64,000 nt of DNA from Thermococcus henrietii (GTDB taxonomy: Archaea; Methanobacteriota_B; Thermococci; Thermococcales; Thermococcaceae): positions 930,001 to 994,000 of the forward strand of contig NZ_LT900021.1 in the NCBI RefSeq assembly GCF_900198835.1, given 5' to 3'. The notes beneath the pieces were generated by a model, which was not told the DNA's origin, searched no databases, and saw only the letters and a list, made by a program, of their open reading frames with translations. The position numbers and the translations under genes were made by a program. Positions 1 to 64,000 of the stretch are shown piece by piece (the first letter of the stretch is position 1; each line of letters begins with the position of its first letter).

Positions 1-1
1 C

Positions 2-835
2 AAACACACCGCCTTAGTGCTCATAGCCTTTGCGGCATTTGCAATGAGCTCACAGTTCTTCTTTTACTCCTGGCTTCCGAAGTCCACGAAGGGTCCAGTC
101 CCAGTCTCGGCGTTAATCCACAGCGTTTCAGTCGTCTCACTTGGAATACTCCTCATGCTTAGGTTCATACAGTTTGGCGGGAAGTACGAGGGGCTGTTCT
201 ACATACTGGCAATTTTCTCAGTCTTCATGGTCGTTCTGATGATGTTTTACTACCCGATTCAGAGTGATCTCAAGACCCTCATAGCTTACTCGACGATAGG
301 ACAGGCGGCCATTGGCTTCATGACCTTGGCTTACGCTGCTTACGGTAGTTCCATAGGACTTCAAGTGGCGACGTATCAGGTCATCAACCATGCCTTCATC
401 AAGTCGCTGGCGTTTCTCACGGCGGGAGCAATGGGATACTCCCTTGGAACAACCAACATGGCAAGGATAAAAGGCTTCGCAAAAAGCCTGCCTGCAGTAA
501 GCGTTAGCTGGTTCTTGGCGATGTTCGGTCTGGCGGGGGTTCTGCCTATGGGAATGTTCTTCAGTAAGGCATACGAGACAATGACGAACGCTCACGCCCC
601 GGGTGTGTTCTCTTGGCTCCTGCCAGTGCTGATACTCTTCGAGGCGGCGATACTCCTCGTCGTTGTGATGGTGTGGTTTAGGAGAATATTCTTTGGCTCA
701 GAGATTTCACCGCAGCCCTCCGTTAGTCCAACAAAGCTCATGTACTTCGCAATGCTTGTGCTGATAATAGCCGGCACCGTTTCGCCGTGGGTGACCCTGA
801 GTATCGTCAGCAAAATAGGATTCATAGCGGGGTGA
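2..835 (+). CDS. Proton/ion-translocating membrane subunit of group 4 hydrogenase (NuoN/MrpD/HyfF-like), 5' end cut off
   Basis: The open frame continues past the left edge, so the true start is outside the window. The visible part is an integral membrane protein of the Nuo L/M/N and Mrp antiporter family, which couples electron transfer in membrane-bound hydrogenases to ion pumping. Family signatures are the SWLP segment, the PVPVSALIH segment with its conserved His, and HAFIKSLAFLTAG, which carries the TM8 lysine. The TM7 lysine normally found in a KSAQ motif is Met here (MSSQ, bases 44-46). The gene ends 4 bases before the next subunit and is surely in the same operon. It is named by family only; whether it corresponds to HyfF, HyfD or an Mrp subunit is not settled. 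Confidence 0.85.
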   Translation, partial: KHTALVLIAFAAFAMSSQFFFYSWLPKSTKGPVPVSALIHSVSVVSLGILLMLRFIQFGGKYEGLFYILAIFSVFMVVLMMFYYPIQSDLKTLIAYSTIGQAAIGFMTLAYAAYGSSIGLQVATYQVINHAFIKSLAFLTAGAMGYSLGTTNMARIKGFAKSLPAVSVSWFLAMFGLAGVLPMGMFFSKAYETMTNAHAPGVFSWLLPVLILFEAAILLVVVMVWFRRIFFGSEISPQPSVSPTKLMYFAMLVLIIAGTVSPWVTLSIVSKIGFIAG

Positions 836-839
836 TATT

Positions 840-2861
840 ATGCTGCCGTTGGAATACGCGATAATTGCCTTTATCATTGGTGCCTTTGCGGGTATCCTTA
901 GGGATTATAGAGCCACCACTAAGGCCTCAAGCTTCATGGCGTTCCTCGGAGCACTGGCCCTGCTCTACCAAGTGTACTACGTCTACACCAACGGCCCGGT
1001 CAGCGGCAGTGTCTTCGGCCTTCCCGTTCACATAGACGGACTCTCCGCGATATTCCTGTTCATAGTGGGCATAGTGAGCCTTGGCTCGGCAATATTCGCA
1101 ATAGGCTACATGGATCACCATGAGAAGAGGGGCAAGGGCTGGGTCTATGCGGTGGCCTACAACACTTTCATAGGCTCGATGGCCCTCGTCGTTACGGTCA
1201 GCAACCTCGAGTGGTTCGTGTTTTCCTGGGAGCTCATGACCCTCAGCTCGTTCGTGCTGATATTCTGGAAGGAGGAGAAGAAGGACCTCGACGCGAGCTT
1301 CAAGTACTACCTGACCATGCACTTCTTTGACACCATCCCGCTGTTCCTGCTCCTCGGTCTCGCGAGCGTCCTAACTGGCAGCATTCACAACCTCAGTTAT
1401 TCGGCGATTCAGCAGGCCCTCGCAACGGCCTCACCCCTTCAGAGGGGACTGTTCTACGGCCTGTTCCTCATCGTGTTCATGACTAAAGCCGGTATAGTCC
1501 CGCTCCACTACTGGCTTCCAGACGCTCACCCTGCCGCTCCAAGCAACGTCTCAGCGCTCCTCAGTGGTATAATGATAAAGACCGCGGTCTACGGGCTTCT
1601 CCGCTTTGACTGGGGCATGGCCGGCTACAACACACTCCTCGGCTACATCGTTGCCGGACTTGGAATAGCAACCCTTACAGTGGGAACTCTCTACGCCCTC
1701 AGGGAAACGAACTCCAAGAGGCTATTGGCCTACCACAGCGTAGGTCAGATGGGGTACATCTGGCTCGGCATTGGAATAGGCATGGTTCTCATACCTCATG
1801 GGGGGACCCTCGCCGCTATCGGTGCCCTTGGAATGTTCGCGGGCCTCTTCCACGCGATAAACCACGCAATCTTCAAGGGTGCCCTCTTCCTTGAGGCAGG
1901 TGCGGTCGAGTACGCAACTGGAACCGTTGAGCTGAACGAGCTGGGTGGCCTTGGACCGCTCATGAAGAGCACTGCCCTTGCGACGTTCTTCGCTTCGATG
2001 GCAATAAGCGGAATACCACCCTTCAACGGCTTCATAAGCAAGTGGCTCATCTACGTCTCGGGCTTCCAGTCGGGCAACTACTTCCTCGCATTTGGAGCGG
2101 TCATGGCAGCCTTCATCAGCGCGGCCACGCTGGCTTCGTTCATCAAGTTCTACACGGCCCAGTTCGGCGGCGAGATGAAGCGCTACGAGCACGTTAAAGA
2201 GGTTCCGGCCGTTATGCAGCTCGGCGAGTGGATACTCGCGGCACTGACGCTCTTCATAGGGATATTCCCCTTCACGGTCGTTAAGTTCCTCAACGACGGC
2301 GTTGCTACCGTCAACCACGGATTAACTGCCCCGGTTACCCACAACGTCTACAAGATAGGCTTCAACTCGGTCACATTCCTGCCAATAGTCTTCATAATCC
2401 TCCTTGGCATCGTGTTCTTCATCGTCTACGCATACTTCAAGCCACTCAAGGGCCCAACGGCGAGGCCATGGGATTGCGGTGCCACGAGCATAAACGAGGA
2501 CGAATACAAGGTGCTCGCCGAGGACTACTACCTCAAATACGAGGAGAAGATAGGGCACTTCTACGCCTTCACGGACTGGGCGTACTCCTTCGGAAAGGGC
2601 ATAATAGACCACATCGTCAAGGCCTACCTCTGGATTGCGAGCTACTTCGTGAAGATAGTAGACACCCCGTACACGAAGATAGAGAAGGTCAGCGACCTCT
2701 ACTCGCTTGAGGTTATGTACCTCGACGAGGAAACCTTCAGGCCAGTGGTCAGGCTGTTCAGGATAGTCAGGGACGTTCTTCCGGGTCTCAGGCTCGGGAC
2801 GTTCATAGCACTGGCAATAATTGTTGTGGCCATAATCGTGGGAATCATAGTCTGGCTGTGA
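840..2861 (+). CDS. HyfB-like membrane subunit of group 4 [NiFe] hydrogenase
   Basis: A 673-residue polytopic protein of the HyfB/HycC (NuoL-like) family, the large proton-translocating membrane subunit of formate-hydrogenlyase-type complexes. Visible family features are FSWELMTLSSF with the TM5 Glu, MTKAGIVPLHYWLPDAHP with the TM7 Lys, PSNVSALLSG, and HAIFKGALFLEAG with the second Lys. A C-terminal extension of roughly 200 residues contains amphipathic and membrane segments, as is usual for HyfB. All key charged residues are present, unlike in the preceding subunit. The ATG at 840 follows the upstream stop by 4 bases. It would form the ion channel together with the preceding and following genes. 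Confidence 0.9.
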   Translation: MLPLEYAIIAFIIGAFAGILRDYRATTKASSFMAFLGALALLYQVYYVYTNGPVSGSVFGLPVHIDGLSAIFLFIVGIVSLGSAIFAIGYMDHHEKRGKGWVYAVAYNTFIGSMALVVTVSNLEWFVFSWELMTLSSFVLIFWKEEKKDLDASFKYYLTMHFFDTIPLFLLLGLASVLTGSIHNLSYSAIQQALATASPLQRGLFYGLFLIVFMTKAGIVPLHYWLPDAHPAAPSNVSALLSGIMIKTAVYGLLRFDWGMAGYNTLLGYIVAGLGIATLTVGTLYALRETNSKRLLAYHSVGQMGYIWLGIGIGMVLIPHGGTLAAIGALGMFAGLFHAINHAIFKGALFLEAGAVEYATGTVELNELGGLGPLMKSTALATFFASMAISGIPPFNGFISKWLIYVSGFQSGNYFLAFGAVMAAFISAATLASFIKFYTAQFGGEMKRYEHVKEVPAVMQLGEWILAALTLFIGIFPFTVVKFLNDGVATVNHGLTAPVTHNVYKIGFNSVTFLPIVFIILLGIVFFIVYAYFKPLKGPTARPWDCGATSINEDEYKVLAEDYYLKYEEKIGHFYAFTDWAYSFGKGIIDHIVKAYLWIASYFVKIVDTPYTKIEKVSDLYSLEVMYLDEETFRPVVRLFRIVRDVLPGLRLGTFIALAIIVVAIIVGIIVWL

Positions 2862-2871
2862 GGTGATGAAG

Positions 2872-3789
2872 ATGAACGAATACGTTGGCTGGGCCTTCAA
2901 AATCGCGGGCGTTATCCTCTTCCTGTTGCTTCCTCCATATTTGGACGGAATAGCGAGAAGGGTCAAGGCGAGACTCCAGTACAGGCGCGGTCCCCCGCTC
3001 AGTCAGACCTGGTATGACCTCAAGAAGCTCTTCGCCATTCCCTCAGTCATTCCAACGAAGAGTGCGATTTTCAAGATAGCCCCGTACCTCGCCCTGGCAT
3101 CGGCGATAACCGCGGCCCTGCTACTGCCCTACGGCGGCTACGTCCCGATAAACTACGGCTACAACCTGATAGTGTTCTTCTACGTCATAGTGATGGTCAG
3201 CGTCTTCATAATGCTCGGGGGCTTCAGCGTTCAGAGCGCCTTCAGCCACCTTGGCTCGGCGAGAGAAATGCAGCTCCTCCTTACCGTTGAGCCAATCCTC
3301 GCGGTGGTCTACGGCGTCCTCGCGTACAACGCGGGTTCCCTTAACATAGCCACTATATTCAACAACCTCCACCTCACTCCGTCGCTCATACTCGCCATCA
3401 TAATACTCGCCTACGCGCTCTACGTGGAGAGCGGCTTCGTTCCCTTCGACATCGCCGAGGCCGAGCAGGAGGTCATTGGGGGACCCCTCAGCGAGTACAG
3501 CGGAAGGCTCCTCGGGGTCTTCTACTACGCGATATACATCAAACGCTTCGCCCTGCTATGGTTCTTCGTTAGCCTGATAACTTATCCTGTCATGAGACCC
3601 ATAAACGACGTCATAACCTCAGTCGGCCTGTTCATAGTCCAGATACTCTTGACGATAGCGTTCTATCCAATAATAGCAGCCCTTGAGGCGACCAACGCAA
3701 GGCTCCGCATAGACCACGTTGTGAAGGTTAACGTTAAGATATTCTTCATAGGACTCGGTATCCTCGCAATGGCGTTCATGGGGTGGTGA
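2872..3789 (+). CDS. HyfC/NuoH-like membrane anchor subunit of group 4 hydrogenase
   Basis: A 305-residue hydrophobic protein of the NuoH/HyfC/HycD family, which anchors the hydrogenase peripheral arm to the membrane. Recognisable elements are the DGIARRVKARLQYRRGPP loop near residues 25-42, a polar loop with SAREMQLLL, and the acidic FVPFDIAEAEQE segment typical of NuoH. I chose ATG 2872 because AGGTGAT ends 4 bases before it; GTG 2863 and ATG 2866 are possible but poorly spaced. The start lies 10 bases after the HyfB-like stop, and the stop is 3 bases before the large-subunit gene. Confidence 0.9.
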   Translation: MNEYVGWAFKIAGVILFLLLPPYLDGIARRVKARLQYRRGPPLSQTWYDLKKLFAIPSVIPTKSAIFKIAPYLALASAITAALLLPYGGYVPINYGYNLIVFFYVIVMVSVFIMLGGFSVQSAFSHLGSAREMQLLLTVEPILAVVYGVLAYNAGSLNIATIFNNLHLTPSLILAIIILAYALYVESGFVPFDIAEAEQEVIGGPLSEYSGRLLGVFYYAIYIKRFALLWFFVSLITYPVMRPINDVITSVGLFIVQILLTIAFYPIIAALEATNARLRIDHVVKVNVKIFFIGLGILAMAFMGW

Positions 3790-3792
3790 AAA

Positions 3793-5592
3793 ATGGTAAC
3801 GACGAGGGATTTGGAGGCTCACTTTGAATTTGAATGCAAGGCGTGTGAAAACGGCCACTGTGCAAAGGCGGACGTTGAGACAATCCTCTCGGAAAGGGAG
3901 GGCCTCAAGGAGTTTTACGAGGCCTTCAAAGAGCACATCAAGGAATGTAAGAGGATGACCTACGGTCAGTACATGTTTGTCATCGACAGGGAAGTCCTTC
4001 CAGAGGCGGTCCTCTGGTGGCACAACCACCCTGAGTTCAAGGAGACCCACATGTCAACCGCCGTTGGGACCGACGAGAGACCACTAAACGGTAAGTTCGT
4101 TTATATGCCTTTTATCAATGTCCAGGTTGAACATAAGAACATGGATAGAAACTATTGGGTCTTCCTCAGAACCTACCTCCCGGCCGACGACCCAAGCTTC
4201 CCGAGCGTTGCCGAGAAGCTTCCAGCCGCACTCTGGATAGAGAGAGAAGTTAAGGATTTACTTGGCCTTAACCCGATTGGCCATCCAGATCCGAGAAGAC
4301 TCATTCTACCTGAGGACTTCCCCGATGGGGTATACCCGCTTAGAAAGGACATGGACTACAAGTATTCCCCGATAACTGATCCCAAGACTGAGTACCGTGA
4401 AACTCCTGAAGGGACTTCACTTGTTCCGATGGGTCCGGTTCACATGGGTATAGAGGAGCCGGCCCACTTCAGGCTCTTCGTCAAGGGTGAGGAGATAGTC
4501 GACGTGGACTACCGCGGCTTCTACTCCCACAGGGGAATCGAGAAGACCGGTGAGGGCAGACTTACCTACAACCAGGTTCTCTTCCTCGCCGAGAGAATCT
4601 GTGGAATCTGCGGATACCAGCACTCGGTAAGCTACGCTATGGCCGTTGAGCGTCTGGCCGACGTCGAAATCCCTGACAGGGCGCGCTACATAAGAACGCT
4701 GATGCTCGAACTGGAGAGAATTCACAACCACCTACTATGGGTTGGTATAGCAGCCCATATGGTGGGATTTGATACAGGCTTTATGCACGCTTGGCGCATT
4801 CGCGAGCCGGTCATGTGGCTCGTCGAGCGCTTAACCGGAAACAGGAAGCAGTACGGAATGAACATCGTCGGTGGAGTTAGAAGAGACATCCTCGACTACC
4901 GCAAGGAGGAGATACTCAAGGTCGTCAAGCAGATACGCGAGGAAACCAAGAAGTTCCTTGACATCGCCCTGAACACCAACACTTTCATCAAGCGCGCCGA
5001 GGGAGTCGGAATCCTGCCCTACAAAGTCGCCAAGGCCTACTCCGTCCTCGGACCGACCGCTCGCGCGAGCGGAAGGAAGATTGACACGAGGCTTGACCAG
5101 GCGACTAAAACGGCGATGGCCTACAACGAGGTTGACTTCAAGGTTCCTGTCTACAAGGAGGGCGATGTTCTGGCCAGGGTTCTCGTCAGGATGGACGAGC
5201 TCTTCGAGAGCCTCTGGATAGTGGAACAGCTCATAGACCAGATGCCCGAAGGAGACATAATGGTTCCAATCGGCGACCTGCCGGAGTACGAAGAAGCCCT
5301 TGGATTCACCGAGGCCCACCGCGGTGAGGTCGTCCACTACGTCATGACCGGCGAGAAGAACAAGGTCTACCGCTGGAAAGTCCGTGCCCCGACCTACAAC
5401 AACCTGCCCGCCGTTCCGGAGATGCTCAAGGGCTACCACGTTGCCGATGCACCGCTCATCATAGCGAGCATTGACCCGTGCTACTCCTGTACCGAGAGAG
5501 TTCAGTTCGTCGACGTCCAGACCGGTAAGGTGAAGGTTCTCACCGAGGCCGAGTTCAACGAGCTCTCAATCAAGTACAGGGGGGTGTTCTGA
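3793..5592 (+). CDS. Group 4 [NiFe] hydrogenase large subunit with N-terminal NuoC-like domain (HycE/HyfG type)
   Basis: A 599-residue fusion. Residues about 1-190 are NuoC-like (ALWIEREVKDLLG, then GHPDPRRLILPEDF and PLRKDM). The rest is the NuoD-like catalytic subunit. The NiFe ligands are present as RICGICGYQHS near residue 270 and DPCYSC near residue 561. After DPCYSCTER there is a 30-residue tail, like the HycE tail that E. coli HycI removes after Arg once nickel is inserted. A HycI-type protease is encoded at 9874-10347, so the maturation step is represented in the window. The fused NuoC-NuoD layout is that of formate hydrogenlyase enzymes; the separate Mbh/Mbx-type hydrogenases of Thermococcales usually have split subunits. 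The stop overlaps the next start (TGATG). Confidence 0.95.
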   Translation: MVTTRDLEAHFEFECKACENGHCAKADVETILSEREGLKEFYEAFKEHIKECKRMTYGQYMFVIDREVLPEAVLWWHNHPEFKETHMSTAVGTDERPLNGKFVYMPFINVQVEHKNMDRNYWVFLRTYLPADDPSFPSVAEKLPAALWIEREVKDLLGLNPIGHPDPRRLILPEDFPDGVYPLRKDMDYKYSPITDPKTEYRETPEGTSLVPMGPVHMGIEEPAHFRLFVKGEEIVDVDYRGFYSHRGIEKTGEGRLTYNQVLFLAERICGICGYQHSVSYAMAVERLADVEIPDRARYIRTLMLELERIHNHLLWVGIAAHMVGFDTGFMHAWRIREPVMWLVERLTGNRKQYGMNIVGGVRRDILDYRKEEILKVVKQIREETKKFLDIALNTNTFIKRAEGVGILPYKVAKAYSVLGPTARASGRKIDTRLDQATKTAMAYNEVDFKVPVYKEGDVLARVLVRMDELFESLWIVEQLIDQMPEGDIMVPIGDLPEYEEALGFTEAHRGEVVHYVMTGEKNKVYRWKVRAPTYNNLPAVPEMLKGYHVADAPLIIASIDPCYSCTERVQFVDVQTGKVKVLTEAEFNELSIKYRGVF

Positions 5593-6197
5593 TGGCCGAG
5601 AGCCTCTCCTACACCGAGAAGCTCAAGAAGTGGGACCGCTTCGAGGTCGAGAAGTTCAGCAAGAAGGCCCCGGTCACCACTCCCTATCCTTTTATTGACA
5701 TCGAGAAGCCACCCGAGTACCGCGGAATCCCGCACATCAACCCCGAGAAGTGCATAGGCTGTGGTGCCTGTGTCAACGCCTGCCCGCCCGATGCGCTAAT
5801 CCTCGAGTGGGACAAGGAGCACGGCGTTAAGAGGCTCACCTTCAACGCGGCGAGATGTATAAGGTGCCACCGCTGTGTAGAAGTCTGCCCGACCGGTGCG
5901 ATGGAACCAACAACCCGCTTCGAGATAGCGACCGACAACAAGGAAGATTTGGTCGAGGTCGTCGAGCACAAGCTCGCCTACTGCGAGGAGTGTGGCGAAT
6001 ACCTTGACTTCACCGAGAGGCAGATTGAGTACGTGAGGAACATCCTGCCAAAGGAAATCTTCGAGATGTACGCCCTTGAAGACAGACTCGGCCTGACCCA
6101 GGAGGCAAAGATGCGCAAGACCGTCGAGAAGCTCAGGGAGACCGAGGGAATTCCAGTCTCGGCCTTCATGCTCGTGAAGAAGGGGGGTGATGAGTGA
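5592..6197 (+). CDS. Polyferredoxin-like electron-transfer subunit of group 4 hydrogenase (HyfH/NuoI-like)
   Basis: A 201-residue iron-sulfur protein. Two [4Fe-4S] motifs are visible: CIGCGACVNACPPD near residue 54 and CIRCHRCVEVCPTG near residue 89. A further CEECGEY pair near residue 131 may bind an extra metal. This fits NuoI/HycF/HyfH subunits, which pass electrons from the substrate module or ferredoxin to the catalytic subunits. The start overlaps the large-subunit stop and the stop overlaps the small-subunit start, which suggests translational coupling. The C-terminal 70 residues are charged and do not match the minimal NuoI fold, so this part may bind a partner. Confidence 0.92.
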   Translation: MAESLSYTEKLKKWDRFEVEKFSKKAPVTTPYPFIDIEKPPEYRGIPHINPEKCIGCGACVNACPPDALILEWDKEHGVKRLTFNAARCIRCHRCVEVCPTGAMEPTTRFEIATDNKEDLVEVVEHKLAYCEECGEYLDFTERQIEYVRNILPKEIFEMYALEDRLGLTQEAKMRKTVEKLRETEGIPVSAFMLVKKGGDE

Positions 6198-7024
6198 TGG
6201 CTCGTCTCAAGTCAGTGTGGGTCTACCACGTTGACGCCGGATCGTGTAACGGATGCGATATCGAAGTCCTGGACGTGCTGAGTCCATACTACGACGTTGA
6301 GAGGCTGGGAATCAAGGTGGTCCCCAACCCGAGGCACGCGGACGTCCTCTTCATCACCGGTCCGCTCACGAGGCAGACGAGGATAGCGCTCAAGAAGGCC
6401 TATGAGGCCATGCCGCCCAAGCCGAGGATAGTGGTCGCTATAGGAACCTGCGCCTCAAGCGGTGGAATCTTCTACAACAGCTACGCCCTCTACAACACCT
6501 CCCCCCAGCGCGGAAGGGACAGGCTCAGGAGCGGTGGACCTGAGATGATAGTGCCGATAGACATGTACATCCCCGGCTGTCCGCCGAGCCCGGAGGAGAT
6601 ACTCTACGGCGTCGCCCAGCTCCTCGGTCTCAAGGAGAAGAGAATGAAGGGCGAGTACTGGGTCGCGCTCCCGCCGAAGGAGACGCCCAAGGCCGAGAAC
6701 GAGGTCGAGTTCAGAATCCCCGATAGGCCGATACCGCTCCGCTACTGGCTCACCCTTCGCGAGGAGCTCAGGCGTGTCATAGGTTACTACGACAGGGAGG
6801 CCGTTCTTGAGGACTTCATGGCCCTCGTCGAGAAGGCCTTCGAGAGCGAGGACCCAAGGGAGAAGCTCCACGACCTCGTCACCGGCTACTTCCTCAAGGA
6901 GAAGGACTCCAGGATAAAGGTCGCCATGCGCTTCCTCGAAAACGAGTTCTGGAAGCTGTACGACGAGTACCACTCCCTCGGCGAGGCCCTCAAGAAGAAG
7001 TACCCCGTGACGGCGGGTGTCTGA
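6197..7024 (+). CDS. Group 4 hydrogenase small subunit (HyfI/HycG, NuoB-like)
   Basis: A 275-residue protein of the NuoB family that holds the proximal [4Fe-4S] cluster next to the NiFe site. Ligand motifs are SCNGCDIE near residue 17, IGTCASSGG near residue 82 and PGCPPSPEE near residue 125. The N-terminal 150 residues cover the usual NuoB core. The extra C-terminal charged region of about 120 residues resembles the longer small subunits of formate hydrogenlyase-type enzymes. I chose ATG 6197, which overlaps the preceding stop as TGATG; a GTG lies just before at 6194. The stop overlaps the next gene by 8 bases. Confidence 0.93.
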   Translation: MARLKSVWVYHVDAGSCNGCDIEVLDVLSPYYDVERLGIKVVPNPRHADVLFITGPLTRQTRIALKKAYEAMPPKPRIVVAIGTCASSGGIFYNSYALYNTSPQRGRDRLRSGGPEMIVPIDMYIPGCPPSPEEILYGVAQLLGLKEKRMKGEYWVALPPKETPKAENEVEFRIPDRPIPLRYWLTLREELRRVIGYYDREAVLEDFMALVEKAFESEDPREKLHDLVTGYFLKEKDSRIKVAMRFLENEFWKLYDEYHSLGEALKKKYPVTAGV

Positions 7025-7343
7025 GGTGCCCTGGAAGCTCTACCGCTTCAAGTACGAGGACTACCCGGAGTACTCGGCGAGGATTACCGGCCACTATGCA
7101 GGCGACCTGCTAATCATCGAGGAGGAGGGCGAGCTGAGCGAGGAGGCGGTGAGGCTCATAAAGTCCGCTCTCGGAATAGACGAGAACGCGAGGGCCTTCG
7201 ACATCGAGGTCAGGGACGTGCTGAGGCTTCCGATTAAGGAGTTGCCGGAGAATGACAGAAAGGTCCTGCTGGAGGCTTCCGAGAAGCTCGACTCCGAGAG
7301 CAAGCTTCACATCGAGTACCGCTACCAGCCGAACTTCGATTAA
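7017..7343 (+). CDS. Small protein of unknown function at the end of the hydrogenase operon
   Basis: A 108-residue soluble, acidic protein. I recognise no domain, metal motif or membrane segment. It starts at GTG 7017 inside the end of the small-subunit gene, so it is almost certainly translated as part of the hydrogenase operon. The C-terminal half is rich in Glu and Leu and likely helical. A role in assembly, or as a peripheral subunit, is inferred from position alone. The following T-rich stretch (aactttta, 7343-7350) could mark the operon end. Confidence 0.75.
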   Translation: MSEVPWKLYRFKYEDYPEYSARITGHYAGDLLIIEEEGELSEEAVRLIKSALGIDENARAFDIEVRDVLRLPIKELPENDRKVLLEASEKLDSESKLHIEYRYQPNFD

Positions 7344-7382
7344 ACTTTTATTTTCCCACAACTTTTCTCAGGAGGTGGTGAG

Positions 7383-7829
7383 ATGAACGAAGAGATGCTG
7401 AAGAGGGCCAAGGAGGAGCTGATTCAAAGGGTGAAAGACTTCTACGGCGACAACCTTCTCTCGATAGTTTTCTACGGAAGGCACCTCCGCGACCCGAGCT
7501 TCCCAGAGATAGACGTGGTTGTAATCATCGATAAACCCTACGACCCGGTGAAGATGAACCGCATGGCCGACTTCGTGGAGAACATCCGCGACCCGATTGA
7601 GGAAAAGTACGGCTACCACGTCTCCTTCGAGCTCTACACGCGCGAGGAAGCCGAGAACTTCCACTCCGGCTACCTTGACGTCGTGGTTAACTACGAGGTC
7701 GCCTACGATAAGGATAACTACTTCCAGAACCTCATGAACGACATGCTGAACCCGAAGAAGGCGATGGATTACGTGAAGTACATCAGCACCATTGAGTACA
7801 TCCAGCTGGACGAGGAGAGGGAGGAATGA
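7383..7829 (+). CDS. Nucleotidyltransferase-fold protein (MNT-like)
   Basis: A 148-residue protein. The segment [20 protein letters not shown] near residue 26 resembles the GS...(S)D-x-D signature of the polymerase-beta-like nucleotidyltransferase superfamily. The Ser is Arg and the first Asp is Glu (EID). No HEPN partner is adjacent. The C-terminal part is helical. A GGAGGTGGTGAG ribosome binding site precedes ATG 7383. The stop overlaps mobA by 4 bases (ATGA), so it is co-translated with a cofactor gene. The fold assignment is fairly sure; activity is uncertain because of the altered residues. Confidence 0.65.
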
Positions 7830-8401
7830 TTGGGGCAGTCTTGGCCGGCGGGAGGGGCAGGCGCTTCGGGGGCGACAAGCTACTCTACAAAATCAACGGC
7901 AGGCCTTTGATTCTTTACACCATCGAGAGGCTTGAAACCGCCAGAAGAATCGACGAGATAATCTTAGTTGCCTCGAAGAACAACGCGGAAAAGCTTGAGA
8001 GGCTCGGTTACCGTGTGGTCGTTGATGAGCTCCTTATAGGCCCGATGGGGGGCGTTTACACGGCCTTAAGCCTCGGTGATGCCTTCGTCGTTGCCGGCGA
8101 CATGCCCCTCCTCGTCCCCGAGTTCATTGATTACATAATCGAAGAATTCGAGAATAGCGGAAAAATCGCCTGCGTGCCGAGGTGGGAGAACGGCTACCTC
8201 GAACCCCTCCACGCCACTTATTCCAGGGCCTTCCGCGAAATCCTTGAGGAGAAGATAAAAACCGGAAACTACGCCCTCAACAGGGCAATCCGCGAAGCTA
8301 ATCCCTGCTACCTCCCGATAGAGTCCCTTCCAGAGGAGTGGCGCGAGAGCTTCTTCAACGTGAACACGAGGGAGGACTTGGGGAGGATTGGCGGAATTTG
8401 A
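7826..8401 (+). CDS. mobA: Molybdenum cofactor guanylyltransferase
   Basis: A 191-residue MobA-type nucleotidyltransferase, which joins GMP to molybdopterin (or tungstopterin) to make the dinucleotide cofactor of formate dehydrogenase and related enzymes. The N-terminal [15 protein letters not shown] binds the nucleotide, and VAGDMPLL holds the catalytic Asp. Length is normal for MobA. It overlaps the preceding gene by ATGA. Its position after a formate-hydrogenlyase-type hydrogenase fits a cofactor need of a formate dehydrogenase encoded upstream of the window; that link is inference. Related families (IspD, CTP transferases) are less likely because of the KxxY-type N-terminus and GDMP motif. 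Confidence 0.88.
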
Positions 8402-8432
8402 GATATTGGATATTGGAAATCACTAGTTTACC

Positions 8433-9800
8433 TTAAATTCTCTCGAAGTCCTTTAGATCCCAGACCAAAAAGCCCTCTTCCCTCAGCTTCTCTTTCCCTT
8501 CAACGCTCTTAGCAACAAGCCCGTAGCTCTTCTCCCAGTCCTCAAGCCCCACCAACTTTGCTTTCCTCTCTAGGTCCTTCAGAATTCCCCGCGCTTCCCT
8601 TTCGCTCAGTTTCTTCCACTTCACCTCAACGAAGAGCGCCCGCTTTTCCCGCTCGTTCAAAGCGACCAAATCAATCTCCTCACCCTTGCGCCACCATCTA
8701 CCGATTTTTGTGAAGCGGAACGGAAGCTCCCCTCTTCTGTTCAGCTCGATTAGGAACTCCCTCGCAATTTGCTCGAAAACGAAGCCGAGGTACTCGTTGA
8801 AGTTCCGCTTAATGTCGTCAATAACGTCAATCCCCATTTCGATTTCGCTCCTCCGCGGATAGACGAAGCGGAACCAGAAGTTGAAGAGGTTGTCCGCTAT
8901 GCGGTAGCGCCCCCGCTTTCCGCCGGTTACGGGCAGTTCCTCGGTAACGTAGCCCATCTCCTGGAGGACGAGCAAGTACTTGCCAAGCGAGTTCTTCTCT
9001 ATCCTCGCCCTGTCCGCTATCTCCCCGAAGCGGGTGTAGCCGAGCGCTATCGCCCTGAGGATTGAGAAGTAGCGCGAGACGTCGCGGAGCTCCTCCTTGA
9101 GGAGGTATTTCGGCTCGTCGTAGTACTTGGCGCCCTTCGAGAGGAGCAGAAATCTGAGGTTGTCCCAGAAGTCAAGCTCGGGATTGTAGTCGGCCCAGTA
9201 CTGGGGAACCCCACCGAAGACGGAATAGACGTAGACCGCCTCCTCCGTGCTCAGCGGGTGGAACTTCCTGACCTTAAAAAAGCTCATCTCCTCGACCTTC
9301 CACGCTCCGGTTCTCCGCCCGTATATCGGGGATTTTGCCGAGAGAATGCCCTCCATGAATGAAACCAGCGAGCCACAGAGAACGAGCATTATCTTCGTCT
9401 TCGAAAGGTGCAAATCCCAGTACTTCTGAAGGACGCTAAGGAATTCCCTGTGGGCCTTGGCCACGTACTGAACCTCGTCTATCACCACGACGAGCCTCTC
9501 CCCGCTTTTTCCCGCGAGGTAAGTGAAAAACGCTTTCCAGCTCTGGAGCGGATTCTCCCGCAGGAACGGGTCGTTGAAGTACTCCGCCAATCTCTCCGAG
9601 AAATCCTCTAAGATGGTCTCGCTCTCCTCCGCGAGGAGATAAACTCCCCCGACCTCCGAGAGGAACCGTTGAAGGAGGTACGTCTTGCCTATCCTCCTCC
9701 GGCCGTGGAGGATTACCAGTTCTGGCTTCCCCGAGGCGTACCTCGACCTCAGGAACTCGAGCTCGCTTTCGCGATCAATGAACTTACTCGTGAGTATCAT
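8433..9800 (-). CDS. Archaeal AAA ATPase with C-terminal DUF234/nuclease-like domain
   Basis: A 455-residue protein of the archaeal ATPase_2 plus DUF234 family. Walker A is GRRRIGKTY near residue 34 and Walker B is LVVVIDEVQ near residue 104. A winged-helix segment follows in the middle. The C-terminal domain has a PD-(D/E)xK-like pattern: WRKGEEIDLVAL followed by FVEVKWK. Members are common and variable in archaeal genomes and their role is not established; DNA transactions of mobile elements have been suggested. It is convergent with mobA. Two 12-bp direct repeats lie across its start codon. ATG 9800 is the start, and a TATA-like tttataagc lies upstream. Confidence 0.85.
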   Translation of the reverse strand: MILTSKFIDRESELEFLRSRYASGKPELVILHGRRRIGKTYLLQRFLSEVGGVYLLAEESETILEDFSERLAEYFNDPFLRENPLQSWKAFFTYLAGKSGERLVVVIDEVQYVAKAHREFLSVLQKYWDLHLSKTKIMLVLCGSLVSFMEGILSAKSPIYGRRTGAWKVEEMSFFKVRKFHPLSTEEAVYVYSVFGGVPQYWADYNPELDFWDNLRFLLLSKGAKYYDEPKYLLKEELRDVSRYFSILRAIALGYTRFGEIADRARIEKNSLGKYLLVLQEMGYVTEELPVTGGKRGRYRIADNLFNFWFRFVYPRRSEIEMGIDVIDDIKRNFNEYLGFVFEQIAREFLIELNRRGELPFRFTKIGRWWRKGEEIDLVALNEREKRALFVEVKWKKLSEREARGILKDLERKAKLVGLEDWEKSYGLVAKSVEGKEKLREEGFLVWDLKDFERI

Positions 9801-9811
9801 ACTTGTGAGTA
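9785..9811 (-). repeat. Tandem 12-bp repeats across the ATPase start codon
   Basis: On the minus strand TACTCACAAGTA (9811-9800) and TACTCACGAGTA (9796-9785) differ at one base and are 15 bp apart. The first ends on the A of the start codon at 9800, and the second lies over codons 2-6. They sit just downstream of a TATA-like tttataagc, near the expected transcription start. They could be an autoregulatory operator or a small local duplication. Confidence 0.6.
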
Positions 9812-9873
9812 CGTTTTATGGCTTATAAACTTTGGGGCTTGGAGTTGATGTGGTATCGTGGGTCCCGCTGGGG

Positions 9874-10347
9874 CTACTTCTTGTGGAGAATCCCCGCTAA
9901 CAGCTCCGCCAATCTCTCGGCGCGCTTCCTTATCAGCTCGCTCGGCTCCTGAAAGAGGCCCGTCGAGCCTGGCTGACAGCCTATGAGCACGAACTCAGCG
10001 TTAACCATCGTCTTCATGAACTGGGTGACGAACTTCAGCGGAAGTCCGTGCGTAGAGATGGCCTCGCCGAGAGTCCCCTCTGGGTCGGCTATGATGTACT
10101 CGCCGACCTCACCGCCGAAATCAACGGCATCGACGAGGACGACGAGGTCGGGCTTAAAGTTCGCTATCTTCCCAGTGTAGTTCTCAGGAACCTCGCCACA
10201 GTTCAGCACGAGGACGTTGGGGTTGTCCAGCAACTCCTTCAGCCTCTCCGCCACAAGCACGCCGAAGGCGTCGTCCCCCCTGATGTCGTTTCCAATTCCG
10301 CAGACCACGACCCTTTTCGCGTTCTGGAAGAGTTCTTCGAGGTTCAT
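9874..10347 (-). CDS. hycI: Hydrogenase maturation endopeptidase, HycI type
   Basis: A 157-residue protease that removes the C-terminal tail of a [NiFe] hydrogenase large subunit after nickel insertion. Family signatures are CGIGNDIRGDDAFG near residue 16, which includes the nickel-binding Asp, LVDAVDFG near residue 72, and STHGLPL near residue 94 with the conserved His. Length is typical. The substrate may be the large subunit encoded at 3793-5592, which has a 30-residue tail after DPCYSCTER. The start overlaps the stop of the PIN gene by ATGA, so the protease lies at the end of a three-gene operon with a toxin-antitoxin-like pair. Confidence 0.92.
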   Translation of the reverse strand: MNLEELFQNAKRVVVCGIGNDIRGDDAFGVLVAERLKELLDNPNVLVLNCGEVPENYTGKIANFKPDLVVLVDAVDFGGEVGEYIIADPEGTLGEAISTHGLPLKFVTQFMKTMVNAEFVLIGCQPGSTGLFQEPSELIRKRAERLAELLAGILHKK

Positions 10348-10877
10348 TGACTACCCTCCCCAACGAGCTTCTTTTTTCTCAACAGCTCGATAAGCTCAAG
10401 GCCCGTTACGACGTAAATTTTCGTGTTTTCAACTTCAATTTTCATGCTTTCGTTTCTCATATCGAGAAGGTCTCGGTCGTAGGTAACTATGGCGAACGCA
10501 TCGCCCTCAACTGCGACCTCAATCCACTTGTCATCGCTTTCATCTCTGCACAGTTTGACCTGCTTTTTTGGCGTGACGAACTGGCTGTGCTCTTCAATAA
10601 ACCTTAAAACCCTCGTGGGGTTCTGGAGAGGAACTTTGGAGCTTTTGGGAACCTTTGAGTACAGTGCCGTTATCTTCGGGTGCGCGAGCTTGTACCTAAT
10701 CTCCGCTACGGTTTCGGAAGAAGCGTAGTTTATGAGGATTCCCCGGCGGATTAGCTCTAAAATGAATGCAACGGCGTTCCTTTTCGGGTTTTTGCTGAGG
10801 AGAAACGATATCAGGGCCGATGTCTCAATCACAACTCCAAGCCCATGGCCTTTAGCTTTCTCTCGATTTCCAGCCAT
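10344..10877 (-). CDS. PIN-domain ribonuclease-like protein (putative toxin)
   Basis: The protein has the PIN order of acidic positions: VVIETSALISFLL, SSETVAEIRYKL, CRDESDDKWIEVA and VTYDRDLLDM. This resembles the COG1569 group of PIN proteins, many of which are VapC-like RNases. The first catalytic Asp is Glu, which may lower activity. Two starts are possible. ATG 10877 has AAGGAGGA 9-10 bases upstream. GTG 10832 would overlap the upstream stop as GTGA but would shorten the first beta strand. The stop overlaps hycI by 4 bases. The upstream small protein is the natural antitoxin candidate. Confidence 0.75.
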   Translation of the reverse strand: MAGNREKAKGHGLGVVIETSALISFLLSKNPKRNAVAFILELIRRGILINYASSETVAEIRYKLAHPKITALYSKVPKSSKVPLQNPTRVLRFIEEHSQFVTPKKQVKLCRDESDDKWIEVAVEGDAFAIVTYDRDLLDMRNESMKIEVENTKIYVVTGLELIELLRKKKLVGEGSQ

Positions 10878-11158
10878 TTTCTGATGTCCTCCTTGACCTC
10901 GATGAGGAGTTCGCTGAGGCTCTCTGGGGCGTCTTCCGTCGGCTCCTCAACCTCAAGGCCTTCAACGGCCTTTTCCTTTTCAGCTTTCTCAAGTCTCTCA
11001 AGGTTCTCTTTCCATTCGAGATACTTGAGGAGTTCCTCAACGGTAACGCCGAGAGAACTGGCGAGCTTTAAAACTATCTCGGAGATTAAAACCCTCTTCT
11101 CCCGGTCTTCAAGGAGTCTTTCAACGGTGTAAACTTCAGAATTAATGACCTCGCTCAT
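10829..11158 (-). CDS. Small helical protein, putative partner (antitoxin) of PIN protein
   Basis: A 109-residue, very acidic and helical protein with no motif I recognise. It lies directly upstream of, and overlaps, the PIN-domain gene, which is the usual place for a cognate antitoxin. Residues 20-45 (IVLKLASSLGVTVEELLKYL) could form a small helix-turn-helix or dimerisation element. A charged Glu-rich linker follows, then a C-terminal helix of the kind that often wraps a toxin. The assignment rests on position and composition only. Confidence 0.55.
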   Translation of the reverse strand: MSEVINSEVYTVERLLEDREKRVLISEIVLKLASSLGVTVEELLKYLEWKENLERLEKAEKEKAVEGLEVEEPTEDAPESLSELLIEVKEDIRKWLEIERKLKAMGLEL

Positions 11159-11227
11159 GGTCCCACAGGGGTCGTTTTGACACGGGCGTATTTTAAGGTT
11201 GCGATTGGGAACCGGGAGAAAGAAAAG

Positions 11228-12490
11228 TCAGATGGCCTCTGCCCCGTGCTGTCTCAGAAGGTTGTAGATGTGCGGGGCGGCGTCGGTGTAGAGCGTGAAC
11301 TTCTTGCCCCTTGCCTTGAACTCAAGGTAATAACCGCCGAGAAGGGCCTTTTTGAGCTGAAGGAACTTTATCTCGCTCAGCGGAATGTCCTCGTAAACTT
11401 CACCGATTCCTGCGGCCCTTAAAGCGGCCTTTATGGCGACCGTTGCAACGTAGCCCCTCAGCCTGTACTTGCCCGTGAGCTTGAGCCTCTTGTTCGTTAT
11501 CACGAGGTTTCCGACGCGCTCCTGACTCATCGCCCCCATCTTGAAGCGGACTTCACCGCGGTAGAGTTCCTTTTCGGGCTCTTCCGCCGAGACGGTAACC
11601 TTCTCGACGGTTTGAGGCACTTCAATCGGCTTCGCCTCTGCGAAGCGCTCCGCTTGCTCTTGAGTGGCTTTGGCGACCGCTCCGGTTTCGGCCTCGTAGG
11701 CTTCAACGACGGCCTTGAGAAGGAAGTAGTGGAACTCAAAGAGGTATTTGAAGAACTTAACGTCGCCGACGACAAACTTATCGCGCTCGTCGAGCATTTT
11801 GCGGGCTTCGTTGAGTAGCTCACGCATTTTCTCCACGTCGCCGAGGTAGAGTGCGTCGCAGGCGCGGGCGGCGAATTTTAATGCCTTCAACATTATGGCA
11901 ATATCATGTAATGGCTTAGGCACTACTTCTTGGCCAATAACATCTTTTAGAACTTCTTGGGATTTCCACCCTAAAAGATCTCTTGTTAATTTTGAAGCGA
12001 AGATGTTCATGCCTTCCAACTCTTTCGTAGCGAGTTTGAGATTTGAAGCAGCGTTCTCAAAATCTCCCTCAGCTAATGCCAAAATTGCTTTGCTAATAGT
12101 TGGCCGTAGAACATCAATATAAGCCTGTTTCCAAGATTTTTTAAACTGTGCTAACATTTTTGAAACGTCTCCACTACAGGCTTGTTGCACATCTTCAAGA
12201 AGCTCTTTTTCTCGCTTCTGTGCTTTCAATAACTTAGCCTTAGCTTGAGAATAGCTACGATGTGCGTCATACCAAAGGAAGGGGAATGTAAACCAAAATG
12301 ATGAAAGAGCTACTGCCACTATTAAAACGCTGAGATTGTTTATAGATTTGATGAATAGGTAAGCACCTAACGCCCCAAGAGGTGTCGTTATTAGTGTCCA
12401 TCTTTTAAATCTTTCAACATCCTTTTGATGAAATTCCACATCATGCTCTAGTTTCTCGCGTCTCTCTCTCCTCAGCAGCTTTTTTGGCAA
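11228..12490 (-). CDS. Membrane protein with C-terminal PH/GRAM-like domain; N-terminus probably frameshifted
   Basis: The frame encodes about 420 residues. Two predicted transmembrane segments lie at residues 32-70 (WTLITTPLGALGAYLF and VLIVAVALSSFWFTFPFL). A long helical region follows, and the C-terminal ~110 residues look like a PH/GRAM-type domain (ELYRGEVRFKM, then VGNLVITNKRLKLTG). The only start available is TTG 12490, with no good ribosome binding site. A second frame at 12441-12608 starts well and would join this one if a (GA)5 tract gained one repeat. Base composition drops sharply for bases above about 11,880, so the N-terminal half looks acquired or recombined. Function is unknown. 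Confidence 0.6.
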   Translation of the reverse strand: MPKKLLRRERREKLEHDVEFHQKDVERFKRWTLITTPLGALGAYLFIKSINNLSVLIVAVALSSFWFTFPFLWYDAHRSYSQAKAKLLKAQKREKELLEDVQQACSGDVSKMLAQFKKSWKQAYIDVLRPTISKAILALAEGDFENAASNLKLATKELEGMNIFASKLTRDLLGWKSQEVLKDVIGQEVVPKPLHDIAIMLKALKFAARACDALYLGDVEKMRELLNEARKMLDERDKFVVGDVKFFKYLFEFHYFLLKAVVEAYEAETGAVAKATQEQAERFAEAKPIEVPQTVEKVTVSAEEPEKELYRGEVRFKMGAMSQERVGNLVITNKRLKLTGKYRLRGYVATVAIKAALRAAGIGEVYEDIPLSEIKFLQLKKALLGGYYLEFKARGKKFTLYTDAAPHIYNLLRQHGAEAI

Positions 12491-12608
12491 TATTTAGGCA
12501 GTTGTTAATTTTAGTAAAGTCAATTTGTGGAGCTTCTTTTACCCGCTCCAGCTCAGCTTTCATCTTCTCAAGAAGAGCGTCGAGGTTGACGTTGGCCTGC
12601 AACGACAC
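12441..12608 (-). pseudogene. 5' fragment of the preceding gene, out of frame by a GA-repeat change
   Basis: This 55-codon frame starts at GTG 12608 (or TTG 12602), close behind a GGTGG ribosome binding site, and encodes ANVNLDALLEKMKAELER and a short helical region. It runs through a (GA)5 tract at 12461-12470 into a stop at 12441. One added GA unit would continue it as EERERREKLEH in the long frame, exactly the register used there. The two frames are therefore probably one gene of about 465 codons broken by loss of a dinucleotide. A sequencing error, or a slippery site used in vivo, is also possible. Confidence 0.5.
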
Positions 12609-12732
12609 ACCACCCGAAGAAGTAGGGCGTGAAGATATTTAGGGGTTTCGGCTCGGAGCCTCTAAAAACGTTCTTTATTCACACGATGAATTCCAGTCAG
12701 GATTATAAGTGGCACTCCTTTATCTATGGTGG

Positions 12733-12999
12733 TCAAGAGATACAGGCAGAAGACGACAATTCCAGACCCTCTATGGTCTCTATATCCGCCTCTGCCTCAT
12801 CCTTCGTGTAGTTTATTGGCACGTCCCTCTTTCTCAGTTCGTAAAGGAATTCCCTCAGACTCAGGCCCGCAAATTCCGCGGCCTTTCCGAGGCTCAGCCT
12901 CCCCTCGCGGTACAGTTCTATGGCCGCGAGCAGAAGAAGCTCCCTCTCCGGTTTCGGGCCGAGGAACTCGCGAAGCGTGGCAGGGGTGACACCTTCCAT
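12733..12999 (-). CDS. UPF0175 family HTH protein (putative antitoxin)
   Basis: An 88-residue protein. The central part, LLLLAAIELYREGRLSLGKA followed by AEFAGLSLREFLYELRKRDV, is the UPF0175 signature: a short helix-turn-helix protein usually encoded upstream of a PIN-like DUF3368 toxin. ATG 12999 has AGGTGAG just before it. No toxin gene follows in the 120 bases downstream on the minus strand, so the gene seems to be an orphan. The last ten residues (GLELSSSACIS) are unlike the usual ending, which suggests the 3' end was rearranged. Confidence 0.7.
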   Translation of the reverse strand: MEGVTPATLREFLGPKPERELLLLAAIELYREGRLSLGKAAEFAGLSLREFLYELRKRDVPINYTKDEAEADIETIEGLELSSSACIS

Positions 13000-13073
13000 G
13001 CTCTCACCTGAAGTACAGTCTCCGGAGGAATATTTAGGGATTTCGCCCCCTGAAACGAATAGAAAAAGAAAGC

Positions 13074-13811
13074 TCACAGCTTCTCCGCAAGCTCCCTGAT
13101 TTTTTCAGCGAACTCCGTCTTCATGAGCTCCTCGACGTTTCCAATCTTTGCGTCGAGGTCAGGATAGAAGGGTATGCCGATGAGGTACGGGACGTTGTAG
13201 CGCTCGGCGAGCTTCCTGACGTCGCTCTCGTCAAGCCCCTCCGAACGGAGAACCATGTTCTCGACGACGCCGAGGACCTTGTGCTTCTCCTCGAGGAGCA
13301 ACTGTATGAGCTTCTCGACGACGTTGAGGGCGAGCTTCGACGGGGTTGCAACGACGAGGAACTCACCCCTCTTGAGGAAGCGGAGGACATCCAACAGCTG
13401 GTCGCCGAGTCCAGGTGGCATGTCGATGACGAGGTAGTCAAGCTCGTCCCAGCGGGTTATCGTGAGGAGCTCGATGAGGGCGTCGCTTATCTCCTTCCCG
13501 CGGAGAGGTGTGGGTCTGTTCTCGGTGTAGTAGGCGATGCTCATGAACTTTATCCCGTGGACAGTCGGCGGGACAACGCCTTTGTCCTCCTCCGGGAACT
13601 CCTTCGGTTCGAAGCCGAGAATCACGTGGTCGCTGGCTCCGTGGAAGTCAAGGTCAAGCAGGCCGACCTTATAACCCTTCTCGGCCAGAGCTAAAGCGAG
13701 GGTCGTCGAGATGAGCGATTTTCCTACTCCCCCCTTCCCGCTGACGACGGGGATTATCCTCTTGACATTCTCAAGCCTCGCGCTTATGGCTATCTCGCGC
13801 GGGTCAATCAT
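13074..13811 (-). CDS. hypB: Archaeal (Mrp/MinD-type) HypB, hydrogenase nickel-insertion ATPase
   Basis: A 245-residue P-loop ATPase of the Mrp/NBP35/MinD family. The deviant Walker A is SGKGGVGKS near residue 26, followed by LLDLDFHGASDHV and VIDMPPGLGDQ. In Thermococcus kodakarensis the protein encoded beside hypA is of this family and acts as HypB, partnering HypA in nickel insertion; it is unrelated in fold class to bacterial GTPase HypB. Here it overlaps hypA by ATGA, the same arrangement. Without that context it would be called a generic Fe-S carrier (ApbC-like), but no CxxC cluster motif is present near its C-terminus. Its likely target is the hydrogenase large subunit. Confidence 0.85.
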   Translation of the reverse strand: MIDPREIAISARLENVKRIIPVVSGKGGVGKSLISTTLALALAEKGYKVGLLDLDFHGASDHVILGFEPKEFPEEDKGVVPPTVHGIKFMSIAYYTENRPTPLRGKEISDALIELLTITRWDELDYLVIDMPPGLGDQLLDVLRFLKRGEFLVVATPSKLALNVVEKLIQLLLEEKHKVLGVVENMVLRSEGLDESDVRKLAERYNVPYLIGIPFYPDLDAKIGNVEELMKTEFAEKIRELAEKL

Positions 13812-14227
13812 GCCTCTCCCTCCTTCTCAATCATTATCCCGGCGACGTAAACGCCCCTTCCCTGGACGACCTCAAAGTCGTGGCTCCCGCACTTCGGACA
13901 GGCAAGAAACGCGTGGACGACATCAGGAATGAAGTGGATGTCCTCCTTTATGCGCTCGTCGAACTGGTCCTTGACTTCCTTGAGCTTCCAGGTGTGCCCG
14001 CAGTTGCGGCACTTGAAGACCGCCTCTTCCTCCTCGAAGATTATCTCGGCCCCCTCGGCAATCGTTCCCGCGAACATCTGCTCCATCGCGAACTTCACTA
14101 TGTCCTCTGCAACGTCCTGGAGTTCGCCGAGAACGACTTTGACTGCCTTTACTCTCTTCGCCCCCTCCCTCTGGGCGTAGTTCAGAACTGTCCTGACTAT
14201 GGCATCCGCCAGCGCCCACTCGTGCAT
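13808..14227 (-). CDS. hypA: Hydrogenase nickel metallochaperone HypA
   Basis: A 139-residue HypA. The N-terminal MHEWALADAI carries the nickel-binding His2 and Glu3. The zinc site is formed by CRNCGHTW near residue 73 and CPKCGSHDF near residue 112; the roughly 35-residue insert between the two CxxC pairs is typical of Thermococcales HypA and longer than in bacteria. HypA delivers nickel to the hydrogenase precursor together with the HypB encoded next in the operon (4-bp overlap). It is divergent from the CDF exporter gene. Confidence 0.95.
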   Translation of the reverse strand: MHEWALADAIVRTVLNYAQREGAKRVKAVKVVLGELQDVAEDIVKFAMEQMFAGTIAEGAEIIFEEEEAVFKCRNCGHTWKLKEVKDQFDERIKEDIHFIPDVVHAFLACPKCGSHDFEVVQGRGVYVAGIMIEKEGEA

Positions 14228-14336
14228 GGTATCACCGACGGAAATTGGCGTGCCACCTTAAAAATGGTTGGGTTTGAAACCGGTGGTGTGCAGACAAATT
14301 TATTAACGGTTCGATGGAACTCTCCACGGTGGTGGG

Positions 14337-15218
14337 ATGGGACACGAGCACGGGCACGGGCTTAAAAGGAATCTAGCAATCTCAATCGCCCTGAACCTCA
14401 CGATAACCATCGCAGAGGTAATCGGCGGTCTCATCTCGGGCAGTCTGGCGCTCCTGAGCGATTCGCTTCACAACTTCAGCGACAGCATGAGCCTGCTCGC
14501 GAGCTACTTCGCCCTAAAAATCGCCGAGCGAAGGCCCAACGAGAAGTACACCTTCGGCTACAAGAGGGCCGAAATCCTCGTGGCCTTTATCAACTCCGCC
14601 GTCTTAATCGGCGTTTCGCTCTTCCTCGTCGTCGAGGCCTACAGGCGCTTCAGAAACCCCCGGCCGATTGACACGACGGTAATGCTCCCCGTGGCGGTCC
14701 TCGGCCTAATCGCGAACCTCCTCTCGGTTTTCCTCCTCCACGAGCACGCCCACGGCCTTAACGTCCGCTCCGCCTACCTTCACCTTCTGAGCGACACCCT
14801 CTCGTCGGTGGCCGTCGTGATTGGTGGTTTGTTGATTCGGTTCTACGGCGTCGAGTGGGTTGACCCGCTCGTTACAGTTTTGATAGCGCTCTACATTCTC
14901 CGCGAGGCCTACGAGGTGCTGAGGGAGAGCGTTGACGTCCTGATGGAGGCATCGCCGGAGCTCGACCTTGAGGCGATAAAGGCCGAGCTGGAATCGATTC
15001 CCGGCGTTAAGAACGCCCACCACTTCCACGCCTGGTGGGTCGGTGAGAGTGGGATTCACTTCGAGTGTCACCTATCTGTTGAGGACATGCCCCTGAGCGA
15101 GGCGCAGAGGATTATAGACGAGGCCGAGGAGAGGCTTAGGAGATTTGGGATAACCCACGTTACGGTTCAGCTTGAGGTTGACCGGTGCGAGCCCGGTCTG
15201 CTGTGCCCAGACGCCTGA
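14337..15218 (+). CDS. Cation diffusion facilitator (CDF/CzcD-type) metal exporter
   Basis: A 293-residue CDF transporter. A His-rich N-terminus (GHEHGHG) precedes six transmembrane helices. The two metal-site motifs HNFSD near residue 45 and HLLSD near residue 143 have the HxxxD form of Zn/Cd/Co exporters, and HEHAHG lies in the TM4-5 loop. The C-terminal cytoplasmic domain (HHFHAWWVG) is the usual ferredoxin-like dimerisation unit. It starts after GGTGGTGG and is divergent from hypA, so metal homeostasis is a shared theme. The 3' end overlaps the convergent membrane protein gene by 59 bases. Confidence 0.92.
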   Translation: MGHEHGHGLKRNLAISIALNLTITIAEVIGGLISGSLALLSDSLHNFSDSMSLLASYFALKIAERRPNEKYTFGYKRAEILVAFINSAVLIGVSLFLVVEAYRRFRNPRPIDTTVMLPVAVLGLIANLLSVFLLHEHAHGLNVRSAYLHLLSDTLSSVAVVIGGLLIRFYGVEWVDPLVTVLIALYILREAYEVLRESVDVLMEASPELDLEAIKAELESIPGVKNAHHFHAWWVGESGIHFECHLSVEDMPLSEAQRIIDEAEERLRRFGITHVTVQLEVDRCEPGLLCPDA

Positions 15219-16080
15219 AGAGGAGCGCGTAGCTCAGCGGGCCGAGGATGGCCTCCCCGAGCACGCCGGTGAGTTCGAGCAGGACGTCGTAGACTATCAA
15301 CCAGAACGCCAGAAAGCCGAGCACAGCCTTTCTCTCGTCACCGTTGAGGGAGGCGAAGAAGAGGACGAGGGCGAGCGTTCCAACTGCATCGGTGGCGAGC
15401 GGTGGGAGAACCCTGGGGAGAAAGGCGAGGGCCGTGAAAATCGTCGCCCCCGAGATGAAGCCGGCCGTGAATGGACGCGACGGCGTGAGGGGAACGTCCC
15501 TGCTCCCGAACTTCTTGGCGAGGAGGAAGAGCGCGAGGGCAGATAGAAGGGCAACCGAGTACTGACCCGGGGAAGGGACGTAGCCGGTGAGGTGCGCGAA
15601 GGCAAAGGCGGAGGTGCAGAAGGCGATTGTGGCCAGAAGGGCCCCGCGTTTCCCGATGAGGGGCCTTCCACGCAGTTCGGGGTAGAGAAGCTCCACTATC
15701 AGAATCGGGAGGGCCATGCTCATCGTGGCGTGGTAAGCCGTCAGGAGAACGGCCCAGCTCGTGTTCACGCCGAAGACCCTGCCGTAGTCCTTAAGAACTC
15801 CGAGGTCGGGCCAGTTCGGGTCGAACCACGAGCGGATTACGAGCCCTTCCTCAACGACGCCGTAGAGGGCGCCGAGGAGCATGAGGCCGACCTTTCCCCG
15901 GCCGAGCCGTATCCACGCCTCGCGAATCAACAAAACGCCGGAGCCGTAGAAGAGCCAGAGGAGGGGAAAGGAGAGCGGTTGGACTACAAGCTGGATAGGG
16001 TGCGTTGAGCCACCGAGGACCTCGGCCAGGAAAGGTGAGAGGAAGGTGAGGAGTAACACAGCTCTGGTCTCTTGTCTCAT
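15160..16080 (-). CDS. Multi-pass membrane protein of unknown function
   Basis: About 306 residues with roughly eight hydrophobic segments. ALYGVVEEGLVIRSW near residue 90 and FAFAHLTGY near residue 165 recall the EExxxR and His motifs of CPBP (CAAX-like) membrane proteases, but the Glu-Arg spacing is one residue too long, so I do not assign that family. The C-terminal tail (GTADRARTGQPQAEP) reads antisense through the end of the CDF gene and may be a recent extension. ATG 16080 lacks a clear ribosome binding site. The protein may be specific to related strains. Confidence 0.65.
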   Translation of the reverse strand: MRQETRAVLLLTFLSPFLAEVLGGSTHPIQLVVQPLSFPLLWLFYGSGVLLIREAWIRLGRGKVGLMLLGALYGVVEEGLVIRSWFDPNWPDLGVLKDYGRVFGVNTSWAVLLTAYHATMSMALPILIVELLYPELRGRPLIGKRGALLATIAFCTSAFAFAHLTGYVPSPGQYSVALLSALALFLLAKKFGSRDVPLTPSRPFTAGFISGATIFTALAFLPRVLPPLATDAVGTLALVLFFASLNGDERKAVLGFLAFWLIVYDVLLELTGVLGEAILGPLSYALLFRRLGTADRARTGQPQAEP

Positions 16081-16110
16081 GCGTTAAACTTCGCCCTTCC
16101 GGTTAAAGCT

Positions 16111-17781
16111 TTATGCGTGAACCTCTTGGCTTCCGTAGACCTCCGCGAGACCCTTCTCAATCGCCACCTCAACGGCCCGGTAGTAGCCTGGAACGTAGAG
16201 GCTCGGTCCGCGGAGAACGACCGTCTCGTCCACCCAGTTGAGCTCGGTGAGGGCCTTCGGCTTTCCGTGCTTAACTATCTCCTCCCAGAGGCGTCTGTTG
16301 ATAACGCACCCGGGGTCGTCGCCGGCTAGATCCAGCGTGTAGTGGTAGGCCCTCGCGCGGCAGCCCCCGCAGATGTACTTGTAGGGGCACCGGCCGCACT
16401 GGCTCTCCCAGCTATCCCTGTCGCGGAGGAGGTTGAATATCCTGCTGTTCTCCCATATCTCCTTGAACGGTCTGTGCCTGACGTTTCCAACGGGGAGCGG
16501 GAGGAAGACGCAGGGTATCACTGTTCCGTCGGGCTCGATTCCCGCGTAGATCCTGCCGGCACCGCAGCCGCCTATGAACTCGGCGAGCGTCTTCACGGAG
16601 TTGTCCTCGCCTATGTAGAAGTGCGCCGGCGTGACGCTCTTTCCCTGGCTCATGAGCAGGGTAACGCGCGCGTACTGCGGCGCGGTCGTCAGTATCTCGA
16701 GCTTCCTCTTCTTCATCTGCTTGTAAACCTCTTTCATGAACTCCTCGCGCTCCTCGGGAGAGAGGTCCACCTTGACCATGTCCTCCGCCCTTCCCGTGGG
16801 CACGAGGTTAAAGAAGATGACGCGCCTCACGCCTATGCTCTCGGCGAGGTCGAGTATGTCGTCTATCTCCTGGTAAGTCTCCTTGTCCATTATCGTGGCC
16901 ATTCCGTGGCTGAGCCCCAGCTCAACCGCGTTCTCCAAGGCCTTCACCGCGTGCTCCCACGCCCCCGGGATTCCGCGGAACCTGTCGTGCTTCTCCGGCT
17001 TCGCCGAGTCCACACTGACCTCGACGTACTTTATTCCTGCCTTGATCGCCTTTTCAAGCTCCTCCTTCTTGGCGAACATCCAGCCGTTGGTTGCCACCGA
17101 CGTGTGAATTCCCCTGCTCGACAGCTCCCTGACGATTCTGAGGAAGTGCGGGTGTATCGTCGGCTCGCCGCCGCTTATCGCAACCGCCGCGACGCCGGCC
17201 TTGTCGAGCTGGTCAACGAGCATCAGCTTCTCCTTGAGGGATAGCTCGCTCGCGAGCGGTTTGTCTGCCCTCTGGTAGCAGTGCTGGCAGCGGAAGTTGC
17301 ACATGTTGGTGAAGTTCCAGACTATAAGGAACGGCCCAGCAAGGCGCTGGGGGACGGTGACGCCGTACTTCGCTATGCCCTCGAGGACGACCCAGATTCC
17401 GCGCCTTATGTGGGGGTCCCTCAGCAGGGCCTCCTTGACGGCCTCCTCGTCGCCGTGGGCGAGCTTTATGCCGAGCTTGAGCAGGAGCTTTATCGTGTCC
17501 GCCTGGAAGCGGACCATCATCGGCGCGTTTATGCTCTCGCCCGCGTAGATGCTTAGCGCCCAGTACAAAGCAGGGAGCTCGCGTCCGTTGATTTCATACT
17601 TCTTCAGAGTCGGCTTTATCAGCGCCCTCGCTATCGGGTTTCCGAGGATGAGTTTGAATGCCTTCAGTGCCGTGGTTACTTGATTTCCCCCGCCTTCGCT
17701 GGATTCGACCTCCTCTTTGACGTCTGCGGATGGATTCATTGCGTTTGGAAACGGCTCCTTTATCGTTTTCGGAGCCTTCAT
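16111..17781 (-). CDS. Radical SAM protein with SPASM domain
   Basis: A 556-residue enzyme. The radical SAM cluster motif CNFRCQHC lies near residue 165, followed by AISGGEPTIHP. The C-terminal SPASM-like region has GGCGAGRIYAGIEPDG, then CGRCPYKYICGGCRA, and a late DDPGC. Such proteins modify peptides or build cofactors; archaeal relatives are often annotated as tungsten-cofactor or heme-related maturases, but I see no specific evidence for either. ATG 17781 has GGAGGTG six bases upstream. A divergent GbsR/MarR-like regulator starts at 17943, and an inverted repeat lies between them. Confidence 0.85.
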   Translation of the reverse strand: MKAPKTIKEPFPNAMNPSADVKEEVESSEGGGNQVTTALKAFKLILGNPIARALIKPTLKKYEINGRELPALYWALSIYAGESINAPMMVRFQADTIKLLLKLGIKLAHGDEEAVKEALLRDPHIRRGIWVVLEGIAKYGVTVPQRLAGPFLIVWNFTNMCNFRCQHCYQRADKPLASELSLKEKLMLVDQLDKAGVAAVAISGGEPTIHPHFLRIVRELSSRGIHTSVATNGWMFAKKEELEKAIKAGIKYVEVSVDSAKPEKHDRFRGIPGAWEHAVKALENAVELGLSHGMATIMDKETYQEIDDILDLAESIGVRRVIFFNLVPTGRAEDMVKVDLSPEEREEFMKEVYKQMKKRKLEILTTAPQYARVTLLMSQGKSVTPAHFYIGEDNSVKTLAEFIGGCGAGRIYAGIEPDGTVIPCVFLPLPVGNVRHRPFKEIWENSRIFNLLRDRDSWESQCGRCPYKYICGGCRARAYHYTLDLAGDDPGCVINRRLWEEIVKHGKPKALTELNWVDETVVLRGPSLYVPGYYRAVEVAIEKGLAEVYGSQEVHA

Positions 17782-17827
17782 TTTCCCACCTCCGGTGAAT
17801 AATATCTCCAATGGGTGTTTAAAGTTT

Positions 17828-17850
17828 TCGGAAATATCAGGAATTTCTGA
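17828..17850. promoter_or_regulatory. Inverted repeat in the divergent promoter region (operator candidate)
   Basis: TCGGAAAT and ATTTCTGA flank a 7-base spacer and are complementary at seven of eight positions. The site lies directly upstream of a TATA-like ctttaaac for the radical SAM gene and about 95 bp before the regulator start. It is a reasonable binding site for the neighbouring regulator. At this place, upstream of the TATA box, it could mediate activation or block TFB binding. Confidence 0.4.
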
Positions 17851-17942
17851 CATAAACGTTAGCCTTTAATGGGTTTTGCTTTCATGAGTCAAAGGAGGTT
17901 TTATAAGCAAGTAAACCGTAGTACAAATCTGGGTGGAACACG

Positions 17943-18425
17943 ATGGGTGACGAAAAGACTTTCGTCAGACTTATTGAGAAAATAATGATTCGTTGGGGTT
18001 ACTCCCACGTTGAGGGCAAGCTGTATGCGATGCTTCTCCTAAGTGAAGAGCCCCTTACGATTTCTCAACTCGTTGAGAGAACTGGGTTTAGTCGTTCTGC
18101 AGTTTCTACTGCTCTCAATCGCCTCGTTCGTGATTATCTGGTTGAAGTTAGGAGGCGGGGTAGAATAAAGTACTTTACAGCCATCCCGGCATTTTTTGAA
18201 AAGTTCCTTGAGCAACCTAAGAACCTGCTTGAGAAAGAAGTTCTCCCTCTTGAGGAGGCGGTTAAAGGTTTACTGTCCTCTGACCCCCCAGAGGGTACGA
18301 AACATCGTCTTAAGGCAGTCCTTGCCGAGCTCAGACTTCTTGAGTACTCCCTTCTTCGGCTTATGGAGATTGAAGCGGATGAACTCAGGAAGCATTACCT
18401 GACTGATGAAAAACCTTTTAAATGA
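17943..18425 (+). CDS. Winged-helix transcriptional regulator (GbsR/MarR/TrmB-like)
   Basis: A 160-residue DNA-binding protein. The helix-turn-helix and wing are visible as LTISQLVERTGFSRSAVSTA followed by LNRLVRDYLVEVRRRGRIKY, residues about 38-80. A C-terminal helical dimerisation segment follows (LLEKEVLPLEEAVKGLL). The gene has more A/T-ending codons than its neighbours. GGGTGG precedes ATG 17943. Its likely targets are itself and the divergent radical SAM gene. An effector domain is too short to identify. Confidence 0.8.
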   Translation: MGDEKTFVRLIEKIMIRWGYSHVEGKLYAMLLLSEEPLTISQLVERTGFSRSAVSTALNRLVRDYLVEVRRRGRIKYFTAIPAFFEKFLEQPKNLLEKEVLPLEEAVKGLLSSDPPEGTKHRLKAVLAELRLLEYSLLRLMEIEADELRKHYLTDEKPFK

Positions 18426-18456
18426 GGCTCTTCTCATTTTCTTCGGGTGACCTAAA

Positions 18457-19197
18457 ACGAACTACCCGGAGTTAGCGCTCATAGCCTTCATCCTGAGCGT
18501 CGTCTTTTCGATAGGTGGCGTCGGTTCGGCCATAGCCATAGTTCCGGTTATGGGATGGCTGGGAGTACCCCTGATGAGCGCCAAGCCGACGGGGCTGTTC
18601 ATAAACGTCCTCTCGATGCTTTCAGCGACCGTCAAGAACCTGCGGGCGAAAAAGCTTGACGTCCGCTTCGGCCTGCCGATTCTCGTCACCGCGACTTTAG
18701 CTTCGCCCCTCGGGGCCTACTCCGGGAGGTTCATACCGCACCGCGTCGTTTTAGCTGTCTTCGTGGCTTTCCTCCTCTACTCGGGGACGATGATGCTCTT
18801 CTTCAGGCCGAAGGGGAGGGAAAGGAAGGGTAACCACATCGTTGAAAGCTCGCTCATCGGTGGAATTGCTGGCTTCCTCGGCGGTCTCCTCGGCGTCGGC
18901 GGAGGCGGGATAATCAGCCCGGCCCTAATCCTCCTCGGCTACGAGCCGAAGAAAGTCGCCAGCACTACCGCTTTAATAGTGTTCTTCTCCTCGCTGAGCG
19001 GTTTTCTGACCTACTGGAAGCTCGGAACCCTTGACTGGGAGTTGCTACTCTGGGTCTCCCTTCCAGCAATACTCGGTGGCTGGCTCGGAACTCACCTGAT
19101 GCACTTCAAGATGAGCTCGGCTCAGGTAAAAAAGGTGATAGGGGTCATAATGTACGTTATAGCCCTCAAGACGCTCCTCGTCGCGCTGGGCTTCTGA
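18457..19197 (+). CDS. TauE/SafE-family anion (sulfite/sulfonate) permease with ACG in place of a start codon
   Basis: A TauE/SafE transporter of about 246 residues. Typical motifs are GGVGSAIAIVP in the first helix and GGLLGVGGGGIISPAL in the second half. The first ATG in frame is 18550, but 31 codons of good family sequence (beginning NYPELALIAF) lie upstream and contain the first transmembrane helix. The codon before NYPEL is ACG at 18457, behind GGGTGACC, exactly where ATG would be expected. Either ATG changed to ACG, or ACG is used at low efficiency, or translation starts at 18550 with a broken protein. The 3' end overlaps the convergent TDT gene by 32 bases. Confidence 0.8.
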   Translation, partial: TNYPELALIAFILSVVFSIGGVGSAIAIVPVMGWLGVPLMSAKPTGLFINVLSMLSATVKNLRAKKLDVRFGLPILVTATLASPLGAYSGRFIPHRVVLAVFVAFLLYSGTMMLFFRPKGRERKGNHIVESSLIGGIAGFLGGLLGVGGGGIISPALILLGYEPKKVASTTALIVFFSSLSGFLTYWKLGTLDWELLLWVSLPAILGGWLGTHLMHFKMSSAQVKKVIGVIMYVIALKTLLVALGF

Positions 19198-20188
19198 AGA
19201 CGAAGTTCCTGAGCGTTAAGGCTCCGGTAACCAGCCACATCGCCAGCAGGAGCCAGTAGAGGGCGAAGCCGAAGTCGGTTATCGCGTTTATCCCGAAGGT
19301 CGTCCCGACCTTGAAGGTCGCGCTGACGTAGGCGCCGAAGGGGAAGATGAAGGCCCACCACGCGAGGCTGTAGGGCAGGTTGAGCTTCCTGATGTAGTGG
19401 AGCGTTAGTATTACCGCCATGACGAACCACCAGACGCCAAAGCCCCAGAAGATTAATCCGAACGCCAGGAACGGCTCCTTCACCTTTAGGAAGTCGCTGG
19501 CCTTCACGAGGGCGTAGAGCGTGCTCGTCCCGGCTCCTATCGGTCCGAGGTTAATCCAGATTGACGGGGCGATTCCACAGGGCATCGGCTCGTGCTTTAT
19601 GAAGCGGTAGAGGACTATCGCGAAGAGGGCCAAGTAAAGGAAGAAGCCCGCGCCCCAGGCGAAGTAGTTGATGAAGGCCATCAGCTCCTTCACGGTTCCC
19701 GAGGAGAGCGCCATGAGCTTCGCCCCGCTGATGGGGATTACTATGAGTCCGACAGGTGGAATGAACCAGGCCGGCGTTATGTTCTTGGTGTCTATTCTAT
19801 CTCCTGTGAAGACGATGTAGGGAATCAGGAAGGCGAAGAGCAGGACGAAAGGAACGCCGAAGAGCCAGAAGGCCCAGGCGAGCCTTTCATTTCCGAAGAT
19901 GAAAAGCCAGTCCGCTGAGAGAACGAGAGCCGCGACGCCTATCGTGCCGTAGAAGTTGCCGAGGACCGGGTGGTAGAGGTCCTTCAGGGCCTCCTCGCGG
20001 TACTTTACCCACCTCAGAGTCCACGGAATCAGGAGGACGAGAAAGAGGAGCGTGTTGAGGTAGACGAGGAACTCCGCGAAACCGTTTAACGCCGAAAGCC
20101 TTGATGAGTAGGCTTTGCTGACTAAAGCCAGCGCTCCAGTTCCCATCACGCTCGCGAACCAGCTTGGGGCGAAGTCCTTAACTCCCAT
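19166..20188 (-). CDS. TDT-family transporter (TehA/SLAC1/sulfite efflux type)
   Basis: A 340-residue protein with about ten transmembrane helices of the tellurite-resistance/dicarboxylate transporter (TDT) family. Recognisable parts are APSWFASVMGTGALA at the N-terminus, ITPAWFIPPVGLIVIP in the middle, and WINLGPIGAGTSTLY. The family includes Ssu1 sulfite pumps, malate carriers and SLAC1 anion channels. The convergent neighbour belongs to the TauE/SafE family, also often linked to sulfite, so export of a sulfur anion is a reasonable guess. The start is ATG 20188 with a weak GGTCG upstream. Confidence 0.85.
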   Translation of the reverse strand: MGVKDFAPSWFASVMGTGALALVSKAYSSRLSALNGFAEFLVYLNTLLFLVLLIPWTLRWVKYREEALKDLYHPVLGNFYGTIGVAALVLSADWLFIFGNERLAWAFWLFGVPFVLLFAFLIPYIVFTGDRIDTKNITPAWFIPPVGLIVIPISGAKLMALSSGTVKELMAFINYFAWGAGFFLYLALFAIVLYRFIKHEPMPCGIAPSIWINLGPIGAGTSTLYALVKASDFLKVKEPFLAFGLIFWGFGVWWFVMAVILTLHYIRKLNLPYSLAWWAFIFPFGAYVSATFKVGTTFGINAITDFGFALYWLLLAMWLVTGALTLRNFVFRSPARRGAS

Positions 20189-20231
20189 ACGACCACCAAA
20201 GAAATGAAAAAAAGTTCATTTAAAAAGTTTT

Positions 20232-20549
20232 TCAATCCTTCCCCTCGAGAAACGCCTTCACGACCTCTACCGCCCTGCCTTCGAGTCCGGTGACAACGCT
20301 AATTCCAAGGCTCTGGAAGTGTGCGAGGGCCTTTCTGCCGACCCTGTTGGCAAGAACGACATCGACGTTTTTCTCCTTTAGAAGTCTTGGGAGCTCCCCC
20401 GCTTCGTGCTCTTCCGGCAGTTCTATCAGTTCGGCTCCGTTGAGCATACCCTCCTTTACGGAGAATACGGCAAAGTACCTCGCCCGCCCGAAATGCTCGC
20501 AGATTTCACCCTCGAATGAGGGCTCCTCGACGGGAATCGCTATCCTCAT
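20232..20549 (-). CDS. NifX/NifB-C-terminal-like (dinitrogenase iron-molybdenum cofactor) family protein
   Basis: A 105-residue protein of the NifX/NafY/MTH1175 fold. MRIAIPVEEPSFEG, EICEHFGRARYFAVF and the C-terminal GISVVTGLEGRAVEVV are typical. In non-nitrogen-fixing archaea these proteins are thought to bind iron-sulfur or Mo-containing clusters; the exact role is unknown. ATG 20549 has GGTGGTTG in front. It is divergent from the fmdE-fecBCDE operon and shares with it an intergenic region holding candidate regulator boxes. Confidence 0.82.
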   Translation of the reverse strand: MRIAIPVEEPSFEGEICEHFGRARYFAVFSVKEGMLNGAELIELPEEHEAGELPRLLKEKNVDVVLANRVGRKALAHFQSLGISVVTGLEGRAVEVVKAFLEGKD

Positions 20550-20611
20550 CCCAACCACCAGAATCATGAACGTGTTTTCACGTAAAAACCTGTCGGTTTA
20601 AAATGGGAGGT

Positions 20612-20653
20612 TGATAACATCAATGAACCAAAACCGTTAAAAGCGTGTTACCA
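20612..20653. promoter_or_regulatory. GATAACAT / GTGTTACC boxes in the fmdE promoter
   Basis: GATAACAT (20613-20620) and GTGTTACC (20645-20652) are related half-sites in opposite orientation. The second lies just downstream of a TATA-like cgttaaaag, near the expected transcription start of fmdE. The same box occurs three times before cbiM (41352-41411). GTGTTAC resembles the half-site described for NikR in delta-proteobacteria, but the arrangement here is not the canonical inverted pair. Confidence 0.45.
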
Positions 20654-20673
20654 TTTTTGGATTTGGTGATACG

Positions 20674-21369
20674 ATGCTGACCCTCAACAGGCTTGTTGAG
20701 GCCAGGGATTACGAGGGAATCCTGCGCTACGCCAGGGAGTTCCACGGACACGTCTGCCCCTACCTCGCGCTCGGAATCAGGGCCTCGATTATAGCGATGG
20801 AGGAGCTCGGCGTTGGGCGGCTTGACTACGAGGGAAGCGTTGATGAAAGGATCCTTGCAATAGTGGAGAGCAACAGCTGCTTTGCCGACGGCGTTCAGGT
20901 GACGACCGGCTGCACCCTCGGCAACAACTCGTTGATATACCTCGACCTCGGTAAAACGGCGCTCACACTCGTTAAGCGCTCGGACTGGAGCGGTGTGAGG
21001 GTCTATGCCGACGGTGAGAGGCTACGGAAGTACTACCCTGAAGAGGCCACCGAGCTCTTCAACAGGGTCGTGAAGGAGCGAAAGGGGACAGAGGAGGAGA
21101 GAAAGCGCCTCTGGGAGCTCTGGGAGGAGATCGCCCACAGGATGCTGCACCTTCCAAGGGGTGAGTTTAAAATAGAGCGCGTGAAGGTTAGACCCATAGA
21201 GCCCGCCCCGATTTTCGATAGCGTTCGCTGTTCAAGGTGCAACGAGCTTGCAATGGCGAGCCGGATTGTTTACCGCGACGGAAAATCCTTCTGCCTGAAA
21301 TGCGCCGGCGAGAAATACTACGCCGTTATAGGCAGGGGCATCGTGGAGGTGAATGGAGATGGGGTTTGA
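20674..21369 (+). CDS. FmdE-family protein with C-terminal zinc ribbon
   Basis: A 231-residue member of the FmdE family, named after a gene near formylmethanofuran dehydrogenase. The N-terminal domain has FHGHVCPYLALGIR and later SNSCFADGVQVTTGCTLGNN with conserved Cys/His residues that bind a metal. The C-terminal ribbon has CSRCNE and CLKCAGE. Thermococcales do not make methane, so the protein probably handles a metal or pterin in another setting. It overlaps the ABC substrate-binding gene by 11 bases, indicating one operon and a link to metal or metal-chelate uptake. Confidence 0.88.
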   Translation: MLTLNRLVEARDYEGILRYAREFHGHVCPYLALGIRASIIAMEELGVGRLDYEGSVDERILAIVESNSCFADGVQVTTGCTLGNNSLIYLDLGKTALTLVKRSDWSGVRVYADGERLRKYYPEEATELFNRVVKERKGTEEERKRLWELWEEIAHRMLHLPRGEFKIERVKVRPIEPAPIFDSVRCSRCNELAMASRIVYRDGKSFCLKCAGEKYYAVIGRGIVEVNGDGV

Positions 21370-22540
21370 CTGGAGGAAGGTTCTGGCGGTCTTTCTCGTC
21401 GTTCTGGCCGTCTCAATGGCCGGCTGTATAGGAACCTCGACGTCGAGCTCAACCAAGCCAGTCAGCTCCTCCCCAACGGTAACGAGCTCAACCGCGAGCC
21501 AGGGCTACATCACCGTCACCGACATGCTCGGGAGGACGGTAAAGGTTCCGGCAAACGTAACACGGGTCGTTGCCGTTGGACCGGGAGCTTTGAGGATACT
21601 CGTTTATCTCAACGCTACCAAAGACGTCGTCGGAATCGAGGAGTTCGAGAAGCGCTTCCCCTACGGGAGGCCCTACATCCTGGCCCACCCCGAGCTTCTC
21701 AAACTGCCGGTCATCGGCCCGGGTGGTCCCGGAAAGCTCCCTGACATGGAGGCCCTGATTAAGGTCCATCCGCAGGTCATCTTCATGGTTTTCGTGAGCA
21801 GGCAGACCGCCGATGAGGTTCAGCAGAAGACGGGAATCCCCGTCGTGGTCCTCAGCTACGGAACGCTGAAGAACTTCACAGACCCGGTCTTCTTCAAGTC
21901 GCTCCTCCTGGCCGGAAAAATCCTCGGAAAGGAGAAGAGGGCCGAGGAGGTCATAAAGTTCATCGAGGAACAGCAGAGCTACCTTGAAAACCTCACGAAG
22001 GGCCTGAAGAGTCCGAGGGTTTACGTCGGCGGAATAGGCTTCAAGGGCGCCCACGGGATAACGAGCACCTTCACCGACTACGCGCCCTTCACGGTTCTGG
22101 GCCTCGACAACATAGCGGCCAACCTTACGAGCACCAACTACGGCTGGGTGCAGGTGGACAAGGAGTGGCTCCTCAAGGAGAACCCGGACTACATCTTCAT
22201 CGACGAGGGTGGTTTGAAGATAATCCTCGACGACTACAGGAGCAACCCCGACTTCTACAACTCGCTCAAGGCCGTGAAGGAGGGCCACGTCTACGGAGTC
22301 CTGCCCTACAACTTCTACAACACCAACATCGGAATCGCCATAGCCGACGCCTACTATATCGGAAAGGTCCTCTATCCAGAGCGGTTCAAGAACATCGACC
22401 CAGTTAAGAAGGCGGACGAAATATTCACGTTCCTCGTCGGGAAGCCGGTTTACGGCGAGCTCGCCAAGGAATTCGGCGGGTTCGGAAAGATAGACCTCGC
22501 CAGCGGAAACGTCACCTACGGCCTTCCAACGAACCCGTGA
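21359..22540 (+). CDS. FecB/BtuF-type ABC transporter substrate-binding lipoprotein
   Basis: A 393-residue exported protein. The N-terminus is a signal peptide with a lipobox-like SMAGC, then a Ser/Thr-rich linker. The mature part is a class III binding protein (VTDMLGRTVKVPANVTRVVA, DVVGIEEFEKR). Relatives bind iron-siderophores, cobalamin, heme, molybdate or nickel chelates; the ligand is not clear here. I chose ATG 21359, since GGAGGTGA is eight bases before it and too close to ATG 21353. The partners are the permease and ATPase immediately downstream. Confidence 0.88.
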   Translation: MGFDWRKVLAVFLVVLAVSMAGCIGTSTSSSTKPVSSSPTVTSSTASQGYITVTDMLGRTVKVPANVTRVVAVGPGALRILVYLNATKDVVGIEEFEKRFPYGRPYILAHPELLKLPVIGPGGPGKLPDMEALIKVHPQVIFMVFVSRQTADEVQQKTGIPVVVLSYGTLKNFTDPVFFKSLLLAGKILGKEKRAEEVIKFIEEQQSYLENLTKGLKSPRVYVGGIGFKGAHGITSTFTDYAPFTVLGLDNIAANLTSTNYGWVQVDKEWLLKENPDYIFIDEGGLKIILDDYRSNPDFYNSLKAVKEGHVYGVLPYNFYNTNIGIAIADAYYIGKVLYPERFKNIDPVKKADEIFTFLVGKPVYGELAKEFGGFGKIDLASGNVTYGLPTNP

Positions 22541-22546
22541 TGCCCT

Positions 22547-23581
22547 ATGGACTACAAGGCGTACCTGAGGCGAAAGCTCCTCATAGGCCTCGCCCTTTTC
22601 CTTTCCCTGTTAGCTGTCTCTCTGTTCTCCCTCTCAAGCGGACCCTATCACGTTCCGGTTAGAGAAGTCCTCGCGGTTCTCTTCGGCGGTGGAACCAAGG
22701 ACGACCGCCTCGTAATCCTCGGCATAAGGCTCCCGAGAATCGTCGCCGGAATCCTCGTCGGGGCTTCGATGGGCATCGCCGGAGCGGTTCTGCAGGGCTA
22801 CCTGAGAAATCCCCTCGCAACTCCCTTCACTATGGGCGTCTCGAACGGCGCCATGTTTGGCGCTTCCCTGGCCATAATCCTCGGCGCGGGTTATTCCCTC
22901 AACTCGGGGCAGGTCTTCCTCAACAACCCCTACGCGGTGGTTCTCTTCGCGTTCCTCGGGGCGATAAGCGCCACCCTCGTCATTCTCGCTCTGGCTAGGC
23001 TCCGCGGTCTGAGTCCAGAGGCGATAGTTTTGGCAGGAGTCGCGATGAGCTCCCTCTACGTTGCTCTAACTACCCTCGTTCAGTACTTCGCAAACGAGCT
23101 TCAGCTCTCGGCGATGGTCTACTGGAGCTTCGGAAACCTCGCGAGGGCAACGTGGCGTGAGAACGCAATAATGGCGCTCGCGTTCGCCTTCGTTTTCGCA
23201 TACTTCCTCGTCAAGCGGTGGGATTTGAACGCCTCAACCCTTGGAGACGAGATAGCCAAGAGCGTTGGGGTCAACATCGAGAGGGAAAGACTGATAGGGA
23301 CCCTCCTGGCGGCGTTCGTTACGTCCATAACGGTGGCCTTCGTGGGGGTAATCGGCTTCATCGGACTCATCGCGCCCCACTCGATGCGCCTCATCGCTGG
23401 CGGTGATTACCGCTCGCTGATTCCCCTCTCGGCGTTAGCGGGGGCGCTGCTCCTCGTCTCGGCCGACACAGTCGCGAGGCTAATCGTTTCGCCCATGAAC
23501 CTCCCCGTTGGCGTCATAACCTCGTTCCTCGGCGCGCCGACGTTCATATACCTCCTCGTGAAGATGGAGGGCCGGCGATGA
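22547..23581 (+). CDS. FecCD-type ABC transporter permease
   Basis: A 344-residue permease with about ten membrane helices. Motifs of the FecCD/BtuC family are LRLPRIVAGILVGASMGIAG near residue 62 (in the form GIRLPRIVAG), LRNPLATPFTMGVSNGA and GVIGFIGLIAPHSMR in the cytoplasmic loop that meets the ATPase. It follows the binding-protein gene by 6 bases and overlaps the ATPase gene by ATGA. Most organisms need only one such permease, as a homodimer. Confidence 0.92.
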   Translation: MDYKAYLRRKLLIGLALFLSLLAVSLFSLSSGPYHVPVREVLAVLFGGGTKDDRLVILGIRLPRIVAGILVGASMGIAGAVLQGYLRNPLATPFTMGVSNGAMFGASLAIILGAGYSLNSGQVFLNNPYAVVLFAFLGAISATLVILALARLRGLSPEAIVLAGVAMSSLYVALTTLVQYFANELQLSAMVYWSFGNLARATWRENAIMALAFAFVFAYFLVKRWDLNASTLGDEIAKSVGVNIERERLIGTLLAAFVTSITVAFVGVIGFIGLIAPHSMRLIAGGDYRSLIPLSALAGALLLVSADTVARLIVSPMNLPVGVITSFLGAPTFIYLLVKMEGRR

Positions 23582-24318
23582 TTGAGGCGAAAGGCATAAG
23601 CTTCTCCTACGGCGAGCGGGAGGTCCTGAGGGGAATAAGCTTGGAAGTCGGCGAGGGTGAGTTCGTGGCAATACTCGGCCCGAACGGGGCCGGAAAGAGC
23701 ACCTTTCTCAGATGTCTCGCCGGAATCCTGAAGTGCGACGGTGTCTTCGTCAAGGGCAGACCGATTAACGACTACCCGCCGAGGGAGCTCTCGAAGGTTC
23801 TCGCCTACGTCCCGCAGAGGGTCGAGCCGGGGTTTTTGACGGTCTTCGACACCGTTCTCCTCGGCAGGAGGCCCTACATGGGGTTAACCCCTTCGGAAAG
23901 GGATTTGAAAGTCGTCGAGGAAGCCCTGAAGAGGCTCGGCATTGAGGAGTTGGCCCTCAAGAGGACGAACGAGATAAGCGGCGGCGAACTGCAGAAGGTC
24001 AGCATAGCGAGGGCTCTGGCTCAGGAACCCGAAATCCTGCTGATGGACGAGCCGACCAACAACCTCGACCTCAAGAGCCAGCTTGAGGTGATGAGGCTCG
24101 CGAGGGAGCTGGCGAAGGAGGGAAAGACCGTCATTACTGTCATGCACGACGTGAACTTAGCTCTGCGCTTTGCGAAGAGGTTCGTCTTCATGAAGGACGG
24201 GAGAAAAATAGCCGATGGTGACCTCGAAGTCCTGAGCGAGGGACTCTTTGAGGAAGTCTACGGCGTTAAGGTGGAGATAGGGGAGGTAAGAGGGGTCCCC
24301 GTGGTGGTTCCCCTCTAA
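23578..24318 (+). CDS. FecE-type ABC transporter ATPase
   Basis: A 246-residue ATPase. Walker A is GPNGAGKST near residue 36, the Q-loop is YVPQRVEPG, the signature is ISGGELQKV near residue 136 and Walker B is ILLMDEPTNNLD. A switch His follows in VMHDVNLAL. It completes the importer with the two preceding genes. The stop overlaps the convergent TPR gene by four bases. Confidence 0.93.
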   Translation: MIEAKGISFSYGEREVLRGISLEVGEGEFVAILGPNGAGKSTFLRCLAGILKCDGVFVKGRPINDYPPRELSKVLAYVPQRVEPGFLTVFDTVLLGRRPYMGLTPSERDLKVVEEALKRLGIEELALKRTNEISGGELQKVSIARALAQEPEILLMDEPTNNLDLKSQLEVMRLARELAKEGKTVITVMHDVNLALRFAKRFVFMKDGRKIADGDLEVLSEGLFEEVYGVKVEIGEVRGVPVVVPL

Positions 24319-25274
24319 AGCTCCGCCTCTCCAAGGAACTCGAGCATCTCGAGCAACCTCGGGTCCTTGACCTTCTCGATGGCCTTCTTGGCCTCTTCCT
24401 CGTCAATCTTGCCGTCCTTGAAGAGTGCGAGAGCTTTCACAGCCTCAAAGAAGTCCTTCATGTCCGGGAAGGCGTTGATGAACATGTCTATGTTGAGGTA
24501 AACCGTCTCGAAGTCGTCGTCGAGGAAGAGTTGCCAGAGGACGTCCATCAGCGAGCCGAAGGCTATGTCCTCGTAGTCCGTTCCCCTCGCCCTTATGAGG
24601 GCGTAGAGGCACTCCTGTAGGGCCGCATCGTAGTTCTCTTCCTCCTCGAAGATTTCCTCGAAGCTGAGGTGGGCCTCGACGAGAAGCTCGTTGTCGTTGA
24701 GGACCTTCGGCAGGACACCGGCTATTATGGCCTTGCCCCTGTAGGTGTCGCCGGCCTCGAAGGTTATGTAACCCCTGTGAATCTCAATCCTGAGGAGTTC
24801 CCTCTCGTCGCCGAGCTCCTTGTAGAGCTCCTCAGCCTTCTCGATTAGCTCGAGGGCCTTCTCGTACTCCTGGAGCTCCTCGTGAATCATGGCCATGCTG
24901 TAGTATATCCTCGCGGCGTGCTCGATGTTGCCCTTGGCGACCTCCTCTTCAAGGAGCGCCCTGAACAGCTCAAGGCTCTTCTCAAGCTCCCCGATGAGGT
25001 AGTAGAGGTCAGCCAAGTGGAACTTCAGCTCGAAGTCGTCGCTCTCCTTCGCGAGCTTCTCGAACTCCGAAATCTTGTCCTCGTTGAGTATCTCGTGGTA
25101 GTAGTAGAGCACGAGCTTGTAGAGCTCCCAGTCCTTGCACTCCTTCGCAAGTTTTTCGGCCTTCTCGAGGACCTCCTTAAGCTCCTCGTCGCTCAGGTCG
25201 TCCACCTTGTAGTAGAGAATCCTCCTGAGCTTTTCGCAGTTCTTCTCCTCGATGGCCTTCATAATCTCCTCCAT
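24315..25274 (-). CDS. TPR-repeat protein
   Basis: A 319-residue, very acidic, all-helical protein. Repeats of about 34 residues carry TPR-like positions, clearest in HLADLYYLIGELEKSLELF and ARIYYSMAMIHEELQEYEKA around residues 90-150. No signal peptide or enzyme domain is seen. It presumably acts as a protein-binding scaffold; partners are unknown. ATG 25274 has GGGGTGA seven bases before it. It stands alone between the ABC operon and rnz. Confidence 0.8.
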   Translation of the reverse strand: MEEIMKAIEEKNCEKLRRILYYKVDDLSDEELKEVLEKAEKLAKECKDWELYKLVLYYYHEILNEDKISEFEKLAKESDDFELKFHLADLYYLIGELEKSLELFRALLEEEVAKGNIEHAARIYYSMAMIHEELQEYEKALELIEKAEELYKELGDERELLRIEIHRGYITFEAGDTYRGKAIIAGVLPKVLNDNELLVEAHLSFEEIFEEEENYDAALQECLYALIRARGTDYEDIAFGSLMDVLWQLFLDDDFETVYLNIDMFINAFPDMKDFFEAVKALALFKDGKIDEEEAKKAIEKVKDPRLLEMLEFLGEAEL

Positions 25275-25348
25275 GCTTTCACCCCGGTTTTCTAACGCGC
25301 CGATGTATTTAATTCTTTGGCTACCTTTTTAACCCCTCCGCGAGAGCT

Positions 25349-26299
25349 ATGGACATGCTCCAGGTGATTTTTCTCGGCACCGGCGGGATAATGCCGACGC
25401 GCGAGAGGAACGTTCCAGCGGTGGCGCTCCGCTACAAGGGTGAGGTTATACTCTTCGACGTCGGCGAGGGCACGATAAGGCAGATGAACACCGCGAAGCT
25501 CAGCCCGATGAAGGTCGAGAAGATTTTCATCACCCACTTCCACGGCGACCACTACCTCGGGCTCGGCGGGTTGATTCAGACGATGAACCTCTGGAATCGG
25601 GAAAAACCCCTCCACATCTACGGGCCGAAGTACACCTTCGAGTTCGTGCAGAACTTCATTAACAGCGGTTTCTTCAGGCCGGTTTTTGATATACACGTCC
25701 ACGAGCTCGGCGAGACGAGGCTTAAGTTCGGGGACTACGAAATCTGGAGCTTCAAGGTCGAGCACGGGATTCCGGCTCTGGGATACGTCTTCAAGGAGAA
25801 GGACAAGCGAGGAAAGTTCCTGCCCGAGAAGCTTAGGGAATACGGCCTCAAGCCCGGGCCGATGCTCGGAAAGCTTGAGAGGGAAGGCCAAATTGAGTGG
25901 AACGGCAGGATAATCCGCCTCGAAGACGTCACGGGACCGAGGAGGCGGGGAGTTAAGATAGTCTACACCGGCGACACCGAGCCTGCCGAGAGGGTGAGGC
26001 TCTTCTCCGAGAGGGCCGATTTGCTGATTCACGACGCCACTTACCTCAGCGATGAAGACCGGGGAGATAGCTACCACTCCACAGTTAAGGAGGCCTGCGA
26101 GACCGCGAGGAGGGCGAAGGTAAAGCTACTCGCCCTCTTCCACAGGGCCTTCCGCTACACCTACGACGAATACCTGAGCGAGGCATCGCGGATATGCCGG
26201 GAATTCGGCGTGAACTTCGTCGTTCCGAGGGACTTCGACGTTTTAACGTACAAATCCGGCGAGTGGCGATTCCGGAACCTTCTGGGGGGAGGAAGATGA
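25349..26299 (+). CDS. rnz: Ribonuclease Z (tRNA 3' processing endonuclease)
   Basis: A 316-residue metallo-beta-lactamase nuclease that cleaves tRNA precursors after the discriminator base. IFLGTGGIMPTRERNVPA opens the fold, HFHGDHYLG near residue 66 is the zinc motif, and YTGDTEPAE and ALFHRAFRY give the further metal ligands. The insertion KPGPMLGKLEREGQIEW is the family exosite region. Most tRNAs in this window have CCA encoded after the discriminator, which bears on how this enzyme is used. ATG 25349 is given; ATG 25355 (MLQVIFLG) is equally possible. Confidence 0.92.
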   Translation: MDMLQVIFLGTGGIMPTRERNVPAVALRYKGEVILFDVGEGTIRQMNTAKLSPMKVEKIFITHFHGDHYLGLGGLIQTMNLWNREKPLHIYGPKYTFEFVQNFINSGFFRPVFDIHVHELGETRLKFGDYEIWSFKVEHGIPALGYVFKEKDKRGKFLPEKLREYGLKPGPMLGKLEREGQIEWNGRIIRLEDVTGPRRRGVKIVYTGDTEPAERVRLFSERADLLIHDATYLSDEDRGDSYHSTVKEACETARRAKVKLLALFHRAFRYTYDEYLSEASRICREFGVNFVVPRDFDVLTYKSGEWRFRNLLGGGR

Positions 26300-26970
26300 A
26301 CTACCTCCGCTACGTCAAGCTCATAGGCACGATGCACGTCTCGCCGAGGAGCAGGGAAGAGGTCATCAGAACGATACTGGGGGAGAGGCCGCACGCCGTC
26401 GCGATAGAGCTCGACAGGGCGCGCTTCTTGGGGATGGAGCGGAACGTCGAGCTAACGCTTGAAGATTCACTCAGAATGGGCAGGGCTGGTTTGATAAACT
26501 ACGCTTTGGCCAAGGTCGAAGAAAAGCTCGGTGAGACCTTCGGAATGTCGCCTGGTGAGGAGATGAAGGCCGCGATAGAATCTGCAAAGCTGTTGGGAAT
26601 CCCGCTATACCTGATTGACGAGGACATCAGCGTAATCCTCGCCAAGATTGCCTCGGCGCCCTTCAGGGAGAAGCTCCTAATGGCGCTCGAGGGCCTGAGC
26701 GTTTTCCTGCCCCTAGGAAAGGCCGAGGTGGGCGACCCGATGGAGGAGTACAGGACGATGATGGTCGAGTTCAGGCGTCGCTACCCTTACCTCTACCGCG
26801 TCCTCGTCGAGGAGCGCAACGAGGTGATGGCGAGGAACTTGATGGCGATAGTGGATTCACTCCTCGCGCGAGGGATTAAGAGGCCCAGGGTTATAGCCGT
26901 CGTCGGCCTCGGACACAAGCCCGGCATCGAGAGGATTCTGAACGGACGTTACTTTTATATGGAGAAGTGA
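26296..26970 (+). CDS. TraB/PrgY/GumN-like family protein
   Basis: A 224-residue protein of the TraB family. The start, MNYLRYVKLIGTMHVSPRSR, and the later VVGLGHKPGIERIL are the family's two conserved ends (GTxH and GxxH/GxxxxGH). The family is thought to be related to metallopeptidases, but its activity in archaea is unknown. The usual C-terminal membrane helices are absent, so this is a short soluble form. ATG 26296 overlaps the rnz stop (ATGA) and has GGGAGG in front. Confidence 0.78.
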   Translation: MNYLRYVKLIGTMHVSPRSREEVIRTILGERPHAVAIELDRARFLGMERNVELTLEDSLRMGRAGLINYALAKVEEKLGETFGMSPGEEMKAAIESAKLLGIPLYLIDEDISVILAKIASAPFREKLLMALEGLSVFLPLGKAEVGDPMEEYRTMMVEFRRRYPYLYRVLVEERNEVMARNLMAIVDSLLARGIKRPRVIAVVGLGHKPGIERILNGRYFYMEK

Positions 26971-26992
26971 GGAAAATTTTCGGGGATTGGCC

Positions 26993-27175
26993 ATGAGGGA
27001 CAGGCTTGAGAAGATGCTGAACGTGGAAATACTCGACATTGAGGAGACCGACGATAAGATTATCGTCTACGTTCCCGCTGATAAGGTTAGAATCGCGGTC
27101 GGGAGCGGTGGTGCGGCCGTCAAAGCTGCCGAGCTCGTAATCGGCAAGAAGATTGAAGTCCGCGCCAAGGAGTGA
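26993..27175 (+). CDS. Small KH-domain RNA-binding protein
   Basis: A 60-residue protein made of a single KH domain. IIVYVPADKVRIAVGSGGAA contains the GxxG loop (GSGG) and is followed by AVKAAELVIGKKIEVRAKE. The size and sequence match the second KH domain of archaeal NusA-like proteins. The first ATG is 26993; a TTG two codons upstream is less likely. It lies in line after the rnz-traB pair, which may place it in an RNA-processing operon. Confidence 0.8.
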   Translation: MRDRLEKMLNVEILDIEETDDKIIVYVPADKVRIAVGSGGAAVKAAELVIGKKIEVRAKE

Positions 27176-27244
27176 ACCACCACCTCAGGTGATACCTTGG
27201 GGAAAGGTTAAATAAGTTAAAGCGGAGTTTCTTCGGTGGTGCTT

Positions 27245-27808
27245 ATGGAGTACAAGAGACCCTTCGGCGCCAGGATTGATGAGAACGGAGTTATCCCCGG
27301 GGCCAAGAAGCTCGTTAGAAGGCTCAGCGACATGAGGGGCTACTTCTACGACGAGAAGGCCTACGAGGAGCTCCTCAAGGAGGACCCCGTTGTCTACGAA
27401 GTCTACGCGGTTGAGCAGGAGGAGAAGGACGGCGACCTCAACTTCGCGACGACAATCCTCTACCCTGGCAAGGTTGGTAAGGAGTTCTTCTTCACCAAGG
27501 GCCACTTCCATGCGAAAGCCGACAGGGCCGAAATCTACTACGCCCTCAAGGGGAAGGGCGGAATGCTCCTCCAGACGCCGGAAGGAGAAGTCGAGTGGGT
27601 TCCAATGGAGCCGGGAACGGTCGTCTACGTTCCACCCTACTGGGCGCACAGGACGGTGAACACAGGAGACGAGCCGTTCGTATTCCTCGCAATCTATCCA
27701 GCGGATGCGGGCCACGACTACGGCTCGATAAAGGAGAAGGGCTTCGCCAAGCTCGTCGTCGAGGAGAACGGTGAGGTTAAGCTGATAGACAACCCGCGCT
27801 GGAAGTGA
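27245..27808 (+). CDS. pgi: Cupin-type glucose-6-phosphate isomerase
   Basis: A 187-residue cupin enzyme converting glucose-6-phosphate to fructose-6-phosphate, the type found in Thermococcales and unrelated to classical PGI. The metal site is GHFHAKADRAEIYY (two His and a Glu) plus WAHRTVN (third His), and the N-terminal KKLVRRLSDMRGYFYD is typical. ATG 27245 has GGTGGTG four bases before it. It precedes ADP-glucokinase and works in the same modified glycolysis. A TATA-like ggttaaataag lies at 27207-27217. Confidence 0.93.
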   Translation: MEYKRPFGARIDENGVIPGAKKLVRRLSDMRGYFYDEKAYEELLKEDPVVYEVYAVEQEEKDGDLNFATTILYPGKVGKEFFFTKGHFHAKADRAEIYYALKGKGGMLLQTPEGEVEWVPMEPGTVVYVPPYWAHRTVNTGDEPFVFLAIYPADAGHDYGSIKEKGFAKLVVEENGEVKLIDNPRWK

Positions 27809-27836
27809 GCGAAACCCTTATTAGGTTTCTCCTCTT

Positions 27837-29213
<1,377 letters not shown>

Positions 29214-29274
29214 GGGCAAGCTTTTAATTTTCCCCGTCGTATTTTTCATTTGAAGGGATTTTGGAGGTGATGCT

Positions 29275-30450
29275 TTGCTACTTGAGGCGCCGGTTTATAA
29301 GGAGCTCTTCGGGGCGGTTGAAATATACGAGGTTCAGAAGGTCATAAAGCTGGACAGCGAGACGAGGGACGTTGGAACCTTCACCGTAAGGAACGTTCCG
29401 AGGGAGGACATCTACCGAATCCTCGAGGATATAGCGATAGTAGTCCCGATGAAGGACGAGAAGCTCCAGCTCGTTGACGGCGTGCTCAAGGCAATTCCCC
29501 ACCAGTGCCCGATAATAATCGTCTCGAACAGCAAGCGTGAGGGGCCGAACCTCTTCAAGCAGGAGGTAGACCTTGTAAAGCACTTCTACAACCTCACGCG
29601 CTCGCGGATAATAATGGTCCACCAGAAGGACCCGGGCCTGGCCGAGGCCTTCAAAAAGACGGGCTACACCGAGATACTCGACGGCGACTCGGTGAGGAGC
29701 GGTAAGGGGGAGGGCATGCTAATCGGCCTGCTCCTCGCGAAGGCGATAGGGGCAAAATACGTCGGCTTCGTCGATGCCGACAACTACATCCCCGGTTCGG
29801 TGAACGAGTACGTCAAGGACTACGCCGCTGGTTTTCTCATGAGCGAGAGCGACTACACGATGGTCAGGCTGAGCTGGCGCCACAAGCCCAAGGTGACGAC
29901 GAAGGGGCTCTACTTCACGAAGTGGGGGCGCGTCAGCGAGATAACCAACCGCTACATGAACGCCCTTTTTGGGGTCGCCACAAACTTCGAGACCAACATC
30001 ATAGCGACCGCCAACGCCGGCGAGCACGCGATGAGCATAAAGCTCGCCGAGATAATGCCCTTTGCAACGGGCTACGCCATAGAGCCCTACGAGCTGGTCT
30101 ACCTCTTCGAGACCTTTGGAAGGTGGGGCAGGGGCAAGGATGAGGTCTACGACCAGGGCGTCGAGGTCTTCCAGATTGAAACGCTGAACCCGCACCTCCA
30201 CGAGGACAAGGGCAAGGAGCACGTGAGGTCGATGTTGCTGAGCTCCCTAGGTACGATATACCACTCGGAGCTCGCCACAAGTGAGCTCAAGGGGCGCATC
30301 CTTGATGAGCTCAGGATTCACGGCCTCCTCGGCGAGAACGAGGAGCCCCCAAGGCCTAGGGTGATGCCCCCGGTTGAGGGAGTGGACGTGAGCGAGTGGA
30401 TGAAAACCCTCGAGGACGAGGCTGAGACGCTCCTCGAGTTCGAGGTGTGA
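29275..30450 (+). CDS. mpgS: Mannosyl-3-phosphoglycerate synthase
   Basis: A 391-residue GT55 glycosyltransferase that joins GDP-mannose and 3-phosphoglycerate, the first step toward the compatible solute mannosylglycerate. [19 protein letters not shown] closely resembles Pyrococcus Mpg[21 protein letters not shown] and the metal-binding [11 protein letters not shown] are visible. This alignment fixes the start at TTG 29275, with GGAGGTGAT five bases upstream. It is the first gene of mpgS-mpgP-manC-manB, which contains all steps from mannose-phosphate to mannosylglycerate. Confidence 0.96.
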
Positions 30451-30453
30451 GCG

Positions 30454-31197
30454 TTGATTAGGGTCATCTTCCTCGACCTCGACGGAACTCTCCTGGGAAG
30501 CGATTACTCGCCTGAGGGGGCCCGTCCCGTCATTGAGGAGCTCCTGCGGCGGGGCTACGAGGTCGTTGTGAACACCTCAAAGACCCGCTTTGAGGTCGAG
30601 TACTACTTAAAGGCCTGGAACCTTGAGAAGCCCTTCGTGGTTGAAAACGGGAGCGCGGTCTACGTTCCGGTCAACTACCTCCCTCCCAAGGTCGTCGACG
30701 AGTTCAGGGTGAAACGCGGAAAGTACCGCGTGATTGAGCTAGGGAGGCCCTATTCGGAGATAAAGCGCGCGCTCGATAAACTTGCTGGGGAGTACGGGCT
30801 CAAGTACTACGGCAACTCGAGCCTTGAGGAAGTTATTACCTTCACGGGCCTGCCCGAGGAGCTCGCAAAGCTCGCGATGAAGCGCGAATACAGCGAGACG
30901 ATATTCAGGTGGACGAAAGAGGGGTTCGAGGCGGAGCTTGAAAAGATTGGATTTAGAGTAAGCAGGGGGACGAGGTTCCTGAACGTCACCGGCAACACCG
31001 ACAAGGGCAAAGGGGCCAGTGCTCTCCTCGAACTCTACTCTCTCCTCGGCGAGGTTGAGAGCTACGCGCTCGGGGACGGTGAGAACGACTTTTCCCTCTT
31101 CGAGGTTGTTGATAACGCCTTCATCGTTGGGAAACTCTCTCATCCAAAGGCTAAGCATATAAGCTCGATTGAAGAACTCCTGGGGGTGATACCGTGA
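30454..31197 (+). CDS. mpgP: Mannosyl-3-phosphoglycerate phosphatase
   Basis: A 247-residue HAD-superfamily phosphatase that removes the phosphate from mannosyl-3-phosphoglycerate. The first HAD motif is IFLDLDGTLLGSD, the second VVNTSKTR, and the third region GDGENDFSLFE carries the Mg-binding Asp. The start is TTG 30454, three bases after the mpgS stop, so two genes in a row use TTG. It overlaps manC by four bases (GTGA). Confidence 0.95.
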   Translation: MIRVIFLDLDGTLLGSDYSPEGARPVIEELLRRGYEVVVNTSKTRFEVEYYLKAWNLEKPFVVENGSAVYVPVNYLPPKVVDEFRVKRGKYRVIELGRPYSEIKRALDKLAGEYGLKYYGNSSLEEVITFTGLPEELAKLAMKREYSETIFRWTKEGFEAELEKIGFRVSRGTRFLNVTGNTDKGKGASALLELYSLLGEVESYALGDGENDFSLFEVVDNAFIVGKLSHPKAKHISSIEELLGVIP

Positions 31198-32591
31198 AGA
31201 CCGTAATCCTTGCGGGAGGAAAGGGAACGAGGCTGTGGCCCCTGAGCAGGGAGCTGATGCCGAAGCAGTTCGTCCGCTTCCTCGACGATAGGAGCCTCTT
31301 CCAGAAGACCGTTGAAAGGGCGCTTCTCTTTTCAAAGCCGAGCGAGATATTCATTGTAACAAACAGAAACTACCGCTTCCGCGTTCTGGACGACTTAAGG
31401 GAGCTGGGTGTTGAAATCCCCGAGGATAACATACTCCTTGAACCGAGCGCCAAGAACACCCTGCCGGCCATCCTCTGGGCGACGCTCAGGATAGAGGAGG
31501 AGTTTGGGAACTCGGTCGTTGCGGTTTTACCAAGCGACCACCTCATAGAGGTCAACGAGGCCTACGAGAGGGCCTTTAAGAACGCTGAGAGGCTGGCTAA
31601 AAACCACCTCGTCACCTTCGGAATCAAGCCGACCAGACCGCACACGGGCTACGGCTACATAAAGCCGGGCGAGAAGATTGAAGAGGACGGGAGGATAATC
31701 GGCTACACCGTTGCGGAGTTCAAGGAGAAACCCGACCTCGAGACGGCAAAGCGCTACGTCGAGAGCGGCTACTACTGGAACAGCGGGATGTTCGCCTTCT
31801 CGAGCTCGCTCTTCATTGAGGAGGTTCAGAAGCACGCCCCCGACGTCTGGGAGGCCTTCGAGGAGAGCGGTGACATAGAGGAGGCCTACAACCGCGTCCC
31901 GGAGATAAGCATAGACTACGGCGTCATGGAGAAGACCGACAAGGCGGCCGTCGTTCCTCTCAACACGGTGTGGAGCGACCTTGGAAGCTTCGACGCCATC
32001 TACGAAGTCCTCGAGAAGGACTCCGACGGAAACGCGGTCAGGGTTCGCGGAAAGAACGGCTACCACATAGGGGTCAACTCGAAGAACAACCTCATAATGA
32101 CCGAGCGCCTGACAGCGACTGTCGGCGTTGATGATTTGATAATCATAGACACCGGCGACGCCCTGCTCGTGGCGAAGAAGGGCGAGAGCCAGCGCGTTAA
32201 GGAGGTCTACAAGGCACTTAAGGAGCTCGGCGACGAGCGCGTCATCGTCCACAGAACCGCGTACAGGCCCTGGGGAAGCTACACCGTGCTTGAAGAGGGC
32301 GACCGCTACAAGATAAAGCGCCTGACCGTTCTGCCGGGCAAGAAGCTCTCCCTCCAGATGCACTACCACCGCTCCGAGCACTGGGTCGTGGTCAGGGGAA
32401 CCGCCAAGGTCATCGTTGGGGACAGGGAGATACTTCTTCGCCCTGGAGAGAGCACGTTCATTCCAGCCGGCGTTAAGCACCGCCTTGAGAACCCCGGAAA
32501 GGTCGTTCTGGAGGTCATAGAGACCCAGATTGGTGAGTACCTTGGCGAGGACGACATAGTTCGCTTTGACGACGAGTTCGGGAGGGTCTGA
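31194..32591 (+). CDS. manC: Bifunctional mannose-1-phosphate guanylyltransferase / mannose-6-phosphate isomerase
   Basis: A 465-residue two-domain enzyme. The N-terminal nucleotidyltransferase has LAGGKGTRLWPLSRELMPKQ and VVAVLPSDHLI, making GDP-mannose. The C-terminal cupin has KLSLQMHYHRSEHWVVVRG and STFIPAGVKHRLEN, the type II mannose-6-phosphate isomerase. GDP-mannose is the donor for mpgS two genes upstream. The start is GTG 31194 inside the mpgP end. It ends two bases before the phosphomannomutase. Confidence 0.95.
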   Translation: MKTVILAGGKGTRLWPLSRELMPKQFVRFLDDRSLFQKTVERALLFSKPSEIFIVTNRNYRFRVLDDLRELGVEIPEDNILLEPSAKNTLPAILWATLRIEEEFGNSVVAVLPSDHLIEVNEAYERAFKNAERLAKNHLVTFGIKPTRPHTGYGYIKPGEKIEEDGRIIGYTVAEFKEKPDLETAKRYVESGYYWNSGMFAFSSSLFIEEVQKHAPDVWEAFEESGDIEEAYNRVPEISIDYGVMEKTDKAAVVPLNTVWSDLGSFDAIYEVLEKDSDGNAVRVRGKNGYHIGVNSKNNLIMTERLTATVGVDDLIIIDTGDALLVAKKGESQRVKEVYKALKELGDERVIVHRTAYRPWGSYTVLEEGDRYKIKRLTVLPGKKLSLQMHYHRSEHWVVVRGTAKVIVGDREILLRPGESTFIPAGVKHRLENPGKVVLEVIETQIGEYLGEDDIVRFDDEFGRV

Positions 32592-32592
32592 G

Positions 32593-33969
32593 ATGGGAAA
32601 GCTGTTCGGAACCTTCGGCGTCCGCGGGATAGCCAACGAGAAGATAACGCCCGAGTTCGCGCTCAAGATGGGCATGGCCTTCGGGACGATGCTCAAGCGC
32701 GAGGGAAGGGAGAAACCGCTGGTCGTCGTCGGCAGGGACACGAGGGTGAGCGGGGAGATGCTGAAGAACGCGCTCATCAGCGGACTCCTCAGTGTCGGCT
32801 GTGACGTCATCGACGTGGGAATAGCACCCACCCCAGCGATACAGTGGGCCACCAACCACTTCAAGGCCGACGGCGGGGCGGTTATTACGGCCAGTCACAA
32901 CCCGCCCGAGTACAACGGCATAAAGCTCCTCGAACCGAACGGAATGGGCCTCAAGAAGGAGCGCGAAGCGGTCGTTGAGGAGGTCTTCTTTAAAGAGGAC
33001 TTCGACAGGGCGAAGTGGGACGAAATCGGTGAGGTTCGCGAGGAAAACATAATCAAGCCCTACATCGAGGCGATAAAGGCCAGGGTGGACGTTAAGGCAA
33101 TCAGGAAGAGAAGGCCCTTCGTCGTCGTTGACACCTCCAACGGCGCCGGAAGCCTGACCCTTCCGTATCTCCTGCGTGAGCTCGGCTGTAAGGTTGTGAG
33201 CGTCAACGCCCACCCCGACGGTCACTTCCCGGCCAGAAACCCGGAGCCTAACGAGGAGAACCTTAAGGACTTCATGAAGATTGTTAAGGCCCTCGGTGCT
33301 GACTTCGGAGTTGCCCAGGACGGCGACGCTGACAGGGCCGTCTTCATAGACGAGAACGGGCGCTTCATCCAGGGCGACAAGACCTTCGCCCTCGTCGCCG
33401 ATGCGGTTCTTAAAGAGAGGGGCGGTGGACTGCTCGTTACTACCATTGCGACCTCAAACCTGCTCGATGACATCGCGAAGAAGAACAACGCGAAGATTAT
33501 GCGCACGAAGGTTGGGGATTTAATCGTCGCGAGGGCTTTGCTTGAGCACAACGGGACCATCGGCGGCGAGGAGAACGGTGGCGTCATCTTCCCGGACTTC
33601 GTCCTTGGAAGGGACGGGGCAATGACCACCGCGAAGATAATCGAGATTTTTGCCAAGTCCGGCAAGAAGTTCAGCGAGCTGATTGATGAACTGCCGAAGT
33701 ACTACCAGTTCAAGACGAAAAGGAAAGTTGAAGGCGACAGGAAGGCGATAGTCGCCAAGGTTGTGGAGCTCGCCAAGGCTAAGGGCTACGAGATAGACAC
33801 GACCGATGGAACGAAGATACTCTTCCCCGACGGCTGGGTTCTGGTTAGGGCAAGCGGGACCGAGCCGATAATAAGGGTCTTCAGCGAGGCCAAGAGCGAG
33901 GAGAAGGCCAGGGAGTACCTTGAGCTCGGGTTGAAGTTGCTGGAGGAAGCCCTGGCCTCCGGTGGTTGA
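32593..33969 (+). CDS. manB: Phosphomannomutase / phosphoglucomutase
   Basis: A 458-residue alpha-D-phosphohexomutase. GTFGVRGIANEKITPEF opens domain 1, the phosphoserine loop is VITASHNPPEYNG near residue 97, the Mg loop is DGDADRAVFID near residue 240, the sugar loop is GGEENGGVIF, and the phosphate loop is VRASGTEPIIRVF. All four active-site loops are intact. It makes mannose-1-phosphate for manC, closing the mannosylglycerate pathway. ATG 32593 is set by the conserved N-terminus. Compare the degenerate relative at 48678-49391. Confidence 0.95.
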   Translation: MGKLFGTFGVRGIANEKITPEFALKMGMAFGTMLKREGREKPLVVVGRDTRVSGEMLKNALISGLLSVGCDVIDVGIAPTPAIQWATNHFKADGGAVITASHNPPEYNGIKLLEPNGMGLKKEREAVVEEVFFKEDFDRAKWDEIGEVREENIIKPYIEAIKARVDVKAIRKRRPFVVVDTSNGAGSLTLPYLLRELGCKVVSVNAHPDGHFPARNPEPNEENLKDFMKIVKALGADFGVAQDGDADRAVFIDENGRFIQGDKTFALVADAVLKERGGGLLVTTIATSNLLDDIAKKNNAKIMRTKVGDLIVARALLEHNGTIGGEENGGVIFPDFVLGRDGAMTTAKIIEIFAKSGKKFSELIDELPKYYQFKTKRKVEGDRKAIVAKVVELAKAKGYEIDTTDGTKILFPDGWVLVRASGTEPIIRVFSEAKSEEKAREYLELGLKLLEEALASGG

Positions 33970-34246
33970 GCCTTTTCCTCACACTCTTTTCACCGTCCTT
34001 GGCCTCCTATCAATGTTCTCTTACGGCACCAAATGGTTCAAATTCTAGTGTCACTGGCACCAGTAATATTACCTAAAAGAAGATACTATTTGAGCTTTTA
34101 ACTTCTAAGCTGCGCGTGGGTGTGAAGTTGTGTTACATACTAATTCGGCTGAATCGTATCTGTTAGAAGTTTGCACCAACATGCTTAAATTAAGTTGTTT
34201 ATTATATAAAAACGCCAGATGTTACGTGTCGGTGGAGGGTTGGCAA

Positions 34247-34681
34247 ATGAGGAAGATTCGGGCTTTAGTAATTTTTTGGATTGGACTTATGGTTTTTAGT
34301 AGTGTTGCTTTTGTGATGGCAACCCCATACTACCACCACATAGCCAGATATGTTGTTGGTGGTAGTGATAGGGAAGAAGCGAAGGATGGTATGTACGCTT
34401 TTGTGTCCGGAACCTTCTACCTGCCCCCCAAATACGGCAACGGAGGTTTTTTAACGAACATCCATTGGGATGCGGGACCAAAGGACGTGGTTGGGATAGG
34501 ATTCTATCCACTGTATCCACATTGGGGGGAGAATCCAAACGCTAAGATATATGGCCCCAATGCGTATGCTGAGGTGAAAGTAGTCGATGATTTTGTGGTT
34601 GTATACGCCGAGATTGACGAACATGATGCTTATAGGGCTGCATGGGAGGATAAGCCCCACCACGGGGTGGGCAACCAATGA
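34247..34681 (+). CDS. Small secreted protein of unknown function, first gene of ABC cassette
   Basis: A 144-residue protein. The N-terminus KIRALVIFWIGLMVFSSVAF followed by VMA is a clear signal peptide. The mature part is rich in aromatic residues, Gly and His (TPYYHHIARYV, GFYPLYPHWGENPNA, DKPHHGVGNQ) and looks beta-rich. I recognise no family. ATG 34247 follows GGAGGG; a TATA-like ttatataaa lies about 40 bases upstream. Base composition is A/T-rich compared with neighbours, suggesting transfer. The 277 bases between manB and this gene hold only that promoter. It overlaps the next gene by ATGA. Confidence 0.7.
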   Translation: MRKIRALVIFWIGLMVFSSVAFVMATPYYHHIARYVVGGSDREEAKDGMYAFVSGTFYLPPKYGNGGFLTNIHWDAGPKDVVGIGFYPLYPHWGENPNAKIYGPNAYAEVKVVDDFVVVYAEIDEHDAYRAAWEDKPHHGVGNQ

Positions 34682-35670
34682 AAACCAGCGCATCTGCGCT
34701 CCTCCTCCTAGTTTTTCTCGTAACCTCACCTGTCTTGGCAGCGGGGACGACCGGCCCTGGTGTGCCGTACTGGGTTAGACCCGGTGCAACCCTCGAGTAC
34801 CGTGCCTTCAGCACCCATCCAGCCGGCGGCGGCTTCATCTTCAACGTCAGCGGGGTCCCTGTGGCCGTCACGGGCCCCAACGTCACGGTGGTTTTCCGTG
34901 TGCTCGAAGTCAAAAACGGACTCGCTCTAATGCACGTTTCCATCATCGTGACGACTGGAAACGTGTCCTTTGCACCCGTTCTCGTTATCTACCCCAACAA
35001 CTCCACGGTGCGCCCCTTCTGGAATGAGAGCAGTATAGTGGCCGTGAAGGCTTTGGACAACTATACGAAGGTTGTACTGAGCTCCCTGAGGGTGGATGGG
35101 CAGTACCGGATAAACCTGACGACCGGGTGGGTCTACGACCTCAAGGGAAGGCCCTACGGACACACGGTTCTGTGGGATGATTTCAGGCCGAACGAAACCT
35201 TCGCCCTCTACCACGGGAAACGTGTTAAGGTAGTTGCCGTTAAGATTGTAAACGTGAGCATGAGGACGTACTACGGGACCTTTCCCAAGCCCAACGTGGT
35301 GGTACACAGCGGGCGCGTCGTCACCCCCATAACTGTTTCCTCCTTCGACGCCATTTACAGCCCCGAGTACGATATCTGCATATCCTTCATGACGGACCCG
35401 ATACCGGACTTCAACGCCGTTGGGGTCTACGGCTTCATGTGGACCGATGACAGGGCAACCAGAATTGACACTGAGCTCTCGGAGAGGCATAGAGGGATGG
35501 TGAGCGGCATGTGGGCGTGGGGGGTTATACTCTCCAACGCAACCCTCAGCCAGGGACACGGCGCGGCCGTGACGCCCCCTCGGAACTCCAGGCTTCGTTA
35601 TCTGGTGGTATTTCTGCTCATTGTAATCTGTGTGACCTCAGCGGTGTGCTTTGAGAGACGGAGGCGGTGA
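34678..35670 (+). CDS. Secreted, C-terminally membrane-anchored protein of ABC cassette
   Basis: A 330-residue protein. It has a signal peptide (ALLLLVFLVTSPVLA) and one C-terminal membrane helix (YLVVFLLIVICVTSAVCF) followed by ERRRR, so most of it faces outside the cell. Several N-x-S/T sites (NVTVVF, NNSTV, NESS, NLTT) fit an archaeal glycosylated surface protein. No enzyme motif is seen. It overlaps both neighbours by four bases, and so is part of the same cassette as the permease and ATPase. Confidence 0.72.
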   Translation: MKTSASALLLLVFLVTSPVLAAGTTGPGVPYWVRPGATLEYRAFSTHPAGGGFIFNVSGVPVAVTGPNVTVVFRVLEVKNGLALMHVSIIVTTGNVSFAPVLVIYPNNSTVRPFWNESSIVAVKALDNYTKVVLSSLRVDGQYRINLTTGWVYDLKGRPYGHTVLWDDFRPNETFALYHGKRVKVVAVKIVNVSMRTYYGTFPKPNVVVHSGRVVTPITVSSFDAIYSPEYDICISFMTDPIPDFNAVGVYGFMWTDDRATRIDTELSERHRGMVSGMWAWGVILSNATLSQGHGAAVTPPRNSRLRYLVVFLLIVICVTSAVCFERRRR

Positions 35671-36443
35671 GGATGGGGCGTTTGGCGAACCTCTTCTTCT
35701 GGGAGATTAACGACCCCCTCAGGGTCCTGGTTACGGCAGTGGGGACCTTCGTTATCGGCCTCATATTCCAGCACAGCCTCCTCGTGAGCCTCGGGCAGGT
35801 TGGGACGGTCTCCCAGATGGCCGAGGGGCTGCACTCCATGACCGGTCTGGTGCTCGTTCGAGCGGCGACGTCGTCCAACCTGTGGGTTGTGGCTACGTTC
35901 TTCGTGGTCGTTTTGACGGCCCTTGCGTTCCGGGCAGGAATTGAGAGGGGCTACGAGGCGGTGGTTTTCTCCCTCCCCTACTCCCGCGCAGGGGTGTTCT
36001 GCGTTAAGCTCGTGGCAACCCTCCTGATGTCCGTCGTGATACTTCTCGTGCCGGTTGTTCTCTTAACCGCGGTTAACCTCGCGGACGTTCCCCGCTTTGA
36101 CCTCTCCGTACTCCTCGGGGACAGGTTTCTTGGTCTAACAATAGTCCTTCTGGCAGGTCTCTTTTACGTTGTTTCGATTGCAACGCTACTCGCCACCGCC
36201 CTCAGGAGCATGCTAATGGCCCTCGTCCTGGCCTTTCCGGTCCTGATACTACCGTACCTCCTGGGCGTGAACCTCCCACCGAGGAACTTTCTCTTTGACG
36301 TCTGGGGTACGCTGACGATACTGACGGCTGACTTTTCCCTATCCCGGTTCATCACTGAAAAAATCCTCCTCTACGGTTTTATAGTTCCCGGGGCGGCCGT
36401 CGCGGCGTCCCTTCTGATGATTCTCGGGAGGGACGTTAGATGA
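35667..36443 (+). CDS. ABC-2-like permease of the cassette
   Basis: A 258-residue protein with six predicted membrane helices. The FRAGIERGYEAVVFSLPYSR segment before helix 2 is typical of ABC-2 exporter permeases (the loop that contacts the ATPase). Spacing and overlaps (ATGA at both ends) tie it to the ATPase gene at 36880. Only one permease is present, so a homodimer is expected. The exported substrate is unknown. Confidence 0.75.
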   Translation: MRMGRLANLFFWEINDPLRVLVTAVGTFVIGLIFQHSLLVSLGQVGTVSQMAEGLHSMTGLVLVRAATSSNLWVVATFFVVVLTALAFRAGIERGYEAVVFSLPYSRAGVFCVKLVATLLMSVVILLVPVVLLTAVNLADVPRFDLSVLLGDRFLGLTIVLLAGLFYVVSIATLLATALRSMLMALVLAFPVLILPYLLGVNLPPRNFLFDVWGTLTILTADFSLSRFITEKILLYGFIVPGAAVAASLLMILGRDVR

Positions 36444-36883
36444 GGCACCGCCTCGTGCTCTCCATCCTAATCATCCTCGGGTTCGTTTTCCTCCTTCCTG
36501 TGCTGGAGTTTGGAGCAATCCATGGGGCCGTCTGGCCGGGAGGCGTTTACACTGTCTCACAGACGGAGGGCTCCCAGTTCAGCTCCCCTGGATGGGCGGT
36601 GCTCAACCTAACGTGCAACGGCAGGACCGGTAGGGTGCTCGTGATGGACGACACGATGGGCAGGCCCATCCTGAACGCCACGGTCTTCGGTCACGGAAAC
36701 TTTGAGGTCGTTATCCCCCATGCGGGTGATTACAGCGTTTTCTCCATGTCTAACGGAACCCTCGTGTGCACTGACCGACTGTGGTGCCCCCACCCAACGG
36801 AGCGCGTTCAGAACGTCTCCTATCTGGCATCTTCCACATGCTTTGCGCTCTCTGCGTTCCTTCTCTGGAGGTGGTGGCATTGA
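36440..36883 (+). CDS. Small membrane-anchored extracellular protein of ABC cassette
   Basis: A 147-residue protein with an N-terminal hydrophobic segment (LVLSILIILGFVFLLPVLEF), a predicted extracellular beta-rich middle with NLTCNG, NATVFG, SNGTLVC and NVSY glycosylation-type sites, and a short C-terminal hydrophobic stretch (STCFALSAFLLWRWWH). The family is unknown. Cysteines (NLTCNG, LVCTDRLWC) might form a disulfide outside the cell. Overlaps of four bases connect it with the permease and ATPase. Confidence 0.65.
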   Translation: MRHRLVLSILIILGFVFLLPVLEFGAIHGAVWPGGVYTVSQTEGSQFSSPGWAVLNLTCNGRTGRVLVMDDTMGRPILNATVFGHGNFEVVIPHAGDYSVFSMSNGTLVCTDRLWCPHPTERVQNVSYLASSTCFALSAFLLWRWWH

Positions 36884-37557
36884 TTGAGGCGGAGAACCTG
36901 ACCAAGCGTTTTGGGCGCATAGTGGCGCTCGATGGTGTTACAGTTGAGATTCCCGAGGGTTTCAACCTAATCCTCGGTCCGAACGGCGGCGGAAAGAGCA
37001 CGTTCTTCAAGCTCGCAACCGGCATCTACAGGCCGAGTTCCGGGAGAATACGGCTGTTCGGAGAGAACCCCTGGAAGGATGCTGGGATTAAACGGAAGAT
37101 TGGGGTCTCCTACGACCCCGTTTCGTTTCCTCCTCTAATCTCTGGCAGGGAGTGGCTTGAGTTCATAGCGCGTTCCAAAGGCTTCGATGAGAGTGAGGTC
37201 GAGCGCGTTGGGAAGCTCTTTCAACTCGACTTTCTCGACGAGAGAACGTCCAACTATTCCTCGGGAATGCTCAAGAAGCTCGCGGTGGCTCAGGCATTCG
37301 TAGGCGCTCCCGACTTGATAATGATAGACGAGCCCCTGGCTAACGTCGACTTTGAAACCATGGGGCGGTTCATAAAGCTTTTCAGGAAGATGAAGGGCAA
37401 AACGAGCTTTCTTATTATAAGTCATATATGGAGCCCTCTGAAGCCCCTCGTGGACCGACTGTACGTTATCTCGAACGGAAGGCTCATCCTCCACGGGGAG
37501 GCAAGGGACCTCTGGGATGACGTTGAGAACCTGTTTCGCTTTCCAAGTCTCGACTAG
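36880..37557 (+). CDS. ABC transporter ATPase of the cassette
   Basis: A 225-residue ATPase: Walker A GPNGGGKST near residue 34, signature-like YSSGMLKKL near residue 127, Walker B LIMIDEPLANVD, and switch His in IISHIWSP. The signature has YSSGM where exporters usually have LSGGQ, a form common in ABC-2 exporters. I set the start at TTG 36880 (MIEAENLTKRF) because GGAGGTGG lies seven bases upstream and the TTGA overlaps the upstream stop. An upstream ATG at 36781 would add residues that read antisense-like. Confidence 0.85.
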   Translation: MIEAENLTKRFGRIVALDGVTVEIPEGFNLILGPNGGGKSTFFKLATGIYRPSSGRIRLFGENPWKDAGIKRKIGVSYDPVSFPPLISGREWLEFIARSKGFDESEVERVGKLFQLDFLDERTSNYSSGMLKKLAVAQAFVGAPDLIMIDEPLANVDFETMGRFIKLFRKMKGKTSFLIISHIWSPLKPLVDRLYVISNGRLILHGEARDLWDDVENLFRFPSLD

Positions 37558-37604
37558 TTCAGGAACTTTATAAGCATGTCACTTATACTTCTCTGGGGAA
37601 GACC

Positions 37605-38087
37605 ATGAACGGAACGACGCTCTTCATAAACGCCCTCGCCCTTGCTTGCCTCGCCCTCGGCTTCATGAAGGACCGGGCAAAGACGAGGCAGGCTCTGAAG
37701 GTCTCCGTGAAGTTTTTCGTGCGGATTCTTCCGACGATGCTCGCGATAATCCTGATAATCGGCCTTATGTCCGGCTTCGTGCCACCCAAAACAATCTCCC
37801 GCGTCGTCGGCCGGGAGGCGGGGTTCATCGGCGTCCTAACGGTAGCGGTTCTCGGGGCGATACTCCAGATACCCTCCCTGATAGCGTTTCCCCTCGCCGC
37901 GTCCCTGCTCAACATGGGGGCCTCGCTAACCTCGGTGGCAGTTTTCATAACGACGCTGACGATGATTGGCTTCGTTACCCTTCCGTTGGAGATTAAAATT
38001 CTCGGGAAGCGCTTCGCCCTGCTGAGAAACGTCCTCAGCTTCGTAATCGCGATTCTGATAGGTCTTTTAATGGGGGTGTTACTTTGA
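37605..38087 (+). CDS. Permease half-protein A (ArsP_1/PF03773-like)
   Basis: A 160-residue membrane protein with four or five helices. FVRILPTMLAIILIIGLMSG, GREAGFIGVLTVAVLGAILQ and IPSLIAFPLAASLLNMGAS resemble one half of the predicted permease family that includes ArsP. It overlaps the next gene, which encodes the second half. The separate halves probably assemble into one transporter. The substrate is unknown. Confidence 0.75.
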   Translation: MNGTTLFINALALACLALGFMKDRAKTRQALKVSVKFFVRILPTMLAIILIIGLMSGFVPPKTISRVVGREAGFIGVLTVAVLGAILQIPSLIAFPLAASLLNMGASLTSVAVFITTLTMIGFVTLPLEIKILGKRFALLRNVLSFVIAILIGLLMGVLL

Positions 38088-38683
38088 GGGCCGACGGCAA
38101 AGTTCCAAAGGGTCCGGGGAAGGGCCGTGGAGCCATGAAAAATCAGAAGAAGGCCCTCCTGCGCGATTTGGCGTTCCTCGGTGTCGTTGTGGTGATAACC
38201 GCGGTGCTCCTCCTAATGTTCCCGGAGAAGAGAGCTCCTGTTTTCTCGGCGTCGAAGGACTACCTCGTGGAGATGCTCCTCGTAATGCCAGCAGTAATGG
38301 TCCTGATGGGCCTGTTCTCGGTCTTCGTCCCCGATGAGCTAATCGTGAAGTACCTCGGGAAGAGCTCCGGGCTCAAGGGCATGCTTATAGCGATACTGCT
38401 CGGCGCTTTCCCGACCGGACCGCTCTACGTGGCCTTCCCGATAGCGGCGTCGTTGCTCAAGAAAGGCGCCCGCGTCGCGAGCGTCGTTGTTTTCCTCTCG
38501 GCCTGGGCCTGCATAAAGATTCCGCAGGAGCTGGTTGAGTTGCAGTTCCTTGGGCTGAGGTTCATGGTAACGAGGCTGACCCTCACGATAGTCTTCGTGC
38601 TGGCAATGGGCCTGCTCATGGAGAATATTTTGGGGAGGGAGCTGAGGGACGTCCCCGGAGCTCCTGAACCGGGAAGGCGGTGA
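38084..38683 (+). CDS. Permease half-protein B (ArsP_1/PF03773-like)
   Basis: A 199-residue membrane protein. YLVEMLLVMPAVMVLMGLFS, GLKGMLIAILLGAFPTGPLY and VAFPIAASLLKKGARVASVV repeat the pattern of the preceding gene (PSLIAFPLAASLL in A, LYVAFPIAASLL in B), as expected for the two homologous halves of a permease. The N-terminal 20 residues are basic. The start at TTG 38084 overlaps the upstream stop; ATG 38135 would remove only the basic leader. Confidence 0.75.
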   Translation: MRADGKVPKGPGKGRGAMKNQKKALLRDLAFLGVVVVITAVLLLMFPEKRAPVFSASKDYLVEMLLVMPAVMVLMGLFSVFVPDELIVKYLGKSSGLKGMLIAILLGAFPTGPLYVAFPIAASLLKKGARVASVVVFLSAWACIKIPQELVELQFLGLRFMVTRLTLTIVFVLAMGLLMENILGRELRDVPGAPEPGRR

Positions 38684-38686
38684 GGA

Positions 38687-39496
38687 TTATCTCTGGAGGA
38701 GGCCCCTTAGAATCCCCACCGCCTCCTCCACGCTCAGCGGGATTTCGTTGATGCCGAGCTCGTGGAAGAGCCTCACTATCTCGGGCACGTCAAGGTTGGC
38801 CTTTTCTATGAGTTCCGGCCTCGAGAACAGCTCCCTCGGCGTTCCCTCGAAGAGGATTTCTTTGTTCACCACGTAAACCCTGTCGGCGAGGCGAATCAGC
38901 CTCAGGTCGTGGGTAACCACCACGACGGTCTTTCCTTCCCCCTTCCAGCTCCGAATCATGTCGAGCACGAAGTTCCTGTTCCTCAAGTCTAAATCCCTCG
39001 TCGGCTCGTCGAGGAGGAGAACTTCCGGCTCCATTGCCGTCACGCAGGCTATCGAGGCCTTCTTCTTCTCGCCACCGCTCAGGCTGTACGGGTGTCTATC
39101 GGCCAACTTCTCGATTCCGAGCTTCTTGAGTTCCTCCCGCGCCCTTTCAAGGCCCCGCTCTTTACCCCACAGGTGAACGGGTCCGAAGGCCACATCCTCC
39201 AGAACCGTCGCGCTGAAGAGCATCACGTCCGGGTTCTGGAACAGGAAGCCGACCTTCCGCCGGAACTCCTTGTCTGTCATCGTGTCCTCCGTTATCGGCT
39301 TTCCCTCGAACAGTATCTCGCCCTCCGTTGGCATGACCAGCGCGTCCATCAGCTTGAGCAATGTGGTCTTTCCGGCGCCGTTCGGCCCGACTATGGCCAG
39401 GGTTTCTCCCCTCTCAACCTCCATGTTTATTCCCCTGAGCGCCCACTCCCCGGTTGGATAGCGGTAGGAAACGTTTCTGAGCTCGTAAACCTTCAT
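38687..39496 (-). CDS. cbiO: CbiO-type ECF transporter ATPase (nickel/cobalt)
   Basis: A 269-residue ATPase of an energy-coupling-factor importer. Walker A is GPNGAGKTT near residue 39, the Q-loop is GFLFQNPDVMLFSATV, the signature is YSLSGGEKKK near residue 139 and Walker B is VLLLDEPTRDLD. The QNPD-Q/M loop is typical of CbiO. ATG 39496 overlaps the cbiQ stop (ATGA) and has GAGGGG six bases before it. It ends the cbiM-N-Q-O operon. Confidence 0.92.
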   Translation of the reverse strand: MKVYELRNVSYRYPTGEWALRGINMEVERGETLAIVGPNGAGKTTLLKLMDALVMPTEGEILFEGKPITEDTMTDKEFRRKVGFLFQNPDVMLFSATVLEDVAFGPVHLWGKERGLERAREELKKLGIEKLADRHPYSLSGGEKKKASIACVTAMEPEVLLLDEPTRDLDLRNRNFVLDMIRSWKGEGKTVVVVTHDLRLIRLADRVYVVNKEILFEGTPRELFSRPELIEKANLDVPEIVRLFHELGINEIPLSVEEAVGILRGLLQR

Positions 39497-40317
39497 AGCA
39501 ATCCCCTCGTGAAGGCAAACGTTAGTACGACGAGGAGAACGGTGAAGGCCGAGAACGCGTAGTCGACCGTTCCAGCCTTGAACTCCCTCAGCGGTTCGAT
39601 TTCGTTGGCGTAGCCCCTGGAGAGCATGGCATAGTAGAGGTCCTCGCCAAGGGAGTTGGCCTTTATGAAGGTTGCCCCGATGTGCTTTCCGGCCTCCTTC
39701 CAGCTCTCGACCATGCCGAGTTCTCCAGCCAGCCTCGCCCTCCTCGCGTGCATCGCGTCGAGCAGGAGCTTGGCGAGGAGGAATATGTAGCGGTAGGTTA
39801 AGGTCGTTATGGTTATCACCATTCCGGGAACCCTGAAGAACGCGAGGGCCGAGACGATGTCGTTCCACCGGCTCGTCATCGTGAAGAGTATCGCGTAGGA
39901 AACCGCCGTCGCGACGCGGAGCGTAAAGAGAACCGCCCAGTGTATTCCCTCCCTGCTCGCGGTGAGACCGAAGAGGTGAAAGGCCGGCTCGCCCGGAATC
40001 ATGAATATCGAGGGGAGCGCTATAACCCCCGTGAAAATCGGAATGAAGACCCAGACCCTCTTCGTGAACTCGACTACCGGCAGTCTGGAGAGGACCGCGA
40101 GGGCGAGGGCGAGGAAGTAGAAAGCTAAAATGGCGTCAATCCTCCCGAGGGAAACCACCGTCGCGACTATCGCAACGAGCGAGAACACCTTAACCCTTGG
40201 GTCGATTCTCTGAAGCAGGCCGTCCATTCTCGCGTACCTCTCGGAGAAGACGGCGTTGGTCGTGAACTCGAGGACTTCCCTGGCGGTCTCTTCAAGGAAC
40301 CCCATTCCCACCACCAA
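39493..40317 (-). CDS. cbiQ: CbiQ-type ECF transporter transmembrane protein
   Basis: A 274-residue membrane protein, the T component that couples the ATPase to the substrate-binding unit. RIDPRVKVFSLVAIVATVVS near residue 40, the ARRARLAGE motif near residue 192, and the second coupling motif AMLSRGYANEIEP near residue 227 are family marks (the two Ala-Arg-type helices). It is in the middle of the operon, with cbiN-like 9 bases upstream and cbiO overlapping. Confidence 0.92.
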   Translation of the reverse strand: MVVGMGFLEETAREVLEFTTNAVFSERYARMDGLLQRIDPRVKVFSLVAIVATVVSLGRIDAILAFYFLALALAVLSRLPVVEFTKRVWVFIPIFTGVIALPSIFMIPGEPAFHLFGLTASREGIHWAVLFTLRVATAVSYAILFTMTSRWNDIVSALAFFRVPGMVITITTLTYRYIFLLAKLLLDAMHARRARLAGELGMVESWKEAGKHIGATFIKANSLGEDLYYAMLSRGYANEIEPLREFKAGTVDYAFSAFTVLLVVLTFAFTRGLL

Positions 40318-40326
40318 AAAATAAAT

Positions 40327-40662
40327 TCAGGAGGAGGCGCCCTTGCCGACCACGAACTTGACGAGGGCGTAGTAGAGGGCAACGACGAGTGCCGTTCCAA
40401 CTATTGCGGAGATTATGTAGCCTATCGAGGCGTGGAGCTTGTCCTCCCAGCCCGGGATGTTGTAGTCGGGCAAAATCGCGTGGTTCCATATTGTTGAGAG
40501 CTTCTCCATGCCGGGCAACTTGTGGCCGACCATGTGCTCTACTGTCTGGACGTCCCACTCGCCCCAGGCATCGTCGTAGTTCCACACGAGCAGTATTCCA
40601 ATCGGCGAGAGGATTATCATGACGCCGACGATTGCGAGGAGGGTTTTGGTTACCCTGTCCAT
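40327..40662 (-). CDS. CbiN-like (PDGLE-type) small membrane subunit of nickel/cobalt transporter
   Basis: A 111-residue protein with an N-terminal membrane helix (LLAIVGVMIILSPIGILLVW) and a C-terminal helix (IGYIISAIVGTALVVALYYA), joined by an extracellular loop. Its place between cbiM and cbiQ and its two-helix layout are those of CbiN or PDGLE-type subunits, which assist CbiM in metal binding. The loop sequence (HKLPGMEKLSTIWNHAILPD, then YNIPGWEDK) fits the PDGLE-type group. Only the family is assigned. Confidence 0.75.
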   Translation of the reverse strand: MDRVTKTLLAIVGVMIILSPIGILLVWNYDDAWGEWDVQTVEHMVGHKLPGMEKLSTIWNHAILPDYNIPGWEDKLHASIGYIISAIVGTALVVALYYALVKFVVGKGASS

Positions 40663-40666
40663 TCAA

Positions 40667-41326
40667 TCACCCCCTTGCAAGGGTCCTCATCTCAAAGAGG
40701 TCGGGCCTGCTCTTTCTGACGTACCACACGACTGCCGCGGTAACGACCGCCGCGGCGGGGCCCGCTGTGACGAGGTGCGCTATTGCCATCGCCGGAACGG
40801 AGACGCTGAGGGGGTAGGGGCAGTAACCGGGCTGAATGTAGGGCTGTATTCCGAGTTCGATGCCCGCCATTATCGCGGCCGTTACTATGCCGACGTAGGC
40901 GCCGATTCCAGCGGAGAGGACCTCGTTGAGCTTGAACTTCTCGGTGAGGAACTTGTAGGTGTAGTAGCCGACGAAGGGGAGGACGACGCCCATGTTGAAG
41001 ACGTTGGCGGCGTAGGTCGTTATTCCGCCGTCGCCGAAGAAGAGGGCCTGAATGAGCAGAACTATGCTGAGCGATACCGTCGCGGCCCAGGGGCTTATGA
41101 GTATCGCTATTATCGTTCCCCCGACGATGTGGGCAGTAGTTCCCCCGGGAACCGGCATGTTGTACATCATAACGAGGAACGAAAAGGCCGTCAGCACTCC
41201 CAGCAGGGGCACCTGGCTTGGCTTGAGGTTCTTGAGCCACTTGAAGGCCTTGTACCAAATCGGTATCATAATCAGGTAGAAAAACGCACAGGTGTAGGGA
41301 CCCAGGTATCCGTCGGGTATGTGCAC
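40667..41326 (-). CDS. cbiM: CbiM-type nickel/cobalt-binding membrane protein
   Basis: A 219-residue S component. With GTG 41326 as start the protein begins MHIPDGYLGPY, the canonical CbiM N-terminus in which the amino group and His2 bind the metal. The later GGTTAHIVGGTIIAIL segment has the second conserved His region. GGTGAT is four bases upstream; a GTG eleven bases earlier would spoil the metal site. In an organism rich in [NiFe] hydrogenases nickel is the likely substrate, but cobalt cannot be ruled out. Three regulator-type boxes lie in the promoter. Confidence 0.93.
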   Translation of the reverse strand: MHIPDGYLGPYTCAFFYLIMIPIWYKAFKWLKNLKPSQVPLLGVLTAFSFLVMMYNMPVPGGTTAHIVGGTIIAILISPWAATVSLSIVLLIQALFFGDGGITTYAANVFNMGVVLPFVGYYTYKFLTEKFKLNEVLSAGIGAYVGIVTAAIMAGIELGIQPYIQPGYCPYPLSVSVPAMAIAHLVTAGPAAAVVTAAVVWYVRKSRPDLFEMRTLARG

Positions 41327-41351
41327 CTTTATCACCCCTCTTCTCGGTTGG

Positions 41352-41411
41352 GTGTTATCAAAAATCAAATGGGTGCTATCATATAAAAAACTTTTTGAAA
41401 AGAGTGTTACC
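41352..41411. promoter_or_regulatory. cbiM: Three GTGYTAYC boxes in the cbiM promoter (metal-regulator operator candidate)
   Basis: GTGTTATC (41352-41359), GTGCTATC (41373-41380) and GTGTTACC (41404-41411) lie in the same direction, 21 and 31 bp apart. The minus-strand TATA element (ttttatatga, 41379-41388) touches the middle box; the first box is at the expected transcription start and the third is upstream of the TATA. Such placement fits a repressor. The box resembles NikR half-sites known from other prokaryotes. Confidence 0.55.
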
Positions 41412-41477
41412 AACCTCGGGTTCACAACCACCCGATTGCAAGGAAGCGGAATCAAAACAAAATCTGGGAGAAGGGGC

Positions 41478-42278
41478 TCAGAGGTAGCCCCTGTCCTCTT
41501 CCTCCGGGGTCGGAGGCATAGTCTGCTCGAGCATCGCCCTCTGCATCTCCTGAACCTTTCTGAGTATCTCCTCGGTTTCTTTGGCGCGCTCCTCGAGGGC
41601 CGTCATGTCAACCTCGATTCCGAGCACCTTGGTGACTGCCGTCAGGACGGCCTTCGCTGCCTTTGCGTCAACGATGTAGCCGAGGCTCTCGCCGAGCAGG
41701 CTTATACCGTACATCGAGCGGAGCTTGCCCATGCCGAGGAGAAGGCCGGCCGCTCCCACTATGGCTCCTCCCTCGTCCTCCCTCCAGATTACCTCTACGG
41801 AGCAGTCCTTGAGCTTCTCCTTGTAATAATCCACGAGCTCCTCGTGGGTTACCGCCGCCAAAACCCTCGGCTCGCCCTGGAGCTCCGGCACCTGGTAGCC
41901 ACCCATCGTTATTATCTCCCTGACGCCGAGTTCCTGAACGAGGTCGAGCATCTTGCCGACAACCTCGTAGTGGCCGGGGCTGTCCGTCGGCGGAACCTGC
42001 TGGTCGCCGGTGATGATGATTAGGTCCCTTCCGTTCTCGTCGGGGTTAACCCAGTAGTAGAACTCGTTCTTCATGAGTTCGACGATTGAGCCCTTCTTTA
42101 TGATGACCTGGTGCATGAAGTGCGGTGAGTAGAGTTCTGCGAACTTCACCGCGTTGAGCTCCTGGATGAGGTGCTCCGCGGCGAGCTTTCCAACAAGGCC
42201 TATGCCCGGGAGCCCCTCTATGAACACCGGGTCCCTGAGCTGGGGCCTCTCAAGGAGGTAGATGGTGGTTTCCTTCAT
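41478..42278 (-). CDS. PAC2 family (proteasome assembly chaperone 2-like) protein
   Basis: A 266-residue protein of the PAC2 family. DPVFIEGLPGIGLVGKLAAE near residue 16 and GAAGLLLGMGKLRSMYGISL near residue 190 are the two conserved glycine-rich regions, and a C-terminal coiled segment follows. Archaeal members are proposed to help proteasome assembly or to be ATP-grasp partners; the role here is not proved. ATG 42278 overlaps the nop10 stop (ATGA) and has AGAGGTGAG. It is the last gene of the ribosomal operon. Confidence 0.88.
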   Translation of the reverse strand: MKETTIYLLERPQLRDPVFIEGLPGIGLVGKLAAEHLIQELNAVKFAELYSPHFMHQVIIKKGSIVELMKNEFYYWVNPDENGRDLIIITGDQQVPPTDSPGHYEVVGKMLDLVQELGVREIITMGGYQVPELQGEPRVLAAVTHEELVDYYKEKLKDCSVEVIWREDEGGAIVGAAGLLLGMGKLRSMYGISLLGESLGYIVDAKAAKAVLTAVTKVLGIEVDMTALEERAKETEEILRKVQEMQRAMLEQTMPPTPEEEDRGYL

Positions 42279-42454
42279 TTTCTCACCTCTATCCCAAGGA
42301 CTTCCCTTCTCCACCTGCGCCTGTACTCACCGTAGGGGTCCTCCGGCGAGAAGCGCGGTGGGTGGGCTACCTTGGTCTTGGCCCCGCAGACGGGGCAGGT
42401 CTCCTTTAGGGTGTACCTGCCACATTCGGGGCACTTCCTTATGCGGAACTTCAT
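42275..42454 (-). CDS. nop10: H/ACA ribonucleoprotein subunit Nop10
   Basis: A 59-residue protein, a core part of the RNA-guided pseudouridylation complex with Cbf5, Gar1 and L7Ae. It reads MKFRIRKCPECGRYTLKE, then CPVCGAKTKVAHPPRFSPED and PYGEYRRRW, with the zinc ribbon formed by the two CxxC pairs. It lies two bases after the aIF2-alpha stop and overlaps the PAC2 start, as in the conserved archaeal order. Confidence 0.96.
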   Translation of the reverse strand: MKFRIRKCPECGRYTLKETCPVCGAKTKVAHPPRFSPEDPYGEYRRRWRREVLGIEVRK

Positions 42455-42456
42455 GG

Positions 42457-43278
42457 TTACCTCCTCTTAATCTTCCTTATGCGCTTCTCCTTTCTAATGA
42501 GGGTCGCCTCTCCGCCCGCTTCCTTTATGACGCGGAGGATTTCTTCAGCTATGCTCTCGAGAACCTCTTCCGCCTTGTAGTAGTCCGGGGCGGTTATGTC
42601 AATCCTGTACCTCGGAGCGCCCTGGTAGGTGAACTTGACGTCTATGTCCTTCTCCTCGTTGGCCCTGTCCCTGGCCCTAATCAGGGCCTCCTTGATTATC
42701 TCGATTCCGTTGGGCTTCGGAACGGTTATCTCGAACTCCGCATCGATGGTAACGGTCGGAATCTCGACGTAGGCCTCGATAATCGGCTTGAGCGCGTCGA
42801 GCCACTCATCTGGAATGAGGCCCTTCAGAACCTCAATTCCGTTCTGGGCGGCGTCCTCGAAGGCGGCGTAAACTTCTCCGTATTCCTCCTCGAGCGGAAC
42901 CCAGACCTCGCGCCAGGCCGTCTCGAAGTCCTTGCCTATCTTCTCGGCGGCCATCTTGAGGAGGTTCTCGGCCTTCTGAGCCCTCTTGTACTCCTGGAGC
43001 TTGGCCTTCCTCTGCTGCTGGTTCACCCTCTTGAGGCTCAGGTCTATGTGCCCCTTCTCAGGGTCAACGCGGATGACCTTGACGACTACCTTCTGGCCCT
43101 CCTTCACGTAGTCCCTGATGTTCTTGACCCAGGTTGGAGCAACCTCGCTTATGTGCATGAAGCCCTCCTTTCCGGGATACTCGTCAAGGGTGAGGAACGC
43201 TCCGTACGGGTGAATGTTCTTGACGGTAGCGACGACGAATTCTCCCTCCTCGGGAAACTCCTTGGCTTTCCTCGGCAT
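42457..43278 (-). CDS. eif2a: Translation initiation factor aIF2 subunit alpha
   Basis: A 273-residue factor that forms the aIF2 trimer bringing initiator tRNA to the ribosome. The N-terminal S1 domain is clear (GEFVVATVKNIHPYGAFLTL, then GKEGFMHISEVAPTWVKNIR and KVIRVDPEKGHIDLSLKRVN). The helical middle and the C-terminal alpha-beta domain (YRIDITAPDYYKAEEVL) follow. ATG 43278 (MPRKAKEFP) has GAGGTGG six bases before it. Confidence 0.96.
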   Translation of the reverse strand: MPRKAKEFPEEGEFVVATVKNIHPYGAFLTLDEYPGKEGFMHISEVAPTWVKNIRDYVKEGQKVVVKVIRVDPEKGHIDLSLKRVNQQQRKAKLQEYKRAQKAENLLKMAAEKIGKDFETAWREVWVPLEEEYGEVYAAFEDAAQNGIEVLKGLIPDEWLDALKPIIEAYVEIPTVTIDAEFEITVPKPNGIEIIKEALIRARDRANEEKDIDVKFTYQGAPRYRIDITAPDYYKAEEVLESIAEEILRVIKEAGGEATLIRKEKRIRKIKRR

Positions 43279-43362
43279 TCTAACCACCTCTAAATTTTTC
43301 TCTCCGGAAGGTTTACGAGAAGAGGTTTTTAAAAGTTTGGCGGGGAGTAAAAAGGAGGGAAA

Positions 43363-43560
43363 TCACTCGAGAACCTCGAGGATCTTGGCCTTGATGACGC
43401 CCTTACCACCGGTCGGCTCGACGAGAGTTGCACCGCAGACGAGACAGCGAACCTTCGTAGCCGGGTGGCTGAAGACTATCTGCTCGTTGCCGCAGTCAAT
43501 GCACTTGACGCGGAGGAACCTGCTCCTCGGCATCGGGATGAGGTTCTTCGGGAGCGCCAT
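43363..43560 (-). CDS. rps27e: 30S ribosomal protein S27e
   Basis: A 65-residue ribosomal protein. The zinc ribbon has [20 protein letters not shown] followed by CLVCGA, the canonical C4 site. The N-terminus [18 protein letters not shown] is typical for archaea. The start at 43560 is 3 bases after the L44e stop. It precedes eif2a in the same operon. Confidence 0.97.
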
Positions 43561-43562
43561 GT

Positions 43563-43847
43563 TCACACCTCCACGAGCTCGAACTTCTTAACGCGGAAGC
43601 CCTTTCCTCTGGTGTGGGCCTTACCGCAGACGGTGCAGCGGAAGCGGAGGTCGAGCTTCTTGACCGGCTTCTCCCTTCCGGCTGGGTTCGGCCTCGGGAA
43701 ACCGCGGTAACCCTTGAGGATTCTGCGGAAGCGCCTCTGACCCTGGCTGAGCTCGCTCCTCGGCCTCTTCTTGACCTTCTCTACCTTGTGGATGGTGTGC
43801 TTCTTACAGTACGGGCAGTACGTCCTTATCTGCTTCGGGTACTTCAT
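43563..43847 (-). CDS. rpl44e: 50S ribosomal protein L44e
   Basis: A 94-residue ribosomal protein with two zinc-binding pairs, YCPYCKKHT near residue 10 and [17 protein letters not shown] near residue 72. The basic middle ([17 protein letters not shown]) contacts rRNA. ATG 43847 has GAGGTGAG ahead. It is the first gene of the L44e-S27e-aIF2alpha-Nop10-PAC2 operon. A hairpin with arms CCCGAGC/GCTCGGG lies upstream, around 43893-43923. Confidence 0.97.
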
Positions 43848-44013
43848 CTCACTCACCTCCACCGGGAGCCCGGCGGGTTCCTTAACGGATACCCCCGAGC
43901 CATGAGCCGATGATTAGCTCGGGTTCCCGGTTTGAGACGATGTTTAAAAAGCTTTTTCCCGGTTCCGAAACTTTTAAATACTAAATGTTACTAAAATGTC
44001 CCGGTGATGGGAA

Positions 44014-44577
44014 ATGAGGAGGATGATTGACCTCGTCAGGGAGGCAAAGAAGGTTGAAGAGAGGGCTGAGAGGGACTACCGGAAGCTCCTCAAAGAGCTC
44101 GATAAGCCGGAGTACGCCGATTTGAGGGGGCTTATTTTAAGGCTCGCAATAGACACGGCCTTCCACAAGCGCCTCATGGAAGCCCTTGAGAAGGCCTACA
44201 ACGACGCCATCAAGCTGGTGGAGGAGTACGCCGTCGAGAAGCCCAACGAGGACTTCGCCCTCATCCCGGGCGTTCCAACGATGGTCATGCCCCTCGGCTT
44301 CGGCCCGATTGGCGCCAGGATTCCGCCGGAGGAGATAATCGAGGAGTACCTCAAGGACTTCCCGACCGAGGTCGTTCTGCCGGACACCGAAGAGAAGCTC
44401 ATCGAGATTCTGAGGAAGTACGCTGAGGAAGAGGAGCAGATGAAGGAGCTCTACGAGGAGCTCTCAAGGAGGGCATTCCACCCGGTTGTGAGGGAGCTTG
44501 TGAAGGAGCTCAAGAGGAACGAGGAACAGCACGAGAGCCTCGTCAAGGGCCTCGTCGAGAAGTACTCTAAAGATTGA
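44014..44577 (+). CDS. Ferritin-like (rubrerythrin-related) helical protein
   Basis: A 187-residue helical protein. Helix pairs with Glu and His at metal-like spacing are seen: EERAERDYRKLLKEL with AIDTAFHKRLMEAL near the N-terminus, and EEEEQMKELYEELS with KRNEEQHESLVKG at the C-terminus. This is the four-helix pattern of ferritin-like proteins. Between the pairs a Pro/Gly-rich segment (IPGVPTMVMPLGFGPIGAR) breaks the bundle. Activity is unknown. ATG 44014 has GGTGATGG. The 3' end overlaps the convergent LysO gene by 11 bases. Confidence 0.65.
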   Translation: MRRMIDLVREAKKVEERAERDYRKLLKELDKPEYADLRGLILRLAIDTAFHKRLMEALEKAYNDAIKLVEEYAVEKPNEDFALIPGVPTMVMPLGFGPIGARIPPEEIIEEYLKDFPTEVVLPDTEEKLIEILRKYAEEEEQMKELYEELSRRAFHPVVRELVKELKRNEEQHESLVKGLVEKYSKD

Positions 44578-45148
44578 GTATCAGCGGAACTACGAAGGGA
44601 ACGACCGCGGTTAGAATGAAGCCGTGGACGAAGGCAACCAGTGCCACCTCCCTTCCTCCAAATTTTGTTATTATCGGCAGGGTTGTGTCCATCGTCGTTG
44701 CCCCGCCCATCACCACCGCCTTTTTTGGGTCGATTTTTCCGATTGCAATGGGGTAGAGCAGGATGGTCAGGATTTCCCTCATCAGGTTGCCGAGGAAGCC
44801 AACCGCACCGTAAACCGCTGAGTACTGTGCTATAAGAGGGCCCGTCAGCGAGTACCATCCACAGCCGGCCCCTATGGCGAGGCCCCACCTTGGCTCTATT
44901 CCAAGAATCAGCGACGCCAGCAGTCCGCCAAGAATTGAGCCCGTCAGTGTCAAAAACGGCAGGACGAGAGCCTTTCGTCCGACCTTTCTGAGCTCCTTAG
45001 CGTTGAAGTTCAGCCCGAGGTCCATCCCAATCAGGAATATGAGGACGTAGAGCATTAGCTCGTAGGCGTTCCCGAAGTCTGGACTGAGGAAGTGCCCCAC
45101 GAGCGTTCCAATGGTGAGCGATGCAAGGACGAGGTAGAGAAATCTCAC
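44567..45148 (-). CDS. LysO-type amino-acid exporter, C-terminal half
   Basis: A 193-residue membrane protein like the C-terminal domain of the lysine exporter LysO (YbjE, DUF340). LIFLIGMDLGLNFNAKELR, GAGCGWYSLTGPLIAQYSAV and GGATTMDTTLPIITKFGG match conserved parts, including the acidic Asp pair region. In E. coli these sequences and the next gene are one protein. Here they are two genes with a four-base overlap. Confidence 0.82.
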   Translation of the reverse strand: MRFLYLVLASLTIGTLVGHFLSPDFGNAYELMLYVLIFLIGMDLGLNFNAKELRKVGRKALVLPFLTLTGSILGGLLASLILGIEPRWGLAIGAGCGWYSLTGPLIAQYSAVYGAVGFLGNLMREILTILLYPIAIGKIDPKKAVVMGGATTMDTTLPIITKFGGREVALVAFVHGFILTAVVPFVVPLILNL

Positions 45149-45381
45149 CTGACCACCTCCGCGAGGAGAAGGCTACCGGCTATCGTCAGAACCGCGAAGA
45201 TGGCTGAAACGCCGAGGAGCCAGAGGCCGTTTACCTGGACTTCCCCGGTCTTGACCCCAAGGAAGAAAATCATTGCGAGTAGCGCGATGCTCGTGGGAGT
45301 TTCAAGGTTCGGCCTTTTTCCGGCCCTTTTCAGGAGGTAGCCCAGCAGAAGGCCGAGGATGAGCGGGATGAACACGTTCAT
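45145..45381 (-). CDS. LysO-type amino-acid exporter, N-terminal half
   Basis: A 78-residue protein with three membrane helices (FIPLILGLLLGYLLKRAG, IALLAMIFFLGVKTG, LLGVSAIFAVLTIAGSLLL). It corresponds to the first part of LysO and overlaps the second-half gene by ATGA, so the two polypeptides likely assemble. The start is ATG 45381. Confidence 0.78.
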   Translation of the reverse strand: MNVFIPLILGLLLGYLLKRAGKRPNLETPTSIALLAMIFFLGVKTGEVQVNGLWLLGVSAIFAVLTIAGSLLLAEVVR

Positions 45382-45612
45382 GCCTTAGATTTTGCTCTGA
45401 AGGTTAATAAAAGTATCGAATGGGCTCGGAGGGTGTTCACGTCATCATCTGTGAGCCCTCAGTTTGCTTGCTATTCTTCATCGCCCGGGAAGGCTTTGAG
45501 CGGGAGGTTTTAAACGTTTCCCGAAAATCCATCGCTTTACGGCCGTTTTCGGCGAAACTTTGAGACTCAAGGTTTTTATGATGAACGTCTCAACCTTCGG
45601 GTGGTGGTCGTT

Positions 45613-46812
45613 ATGATTAGGGCATCAGAGCGTGCAATGGGCGTTGAGTACGCGATTAGAGACGTTGTTCTCCCGGCGAGGGAGCTCGAGAAGAAGGGAA
45701 TAAAGGTCATAAGGCTCAACATCGGTGACCCCGGCAAGTACGACTTCCAGCCGCCGGAGCACATGCAGGAGGCTTACTGTCGCGCCATAAAGGAGGGCCA
45801 CAACTACTACGGGCCGAGCGAGGGTTTACCGGAGATGAGGGAGGCGGTCGTTAAGAGGGAGAAGTGGAAGAACGGCGTGGACATAACGCCGGACGACGTC
45901 CGCGTCACAACGGCCGTAACCGAGGCGCTCCAGCTCATATTCGGCTCGCTCCTTAACCCCGGCGACAACATACTCGTTCCAAGTCCAAGTTATCCCCCAT
46001 ACGTCGGCCTCGTCAAGTTTTACGGCGCCGAGCCGAGGGAGTACATGACCGTCGAGGAGAACGGATGGCAACCGGACATCGATGACATGAGGAAGCTGAT
46101 AGACGAGAGGACGAAGGCAATAGCCGTTATTAACCCTAACAACCCGACCGGGGCGCTCTACGAGAAAAAGACCGTCAAGGCGATACTCGATTTAGCTGGA
46201 GAGTACGACCTGCCGGTTATAAGCGACGAGATTTATGATTTGATGACCTACGAGGGCAAGCACGTTTCCCCCGGCTCGCTCACTAAGGACGTCCCGGTTA
46301 TAGTGATGAACGGACTCTCCAAGGTCTACTTCGCCACCGGCTGGCGTCTGGGCTACTTCTACTACGTTGACCCCGAGAACAAGCTCACGGAGCTTAGAGA
46401 GGCGATAGACAAGCTAATGCGCATAAGGATATGTCCGAACACCCCCGCGCAGTTCGCCGCTATAGCCGGCTTGACGGGTCCGATGGACTACCTTGAGGAG
46501 TACATGAAGAAGCTCCGCGAGAGGAGGGACTACATCTACAAGCGCATCAACGAGATTCCCGGTGTCAGCGCGGTCAAACCGCAGGGGGCGTTCTACATCT
46601 TCCCGAGGATTGAGGAGCGCTCGAAGTGGAAGAACGACAAGGAGTTCGTGCTCGATGCCCTCCACGAGGCGCACGTCCTCTTCGTCCACGGCTCCGGCTT
46701 CGGAAAGGCCGGTGACTGGCACTTCAGAATAGTCTTCCTCCCGCCGGTCGAGATACTCGAGGAGGCCATGGAGAAGTTCGAGGAGTTCATGAGAAAGAGG
46801 CTCGGGGCTTGA
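45613..46812 (+). CDS. PLP-dependent aminotransferase class I (alanine/aspartate aminotransferase type)
   Basis: A 399-residue fold-type I aminotransferase. RLNIGDPGKYDFQPPEHM near the N-terminus, INPNNPTGALYEKK near residue 173, SDEIYDLMTYEGK near residue 205 and the PLP-binding NGLSKVYFATGWRLGYF near residue 235 are all intact. The sequence is very like the alanine aminotransferase of Pyrococcus furiosus. That enzyme also converts pyruvate to alanine as a sink for reductant, which fits a fermentative life. ATG 45613 (MIRASERAMGVEYA) is preferred over GTG 45601. Confidence 0.9.
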   Translation: MIRASERAMGVEYAIRDVVLPARELEKKGIKVIRLNIGDPGKYDFQPPEHMQEAYCRAIKEGHNYYGPSEGLPEMREAVVKREKWKNGVDITPDDVRVTTAVTEALQLIFGSLLNPGDNILVPSPSYPPYVGLVKFYGAEPREYMTVEENGWQPDIDDMRKLIDERTKAIAVINPNNPTGALYEKKTVKAILDLAGEYDLPVISDEIYDLMTYEGKHVSPGSLTKDVPVIVMNGLSKVYFATGWRLGYFYYVDPENKLTELREAIDKLMRIRICPNTPAQFAAIAGLTGPMDYLEEYMKKLRERRDYIYKRINEIPGVSAVKPQGAFYIFPRIEERSKWKNDKEFVLDALHEAHVLFVHGSGFGKAGDWHFRIVFLPPVEILEEAMEKFEEFMRKRLGA

Positions 46813-46820
46813 TGCCCCGT

Positions 46821-47024
46821 TTATCCCCCTGAAACAACGGGGATTACCTCCACTTCAGTTCCGTCCTCGACTCTCTCGTCCTCAAGGACTACCCTTCCAT
46901 TAATCCTCGCTATGGCGCTTTCAGTATTGAAGCCGACCTCTCTGAGGACGTCAGCTATCGTCATGCCTTTCCTCCATTCGATTTCCCTCTCTATTCCCCT
47001 TCCGAGGACCCTCACCCTAATCAT
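46821..47024 (-). CDS. MoaD/ThiS-like ubiquitin-fold sulfur carrier
   Basis: A 67-residue beta-grasp protein ending in Gly-Gly (VEVIPVVSGG), the reactive end of MoaD, ThiS and archaeal SAMP modifiers. MTIADVLREVGFNTESAIAR and INGRVVLEDERVEDGTEVE are the usual core. It could give sulfur to tungstopterin, thiolate tRNA, or tag proteins; the sequence alone does not decide. The start is ATG 47024; GTG 47027 is an alternative. The region upstream up to the tRNA genes is non-coding. Confidence 0.85.
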   Translation of the reverse strand: MIRVRVLGRGIEREIEWRKGMTIADVLREVGFNTESAIARINGRVVLEDERVEDGTEVEVIPVVSGG

Positions 47025-47133
47025 CACAACCACCGATGGACGTATCCTCTCCAGTCTTATAAACTCCACTGGCCAATGATGAGCGGTCGGCCCGGCACCG
47101 AGAGGTGCGGAGGGCCACCACTTCTGAGGCCAG

Positions 47134-47157
47134 CAAGCTTTGCTTGCGCAAAGCTTG
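47134..47157. repeat. Hairpin CAAGCTTTGC-ttgc-GCAAAGCTTG, copy A
   Basis: A perfect 10-bp inverted repeat with a 4-base loop, followed by ACCAAAAGG. A related hairpin with changed but still pairing arms, also followed by ACCAAAAG, lies at 63499-63519. Confidence 0.75.
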
Positions 47158-47389
47158 ACCAAAAGGGGTAAACCCCCCCAGAACTGGCAACGGAAGAGTT
47201 ACATGCCTTTTACATAATCCGTCAGTGAGAGGTTCACATTCATACGGGCTTGGAGGTGTTTAAACTCGAAACGCGCCCGGAGGGCGCTAATGAAGGAAAC
47301 ACGTTCAAGAATGGCAAATTTAAGAGCAAACCCACCCGAAAATGAACCCTTTAAAAAAGCATGCTTCACTTTGATGAAACTTTGCCCAC

Positions 47390-47406
47390 AGCCTTTAAGA
47401 AAGGCT
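47390..47406. repeat. Hairpin AGCCTTT-aag-AAAGGCT, copy A
   Basis: A perfect 7-bp inverted repeat followed by GGCGA. The counterpart at 63476-63492 has arms AGCCTT/AAGGCT with a different loop, also followed by GGCGA. Confidence 0.7.
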
Positions 47407-47659
47407 GGCGAAATAAGCGCCCTTTTTACCAAAGAGCAAGAGGTCAGTCGTGCACTAACAAAAGAGCAACCAGCGGGGGTTTAACACTACACCAAAACTC
47501 CTTGAGATAGTTTCAACTTATTTTTGGCGTCCTCCGGACGCCGTTTGTAGAGTGAAACCCTTTTGAAAGAGCAAGTCAAAAAGAAACTCCTTTACAACTG
47601 CCGAATTTCAAAAGGGGCACCTTATCTTCCGCCAGCGCTTTCGTCAGAAAGGGCTGTAA

Positions 47660-47737
47660 TGGTGGGCCCGGGGGGCTTTGAACCCCCGACCACGCGGTTA
47701 TGAGCCGCGCGCTCTGACCAGGCTGAGCTACGGGCCC
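47660..47737 (-). tRNA. tRNA-Met (CAT)
   Basis: Read on the minus strand, a 75-nt tRNA body with acceptor GGGCCCG/CGGGCCC, D-arm GTAGCTCAGCCTGGTCAGAG, anticodon loop CTCATAA and T-arm GGTTCAAAGCC, followed by encoded CCA. The anticodon is CAT. The sequence looks like elongator tRNA-Met; an Ile2 tRNA (CAT, modified C34) cannot be excluded from sequence alone. Confidence 0.92.
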
Positions 47738-47742
47738 ACTGA

Positions 47743-47818
47743 TGGCGCCGCCGCCCGGATTCGAACCGGGGACCGCCGGATTAACAGTCCGGCGCTCTAC
47801 CAACTAAGCTACGGCGGC
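47743..47818 (-). tRNA. tRNA-Asn (GTT)
   Basis: On the minus strand, a 73-nt tRNA with acceptor GCCGCCG/CGGCGGC, D-arm GTAGCTTAGTTGGTAGAG, anticodon loop CTGTTAA and T-arm GGTTCGAATCC, discriminator G and encoded CCA. The anticodon GTT assigns Asn. It is five bases from tRNA-Met on the same strand, so they are probably co-transcribed. Confidence 0.95.
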
Positions 47819-47915
47819 TCGACCCAATGTAGGGGATACAAGGGACGTTTATAAATTTTGCGGTTGGAGCGGGGAAAAGGTTTTTAACTCCTGGCGGAAT
47901 CCCTAAAGCGAGCCT

Positions 47916-47989
47916 GCCCCGGTAGCCTAGCCTGGCGGGGCGGCGGACTTGTAATCCGCCGGTCGCGGGTTCAAATCCCGCCCGGGGCT
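47916..47989 (+). tRNA. tRNA-Thr (TGT)
   Basis: A 74-nt tRNA with acceptor GCCCCGG/CCGGGGC, D-arm TAGCCTAGCCTGGCGGGG, anticodon loop CTTGTAA and T-arm GGTTCAAATCC. The anticodon TGT assigns Thr. Discriminator T is followed by TCA, so CCA is not encoded, in contrast to the other tRNAs here. It is divergent from tRNA-Asn and tRNA-Met. Confidence 0.95.
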
Positions 47990-47993
47990 TCAT

Positions 47994-48614
47994 TCACTTC
48001 TCGAGCAGAGCCTCAACGAGTGCAACAATCTGCCTGTGGACACCATCAACGTCCTCCAGTGCGTTGACGATTTTAATCTCAGGAAAGCGCTCCGCGAGCT
48101 TTAGGTAGTTTTCGCGAACCTTCTTCTGAAGCTCCACTATCTTGTCGAACTCGGTCTTTATGCTCCTCCTGCTTATGCGCTTCATGCTCTCCTTGACGGG
48201 AAGGTCGAGGAGCAGAACGAGGTCGGGCCTTATTGCAAAGCGGTTGAGGTCTATCAGCCACTCAAGGTCGAGTCCCCTCGCCCATTGGTATGCAAGGGAG
48301 GAGTAGAAGTATCGGTCCGAAATCACAACCTTTCCGGATTCGAGCGCGGGTTTTATGAGCTTGTCAACGTGTTCGGCCCTGTCCGCCGCGAAGAGTAAAG
48401 CCTCGGCCTCGTGGCTTATTTTAGCCCCGTCAATGATTCCCTCCCTTCCACCCGTCAAAACGAGCTTCCTGATGAGCTTGCCGAAGGGAGTGTCCGTCGG
48501 TTCCTTGGTGAGAACGACCTCGTAACCCTTTTCTTCAAACCACAGCTTGAGCAGCTTTGCCTGGGTTGACTTTCCAGCGCCGTCTATGCCCTCAAGCACA
48601 ATGAATATCCCCAA
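47994..48614 (-). CDS. tmk: Thymidylate kinase
   Basis: A 206-residue kinase that turns dTMP into dTDP. The P-loop [16 protein letters not shown] is at the N-terminus, the DR(Y/H) motif is [20 protein letters not shown] near residue 95, and the LID region has [12 protein letters not shown] chose TTG 48614 (MGIFIVLEG) because GGTGAC lies five bases upstream. The stop is four bases from the end of tRNA-Thr on the other strand. Confidence 0.93.
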
Positions 48615-48677
48615 GCCCGTCACCCCCAAAATGGAAGAACGTGTAAACCCCTCGGTGAGGGGCTTATAAAACTGCCG

Positions 48678-49391
48678 TTAGAGCCTTTTGAGGTAGTCGA
48701 AGAGGGACCACATACTCATGAATTCCTTCCGCTCGCCGTCCTTGTAGAACTCAACGACGCCATCGGGTCTAAAGCGCATTCCAAAGTCGTAGTCGCCTTT
48801 GCTCAGCTTGTGGAGGAAGACCTCCTTGGGCTTCGGTGGCAGGTAGCTGGTCATCATGTCGTTCATGAGCTCGACCTCGAAGCCAAAGTGCTCGTTCATC
48901 CTTGGGAAGAAGAGCACCGCAGGGGTGTTCATTGCATCAACGAGGGCTTTTCCCTCAAGCTTGAAGTTGTAGTGCTTGAAGACGTCGTGCATGAAGTCGT
49001 CAAGGGCGTTGGGGTAGTAGACCGTCGCACCGATATCGTTGGGCTGGGCCTCGATGAAGCTCCTGCTCTCGAGGATGGCGTTTATCTCGTCGACGTCGAT
49101 TCCACTGACGTAGACGCGGACGCCCCCGTAGTAGTAGACGTACGCAAGGGGGAGGCCCTTCTTATGGGCGAAGTCCTTGAGTGCTATGAGCGGAATCAGG
49201 CGGACGTCCATTATTGTTGAACCGGTGCTGACTATGCCAACAACCATCGCCCTCTTTCCATAGCGTGAGATGGCCCTTCCGTCCCTGCCCACTATTATCG
49301 TACCATGGGAAACGGTTCCTATGGCCCTTCCAAGGAGGGCAAGCTCCTCGGGATTAAACCTCTGCGAATAATACACTTCCACTTCCACCAC
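48678..49391 (-). CDS. Degenerate phosphomannomutase-like protein (phosphohexomutase N-terminal domains only)
   Basis: A protein of up to 237 residues. GTIIVGRDGRAISRYGKRAM and VVGIVSTGSTIMDVRLIPLI follow the start of alpha-D-phosphohexomutases. The phosphoserine loop (TASHNP in active enzymes, e.g. manB at 32593) is replaced by YYYGGVRVYVSG, and the Mg, sugar-binding and phosphate-binding domains are missing or altered. It is therefore probably not a mutase but a regulatory or structural partner. It starts 1 base after the stop of the sugar nucleotidyltransferase gene. The start is GTG; 49391, 49388 and 49382 are all possible. Confidence 0.7.
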   Translation of the reverse strand: MVEVEVYYSQRFNPEELALLGRAIGTVSHGTIIVGRDGRAISRYGKRAMVVGIVSTGSTIMDVRLIPLIALKDFAHKKGLPLAYVYYYGGVRVYVSGIDVDEINAILESRSFIEAQPNDIGATVYYPNALDDFMHDVFKHYNFKLEGKALVDAMNTPAVLFFPRMNEHFGFEVELMNDMMTSYLPPKPKEVFLHKLSKGDYDFGMRFRPDGVVEFYKDGERKEFMSMWSLFDYLKRL

Positions 49392-49392
49392 C

Positions 49393-50478
49393 TCAATCTG
49401 GGAGTATTATACTCTCCCGACCAATCCTTGACTCGACCCAAATCTTCACGTTCGAGCCTATCTTGCTGAAGTCCTCGATGAGCGTGTTGTCGCCGATGAC
49501 GCTACCGGGCTGTATGACGACGCCCTTGCCTATGTGAACGTTTTCTCCTATTATGGCCTCCTTTATCTCGGCACCGTCCTCGATGGTCACGCCTGAAAAG
49601 ATTACCGAGCGTTCAATTTTAACGTTTCTGCCTATCTCAACGTCATCACCAATGACCGCGAAGCCCCTGATTTCCGGCTTCCGCAGAACGCAACGCCTGC
49701 CAGTGTAGAGCGCCCCACCGTACTCAAGGTTGCCCTTAAGGCTTTCGGTCTTCACCTGAGGCAGGAGGAGCCGTCCGAGGAACACATCTTCCGTCGCCTG
49801 AAGGTAGCTCGACGGCCTTCCGACGTCGTTCCAGTACTCCTTGAAGGGGAACCCGTAGAGCGGGAGGTCGTTTTCGAGCATCCTCGGGAAGAGGTCCTTG
49901 GAAAAGTCGAAGTTCTTGTTCTTGGGGACGTGGTCGAACGCTTCCGGCTCAAAGACATATATGCCAGCGTTGACGAGGTTGCTGAAGACCTCTTCCGGTC
50001 TGGGCTTTTCCTTGAACTGCTGAATCCTGCCGTCCTCGTCTATTATCGCTATGCCGTACTGCGTTGGGTCGTCAACCTCCGAGAGGGCTATCGTAGCGAG
50101 GGCCTTTTTCTTTTTGTGGTACTCGTAGAGCGCCCGCAGGTCGAGGTTCGTGAGAACGTCGCTTGAGACGACAAAGAACGTATCGTCCATGTGCTTGACG
50201 ACCTTCTTGGTGGCACCGGCCGTTCCGAGCTTCACGTTGTCCTTGTTGGAGTAGTGAATCTCTATCCCCCACTCGCTTCCGTCGCCGAAGTAGTCGATTA
50301 TGCGCTCCTTAAGGTAGCCGACTAGAACGTAAACCTCATCGACCCCGGCCTCGATGAGGCTCTGGAGGGCGTACTCCATCAGGGGTCTGTTGAAGAATGG
50401 TATCATGGGTTTTGGCCTGTAAACCGTCAGCGGGAGAAGCCTCGTTCCCTTGCCTCCGGCCAAAATCACTGCCTTCAT
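49393..50478 (-). CDS. Sugar-phosphate nucleotidyltransferase with left-handed beta-helix (GDP-mannose pyrophosphorylase/GlmU-like)
   Basis: A 361-residue protein. The N-terminal domain has MKAVILAGGKGTRLLPLTVY and RPKPMIPFFNRPLMEYAL, the nucleotidyltransferase signature, and VVSSDVLTNLDL. The C-terminal ~110 residues are hexapeptide repeats (VIGDDVEIGRNVKIERSVIF, IIGENVHIGKGVVIQPG). Archaeal and eukaryotic GDP-mannose pyrophosphorylases share this layout. A related bacterial fusion continues into a phosphomannomutase-like domain, which here is the next gene. The specific sugar is uncertain. ATG 50478 is fixed by MKAVILAGG. Confidence 0.85.
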   Translation of the reverse strand: MKAVILAGGKGTRLLPLTVYRPKPMIPFFNRPLMEYALQSLIEAGVDEVYVLVGYLKERIIDYFGDGSEWGIEIHYSNKDNVKLGTAGATKKVVKHMDDTFFVVSSDVLTNLDLRALYEYHKKKKALATIALSEVDDPTQYGIAIIDEDGRIQQFKEKPRPEEVFSNLVNAGIYVFEPEAFDHVPKNKNFDFSKDLFPRMLENDLPLYGFPFKEYWNDVGRPSSYLQATEDVFLGRLLLPQVKTESLKGNLEYGGALYTGRRCVLRKPEIRGFAVIGDDVEIGRNVKIERSVIFSGVTIEDGAEIKEAIIGENVHIGKGVVIQPGSVIGDNTLIEDFSKIGSNVKIWVESRIGRESIILPD

Positions 50479-50720
50479 CTTGCACCGCACCGCTTTATTG
50501 TATCACTCCCAGTTAAAATACTTTGCGCCCGTCGTCGTTCATTCACATGGATGCGTCCATAAGCCCACTGATGACCATTACTCGGTGCATGAGTTGACAA
50601 CTCTGCCCAAAAAATTCGACGTTACATCAGACAATGGCCCTTTAATCGCCCAGTTGATGGTCACAACGACGAAGGAACTTTAAATAGGTAAGATGCACAC
50701 ATCCGATGGAGGCGACAAAA

Positions 50721-52598
50721 ATGGACGCCCTTGAAAAGCTTAGGGAACTCCTCCCCGAGGAACAGTTTGAGAAAGTTAAGGCGATAGACAACCCCGAGCT
50801 TCACGCTTTTTTGGCGGAGTGGATTGAGTGGCTCGAGCCGAGCAAGGTCTTCGTCTGCACCGACAGCGAAGAGGACGAGCAGTACGTCCGCTGGAAGGCC
50901 CTCTACTACGGCGAGGAAAAGATGCTCGAAACGCCGAACCACACGGTCCACTACGACAACTACTACGACCAGGCCAGGGACAAGGCCAACACCAAGCTCC
51001 TCGTTCCGGGTGGAAAGGAGATACCCTTCCTCAACACCAAGGACCGCGACGAGGGCCTGAAGGAGATTAGGGAGCTCATGAAGGGTGTCATGAAAGGCAA
51101 GGAGCTCTTCATCTGCTTCTTCGTTCTCGGACCTAGAAACTCCGTGTTCACGATTCCCGCCGTTCAGCTCACCGACTCGGCCTACGTTGCCCACTCCGAG
51201 TTCATACTCTACAGGAAGGGCTACGAGGAGTTCAAGCGCCTCGGAAGGAACGCCAAGTTCTTCCGCTTCGTTCACAGTGAGGGGGAGCTCGACGAGAGGA
51301 AGACGAGCAAGAACCTGGACAGGAGGAGGATTTACATTGACCTCGTGGACGACACGGTCTACTCCGTCAACACCCAGTACGGCGGCAACACGATCGGCCT
51401 TAAAAAGCTCGCCTTCAGGCTCACCATCCAGAAGGCGGTCAGGGAGGGCTGGCTCAGCGAGCACATGTTCCTCATGCGCGTGAACGGCCCGAACGGCAGG
51501 AAGACCTACTTCACGGGTGCCTATCCGAGCATGTGCGGCAAAACATCCACCGCCATGATTCCCTGGGAGAACATCGTCGGCGATGATCTGAGCTTTATAA
51601 TACCCGTGAACGGCGTCGCCCGCGGTGCCAACGTTGAGAAGGGCGTCTTCGGCATAATTCAGGGCGTCAACCCCGAGGACGACCCGATAATCTGGAAGGT
51701 TCTCCACTCTCCGGTCGAGATAATCTTCTCGAACGTCCTCGTCAAGGACGGGAAGCCCTACTGGAACGAAATGGGCGTTGAAATTCCTGATGAGGGGGAG
51801 AACCACAGCGGAAGGTGGTGGAGGGGCAAGAGGGACGCGGAAGGAAACGAGATACCGCCGAGTCACAAAAACGCGCGCTTTACGGTTTCTCTCGAGCACT
51901 TCCCGAACGTTGACCTTGAAGCCTTGGAGAACCCGTGCGGTGTGGAAGTCGGCGGAATGATTTTCGGCGGCCGCGATAAGGACACCTGGCCCCCGGTGAG
52001 GGAAGCCTTTGACTGGAAGCACGGAGTGGTAACGATGGGCGCCTCGCTTGAGAGCGAGACGACGGCGGCGACCCTTGGGAAGGAAGGCGTTAGGGCCTTT
52101 AATCCGATGGCCATACTCGACTTCATGAGCGTCCCGCTCGGCGAGTACATCGAGAACTACCTGAGGTTCGGCGAGAAGCTGAGAAAAGCGCCGAAGATAT
52201 TCGCCGTCAACTACTTCCTCCGCGACGAGAACGGCAACTGGCTCAACCACAAGCTCGACAAAGCGGTGTGGCTCAAGTGGATGGAGCTGAGGGTTCACGG
52301 CGACGTTGATGCAATCGAGACGCCGATAGGCTACATTCCCAAGTACGAGGACTTGGCAAGGCTCTTCAAGGAGGTTCTCAACAAGGACTACAGCAGGGAA
52401 GCCTACGAGAAGCAGTTCACGATAAGGGTTCCAGAACTGCTTGCGAAGATTGAGCGCATAGAGAAAATCTACCGCGAGAAGGTCAGGGAAGTTCCCGAGG
52501 AGCTCTTCCAAGTTCTCGAGGAGGAGAGGAAGAGACTCCTTGAGGCAAGGGAGAAGTACGGCGACTACATAAGCCCGTTCGCGCTTGAGGGCGCATGA
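50721..52598 (+). CDS. pckG: Phosphoenolpyruvate carboxykinase (GTP)
   Basis: A 625-residue GTP-dependent PEPCK interconverting oxaloacetate and PEP. TAYPSMCGKTS in the form AYPSMCGKTSTAMIPWE near residue 270 is the P-loop with the reactive Cys, followed by GDDLSFI with metal ligands. RGVFGIIQGVNPEDDP-type sequence (KGVFGIIQGVNPEDDP) and the ENHSGRWWRGKRDAEG region are typical. I chose ATG 50721 since GGAGGCG is eight bases upstream; ATG 50706 has no such site. A TATA-like ctttaaatag lies at about 50679-50688. No glycolytic motif is seen in its promoter. Confidence 0.95.
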   Translation: MDALEKLRELLPEEQFEKVKAIDNPELHAFLAEWIEWLEPSKVFVCTDSEEDEQYVRWKALYYGEEKMLETPNHTVHYDNYYDQARDKANTKLLVPGGKEIPFLNTKDRDEGLKEIRELMKGVMKGKELFICFFVLGPRNSVFTIPAVQLTDSAYVAHSEFILYRKGYEEFKRLGRNAKFFRFVHSEGELDERKTSKNLDRRRIYIDLVDDTVYSVNTQYGGNTIGLKKLAFRLTIQKAVREGWLSEHMFLMRVNGPNGRKTYFTGAYPSMCGKTSTAMIPWENIVGDDLSFIIPVNGVARGANVEKGVFGIIQGVNPEDDPIIWKVLHSPVEIIFSNVLVKDGKPYWNEMGVEIPDEGENHSGRWWRGKRDAEGNEIPPSHKNARFTVSLEHFPNVDLEALENPCGVEVGGMIFGGRDKDTWPPVREAFDWKHGVVTMGASLESETTAATLGKEGVRAFNPMAILDFMSVPLGEYIENYLRFGEKLRKAPKIFAVNYFLRDENGNWLNHKLDKAVWLKWMELRVHGDVDAIETPIGYIPKYEDLARLFKEVLNKDYSREAYEKQFTIRVPELLAKIERIEKIYREKVREVPEELFQVLEEERKRLLEAREKYGDYISPFALEGA

Positions 52599-52626
52599 CT
52601 TCTTCTTTTCTCCTTTCGTCGAACGC

Positions 52627-53703
52627 CTAACTAAACTGTTCTTCTTTTTGGGAGTGTTCGTGAGTTTTCAGTGAATTAACTCCCCACCAACCAATCACAA
52701 AGGCTGAGGCGGAATGAACGTCCAAACCCAATCCCCGAGCAAATTCCCGCCCTAATTTTGAGGAACCGGCAGGATTAACCAGATAGACCTCAAAACCCCT
52801 CTTCAACGCCATAACAACACCATACTCAAGAAGTTCTTTCTTAGCAAAAGTTGACGCCTTACGATTTCCTTTCCTTGAAGTCGTTGCCTTTCCGTTTTTC
52901 CTCTTAATCCTCCCCAAATCCTCGAAGAACACGACCCTAACACCATGATAAAACGCATAATCCAGCAATCGAGCAAGAGCCTTTAGCCTCAAATCCCGAG
53001 CCCTCCTGTTCGAGAACCCCGGAGAATTAACTCCCGGAAAATGCTCAACCTTAACGTCCCGAATAATCCCCCTCTCATCGAGAATAACCATATTCACCCT
53101 GTCCGAATTCAAATCAAATCCAGCGTAAAGCTTTCCATTAGCAGTCCTCCCGTAGTGTTTAAGATAAACCTCGAAAGGCACCTGAACATGAAGATAAACC
53201 TTCCCATTCCGAAGAACAACCTGCACGCCGTATTTGAACTTTTGAGCATCCAAAAGGACAGGAAGAAACTTCCCAGCGGTCTTCATCTTAAAGTTTAGCC
53301 ATTCACCGTTCGAGCGGATTCTAACGTTCAACCCTTCAATCTTCACGTTCCTGTTCCCCTTCTCGTTCTCCTTGGGTTTGCTGATGAGGAATTTCGACTT
53401 CAAGTGAATGTGTCTCGGATTCCCACCGTTTTGCTCTGCCCCCTTTAACAGCATTTTAGCATAATCCCACGCGCTGTCAGAATACCACCAGTTATTGAGA
53501 ACCAGCCGAGAAACTTCCTTTACACCCTCGCTCTTCTTGACTCCCTTGAGCTGGAGTCTTATCGCCAGTTCGACGGCTCTTTTGAATTTTTCAGTCAAGA
53601 GAGCGAGTTTCAGGTAGTCTTTCTGTCTTTCTGGTTCGAGTTTTGTTTTGATTGTGATGTAATTCACTTCCGCTCGGTGGGTTTTTCGTGTTTTTCGAGC
53701 CAT
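52627..53703 (-). CDS. TnpB-like RuvC-fold protein (IS200/IS605 accessory family) lacking the zinc finger
   Basis: A 358-residue protein of the TnpB family, the RNA-guided nuclease of IS200/IS605 elements. The RuvC residues seem to be kept: YAGFDLNSDRVNMV (Asp), VVFFEDLGRI (Glu) and LGLDVHSASAFVIGW (Asp). Normally CxxC...CxxC follows VNPA in this family; here VNPAGSSKLGREFARGLGLD runs straight to the last Asp, so the zinc finger is gone. No TnpA transposase is adjacent. ATG 53703 lies within the end of an upstream RHH gene. It may be a domesticated or immobile relative. Composition is lower in G+C than the neighbours. Confidence 0.8.
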   Translation of the reverse strand: MARKTRKTHRAEVNYITIKTKLEPERQKDYLKLALLTEKFKRAVELAIRLQLKGVKKSEGVKEVSRLVLNNWWYSDSAWDYAKMLLKGAEQNGGNPRHIHLKSKFLISKPKENEKGNRNVKIEGLNVRIRSNGEWLNFKMKTAGKFLPVLLDAQKFKYGVQVVLRNGKVYLHVQVPFEVYLKHYGRTANGKLYAGFDLNSDRVNMVILDERGIIRDVKVEHFPGVNSPGFSNRRARDLRLKALARLLDYAFYHGVRVVFFEDLGRIKRKNGKATTSRKGNRKASTFAKKELLEYGVVMALKRGFEVYLVNPAGSSKLGREFARGLGLDVHSASAFVIGWWGVNSLKTHEHSQKEEQFS

Positions 53704-53825
53704 AATTCAATAGCCTCCGTTATGGCCATTCCAAGAGCACCCTTTTTAACTCCATAAACGTCGAGGATTTTCTTTCGGAACTTAACTTCCAGCTCGTCCG
53801 GGATTTTCACGGTGATGACACCCAT
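53664..53825 (-). CDS. Ribbon-helix-helix (CopG-like) small protein overlapping TnpB
   Basis: A 53-residue protein. ITVKIPDELEVKFRKKILDV is the RHH beta strand and first helix, and GALGMAITEAIELWLEKHEK is the second helix. Such proteins are DNA-binding dimers, often antitoxins or autorepressors. The stop lies 40 bases inside tnpB in another frame, so translation is coupled. ATG 53825 has a weak GGTG eight bases upstream. Paired TATA-like repeats directly upstream may be its operator. Confidence 0.82.
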   Translation of the reverse strand: MGVITVKIPDELEVKFRKKILDVYGVKKGALGMAITEAIELWLEKHEKPTERK

Positions 53826-53833
53826 TGTATTCA

Positions 53834-53873
53834 CCAAAATACTTAAATACTTGTTTACTTAAATAGTTTTTGG
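53834..53873. promoter_or_regulatory. Shared TATA-rich repeat between RHH gene and candidate RNA
   Basis: TACTTAAATA occurs twice (53840-53849 and 53856-53865), 16 bp apart, framed by CCAAAA (53834-53839) and TTTTGG (53868-53873). Read to the left the repeat gives a TATA box for the RHH-tnpB pair; read to the right it gives one for the structured region beginning near 53885. It is a natural binding site for the RHH protein. Confidence 0.55.
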
Positions 53874-53884
53874 TAATGATGCCG

Positions 53885-54088
53885 GCCCGGTGAAGTCAGT
53901 GAGCTAGGCGAGGTGGAGGGCTGGCTGAACCCTGTGGGTGTTCGGGCGACCCGTTCCGCCGGAGTGTGCTGAAAGAGTAAGGAGAGTTGGGCGGGGCGGT
54001 CTAAGTCTGGGCACCCGCAGTAGCTCGGGGAATGAATCTCTACGTGGGCACACAAAAACTCACGTAGAGAAGACCCCGAGCGACAGGG
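53885..54088 (+). ncRNA. Candidate structured RNA of about 200 nt
   Basis: The region is very G+C-rich, has no credible coding frame, and begins about 25 bases after a TATA-like ttaaata. It ends in gcgacagggttttt, a T-run like an archaeal terminator. The 3' domain is a strong stem: CTCGGGG (54024-54030) pairs with CCCCGAG (54074-54080), and TCTCTACGTG (54037-54046) pairs perfectly with CACGTAGAGA (54061-54070). Smaller stems include CGGGCGACCCG and CCCTGTGGG. An ACA lies two bases after the lower stem, as in H/ACA guides, but a K-turn was not found. I could not match it to RNase P or SRP RNA. Alternatives are a leader of the phosphorylase gene or a transposon end. Confidence 0.5.
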
Positions 54089-54112
54089 TTTTTAAGGTTC
54101 GCGAGAAATTAG

Positions 54113-54129
54113 TATCACCCATGATGATA
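54113..54129 (+). promoter_or_regulatory. Thermococcales glycolytic motif (TGM) candidate before maltodextrin phosphorylase
   Basis: TATCAC-CCATG-ATGATA matches TATCAC-N5-GTGATA at 11 of 12 fixed positions and lies within GTATCA...TGATAC. It is 20 bp downstream of a TATA-like tttttaag (54089-54096), over the expected transcription start. This is the location from which TrmBL1 represses sugar genes. Confidence 0.65.
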
Positions 54130-54142
54130 CGCGGTGGTTTCT

Positions 54143-56641
54143 ATGGCGAGGGTTGACGAGTGCACTTATGAAACAATTCGTGAGAGACTTCCGAGTCCGC
54201 TCAGGGGGCTCGCTGATTTAGCTTACAACTACTGGTGGAGCTGGAACAGAAGGGCTACGAAGCTCTGGGAAAAGATAGACCCCGAGCACTGGGCCGAGTA
54301 CAAGAACCCTGTGAAGCTTCTCCTCGACACGCCCCCCCACAGGTTCCGCGAGCTCCTTCGTGATGACGACTTCATGAACCTCTACGAGCTCGTCATGGAG
54401 CAGTTTGAGGACTACATGAACCCGGACTCAACTTGGTTTTCGACCAACTATCCAAACTGGGACAAGCCGATTGTGTACCTGTGCATGGAGTACGGCATAA
54501 GCAAGAGCCTCCCCATTTACTCCGGCGGGCTCGGCATCTTGGCCGGCGACCACGTCAAGACCGCGAGCGACCTCGGGCTTCCCTTCATAGCCGTCGGCCT
54601 GCTCTACAAGCACGGCTACTTCCGTCAGGAGATAGACGAAAACGGAAACCAGATTGAGGTTTTCCCGGAGTACAGACCTGAAGAGATGCCGATAAAGCCC
54701 GTCCTCGACAGGAACGGGGAGAGGCTCCTAATTGAGGTGCCGATTGAGGACAGGACGGTCTACGCGAGGGCCTTCGAGGTTCAGGTCGGCAGGGTGAGGA
54801 TTTACCTCCTCGACACGGACGTCCCCGAGAACGGCGAGGACGACAGGAAGATATGCGACTACCTCTACAACGCCGAGATGGACAAGAGGATAAAGCAGGA
54901 AATCCTCCTCGGCATCGGTGGAATGAGGCTGTTAAAAGCCTTGGGAATAGAGCCCGGCGTCGTCCACCTCAACGAGGGGCATCCGGCCTTCGCGAACCTC
55001 CAGAGGATTGCGTGGCTCATGGACGAGGGCCTCACGTCCACCGAGGCGCTGAGCGTCGTCAGGGGAACGACGGTCTTTACGACTCACACGCCCGTTCCGG
55101 CCGGCCACGACAGGTTTCCGATTGAGGAGGTTCGGAAACGACTCGCCAAGTTCCTCGAAGGCAGAGAAGAGCTCCTCGAACTCGGCAGGGAGGGGGACCA
55201 CCTCAACATGACCCTTCTAGCGATTAGAACGTCGAGCTACGTTAACGGTGTCAGCAGACTGCACGCAGAAGTGAGCAGAAGGATGTGGCAGGACCTCTGG
55301 CCTGGAGTTCCGCTCGACGAGATACCCATTGAACCAATAACCAACGGCGTCCACACCATGACGTGGGTTCACAACGAGATGAGGAAGCTCTTCGACCGCT
55401 ACATTGGCAAGGTCTGGCGCGAGCACACGAACCTTGAAGGTATCTGGTACGCGATTGAGAGGATTCCCGATGAAGAGCTCTGGGAAGCCCACCTCGAGGC
55501 TAAGAGGCAGTTCATCGAGCTCCTCAGGAGGAAGGCGATGGAGCGGAACGAGCGCCTCGGAACCGACGACCCGATTCCGGCCATAGACGAGAACGCGCTC
55601 ATAATAGGCTTCGCGAGGCGCTTTGCAACATACAAGCGCGCGGTTCTTCTTCTCACGGACCTTGACAGGCTCAGAAAGCTCCTGAACGACCCGACGAGGC
55701 CCGTCTATATTGTCTTCGGCGGGAAGGCCCACCCCAACGACCTGGGAGGAAAGGAGTTCCTGAGGAGGATTTACGAGGTCAGCAAGATGCCCGAGTTCAG
55801 GGGCAAGATATTCGTCATGGAAAACTACGACATGGGAAGCGCGAGGCTCATGGTTGCTGGTGTTGACGTCTGGCTGAACACGCCGAGACGGCCCCTCGAA
55901 GCCAGCGGAACGAGCGGAATGAAAGCAGGATTGAACGGGGTTTTGAACGCAAGCATCTTCGACGGCTGGTGGGTCGAGGGTTACAACGGAAAGAATGGCT
56001 GGGTCATAGGCGAGGAGAGCACCGAGCCCGAGAGCGAGGCCGACGACATTAAAGATGCTCACGCCCTCTACGACCTCCTTGAGAGGGAGATAATCCCGAC
56101 CTACTATGGCAACAGGCCGAAGTGGATTTACATGATGAAGGAGAGCATAAAGAGCATCGCCCCTCGCTTCAGCACCCACAGGATGGTCAAGGAGTACATG
56201 GACAAGTTCTACTCAAAGGCCATGAGCAACCACATATGGCTCATGAGGGAAAACTACCGGGGCGCGAAGGAGATAGCCGAGTGGAAGGACCGCGTAACCG
56301 AGTCGTGGCCAAAGGTGGGCTTCGTTGACGTCAGGGTTCTGGACGACCGCTCTGGCCTTGAGGTGACGGTTGACCTCGACGGGCTGAAGCCTGAAGACGT
56401 CCGCGTCGAGCTCTACTACGGGGTCAGGGCGGAGGGATACCACATAGAGAGGCCGCACATCGTCGAGCTCAGGCATCCGAAGCGGCTCGAAGGTGGAAAG
56501 TGGCTCTACACCTACCGCGGAAGCGCGCTGAGGCACCTCGGAGACCCCTGCTGGCACTACGCGTTGCGCGTTTACCCGCACCACGAGAAGCTTCCCCACA
56601 AGTTCCTGCTCGGACTTATAAAATGGAGAGGGCTGGATTGA
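54143..56641 (+). CDS. malP: Maltodextrin/glycogen phosphorylase (GT35)
   Basis: An 832-residue phosphorylase that releases glucose-1-phosphate from alpha-glucans. The archaeal short type is recognised by LADLAYNYWWSWN at the N-terminus, CMEYGISKSLPIYSGGLGIL near residue 112, VHLNEGHPAF, GFARRFATYKR, and the PLP-binding RRPLEASGTSGMKAG near residue 595. ATG 54143 has GGTGG five bases ahead. It stands alone between the candidate RNA and gltX, with a TGM-type site in its promoter, which fits regulation by sugar. Confidence 0.94.
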   Translation: MARVDECTYETIRERLPSPLRGLADLAYNYWWSWNRRATKLWEKIDPEHWAEYKNPVKLLLDTPPHRFRELLRDDDFMNLYELVMEQFEDYMNPDSTWFSTNYPNWDKPIVYLCMEYGISKSLPIYSGGLGILAGDHVKTASDLGLPFIAVGLLYKHGYFRQEIDENGNQIEVFPEYRPEEMPIKPVLDRNGERLLIEVPIEDRTVYARAFEVQVGRVRIYLLDTDVPENGEDDRKICDYLYNAEMDKRIKQEILLGIGGMRLLKALGIEPGVVHLNEGHPAFANLQRIAWLMDEGLTSTEALSVVRGTTVFTTHTPVPAGHDRFPIEEVRKRLAKFLEGREELLELGREGDHLNMTLLAIRTSSYVNGVSRLHAEVSRRMWQDLWPGVPLDEIPIEPITNGVHTMTWVHNEMRKLFDRYIGKVWREHTNLEGIWYAIERIPDEELWEAHLEAKRQFIELLRRKAMERNERLGTDDPIPAIDENALIIGFARRFATYKRAVLLLTDLDRLRKLLNDPTRPVYIVFGGKAHPNDLGGKEFLRRIYEVSKMPEFRGKIFVMENYDMGSARLMVAGVDVWLNTPRRPLEASGTSGMKAGLNGVLNASIFDGWWVEGYNGKNGWVIGEESTEPESEADDIKDAHALYDLLEREIIPTYYGNRPKWIYMMKESIKSIAPRFSTHRMVKEYMDKFYSKAMSNHIWLMRENYRGAKEIAEWKDRVTESWPKVGFVDVRVLDDRSGLEVTVDLDGLKPEDVRVELYYGVRAEGYHIERPHIVELRHPKRLEGGKWLYTYRGSALRHLGDPCWHYALRVYPHHEKLPHKFLLGLIKWRGLD

Positions 56642-56647
56642 AAAGAA

Positions 56648-58366
56648 TCACTTGTGGGCGAAAATCGCCCTGACCTTTCCATCTTTTACCTCGTCTATTC
56701 TCACGAAGCCGAAGCGCTCGAACTGGACGACGTCATCAACCTTAACGTCGGCGTCGCTTTCAAGGAGTCCCTCCCTGATGATGAGCTCCTCGCCCTCGGG
56801 AACCCAGACTTCACAGGGCTTGCCCTCGGTGACCCAGTGAACCATCCTCCACCTGTTCTTTCTGGCCACTTCGTAGTCAACGCTGTGGAACCTCGCCTTA
56901 ATGCCGTCCTCGTTCACCTCAAGGATTTCGACGTTGAAGAGGTCCTTAAGGCGAACGAAGTTGCCGGGCTTGAAGAGCTCCATGTCGTCCCTGGAGACGT
57001 AAACCGGTTTTCCGGGGACGAATTTGAGCCTCCTAACGCCCCTCTCCGGGTGGTCTGGATGGAGTGGAATCTCGGCTGTGAATTCCTCGTCGTAGCCCTC
57101 TATGTACATCGGAACCGGGTCGGCGACGAAGAAGTAGCGGTTCGCTATCGGCTCGATTATGCGCCTGTTTATCGCCGCGAGGTTGTCCCAGCTTATTGTT
57201 GTGTCACTCCTCTTAAGCCCAACCTCGATGATTAGCTCCCTTATCGCTTCCGGCCTTATGCCACGCCTCCTCAGGGCCCTAATAGTTCCGAGCCTCGGGT
57301 CGTCCCAGCCGAGGTATTTACCTTCCTCGATGCCCTTCCTCGTCTTGGACTTGCTGAGGATAACACCCTCGATGCTCAGCCTGCCGTGGTGCACCGTGAC
57401 CGGATACTCCCAGCCGAGGTACTCGTAAACGTACCTCTGCCTCGTCTCGTTCTCGGCGTGCTCCTGCCCGCGGAAGATGTGCGTAACGCCAAGCTCGTGG
57501 TCGTCTATGGCGGAGGCGAAGTTGTAGAGGGGCCAGACGCGGTACTTGTTGCCTGTCCTCGGGTGGTCCGGGTTGTCTATTATCCTGAGCGCCGGCCAGT
57601 CCCTGACGGCGGGATTTGGGTGATTGAGGTCGGTCTTTATCCTGACGACCGCTTCGCCCTCCCTGTACTCTCCGTTGAGCATTTTCCTCCAGCGTTCGAG
57701 CTGAACCTCAACCGGCTCGTCCCTGTGGGGGCAGGCTATTCCCTTGTCGCGGAGCTCGCGGAACTTCTCCGGCGGGCAGGTGCAGACGTAGGCCTTGCCC
57801 ATCTTTATCAGCTTCTCGGCGTAGTCGTAGTATATCTCGAGCCTGTCGCTCGCTATGTGTATCTCGTCAATCTTGAAGCCGAGCCACTCAAGGTCCTCCT
57901 TAATCCACTCGTAGAAAATCGGCTCTGGCCTCTTGACCTTGGGGTCGGTGTCGTCGAAGCGGAGTATGAACTTGCCGTCGTACATCCTCGCGTACTCGTG
58001 GCTCAGAATAGCTGCCCTCGCGTTTCCGAGGTGGAAGGCACCGTCGGGGTTGGGCGCGAAGCGGGTGACGACCTTCCCCTTCTCCGCCTTGGGAAGCGGG
58101 GGAAGGCCCTTCTTCTCCTCCTTCTTGGCCTTTTTCTCCTCGAAGAACTCGGGATAAAGTTCTCTCAGCTTCGCCTCCTGCTCCTCAACGGAGAGGTTAT
58201 TCACCTTCTCGACTATCTCGTTCACGAGCGGGATTATCTCCTTGGCTTTTGGCCTCAGCTCGGGGTTCTCACCAAGAACCTTTCCGATGACGGCTTTGGG
58301 GTTCGCCTTTCCCTTGTGGGTGTAGGCGTTGATGAGCGCGTACTTCCAGATTAGCTCCTCCACCAT
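56648..58366 (-). CDS. gltX: Glutamyl-tRNA synthetase (archaeal type)
   Basis: A 572-residue class I synthetase. The HIGH-type motif is PNPDGAFHLGNARAAILSHE near residue 107, and the KMSKS-type loop is VILSKSKTRKG near residue 335. The C-terminal beta-barrel region (after LKFVPGKPVYVSRDDMEL) is of the archaeal/eukaryotic GluRS class, which in archaea also charges tRNA-Gln with Glu. ATG 58366 has GGTGG. It is convergent with malP, with six bases between the stops. Confidence 0.95.
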   Translation of the reverse strand: MVEELIWKYALINAYTHKGKANPKAVIGKVLGENPELRPKAKEIIPLVNEIVEKVNNLSVEEQEAKLRELYPEFFEEKKAKKEEKKGLPPLPKAEKGKVVTRFAPNPDGAFHLGNARAAILSHEYARMYDGKFILRFDDTDPKVKRPEPIFYEWIKEDLEWLGFKIDEIHIASDRLEIYYDYAEKLIKMGKAYVCTCPPEKFRELRDKGIACPHRDEPVEVQLERWRKMLNGEYREGEAVVRIKTDLNHPNPAVRDWPALRIIDNPDHPRTGNKYRVWPLYNFASAIDDHELGVTHIFRGQEHAENETRQRYVYEYLGWEYPVTVHHGRLSIEGVILSKSKTRKGIEEGKYLGWDDPRLGTIRALRRRGIRPEAIRELIIEVGLKRSDTTISWDNLAAINRRIIEPIANRYFFVADPVPMYIEGYDEEFTAEIPLHPDHPERGVRRLKFVPGKPVYVSRDDMELFKPGNFVRLKDLFNVEILEVNEDGIKARFHSVDYEVARKNRWRMVHWVTEGKPCEVWVPEGEELIIREGLLESDADVKVDDVVQFERFGFVRIDEVKDGKVRAIFAHK

Positions 58367-58482
58367 CTTTAACCACCTGTGGGAGAATGGGGAAAGCGGT
58401 TATAAAGGTTAGTCCAAAAATACAAAAGAGAGATAAACCTAAACGTTAAAATCTAGTTTACGAACGTTACGGTGAGGTGACC

Positions 58483-59205
58483 ATGGAGCTTCTGAGCACT
58501 GGAATCAGAAAACTCGACCGTGCAATCGGGGGAGGCCTGATTCCAAACGGCAACCTCTTGATAATTCACAACACCTACTCAACCGGCTGGACAATAGCCT
58601 TTGAGATTATGAGAAATCGAGTTGAGATGGGAGACTTTGGAGTTGTAACGAACACCGTTTTGCCCCTCTCCACGCTGGAAATTGAGCTCGTTCCCTCCGG
58701 CGTTGACCTCCGCACCCTTGGTGAAAGTGGAGACCTGGCAGTCATAGACGTCTTCGGCTCCCTTCACGGTATCAAATACAATGAAGACTTCGTTTACTCC
58801 GGGGAGAACCTCTCAGCAGACACGTTCGTTCCAAAGTATTCAATGCTGTTCAGGACAATTGAACAGGAAAAAATGGGCGACCAGCGGGTTGTTCGCGTGG
58901 ATTTCACACTCGATGGCTTTGCGTTTTTCCTGGGGGAGAGGAACACACTGAGAATATTTCAGAGGTTCATGGCACTTAGTGAAGCAGACGGTAGAGAGTC
59001 CATAAACCTGTGGGTTCTCAACAGGGACAGAACCTCGGAAAAGTTCCTGTCGTGGTTCTCGCTTTACGCCCACTACGTCGTTGAAGTCGTTTCCAGGGAA
59101 GGCATGGGGGAGAGGCTGTACGTGAGAAAAAGCCCCCTGGTGTACACCCCAAAGGAGAAGGGAATGTCAATAGAAAGGGGAAGAAAAGGAGTAATCCTCC
59201 GCTAA
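58483..59205 (+). CDS. RecA/KaiC-fold protein with a degenerate P-loop
   Basis: A 240-residue protein. ELLSTGIRKLDRAIGGGLIP is a typical KaiC/RadA-type start. Where the Walker A loop (GxxGxGKT) should follow, the sequence is IIHNTYSTGWTIAFEI, without Gly-Lys-Thr, so ATP binding is probably lost or unusual. AVIDVFGSLHGIKY has a Walker-B-like Asp. Several such degenerate RecA-like proteins exist in Thermococcales with unknown roles. ATG 58483 has GGTGACC just ahead. It is convergent with dnaG; the stops touch. Confidence 0.72.
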   Translation: MELLSTGIRKLDRAIGGGLIPNGNLLIIHNTYSTGWTIAFEIMRNRVEMGDFGVVTNTVLPLSTLEIELVPSGVDLRTLGESGDLAVIDVFGSLHGIKYNEDFVYSGENLSADTFVPKYSMLFRTIEQEKMGDQRVVRVDFTLDGFAFFLGERNTLRIFQRFMALSEADGRESINLWVLNRDRTSEKFLSWFSLYAHYVVEVVSREGMGERLYVRKSPLVYTPKEKGMSIERGRKGVILR

Positions 59206-60591
59206 TCACTCGGCGAAGGTTATTATCTTGAGCTGGACAGGCCTTCTAACGACGTTGTACTTCCTCGCGCCGATTAGGTAGCGAACGCCGGTTTCGCTGA
59301 CTGTGTCGATGAGCCTCTGGGTGATGACGCCGTTGAAGACGACTGCGTAAACGTCCTTGCGCTCTTTGAGCTGGTTCGTGAGCTCCCTGACTGGAATCTC
59401 CGCTATGACGTTCTTGTTCTCGTCGAGGAGGAGTGCTATTCCGTCCTTCTTAACGCGCTCGATGAATTCGCCGAACTCCTCAAGCTCTGGAACGCGGGCC
59501 TTCTCGATGGGCTTGACTATCTTCTCCTCCTTGGGCTCTGGCCTCTCGACTTTCTCAACCTTCTCCGGCTTCTTTTCCTCGACTTTAACCGGGACGACCC
59601 TCGGCTCCCTCGGCTCGACCTTCCTGGGCTCGGGCTTCCTCTCTTCCCTTTCCCTTATCAGCTCGTAGAAGCTCTTGCCCTTGTTGAACATCTCGTTGAT
59701 GACCTGCTCGGCCGGAACCTTGCTCCTCAGGGCCTTGACTATCTCTTTCTTGGTGAGTTCCTCGACCTCCTTGCCCTCAGGGGCACGGGCAACGTAGTCA
59801 ACGTCCGCCACCTGGAGGAGCTCCTTGAGTATGAGCTCTCCACCGCGGTCACCGTCGGTGAAGGCGGTAACTATTCTCTCCTTGCTGAGCTTGATTATGG
59901 TTTCTGGAATCGAGGTTCCCTCCACTGCTATCGCGTTCTTTATGCCGTGCTTGAGCAGGTTGAGGACGTCGGCCCTTCCCTCAACGACGATGATTGAGTC
60001 GGAGAACGGAACGTGGGGTCCAGCGGGAAGCTTCTCAGGGCCGTACTCGATGAGCTCCTTAGCTCTGACTGCCTTCTTGACCTCCTCGGTGAGCTCCTGG
60101 GTCTCCGGAATCTCCTGCTCCATGAGGGTTTCGAGTATCTCCTTGGCCCTCTCGATGATGTACTTCCTCTTGGTCGCCCTGACGTCCTCTATGCGTAGGA
60201 CCCTTATCTTGGCCTCGGCTGGCCCAACGCGGTCGATGGTTTCGAGCGCCGCGGCGAGGATTGCAGTCTCGACCCTGTCGAGGCTCGACGGGACGGTAAT
60301 GGTTCCGTAGGTCTTGCCGGCCTTGTTGTGAACCTCGACGCGAATCCTGCCAATCCTTCCGGTCTTCTGGAGCTCCCTCAGGTCGAGGTCGTCCCCAAGA
60401 AGACCCTCGGTCTGTCCGAAAATAGCACCCACAACGTCGGGCCTTTCGACGATGCCGTTAGCCTCAAACTCGGCGTAGATGACGTATTTGGTTGTTCCGA
60501 ACTCGTCCTTTCCTGACATGAAACCACCCTCTTTAGCCTTTTTTCGTTTTTCAGCCAAAACCTGCTGGAGTATCGTCTTCTTTCTCTTCAT
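59206..60591 (-). CDS. dnaG: Archaeal DnaG (TOPRIM protein, exosome-associated)
   Basis: A 461-residue protein. The TOPRIM core is SIIVVEGRADVLNLLKHGIK near residue 200, then AFTDGDRGGELILKELL with the DxD metal residues. The N-terminal winged region (IGRIRVEVHNKAGKTYGTIT) and a charged Pro/Glu/Lys linker before the C-terminal domain are typical of archaeal DnaG. In archaea it binds the RNA exosome, and primase activity has been reported for some. ATG 60591 has GGAGGGG and overlaps the stop of the small TOPRIM gene (ATGA). Confidence 0.93.
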   Translation of the reverse strand: MKRKKTILQQVLAEKRKKAKEGGFMSGKDEFGTTKYVIYAEFEANGIVERPDVVGAIFGQTEGLLGDDLDLRELQKTGRIGRIRVEVHNKAGKTYGTITVPSSLDRVETAILAAALETIDRVGPAEAKIRVLRIEDVRATKRKYIIERAKEILETLMEQEIPETQELTEEVKKAVRAKELIEYGPEKLPAGPHVPFSDSIIVVEGRADVLNLLKHGIKNAIAVEGTSIPETIIKLSKERIVTAFTDGDRGGELILKELLQVADVDYVARAPEGKEVEELTKKEIVKALRSKVPAEQVINEMFNKGKSFYELIREREERKPEPRKVEPREPRVVPVKVEEKKPEKVEKVERPEPKEEKIVKPIEKARVPELEEFGEFIERVKKDGIALLLDENKNVIAEIPVRELTNQLKERKDVYAVVFNGVITQRLIDTVSETGVRYLIGARKYNVVRRPVQLKIITFAE

Positions 60592-60989
60592 CGAATCCCC
60601 TCCAGCCGGGGGTCAGAAACGGAGATTACCTTCAAATAGAGGCCGTAGAGGTCTTCAATGCCCTTAATGTCCTTTTTGACCAGCTTCTTGAGCTCCTTCC
60701 GGGTTTCCGCGTCCACCCTGCAGGGGTAGCCGGCCAGGTAGCGAAGGAGCTTTTTGGCCAGCTCCTCCCCCTTTCTGTCAAAGTCCGTGAGTATCTTGAC
60801 TTCGCCGTAGGATGAGGCGATGAGCGCGACCTCTGGTAGAGGCAGGCGGGAGAGCCTGATTATCTCCGCTCTGACCCCCAGATTCCTCAGAGCCACCTCG
60901 TCTCGCATGCCCTCAACGATGAGGGCGCCTTCAAACTCTCGCAGTTCGTCTATAAGCTCCAGGAATCTTTTATAGTTTTCGGCGTACAT
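60588..60989 (-). CDS. Small TOPRIM-domain protein (UPF0292 family)
   Basis: A 133-residue protein made of one TOPRIM domain. GALIVEGMRDEVALRNLGVR has the conserved Glu, and KILTDFDRKGEELAKKLLRY has the D-x-D pair. Such small TOPRIM proteins resemble RNase M5 and Archaeoglobus UPF0292 proteins and may cut or bind RNA. ATG 60989 is preferred over an earlier start because of GAGGG ahead. It overlaps dnaG by four bases, so two TOPRIM proteins are translated from one message. Confidence 0.85.
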   Translation of the reverse strand: MYAENYKRFLELIDELREFEGALIVEGMRDEVALRNLGVRAEIIRLSRLPLPEVALIASSYGEVKILTDFDRKGEELAKKLLRYLAGYPCRVDAETRKELKKLVKKDIKGIEDLYGLYLKVISVSDPRLEGIR

Positions 60990-61035
60990 AACGCCCTCGC
61001 TCTCCAATACTCCGTGAAGTTAAAAGCTTTTGGGT

Positions 61036-62310
61036 TCAGCAGACTGGGTCTATACTTCCGTGGTAGCTCATAGGCTCTTCGTAGAACTCCTCTATAAGCT
61101 TCTGGAGCCTTTTTGAAAGCTCTATCTGAATCCCCCACGAGCCCTCTATTTTTCTCTTAGCGGCCATTCTACCGAGGAACTTCTTCATCTCCTCGCTCAG
61201 CGGGCTCGGCTTGCACCGCGCCCAGGGGGTTCCCGGAAGGGGCATGAAGTAGTGTGCCCTGACCTTTCCGCCCTTCCGCATAATCCACTTCATAAGCTCG
61301 ATGCTCCTCCTCTGGCTCTCCGCGCTCTCGTTCGGCAGGCCGACGATGAAGTCAACCACCGGCTCGAAGCCGTACTCGAGCATGTACTCAACGGCCCGCT
61401 GAACGTGCTCGACCCTGTGAAGGCGATGCATCGCTTTCAACATCGTGTCGTCCCCGCTTTGGGCTCCGATGGCAAGCCTCCTGTTGTCGGCGTAATCAAT
61501 GAGCAACTCGAGCGTCTCAGGAAGGACGAACTCCGGCCGAACCTCGCTCGGAAAGGTTCCATAGAAAAGTCTTCTGCCCTCTTTCCTGAGGGGCTGGAGG
61601 GCCTTGAGCAGGGCCTCGAGCTTGTCCAGCTTAAGTATCGCACCCGGAGAACCGTAGGCGAAGGCGTTGGGGGTTATGTAACGCATGTCCTTCATTCTCC
61701 TCGAGTACTTCACAATCTGGTCTATGGGTCTGTGCCTCATGCGGAATCCCTTGATGTAGGGAGTTTGGCAGTAGTAACAGCGGAAGGGGCAGCCCCTGCT
61801 TATCTCTATCGGCGAAATCAGGCGGACGCTCTCGGGATACGGCGGAAAACGCCAGAAGTCCTCGACCTTAGCGAAGCCGGTAAAGGTGAACTCCCCGTTG
61901 AGGTAGAAGGCGAGACCCTTCACCTTGGCGAGCTCGGGGGTTATTCTGTAGTTTGTTCTCTTCAGGATCGTCAGGAGCTGGTAGATTACCTCCTCGCCCT
62001 CGCCGATGACGGCTACGTCAAAGCCGAGCTGTTTCAAGGTATGTTTCGGCATCGCTATTGCATGATAACCTCCCGCCACGAGAAGCGCGCCGTTCTCCTT
62101 CAAAAGCCGGACTTCCCTCGGGAGGTCGCCCCAGATTTCCTCCGTGAAGAAGGAGTAGAGGACGACTTTGGGTTTTGCCTTCAGAATCTCGTTGAAGTCC
62201 TTCGTTATGAGGAGCTCGCTCAAATCGAAGCCCTGGCTCTCAAGGGCCCCAAGGAGATGAACGAAGGCGTTGTGGTTGCGCCTGGTCATCCGAACGGCTA
62301 TTTCCTGCAT
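61036..62310 (-). CDS. B12-binding-domain radical SAM protein (MJ_1487-like)
   Basis: A 424-residue enzyme. The N-terminal 140 residues look like a cobalamin-binding Rossmann domain (LLVAGGYHAIAMPKHTLKQL and VAVIGEGEE). The radical SAM motif is ISRGCPFRCYYCQTPYIKGF near residue 190. GFEPVVDFIVGLPNESAESQ continues the barrel. It resembles the archaeal family called after M. jannaschii MJ1487, whose substrate is unknown. It is upstream of the small TOPRIM gene and dnaG in the same direction, 46 bases away. Confidence 0.87.
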   Translation of the reverse strand: MQEIAVRMTRRNHNAFVHLLGALESQGFDLSELLITKDFNEILKAKPKVVLYSFFTEEIWGDLPREVRLLKENGALLVAGGYHAIAMPKHTLKQLGFDVAVIGEGEEVIYQLLTILKRTNYRITPELAKVKGLAFYLNGEFTFTGFAKVEDFWRFPPYPESVRLISPIEISRGCPFRCYYCQTPYIKGFRMRHRPIDQIVKYSRRMKDMRYITPNAFAYGSPGAILKLDKLEALLKALQPLRKEGRRLFYGTFPSEVRPEFVLPETLELLIDYADNRRLAIGAQSGDDTMLKAMHRLHRVEHVQRAVEYMLEYGFEPVVDFIVGLPNESAESQRRSIELMKWIMRKGGKVRAHYFMPLPGTPWARCKPSPLSEEMKKFLGRMAAKRKIEGSWGIQIELSKRLQKLIEEFYEEPMSYHGSIDPVC

Positions 62311-62378
62311 GGTCGGAAGCGCGAGAAGAGGCTTAAAACGCTAACGGTCAGAAAGGGATGGAAAAGCCAAAAAGGCCA

Positions 62379-62582
62379 TCAGGCCTTGATGGCAAGCTTG
62401 ATGTCCTCGGCCTTGACGGTCTTCCTGCCGGCGTGCCTGGCGAACTCGTTGGCCTTCTTGGAGAGCTCGATGGCGTACTCCTCGAGGTACTCGGCAAGAA
62501 CCTTAGCGGCCTCCTCGCTGACCCTCTCGGCACCGGCCTTCCTAATAAGTCTGTCAATCGGGGCAATTGGAAGCTCGGCCAT
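62379..62582 (-). CDS. hpkA: Archaeal histone
   Basis: A 67-residue histone-fold protein that dimerises and wraps DNA. It reads [20 protein letters not shown], then [20 protein letters not shown] and [18 protein letters not shown], nearly the standard Thermococcales histone A. The conserved Arg in [11 protein letters not shown] and RKTV are in place. ATG 62582 has GGAGGTG six bases before it. It is one of usually two histone genes in the genus. Confidence 0.97.
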
Positions 62583-62630
62583 TCACAACACCTCCGTAAA
62601 AGCTTTTTCGGTATTTTTTAAGCAATTCGA

Positions 62631-62647
62631 GGTATATAAAGCTTTCG
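62631..62647 (-). promoter_or_regulatory. Histone gene promoter (BRE/TATA)
   Basis: On the minus strand CGAAAGC (62647-62641) precedes TTTATATACC (62640-62631), a strong archaeal BRE/TATA pair about 50 bp before the histone ATG, giving a leader of roughly 25 bases. The rest of the gap to the dCTP deaminase gene shows no gene. Confidence 0.7.
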
Positions 62648-62858
62648 GTAAAAACGGCCTCTGGAGCCCCCAAATCCGGTGTACACCTAAGTATCAATGT
62701 CGTTTTGTCACGGGAAAAATCTACCGGGTGCTGGACATCGTAGGATTTACGACAATTGTTAAAAGGGGATAAAAAGACACCACCCAGATACGGCCCTTAA
62801 ATCCAGACGATAGCCCGGAAATTATACCTTTTGACACTTCCGGACAAATGGATTCAAT

Positions 62859-63338
62859 TCATCCAAGTTTCTTGGCCCTACGCTTTGAGAGGGCGATTCC
62901 AGCGCTTCCCTGGTACCTTCCACGATAGGGGTTCTTCGCGGGTCCTTCAAGGCGGATGAATGCAATCTGAACAAAGCGCTCCCCATGGGAGAGCTCAACG
63001 GGCTCATTAGAGGCGTTGTAGATGCCGAGGGTCAGCTTTCCATCCCAGCCAGGGTCCACCCACGCAAAAGACCCGATAAGCCCCTCCCTCGCGAGACTGC
63101 TCCTTAGCTTCATGTCTCCCATGACGTCGTCGGGAAGTTTGATTCGCTCGAGGGTTAAGACAAGCGCATACGTCTTGGGAGGGAGTACAATGGCTCCGAG
63201 CTCCTCGACGTTCAGGATTTCCCCGTTGATGTATGCCTCGTCTCCAACGTGGAGGTCGTAGCCGGCCGGCTGAAGCGATTCCTCGAAGAATGGCTCGATT
63301 AAAATCTCCCTTCTTATCTTCCAATCGGGGAGCATCAT
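62859..63338 (-). CDS. dcd: dCTP deaminase
   Basis: A 159-residue trimeric nucleotide deaminase. ESLQPAGYDLHVGDEAYING near residue 20, MKLRSSLAREGLIGSFAWVD near residue 90 with the Ser-Arg site, and VELSHGERFVQIAFIRLEGP contain the family's active-site regions (the GSxAR..G pattern and the acid in DPGWDGKLTLGI). It converts dCTP to dUTP for dTMP synthesis; tmk in this window acts in the same pathway. ATG 63338 follows GGTGGTTCC; the next codon is also ATG. Confidence 0.93.
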   Translation of the reverse strand: MMLPDWKIRREILIEPFFEESLQPAGYDLHVGDEAYINGEILNVEELGAIVLPPKTYALVLTLERIKLPDDVMGDMKLRSSLAREGLIGSFAWVDPGWDGKLTLGIYNASNEPVELSHGERFVQIAFIRLEGPAKNPYRGRYQGSAGIALSKRRAKKLG

Positions 63339-63670
63339 AGGAACCACCGCTGGGGATTTAAGGGGGTGATATAAAAACAATCCGGCCGATGTGTTTATGC
63401 CCCCTGGACTGAGTGGTTGGGCTGGCGCTGAGGGGTTCGAGAGGCACCCCCTCGGGGGTAGCAAGCTTCGCCTTCAGCCTTTGAGGAAGGCTGGCGAGCA
63501 AGCTTTTGGGAAAAGCTTGACCAAAAGTGTAAACCCTCACAAGGGGCAAAGGTGGATTGGGGGTAATCCCCTTAAAAACCCGCTATCTCAAAAAGCATTC
63601 CTAAATTTTGATGAAACTTTTGCCAAGCAAAGGTTTTCCCCGCCAGCACTTTCGTCAGAAAGGGATGATG
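63339..63670. other. Non-coding region with hairpin repeats related to 47025-47659
   Basis: No gene is seen in these 330 bases. The region has inverted repeats ACCCC-ctc-GGGGGT (around 63446-63459), AGCCTT...AAGGCT (63476-63492) and CAAGCTTTT-ggg-AAAAGCTTG (63499-63519). TTTTGATGAAACTTTTGCC (63606-63624) and CGCCAGCACTTTCGTCAGAA (63641-63660) match the region before the other tRNA group. A TATA-like gtgatataaaa near 63366 could serve the region. Confidence 0.6.
63499..63519. repeat. Hairpin CAAGCTTTT-ggg-AAAAGCTTG, copy B
   Basis: A perfect 9-bp inverted repeat followed by ACCAAAAG. Compared with copy A (47134-47157) both arms have changed while base pairing is kept. Confidence 0.75.
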
Positions 63671-63745
63671 TGGAGCCGGGACCGGGATTTGAACCCGGGT
63701 GGAAGGGATCTGCAGTCCCTCGCCTCGCCTCTAGGCTATCCCGGC
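63671..63745 (-). tRNA. tRNA-Cys (GCA)
   Basis: On the minus strand a 72-nt tRNA with acceptor GCCGGGA/TCCCGGC, D-arm TAGCCTAGAGGCGAGGCG, anticodon loop CTGCAGA and T-arm GGTTCAAATCC, discriminator T and encoded CCA. The anticodon GCA assigns Cys. Confidence 0.95.
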
Positions 63746-63764
63746 ATTGACCCAGAGAAGTTAA

Positions 63765-63850
63765 TGGCGCCGCGGCGGGGATTTGAACCCCGGTGGGCAC
63801 CGCCCACCGGCTTAGCAGGCCGGCGCCCTACCAGGCTAGGCTACCGCGGC
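63765..63850 (-). tRNA. tRNA-Ser (GCT)
   Basis: On the minus strand an 83-nt tRNA with acceptor GCCGCGG/CCGCGGC, anticodon loop CTGCTAA, a long variable arm (GTGGGCGGTGCCCAC) and T-arm GGTTCAAATCC, followed by encoded CCA. The anticodon GCT and the long variable arm assign Ser. It precedes tRNA-Cys on the same strand with 19 bases between them. Confidence 0.95.
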
Positions 63851-63934
63851 ACGCCCGAGGTATATGAGCGGGAGAGGGTTTTTAAGTTTTTTGGCGGGCA
63901 AAGCTTTTTACATCCCGTCCTCAACTTAGGCTCG

Positions 63935-64000
63935 ATGGTCGAGCTCTTCAACTCCAAGCTCTGCGCAGTCTGCAAGGGCCGAAAGCTCCTCTGCGGAAGG
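63935..64000 (+). CDS. Nre-family DNA repair protein, 5' end only
   Basis: The gene starts at ATG 63935 and runs off the right edge. The visible 22 residues, VELFNSKLCAVCKGRKLLCG, have the CxxC...C zinc-finger start seen in archaeal Nre proteins, which take part in repair of DNA crosslinks and bind PCNA. A TATA-like cttttta lies at 63903-63910. The assignment rests on this short piece only. Confidence 0.6.
   Translation, partial: MVELFNSKLCAVCKGRKLLCGR

Follow-up and report, generated by a model that had tools for sequence, protein, structure and literature searches.

A variable five-gene ABC-2 transporter cassette in Thermococcales as a candidate bacteriocin-like system

Five co-directional genes (A, B, C, D and E) on the forward strand of the window, the whole 64,000-nucleotide stretch of DNA analyzed here, lie between phosphomannomutase-type and ArsP-type permease genes and form a cassette that is reasonably likely to represent, in this archaeal family, a bacteriocin-like system of the toxin/immunity type. 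Loci for bacteriocins or polymorphic toxins with immunity carry a variable secreted protein and a linked, co-varying partner that is kept even without it. We favor this reading because A is secreted and variable, B is linked to it and co-varies with it, and B is retained and stockpiled without A. Comparison of the sequences shows a shared gene order, A–B co-variation, module exchange, arrays of B without A and preferential loss of A.

Organization of the cassette and its five products

The initial annotation described five genes joined by 4-bp overlaps at every step. All five are real and run in the same direction (Table 1). The overlaps of A/B and C/D (ATGA in both cases) are firm, that of D/E (TTGA) is probable and that of B/C is doubtful. 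The D/E overlap requires the TTG start at 36880, in favor of which an SD-like GGAGGTG is found at 36867–36873. The B/C overlap (GTGA) would use the GTG at 35667, approximately 1 nt from an SD-like GGAGG, compared with approximately 7 nt for the ATG at 35673; given this spacing and the family consensus N-terminus of C, "MG", translation of C probably starts at the ATG, leaving a 2-nt gap after B. Upstream of A lie a TATA-like box and then an SD-like sequence, so a single promoter for all five genes is plausible. The cassette is followed directly, at 37605–38683, by two overlapping ArsP_1-type permeases of half length (160 and 199 aa), each corresponding to one half of a profile for Cu/Zn efflux permeases.

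Table 1. Features of the cassette and its upstream flank, in window coordinates
Feature	Coordinates	Strand	Remark
Phosphomannomutase-type gene	32566..33969	+	Flank marking the slot, outside the cassette
TATA-box-like TTTATTATATAAAAA, possible cassette promoter	34198..34212	+	Consensus resemblance only, read from the sequence
SD-like GGTGGAGGG ahead of A	34231..34239	+	Read from the sequence
A, small secreted protein, 144 aa	34247..34681	+	Probable divergent member of the A set
B, 330-aa surface protein, putative cognate partner of A	34678..35670	+	Signal segment and C-terminal TM
C, ABC-2 permease, six TM peaks	35673..36443 (start preferred; 35667 possible)	+	
D, small membrane-anchored protein, 147 aa	36440..36883	+	Family alignment
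E, ABC ATPase, 225 aa, TTG start	36880..37557	+	PF00005

The transporter genes had been likened to ABC-2 exporters, and this resemblance holds. Although the window's B, C and D have no direct match in Pfam or NCBIfam, 17 of 23 homologs of C match PF12730 (best 6e-9), and C, with its six TM peaks, is through them assigned as an ABC-2 permease. E is an ABC ATPase (PF00005, 5e-17), giving the combination of a six-TM permease, by family, and a partner ATPase that characterizes ABC-2 transporters. The nearest solved structures of E are ABCA-type and NosF ATPases, and in NCBIfam it resembles LanF-type lantibiotic-protection ATPases and DrrA, among many others; its second-best match there, the LanF-type TIGR03740, scored 105 bits and did not reach the cut-off of 309.75. 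Scans of genome contigs returned no relative of C and only generic ATPases for E.

B and D, annotated as extracellular and anchored, have the features that this requires: an N-terminal hydrophobic segment and a C-terminal TM segment in B, and an N-terminal TM with a weaker C-terminal hydrophobic stretch in D. The AlphaFold2 (AF2) model of B is confident and beta-rich (pLDDT 90), and fold searches with it retrieved no PDB or BFVD (viral) structure at E ≤ 0.001, so B possibly adopts an undescribed fold. No match to B was found in the plasmids searched, and no Pfam family matched the D family. For B and D no solved chain was related by sequence at a meaningful E-value, PDB sequence profiles gave no credible match for any of the four proteins A to D, and the protein-family libraries searched contain no name for A, B or D.

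A had been described as a small secreted protein in A/T-rich DNA, in agreement with its N-terminal hydrophobic segment, a Sec-type signal sequence, and its GC content of 45%, lower than the 57% of B and the 54% of E. The statement that it belongs to no known peptide family also stands: Pfam and NCBIfam gave no match for the window's A, and a homology to lactococcin 972 suspected by eye received no profile support, the Lactococcin 972 profile of Pfam matching none of 52 A proteins. Matches to Ntox47 were confined to two A members, were weak (best E 0.005) and were taken as chance, and A resembles no known toxin. A proteins are mostly neutral to acidic, unlike cationic peptides, so that a folded-protein toxin would be expected. 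Structure prediction of the 144-residue product, which had been recommended, was run with AF2 and yielded a model too poor for interpretation (pLDDT 64).

In other cassettes, a small gene with a signal-sequence-like N-terminus usually lies just upstream of B; we refer to the subfamilies of A as K, P, W, Y, V and C. A single-sequence search with the window's A matched its own genome only, as a true orphan would, but profiles recovered a weak similarity above that of shuffled sequences. The mature protein outscored each of 100 shuffled sequences with the YV profile and with the C profile, and not with those of P, W or K, and it aligns with V-type A via SAYAMGQWEVPPEYT and YAFVSGTFYLPPKYG. The window's A may therefore be a divergent homolog of the A set, a weak homology that is strengthened by the identical gene position. 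Rather than the unrecognized, isolated novelty first noted, it appears to be a diverged representative of a set of small secreted proteins found across the family.

Occurrence of the cassette and variability of its slot

Approximately 100 cassettes were found, all within a single archaeal family, probably Thermococcaceae judging by gene content. A search of 101 genomes recovered B, C and D in 45–49 genomes, all of one genus, and A in its own genome only; a profile search of 115 genomes of the phylum recovered B and D in 61–62 genomes of one family and six genera. The homolog and gene-order survey suggested with the initial annotation revealed the order B-C-D-E nearly everywhere among more than 100 loci compared, with one to four tandem copies of B, and since this order recurs at about 100 loci, the five-gene arrangement is not due to chance. 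No homologs with an assigned ordinary function, such as S-layer or nutrient transport, which would have spoken against the annotation, were found, and nutrient transport was unsupported in any search. Four cassettes are present in the window's genome, and every one has an A of its own. An A-B-A-B-C-D-E arrangement occurs in L103, and one array (L245:5737-14640, G001) places three A genes (A-B, A-B-B, A-B) ahead of a single C-D-E. Some W-type cassettes encode, between B and C, an additional secreted and C-terminally anchored protein of 520–585 aa whose repeats look PEGA-like (L112:4256-6013, with equivalents in L132, L134, L139, L147, L150, L156, L168, L184 and L188). A gene of about 640 aa preceding some cassettes was considered as a further component and proved to be a helicase-like neighbor.

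The same phosphomannomutase-type gene (88–97% identical) directly precedes a cassette in 10 other genomes, and by comparison among them the window's slot is hypervariable. Between L093 and the window, the flanks on both sides are 96–98% identical and E is 90% identical, against 53% for B, 46% for C and 60% for D; L092 presents nearly the same picture, and in each of the two genomes the slot has a pair of B-C-D units but lacks an A. L094 and L095 contain window-like B-C-D (B about 50% identical) without a window-like A. As these four genomes have related B-C-D but no window-like A, we predict that the window's A may be their missing partner. The module exchanged at this slot is probably A-B-C-D, and the window's A would, by analogy with the A–B units of other cassettes, pair with the window's B.

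Co-variation of A with B and loss of A

Among 15 A–B units of the K locus, which has a flanking MptA-type gene, the distances of A tracked those of the adjacent B (Mantel r = 0.84, p = 0.0005) and were uncorrelated with C (0.02), D (0.00), E (-0.07) and the flanking gene (0.00), all with |r| < 0.08; partial tests agreed with this tracking. In two further sets, compared for A against B only, the correlation recurred with r = 0.88 in each (W, n = 25; P, n = 10). A linked specificity determinant that co-varies with its product, as in bacteriocin loci, is therefore seen as co-variation for the family rather than for the window's single A, and because A and B are neighbors, part of the correlation could reflect linkage without binding. 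In four close pairs (L127-L105, L127-L104, L105-L104 and L144-L129), dS was 0.25–0.81 for A and B, compared with 1.0–1.6 for C and E, which indicates that A–B moved between cassettes as a module; a fifth pair, L110-L125, lacked this contrast between A–B and C/E. Diversifying selection within an A subtype was not found (median dN/dS 0.07), and with A conserved within subtypes the diversity lies between them.

This pattern bears on the very unlikely alternative that the cassette is an exporter conferring resistance to drugs or toxic compounds, with a diverged binding protein and A as an accessory secreted protein. Such a role has been proposed for similar archaeal operons with an ABC ATPase (arCOG00194) by Makarova et al. 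2014 (PMC4158269), and E is similar to DrrA, among others. It leaves unexplained why B, rather than the permease or ATPase, follows A in divergence, and why A never occurs without B.

A B gene follows each of the 76 A matches that could be scored, a number that excludes a few weak or partial matches; one further A sits so near the end of its contig that B runs off it. Judged by length, 64 of these pairs are intact in both genes, 7 combine a short A with an intact B, 3 are broken in both, and 2 show the reverse, with A open and B broken (L129, in a draft genome, and L246, in a decayed cassette). Among 85 complete cassettes, 52 carry an intact A and 7 an A fragment, and in 26 no A was detected, although some of the latter may hide unrecognized A types, as did the window's A at first. 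Among 68 B copies that lack an A of their own, 59 have an A-linked counterpart of at least 45% identity in another genome, although copies sharing an array mostly resemble each other at about 30%. L124, whose A is truncated, has three B copies that are 99, 90 and 76% matches to A-linked B proteins from three further genomes. As for bacteriocins, in which an immunity gene persists without the toxin and the toxin does not persist without immunity, B outlasts A and not the converse, apart from the two cases of open A beside broken B.

The main competing explanation, which we regard as unlikely, is a pheromone/receptor (pherotype) system in which A would be a secreted signal, B an allele-specific surface receptor, and C-D-E a complex that transduces or clears the signal. 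In ComX/Agr-type systems, signal and receptor alleles co-vary and move as modules, so A–B co-variation is consistent with this explanation as well, and loss of A could represent signal cheating. The cassette, however, has no kinase or regulator gene, and stockpiled A-less B copies that match the A–B pairs of other strains fit immunity better. Less likely still is a structural or kin-recognition complex, in which A, B and D would form a polymorphic surface assembly for adhesion or self-recognition, with no killing. The high polymorphism, the surface location of B and D and the addition in some cassettes of the large anchored protein between B and C would suit such an assembly, but the frequent absence of A with B–E kept and the accumulation of A-less B would be unexpected were it obligate.

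Proposed mechanism and relation to known systems

Under the bacteriocin-like reading, A would be exported by Sec and act on related cells, presumably as a toxin. B, on the surface of the producer, would recognize its own type of A, possibly by binding, and neutralize it, and the C-D-E ABC-2 complex would spend ATP on expelling or displacing A from the membrane or envelope, acting as a pump. Specificity would reside in A–B, a module open to exchange, and E would be the conserved motor; extra B copies would be gathered as immunity to the A proteins of other strains, and A could be lost while immunity stays. The comparison with bacteriocin export-and-immunity systems made at the outset is indirectly supported in its immunity part by A–B co-variation, A-less B arrays and the loss of A with B–E kept, whereas the export part is disfavored: with a Sec-type signal sequence on A, protection is a more likely role for C-D-E than export.

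We give about an even chance to the broader proposal of a lineage-specific intermicrobial antagonism in which toxin/immunity pairs lacking recognized relatives are swapped, as modules of alleles, onto a shared ABC-2 immunity pump and stockpiled as A-less arrays, and which would represent the first archaeocins of Thermococcales. A 2015 review named archaeocins only from haloarchaea and Sulfolobus (PMC4609331), and our literature search found none from Thermococcales. If true, hyperthermophilic euryarchaea possess a widespread, polymorphic antagonism system, which predicts which strains resist which A, would assign a role to protein families so far unnamed in any library, and is testable in genetically tractable Thermococcus.

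Several known systems share parts of this layout. Lactococcin 972-type operons encode a small Sec-secreted protein followed by a membrane protein and an ABC ATPase; the likeness is one of working principle only, and the present cassette differs in its ABC-2 permease and the extra anchored proteins B and D. LanFEG lantibiotic immunity transporters likewise combine an ABC-2 permease with a short ATPase, as proposed here for self-protection, and no lanthipeptide precursor or modification genes are found among the cassette's genes.

Closer in taxonomy, operons of ABC ATPase, permease and binding protein (arCOG00194) were described in archaeal dark-matter islands, with drug resistance suggested, by Makarova et al. 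2014 (PMC4158269); like the cassette, they place an ATPase, a permease and a diverged binding protein in variable archaeal islands. In the same paper, clusters of secreted paralogous proteins in Thermococcus (arCOG10027/10028/10066) were suggested to be bacteriocin-like toxins or to act in quorum sensing and, unlike the cassette, carry a zincin peptidase (PMC4158269). Compared by description, an overlap of the present genes with these sets is likely; no description of the A–B pairing was found in the literature examined, including the consulted text of PMC4158269. VARTIG modules, for which the consulted text of PMC8416519 proposes intermicrobial conflict, are likewise hypervariable secreted/membrane loci of Thermococcales, the same order of archaea. 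Unlike the cassette, they are centered on a large Ig-domain protein, and mention of an ABC transporter was not found in that text (PMC8416519). Although the cassette lacks a nitrous oxide reductase context, it shares with NosDFY an ABC-2 permease, a NosF-type ATPase and an extracytoplasmic partner.
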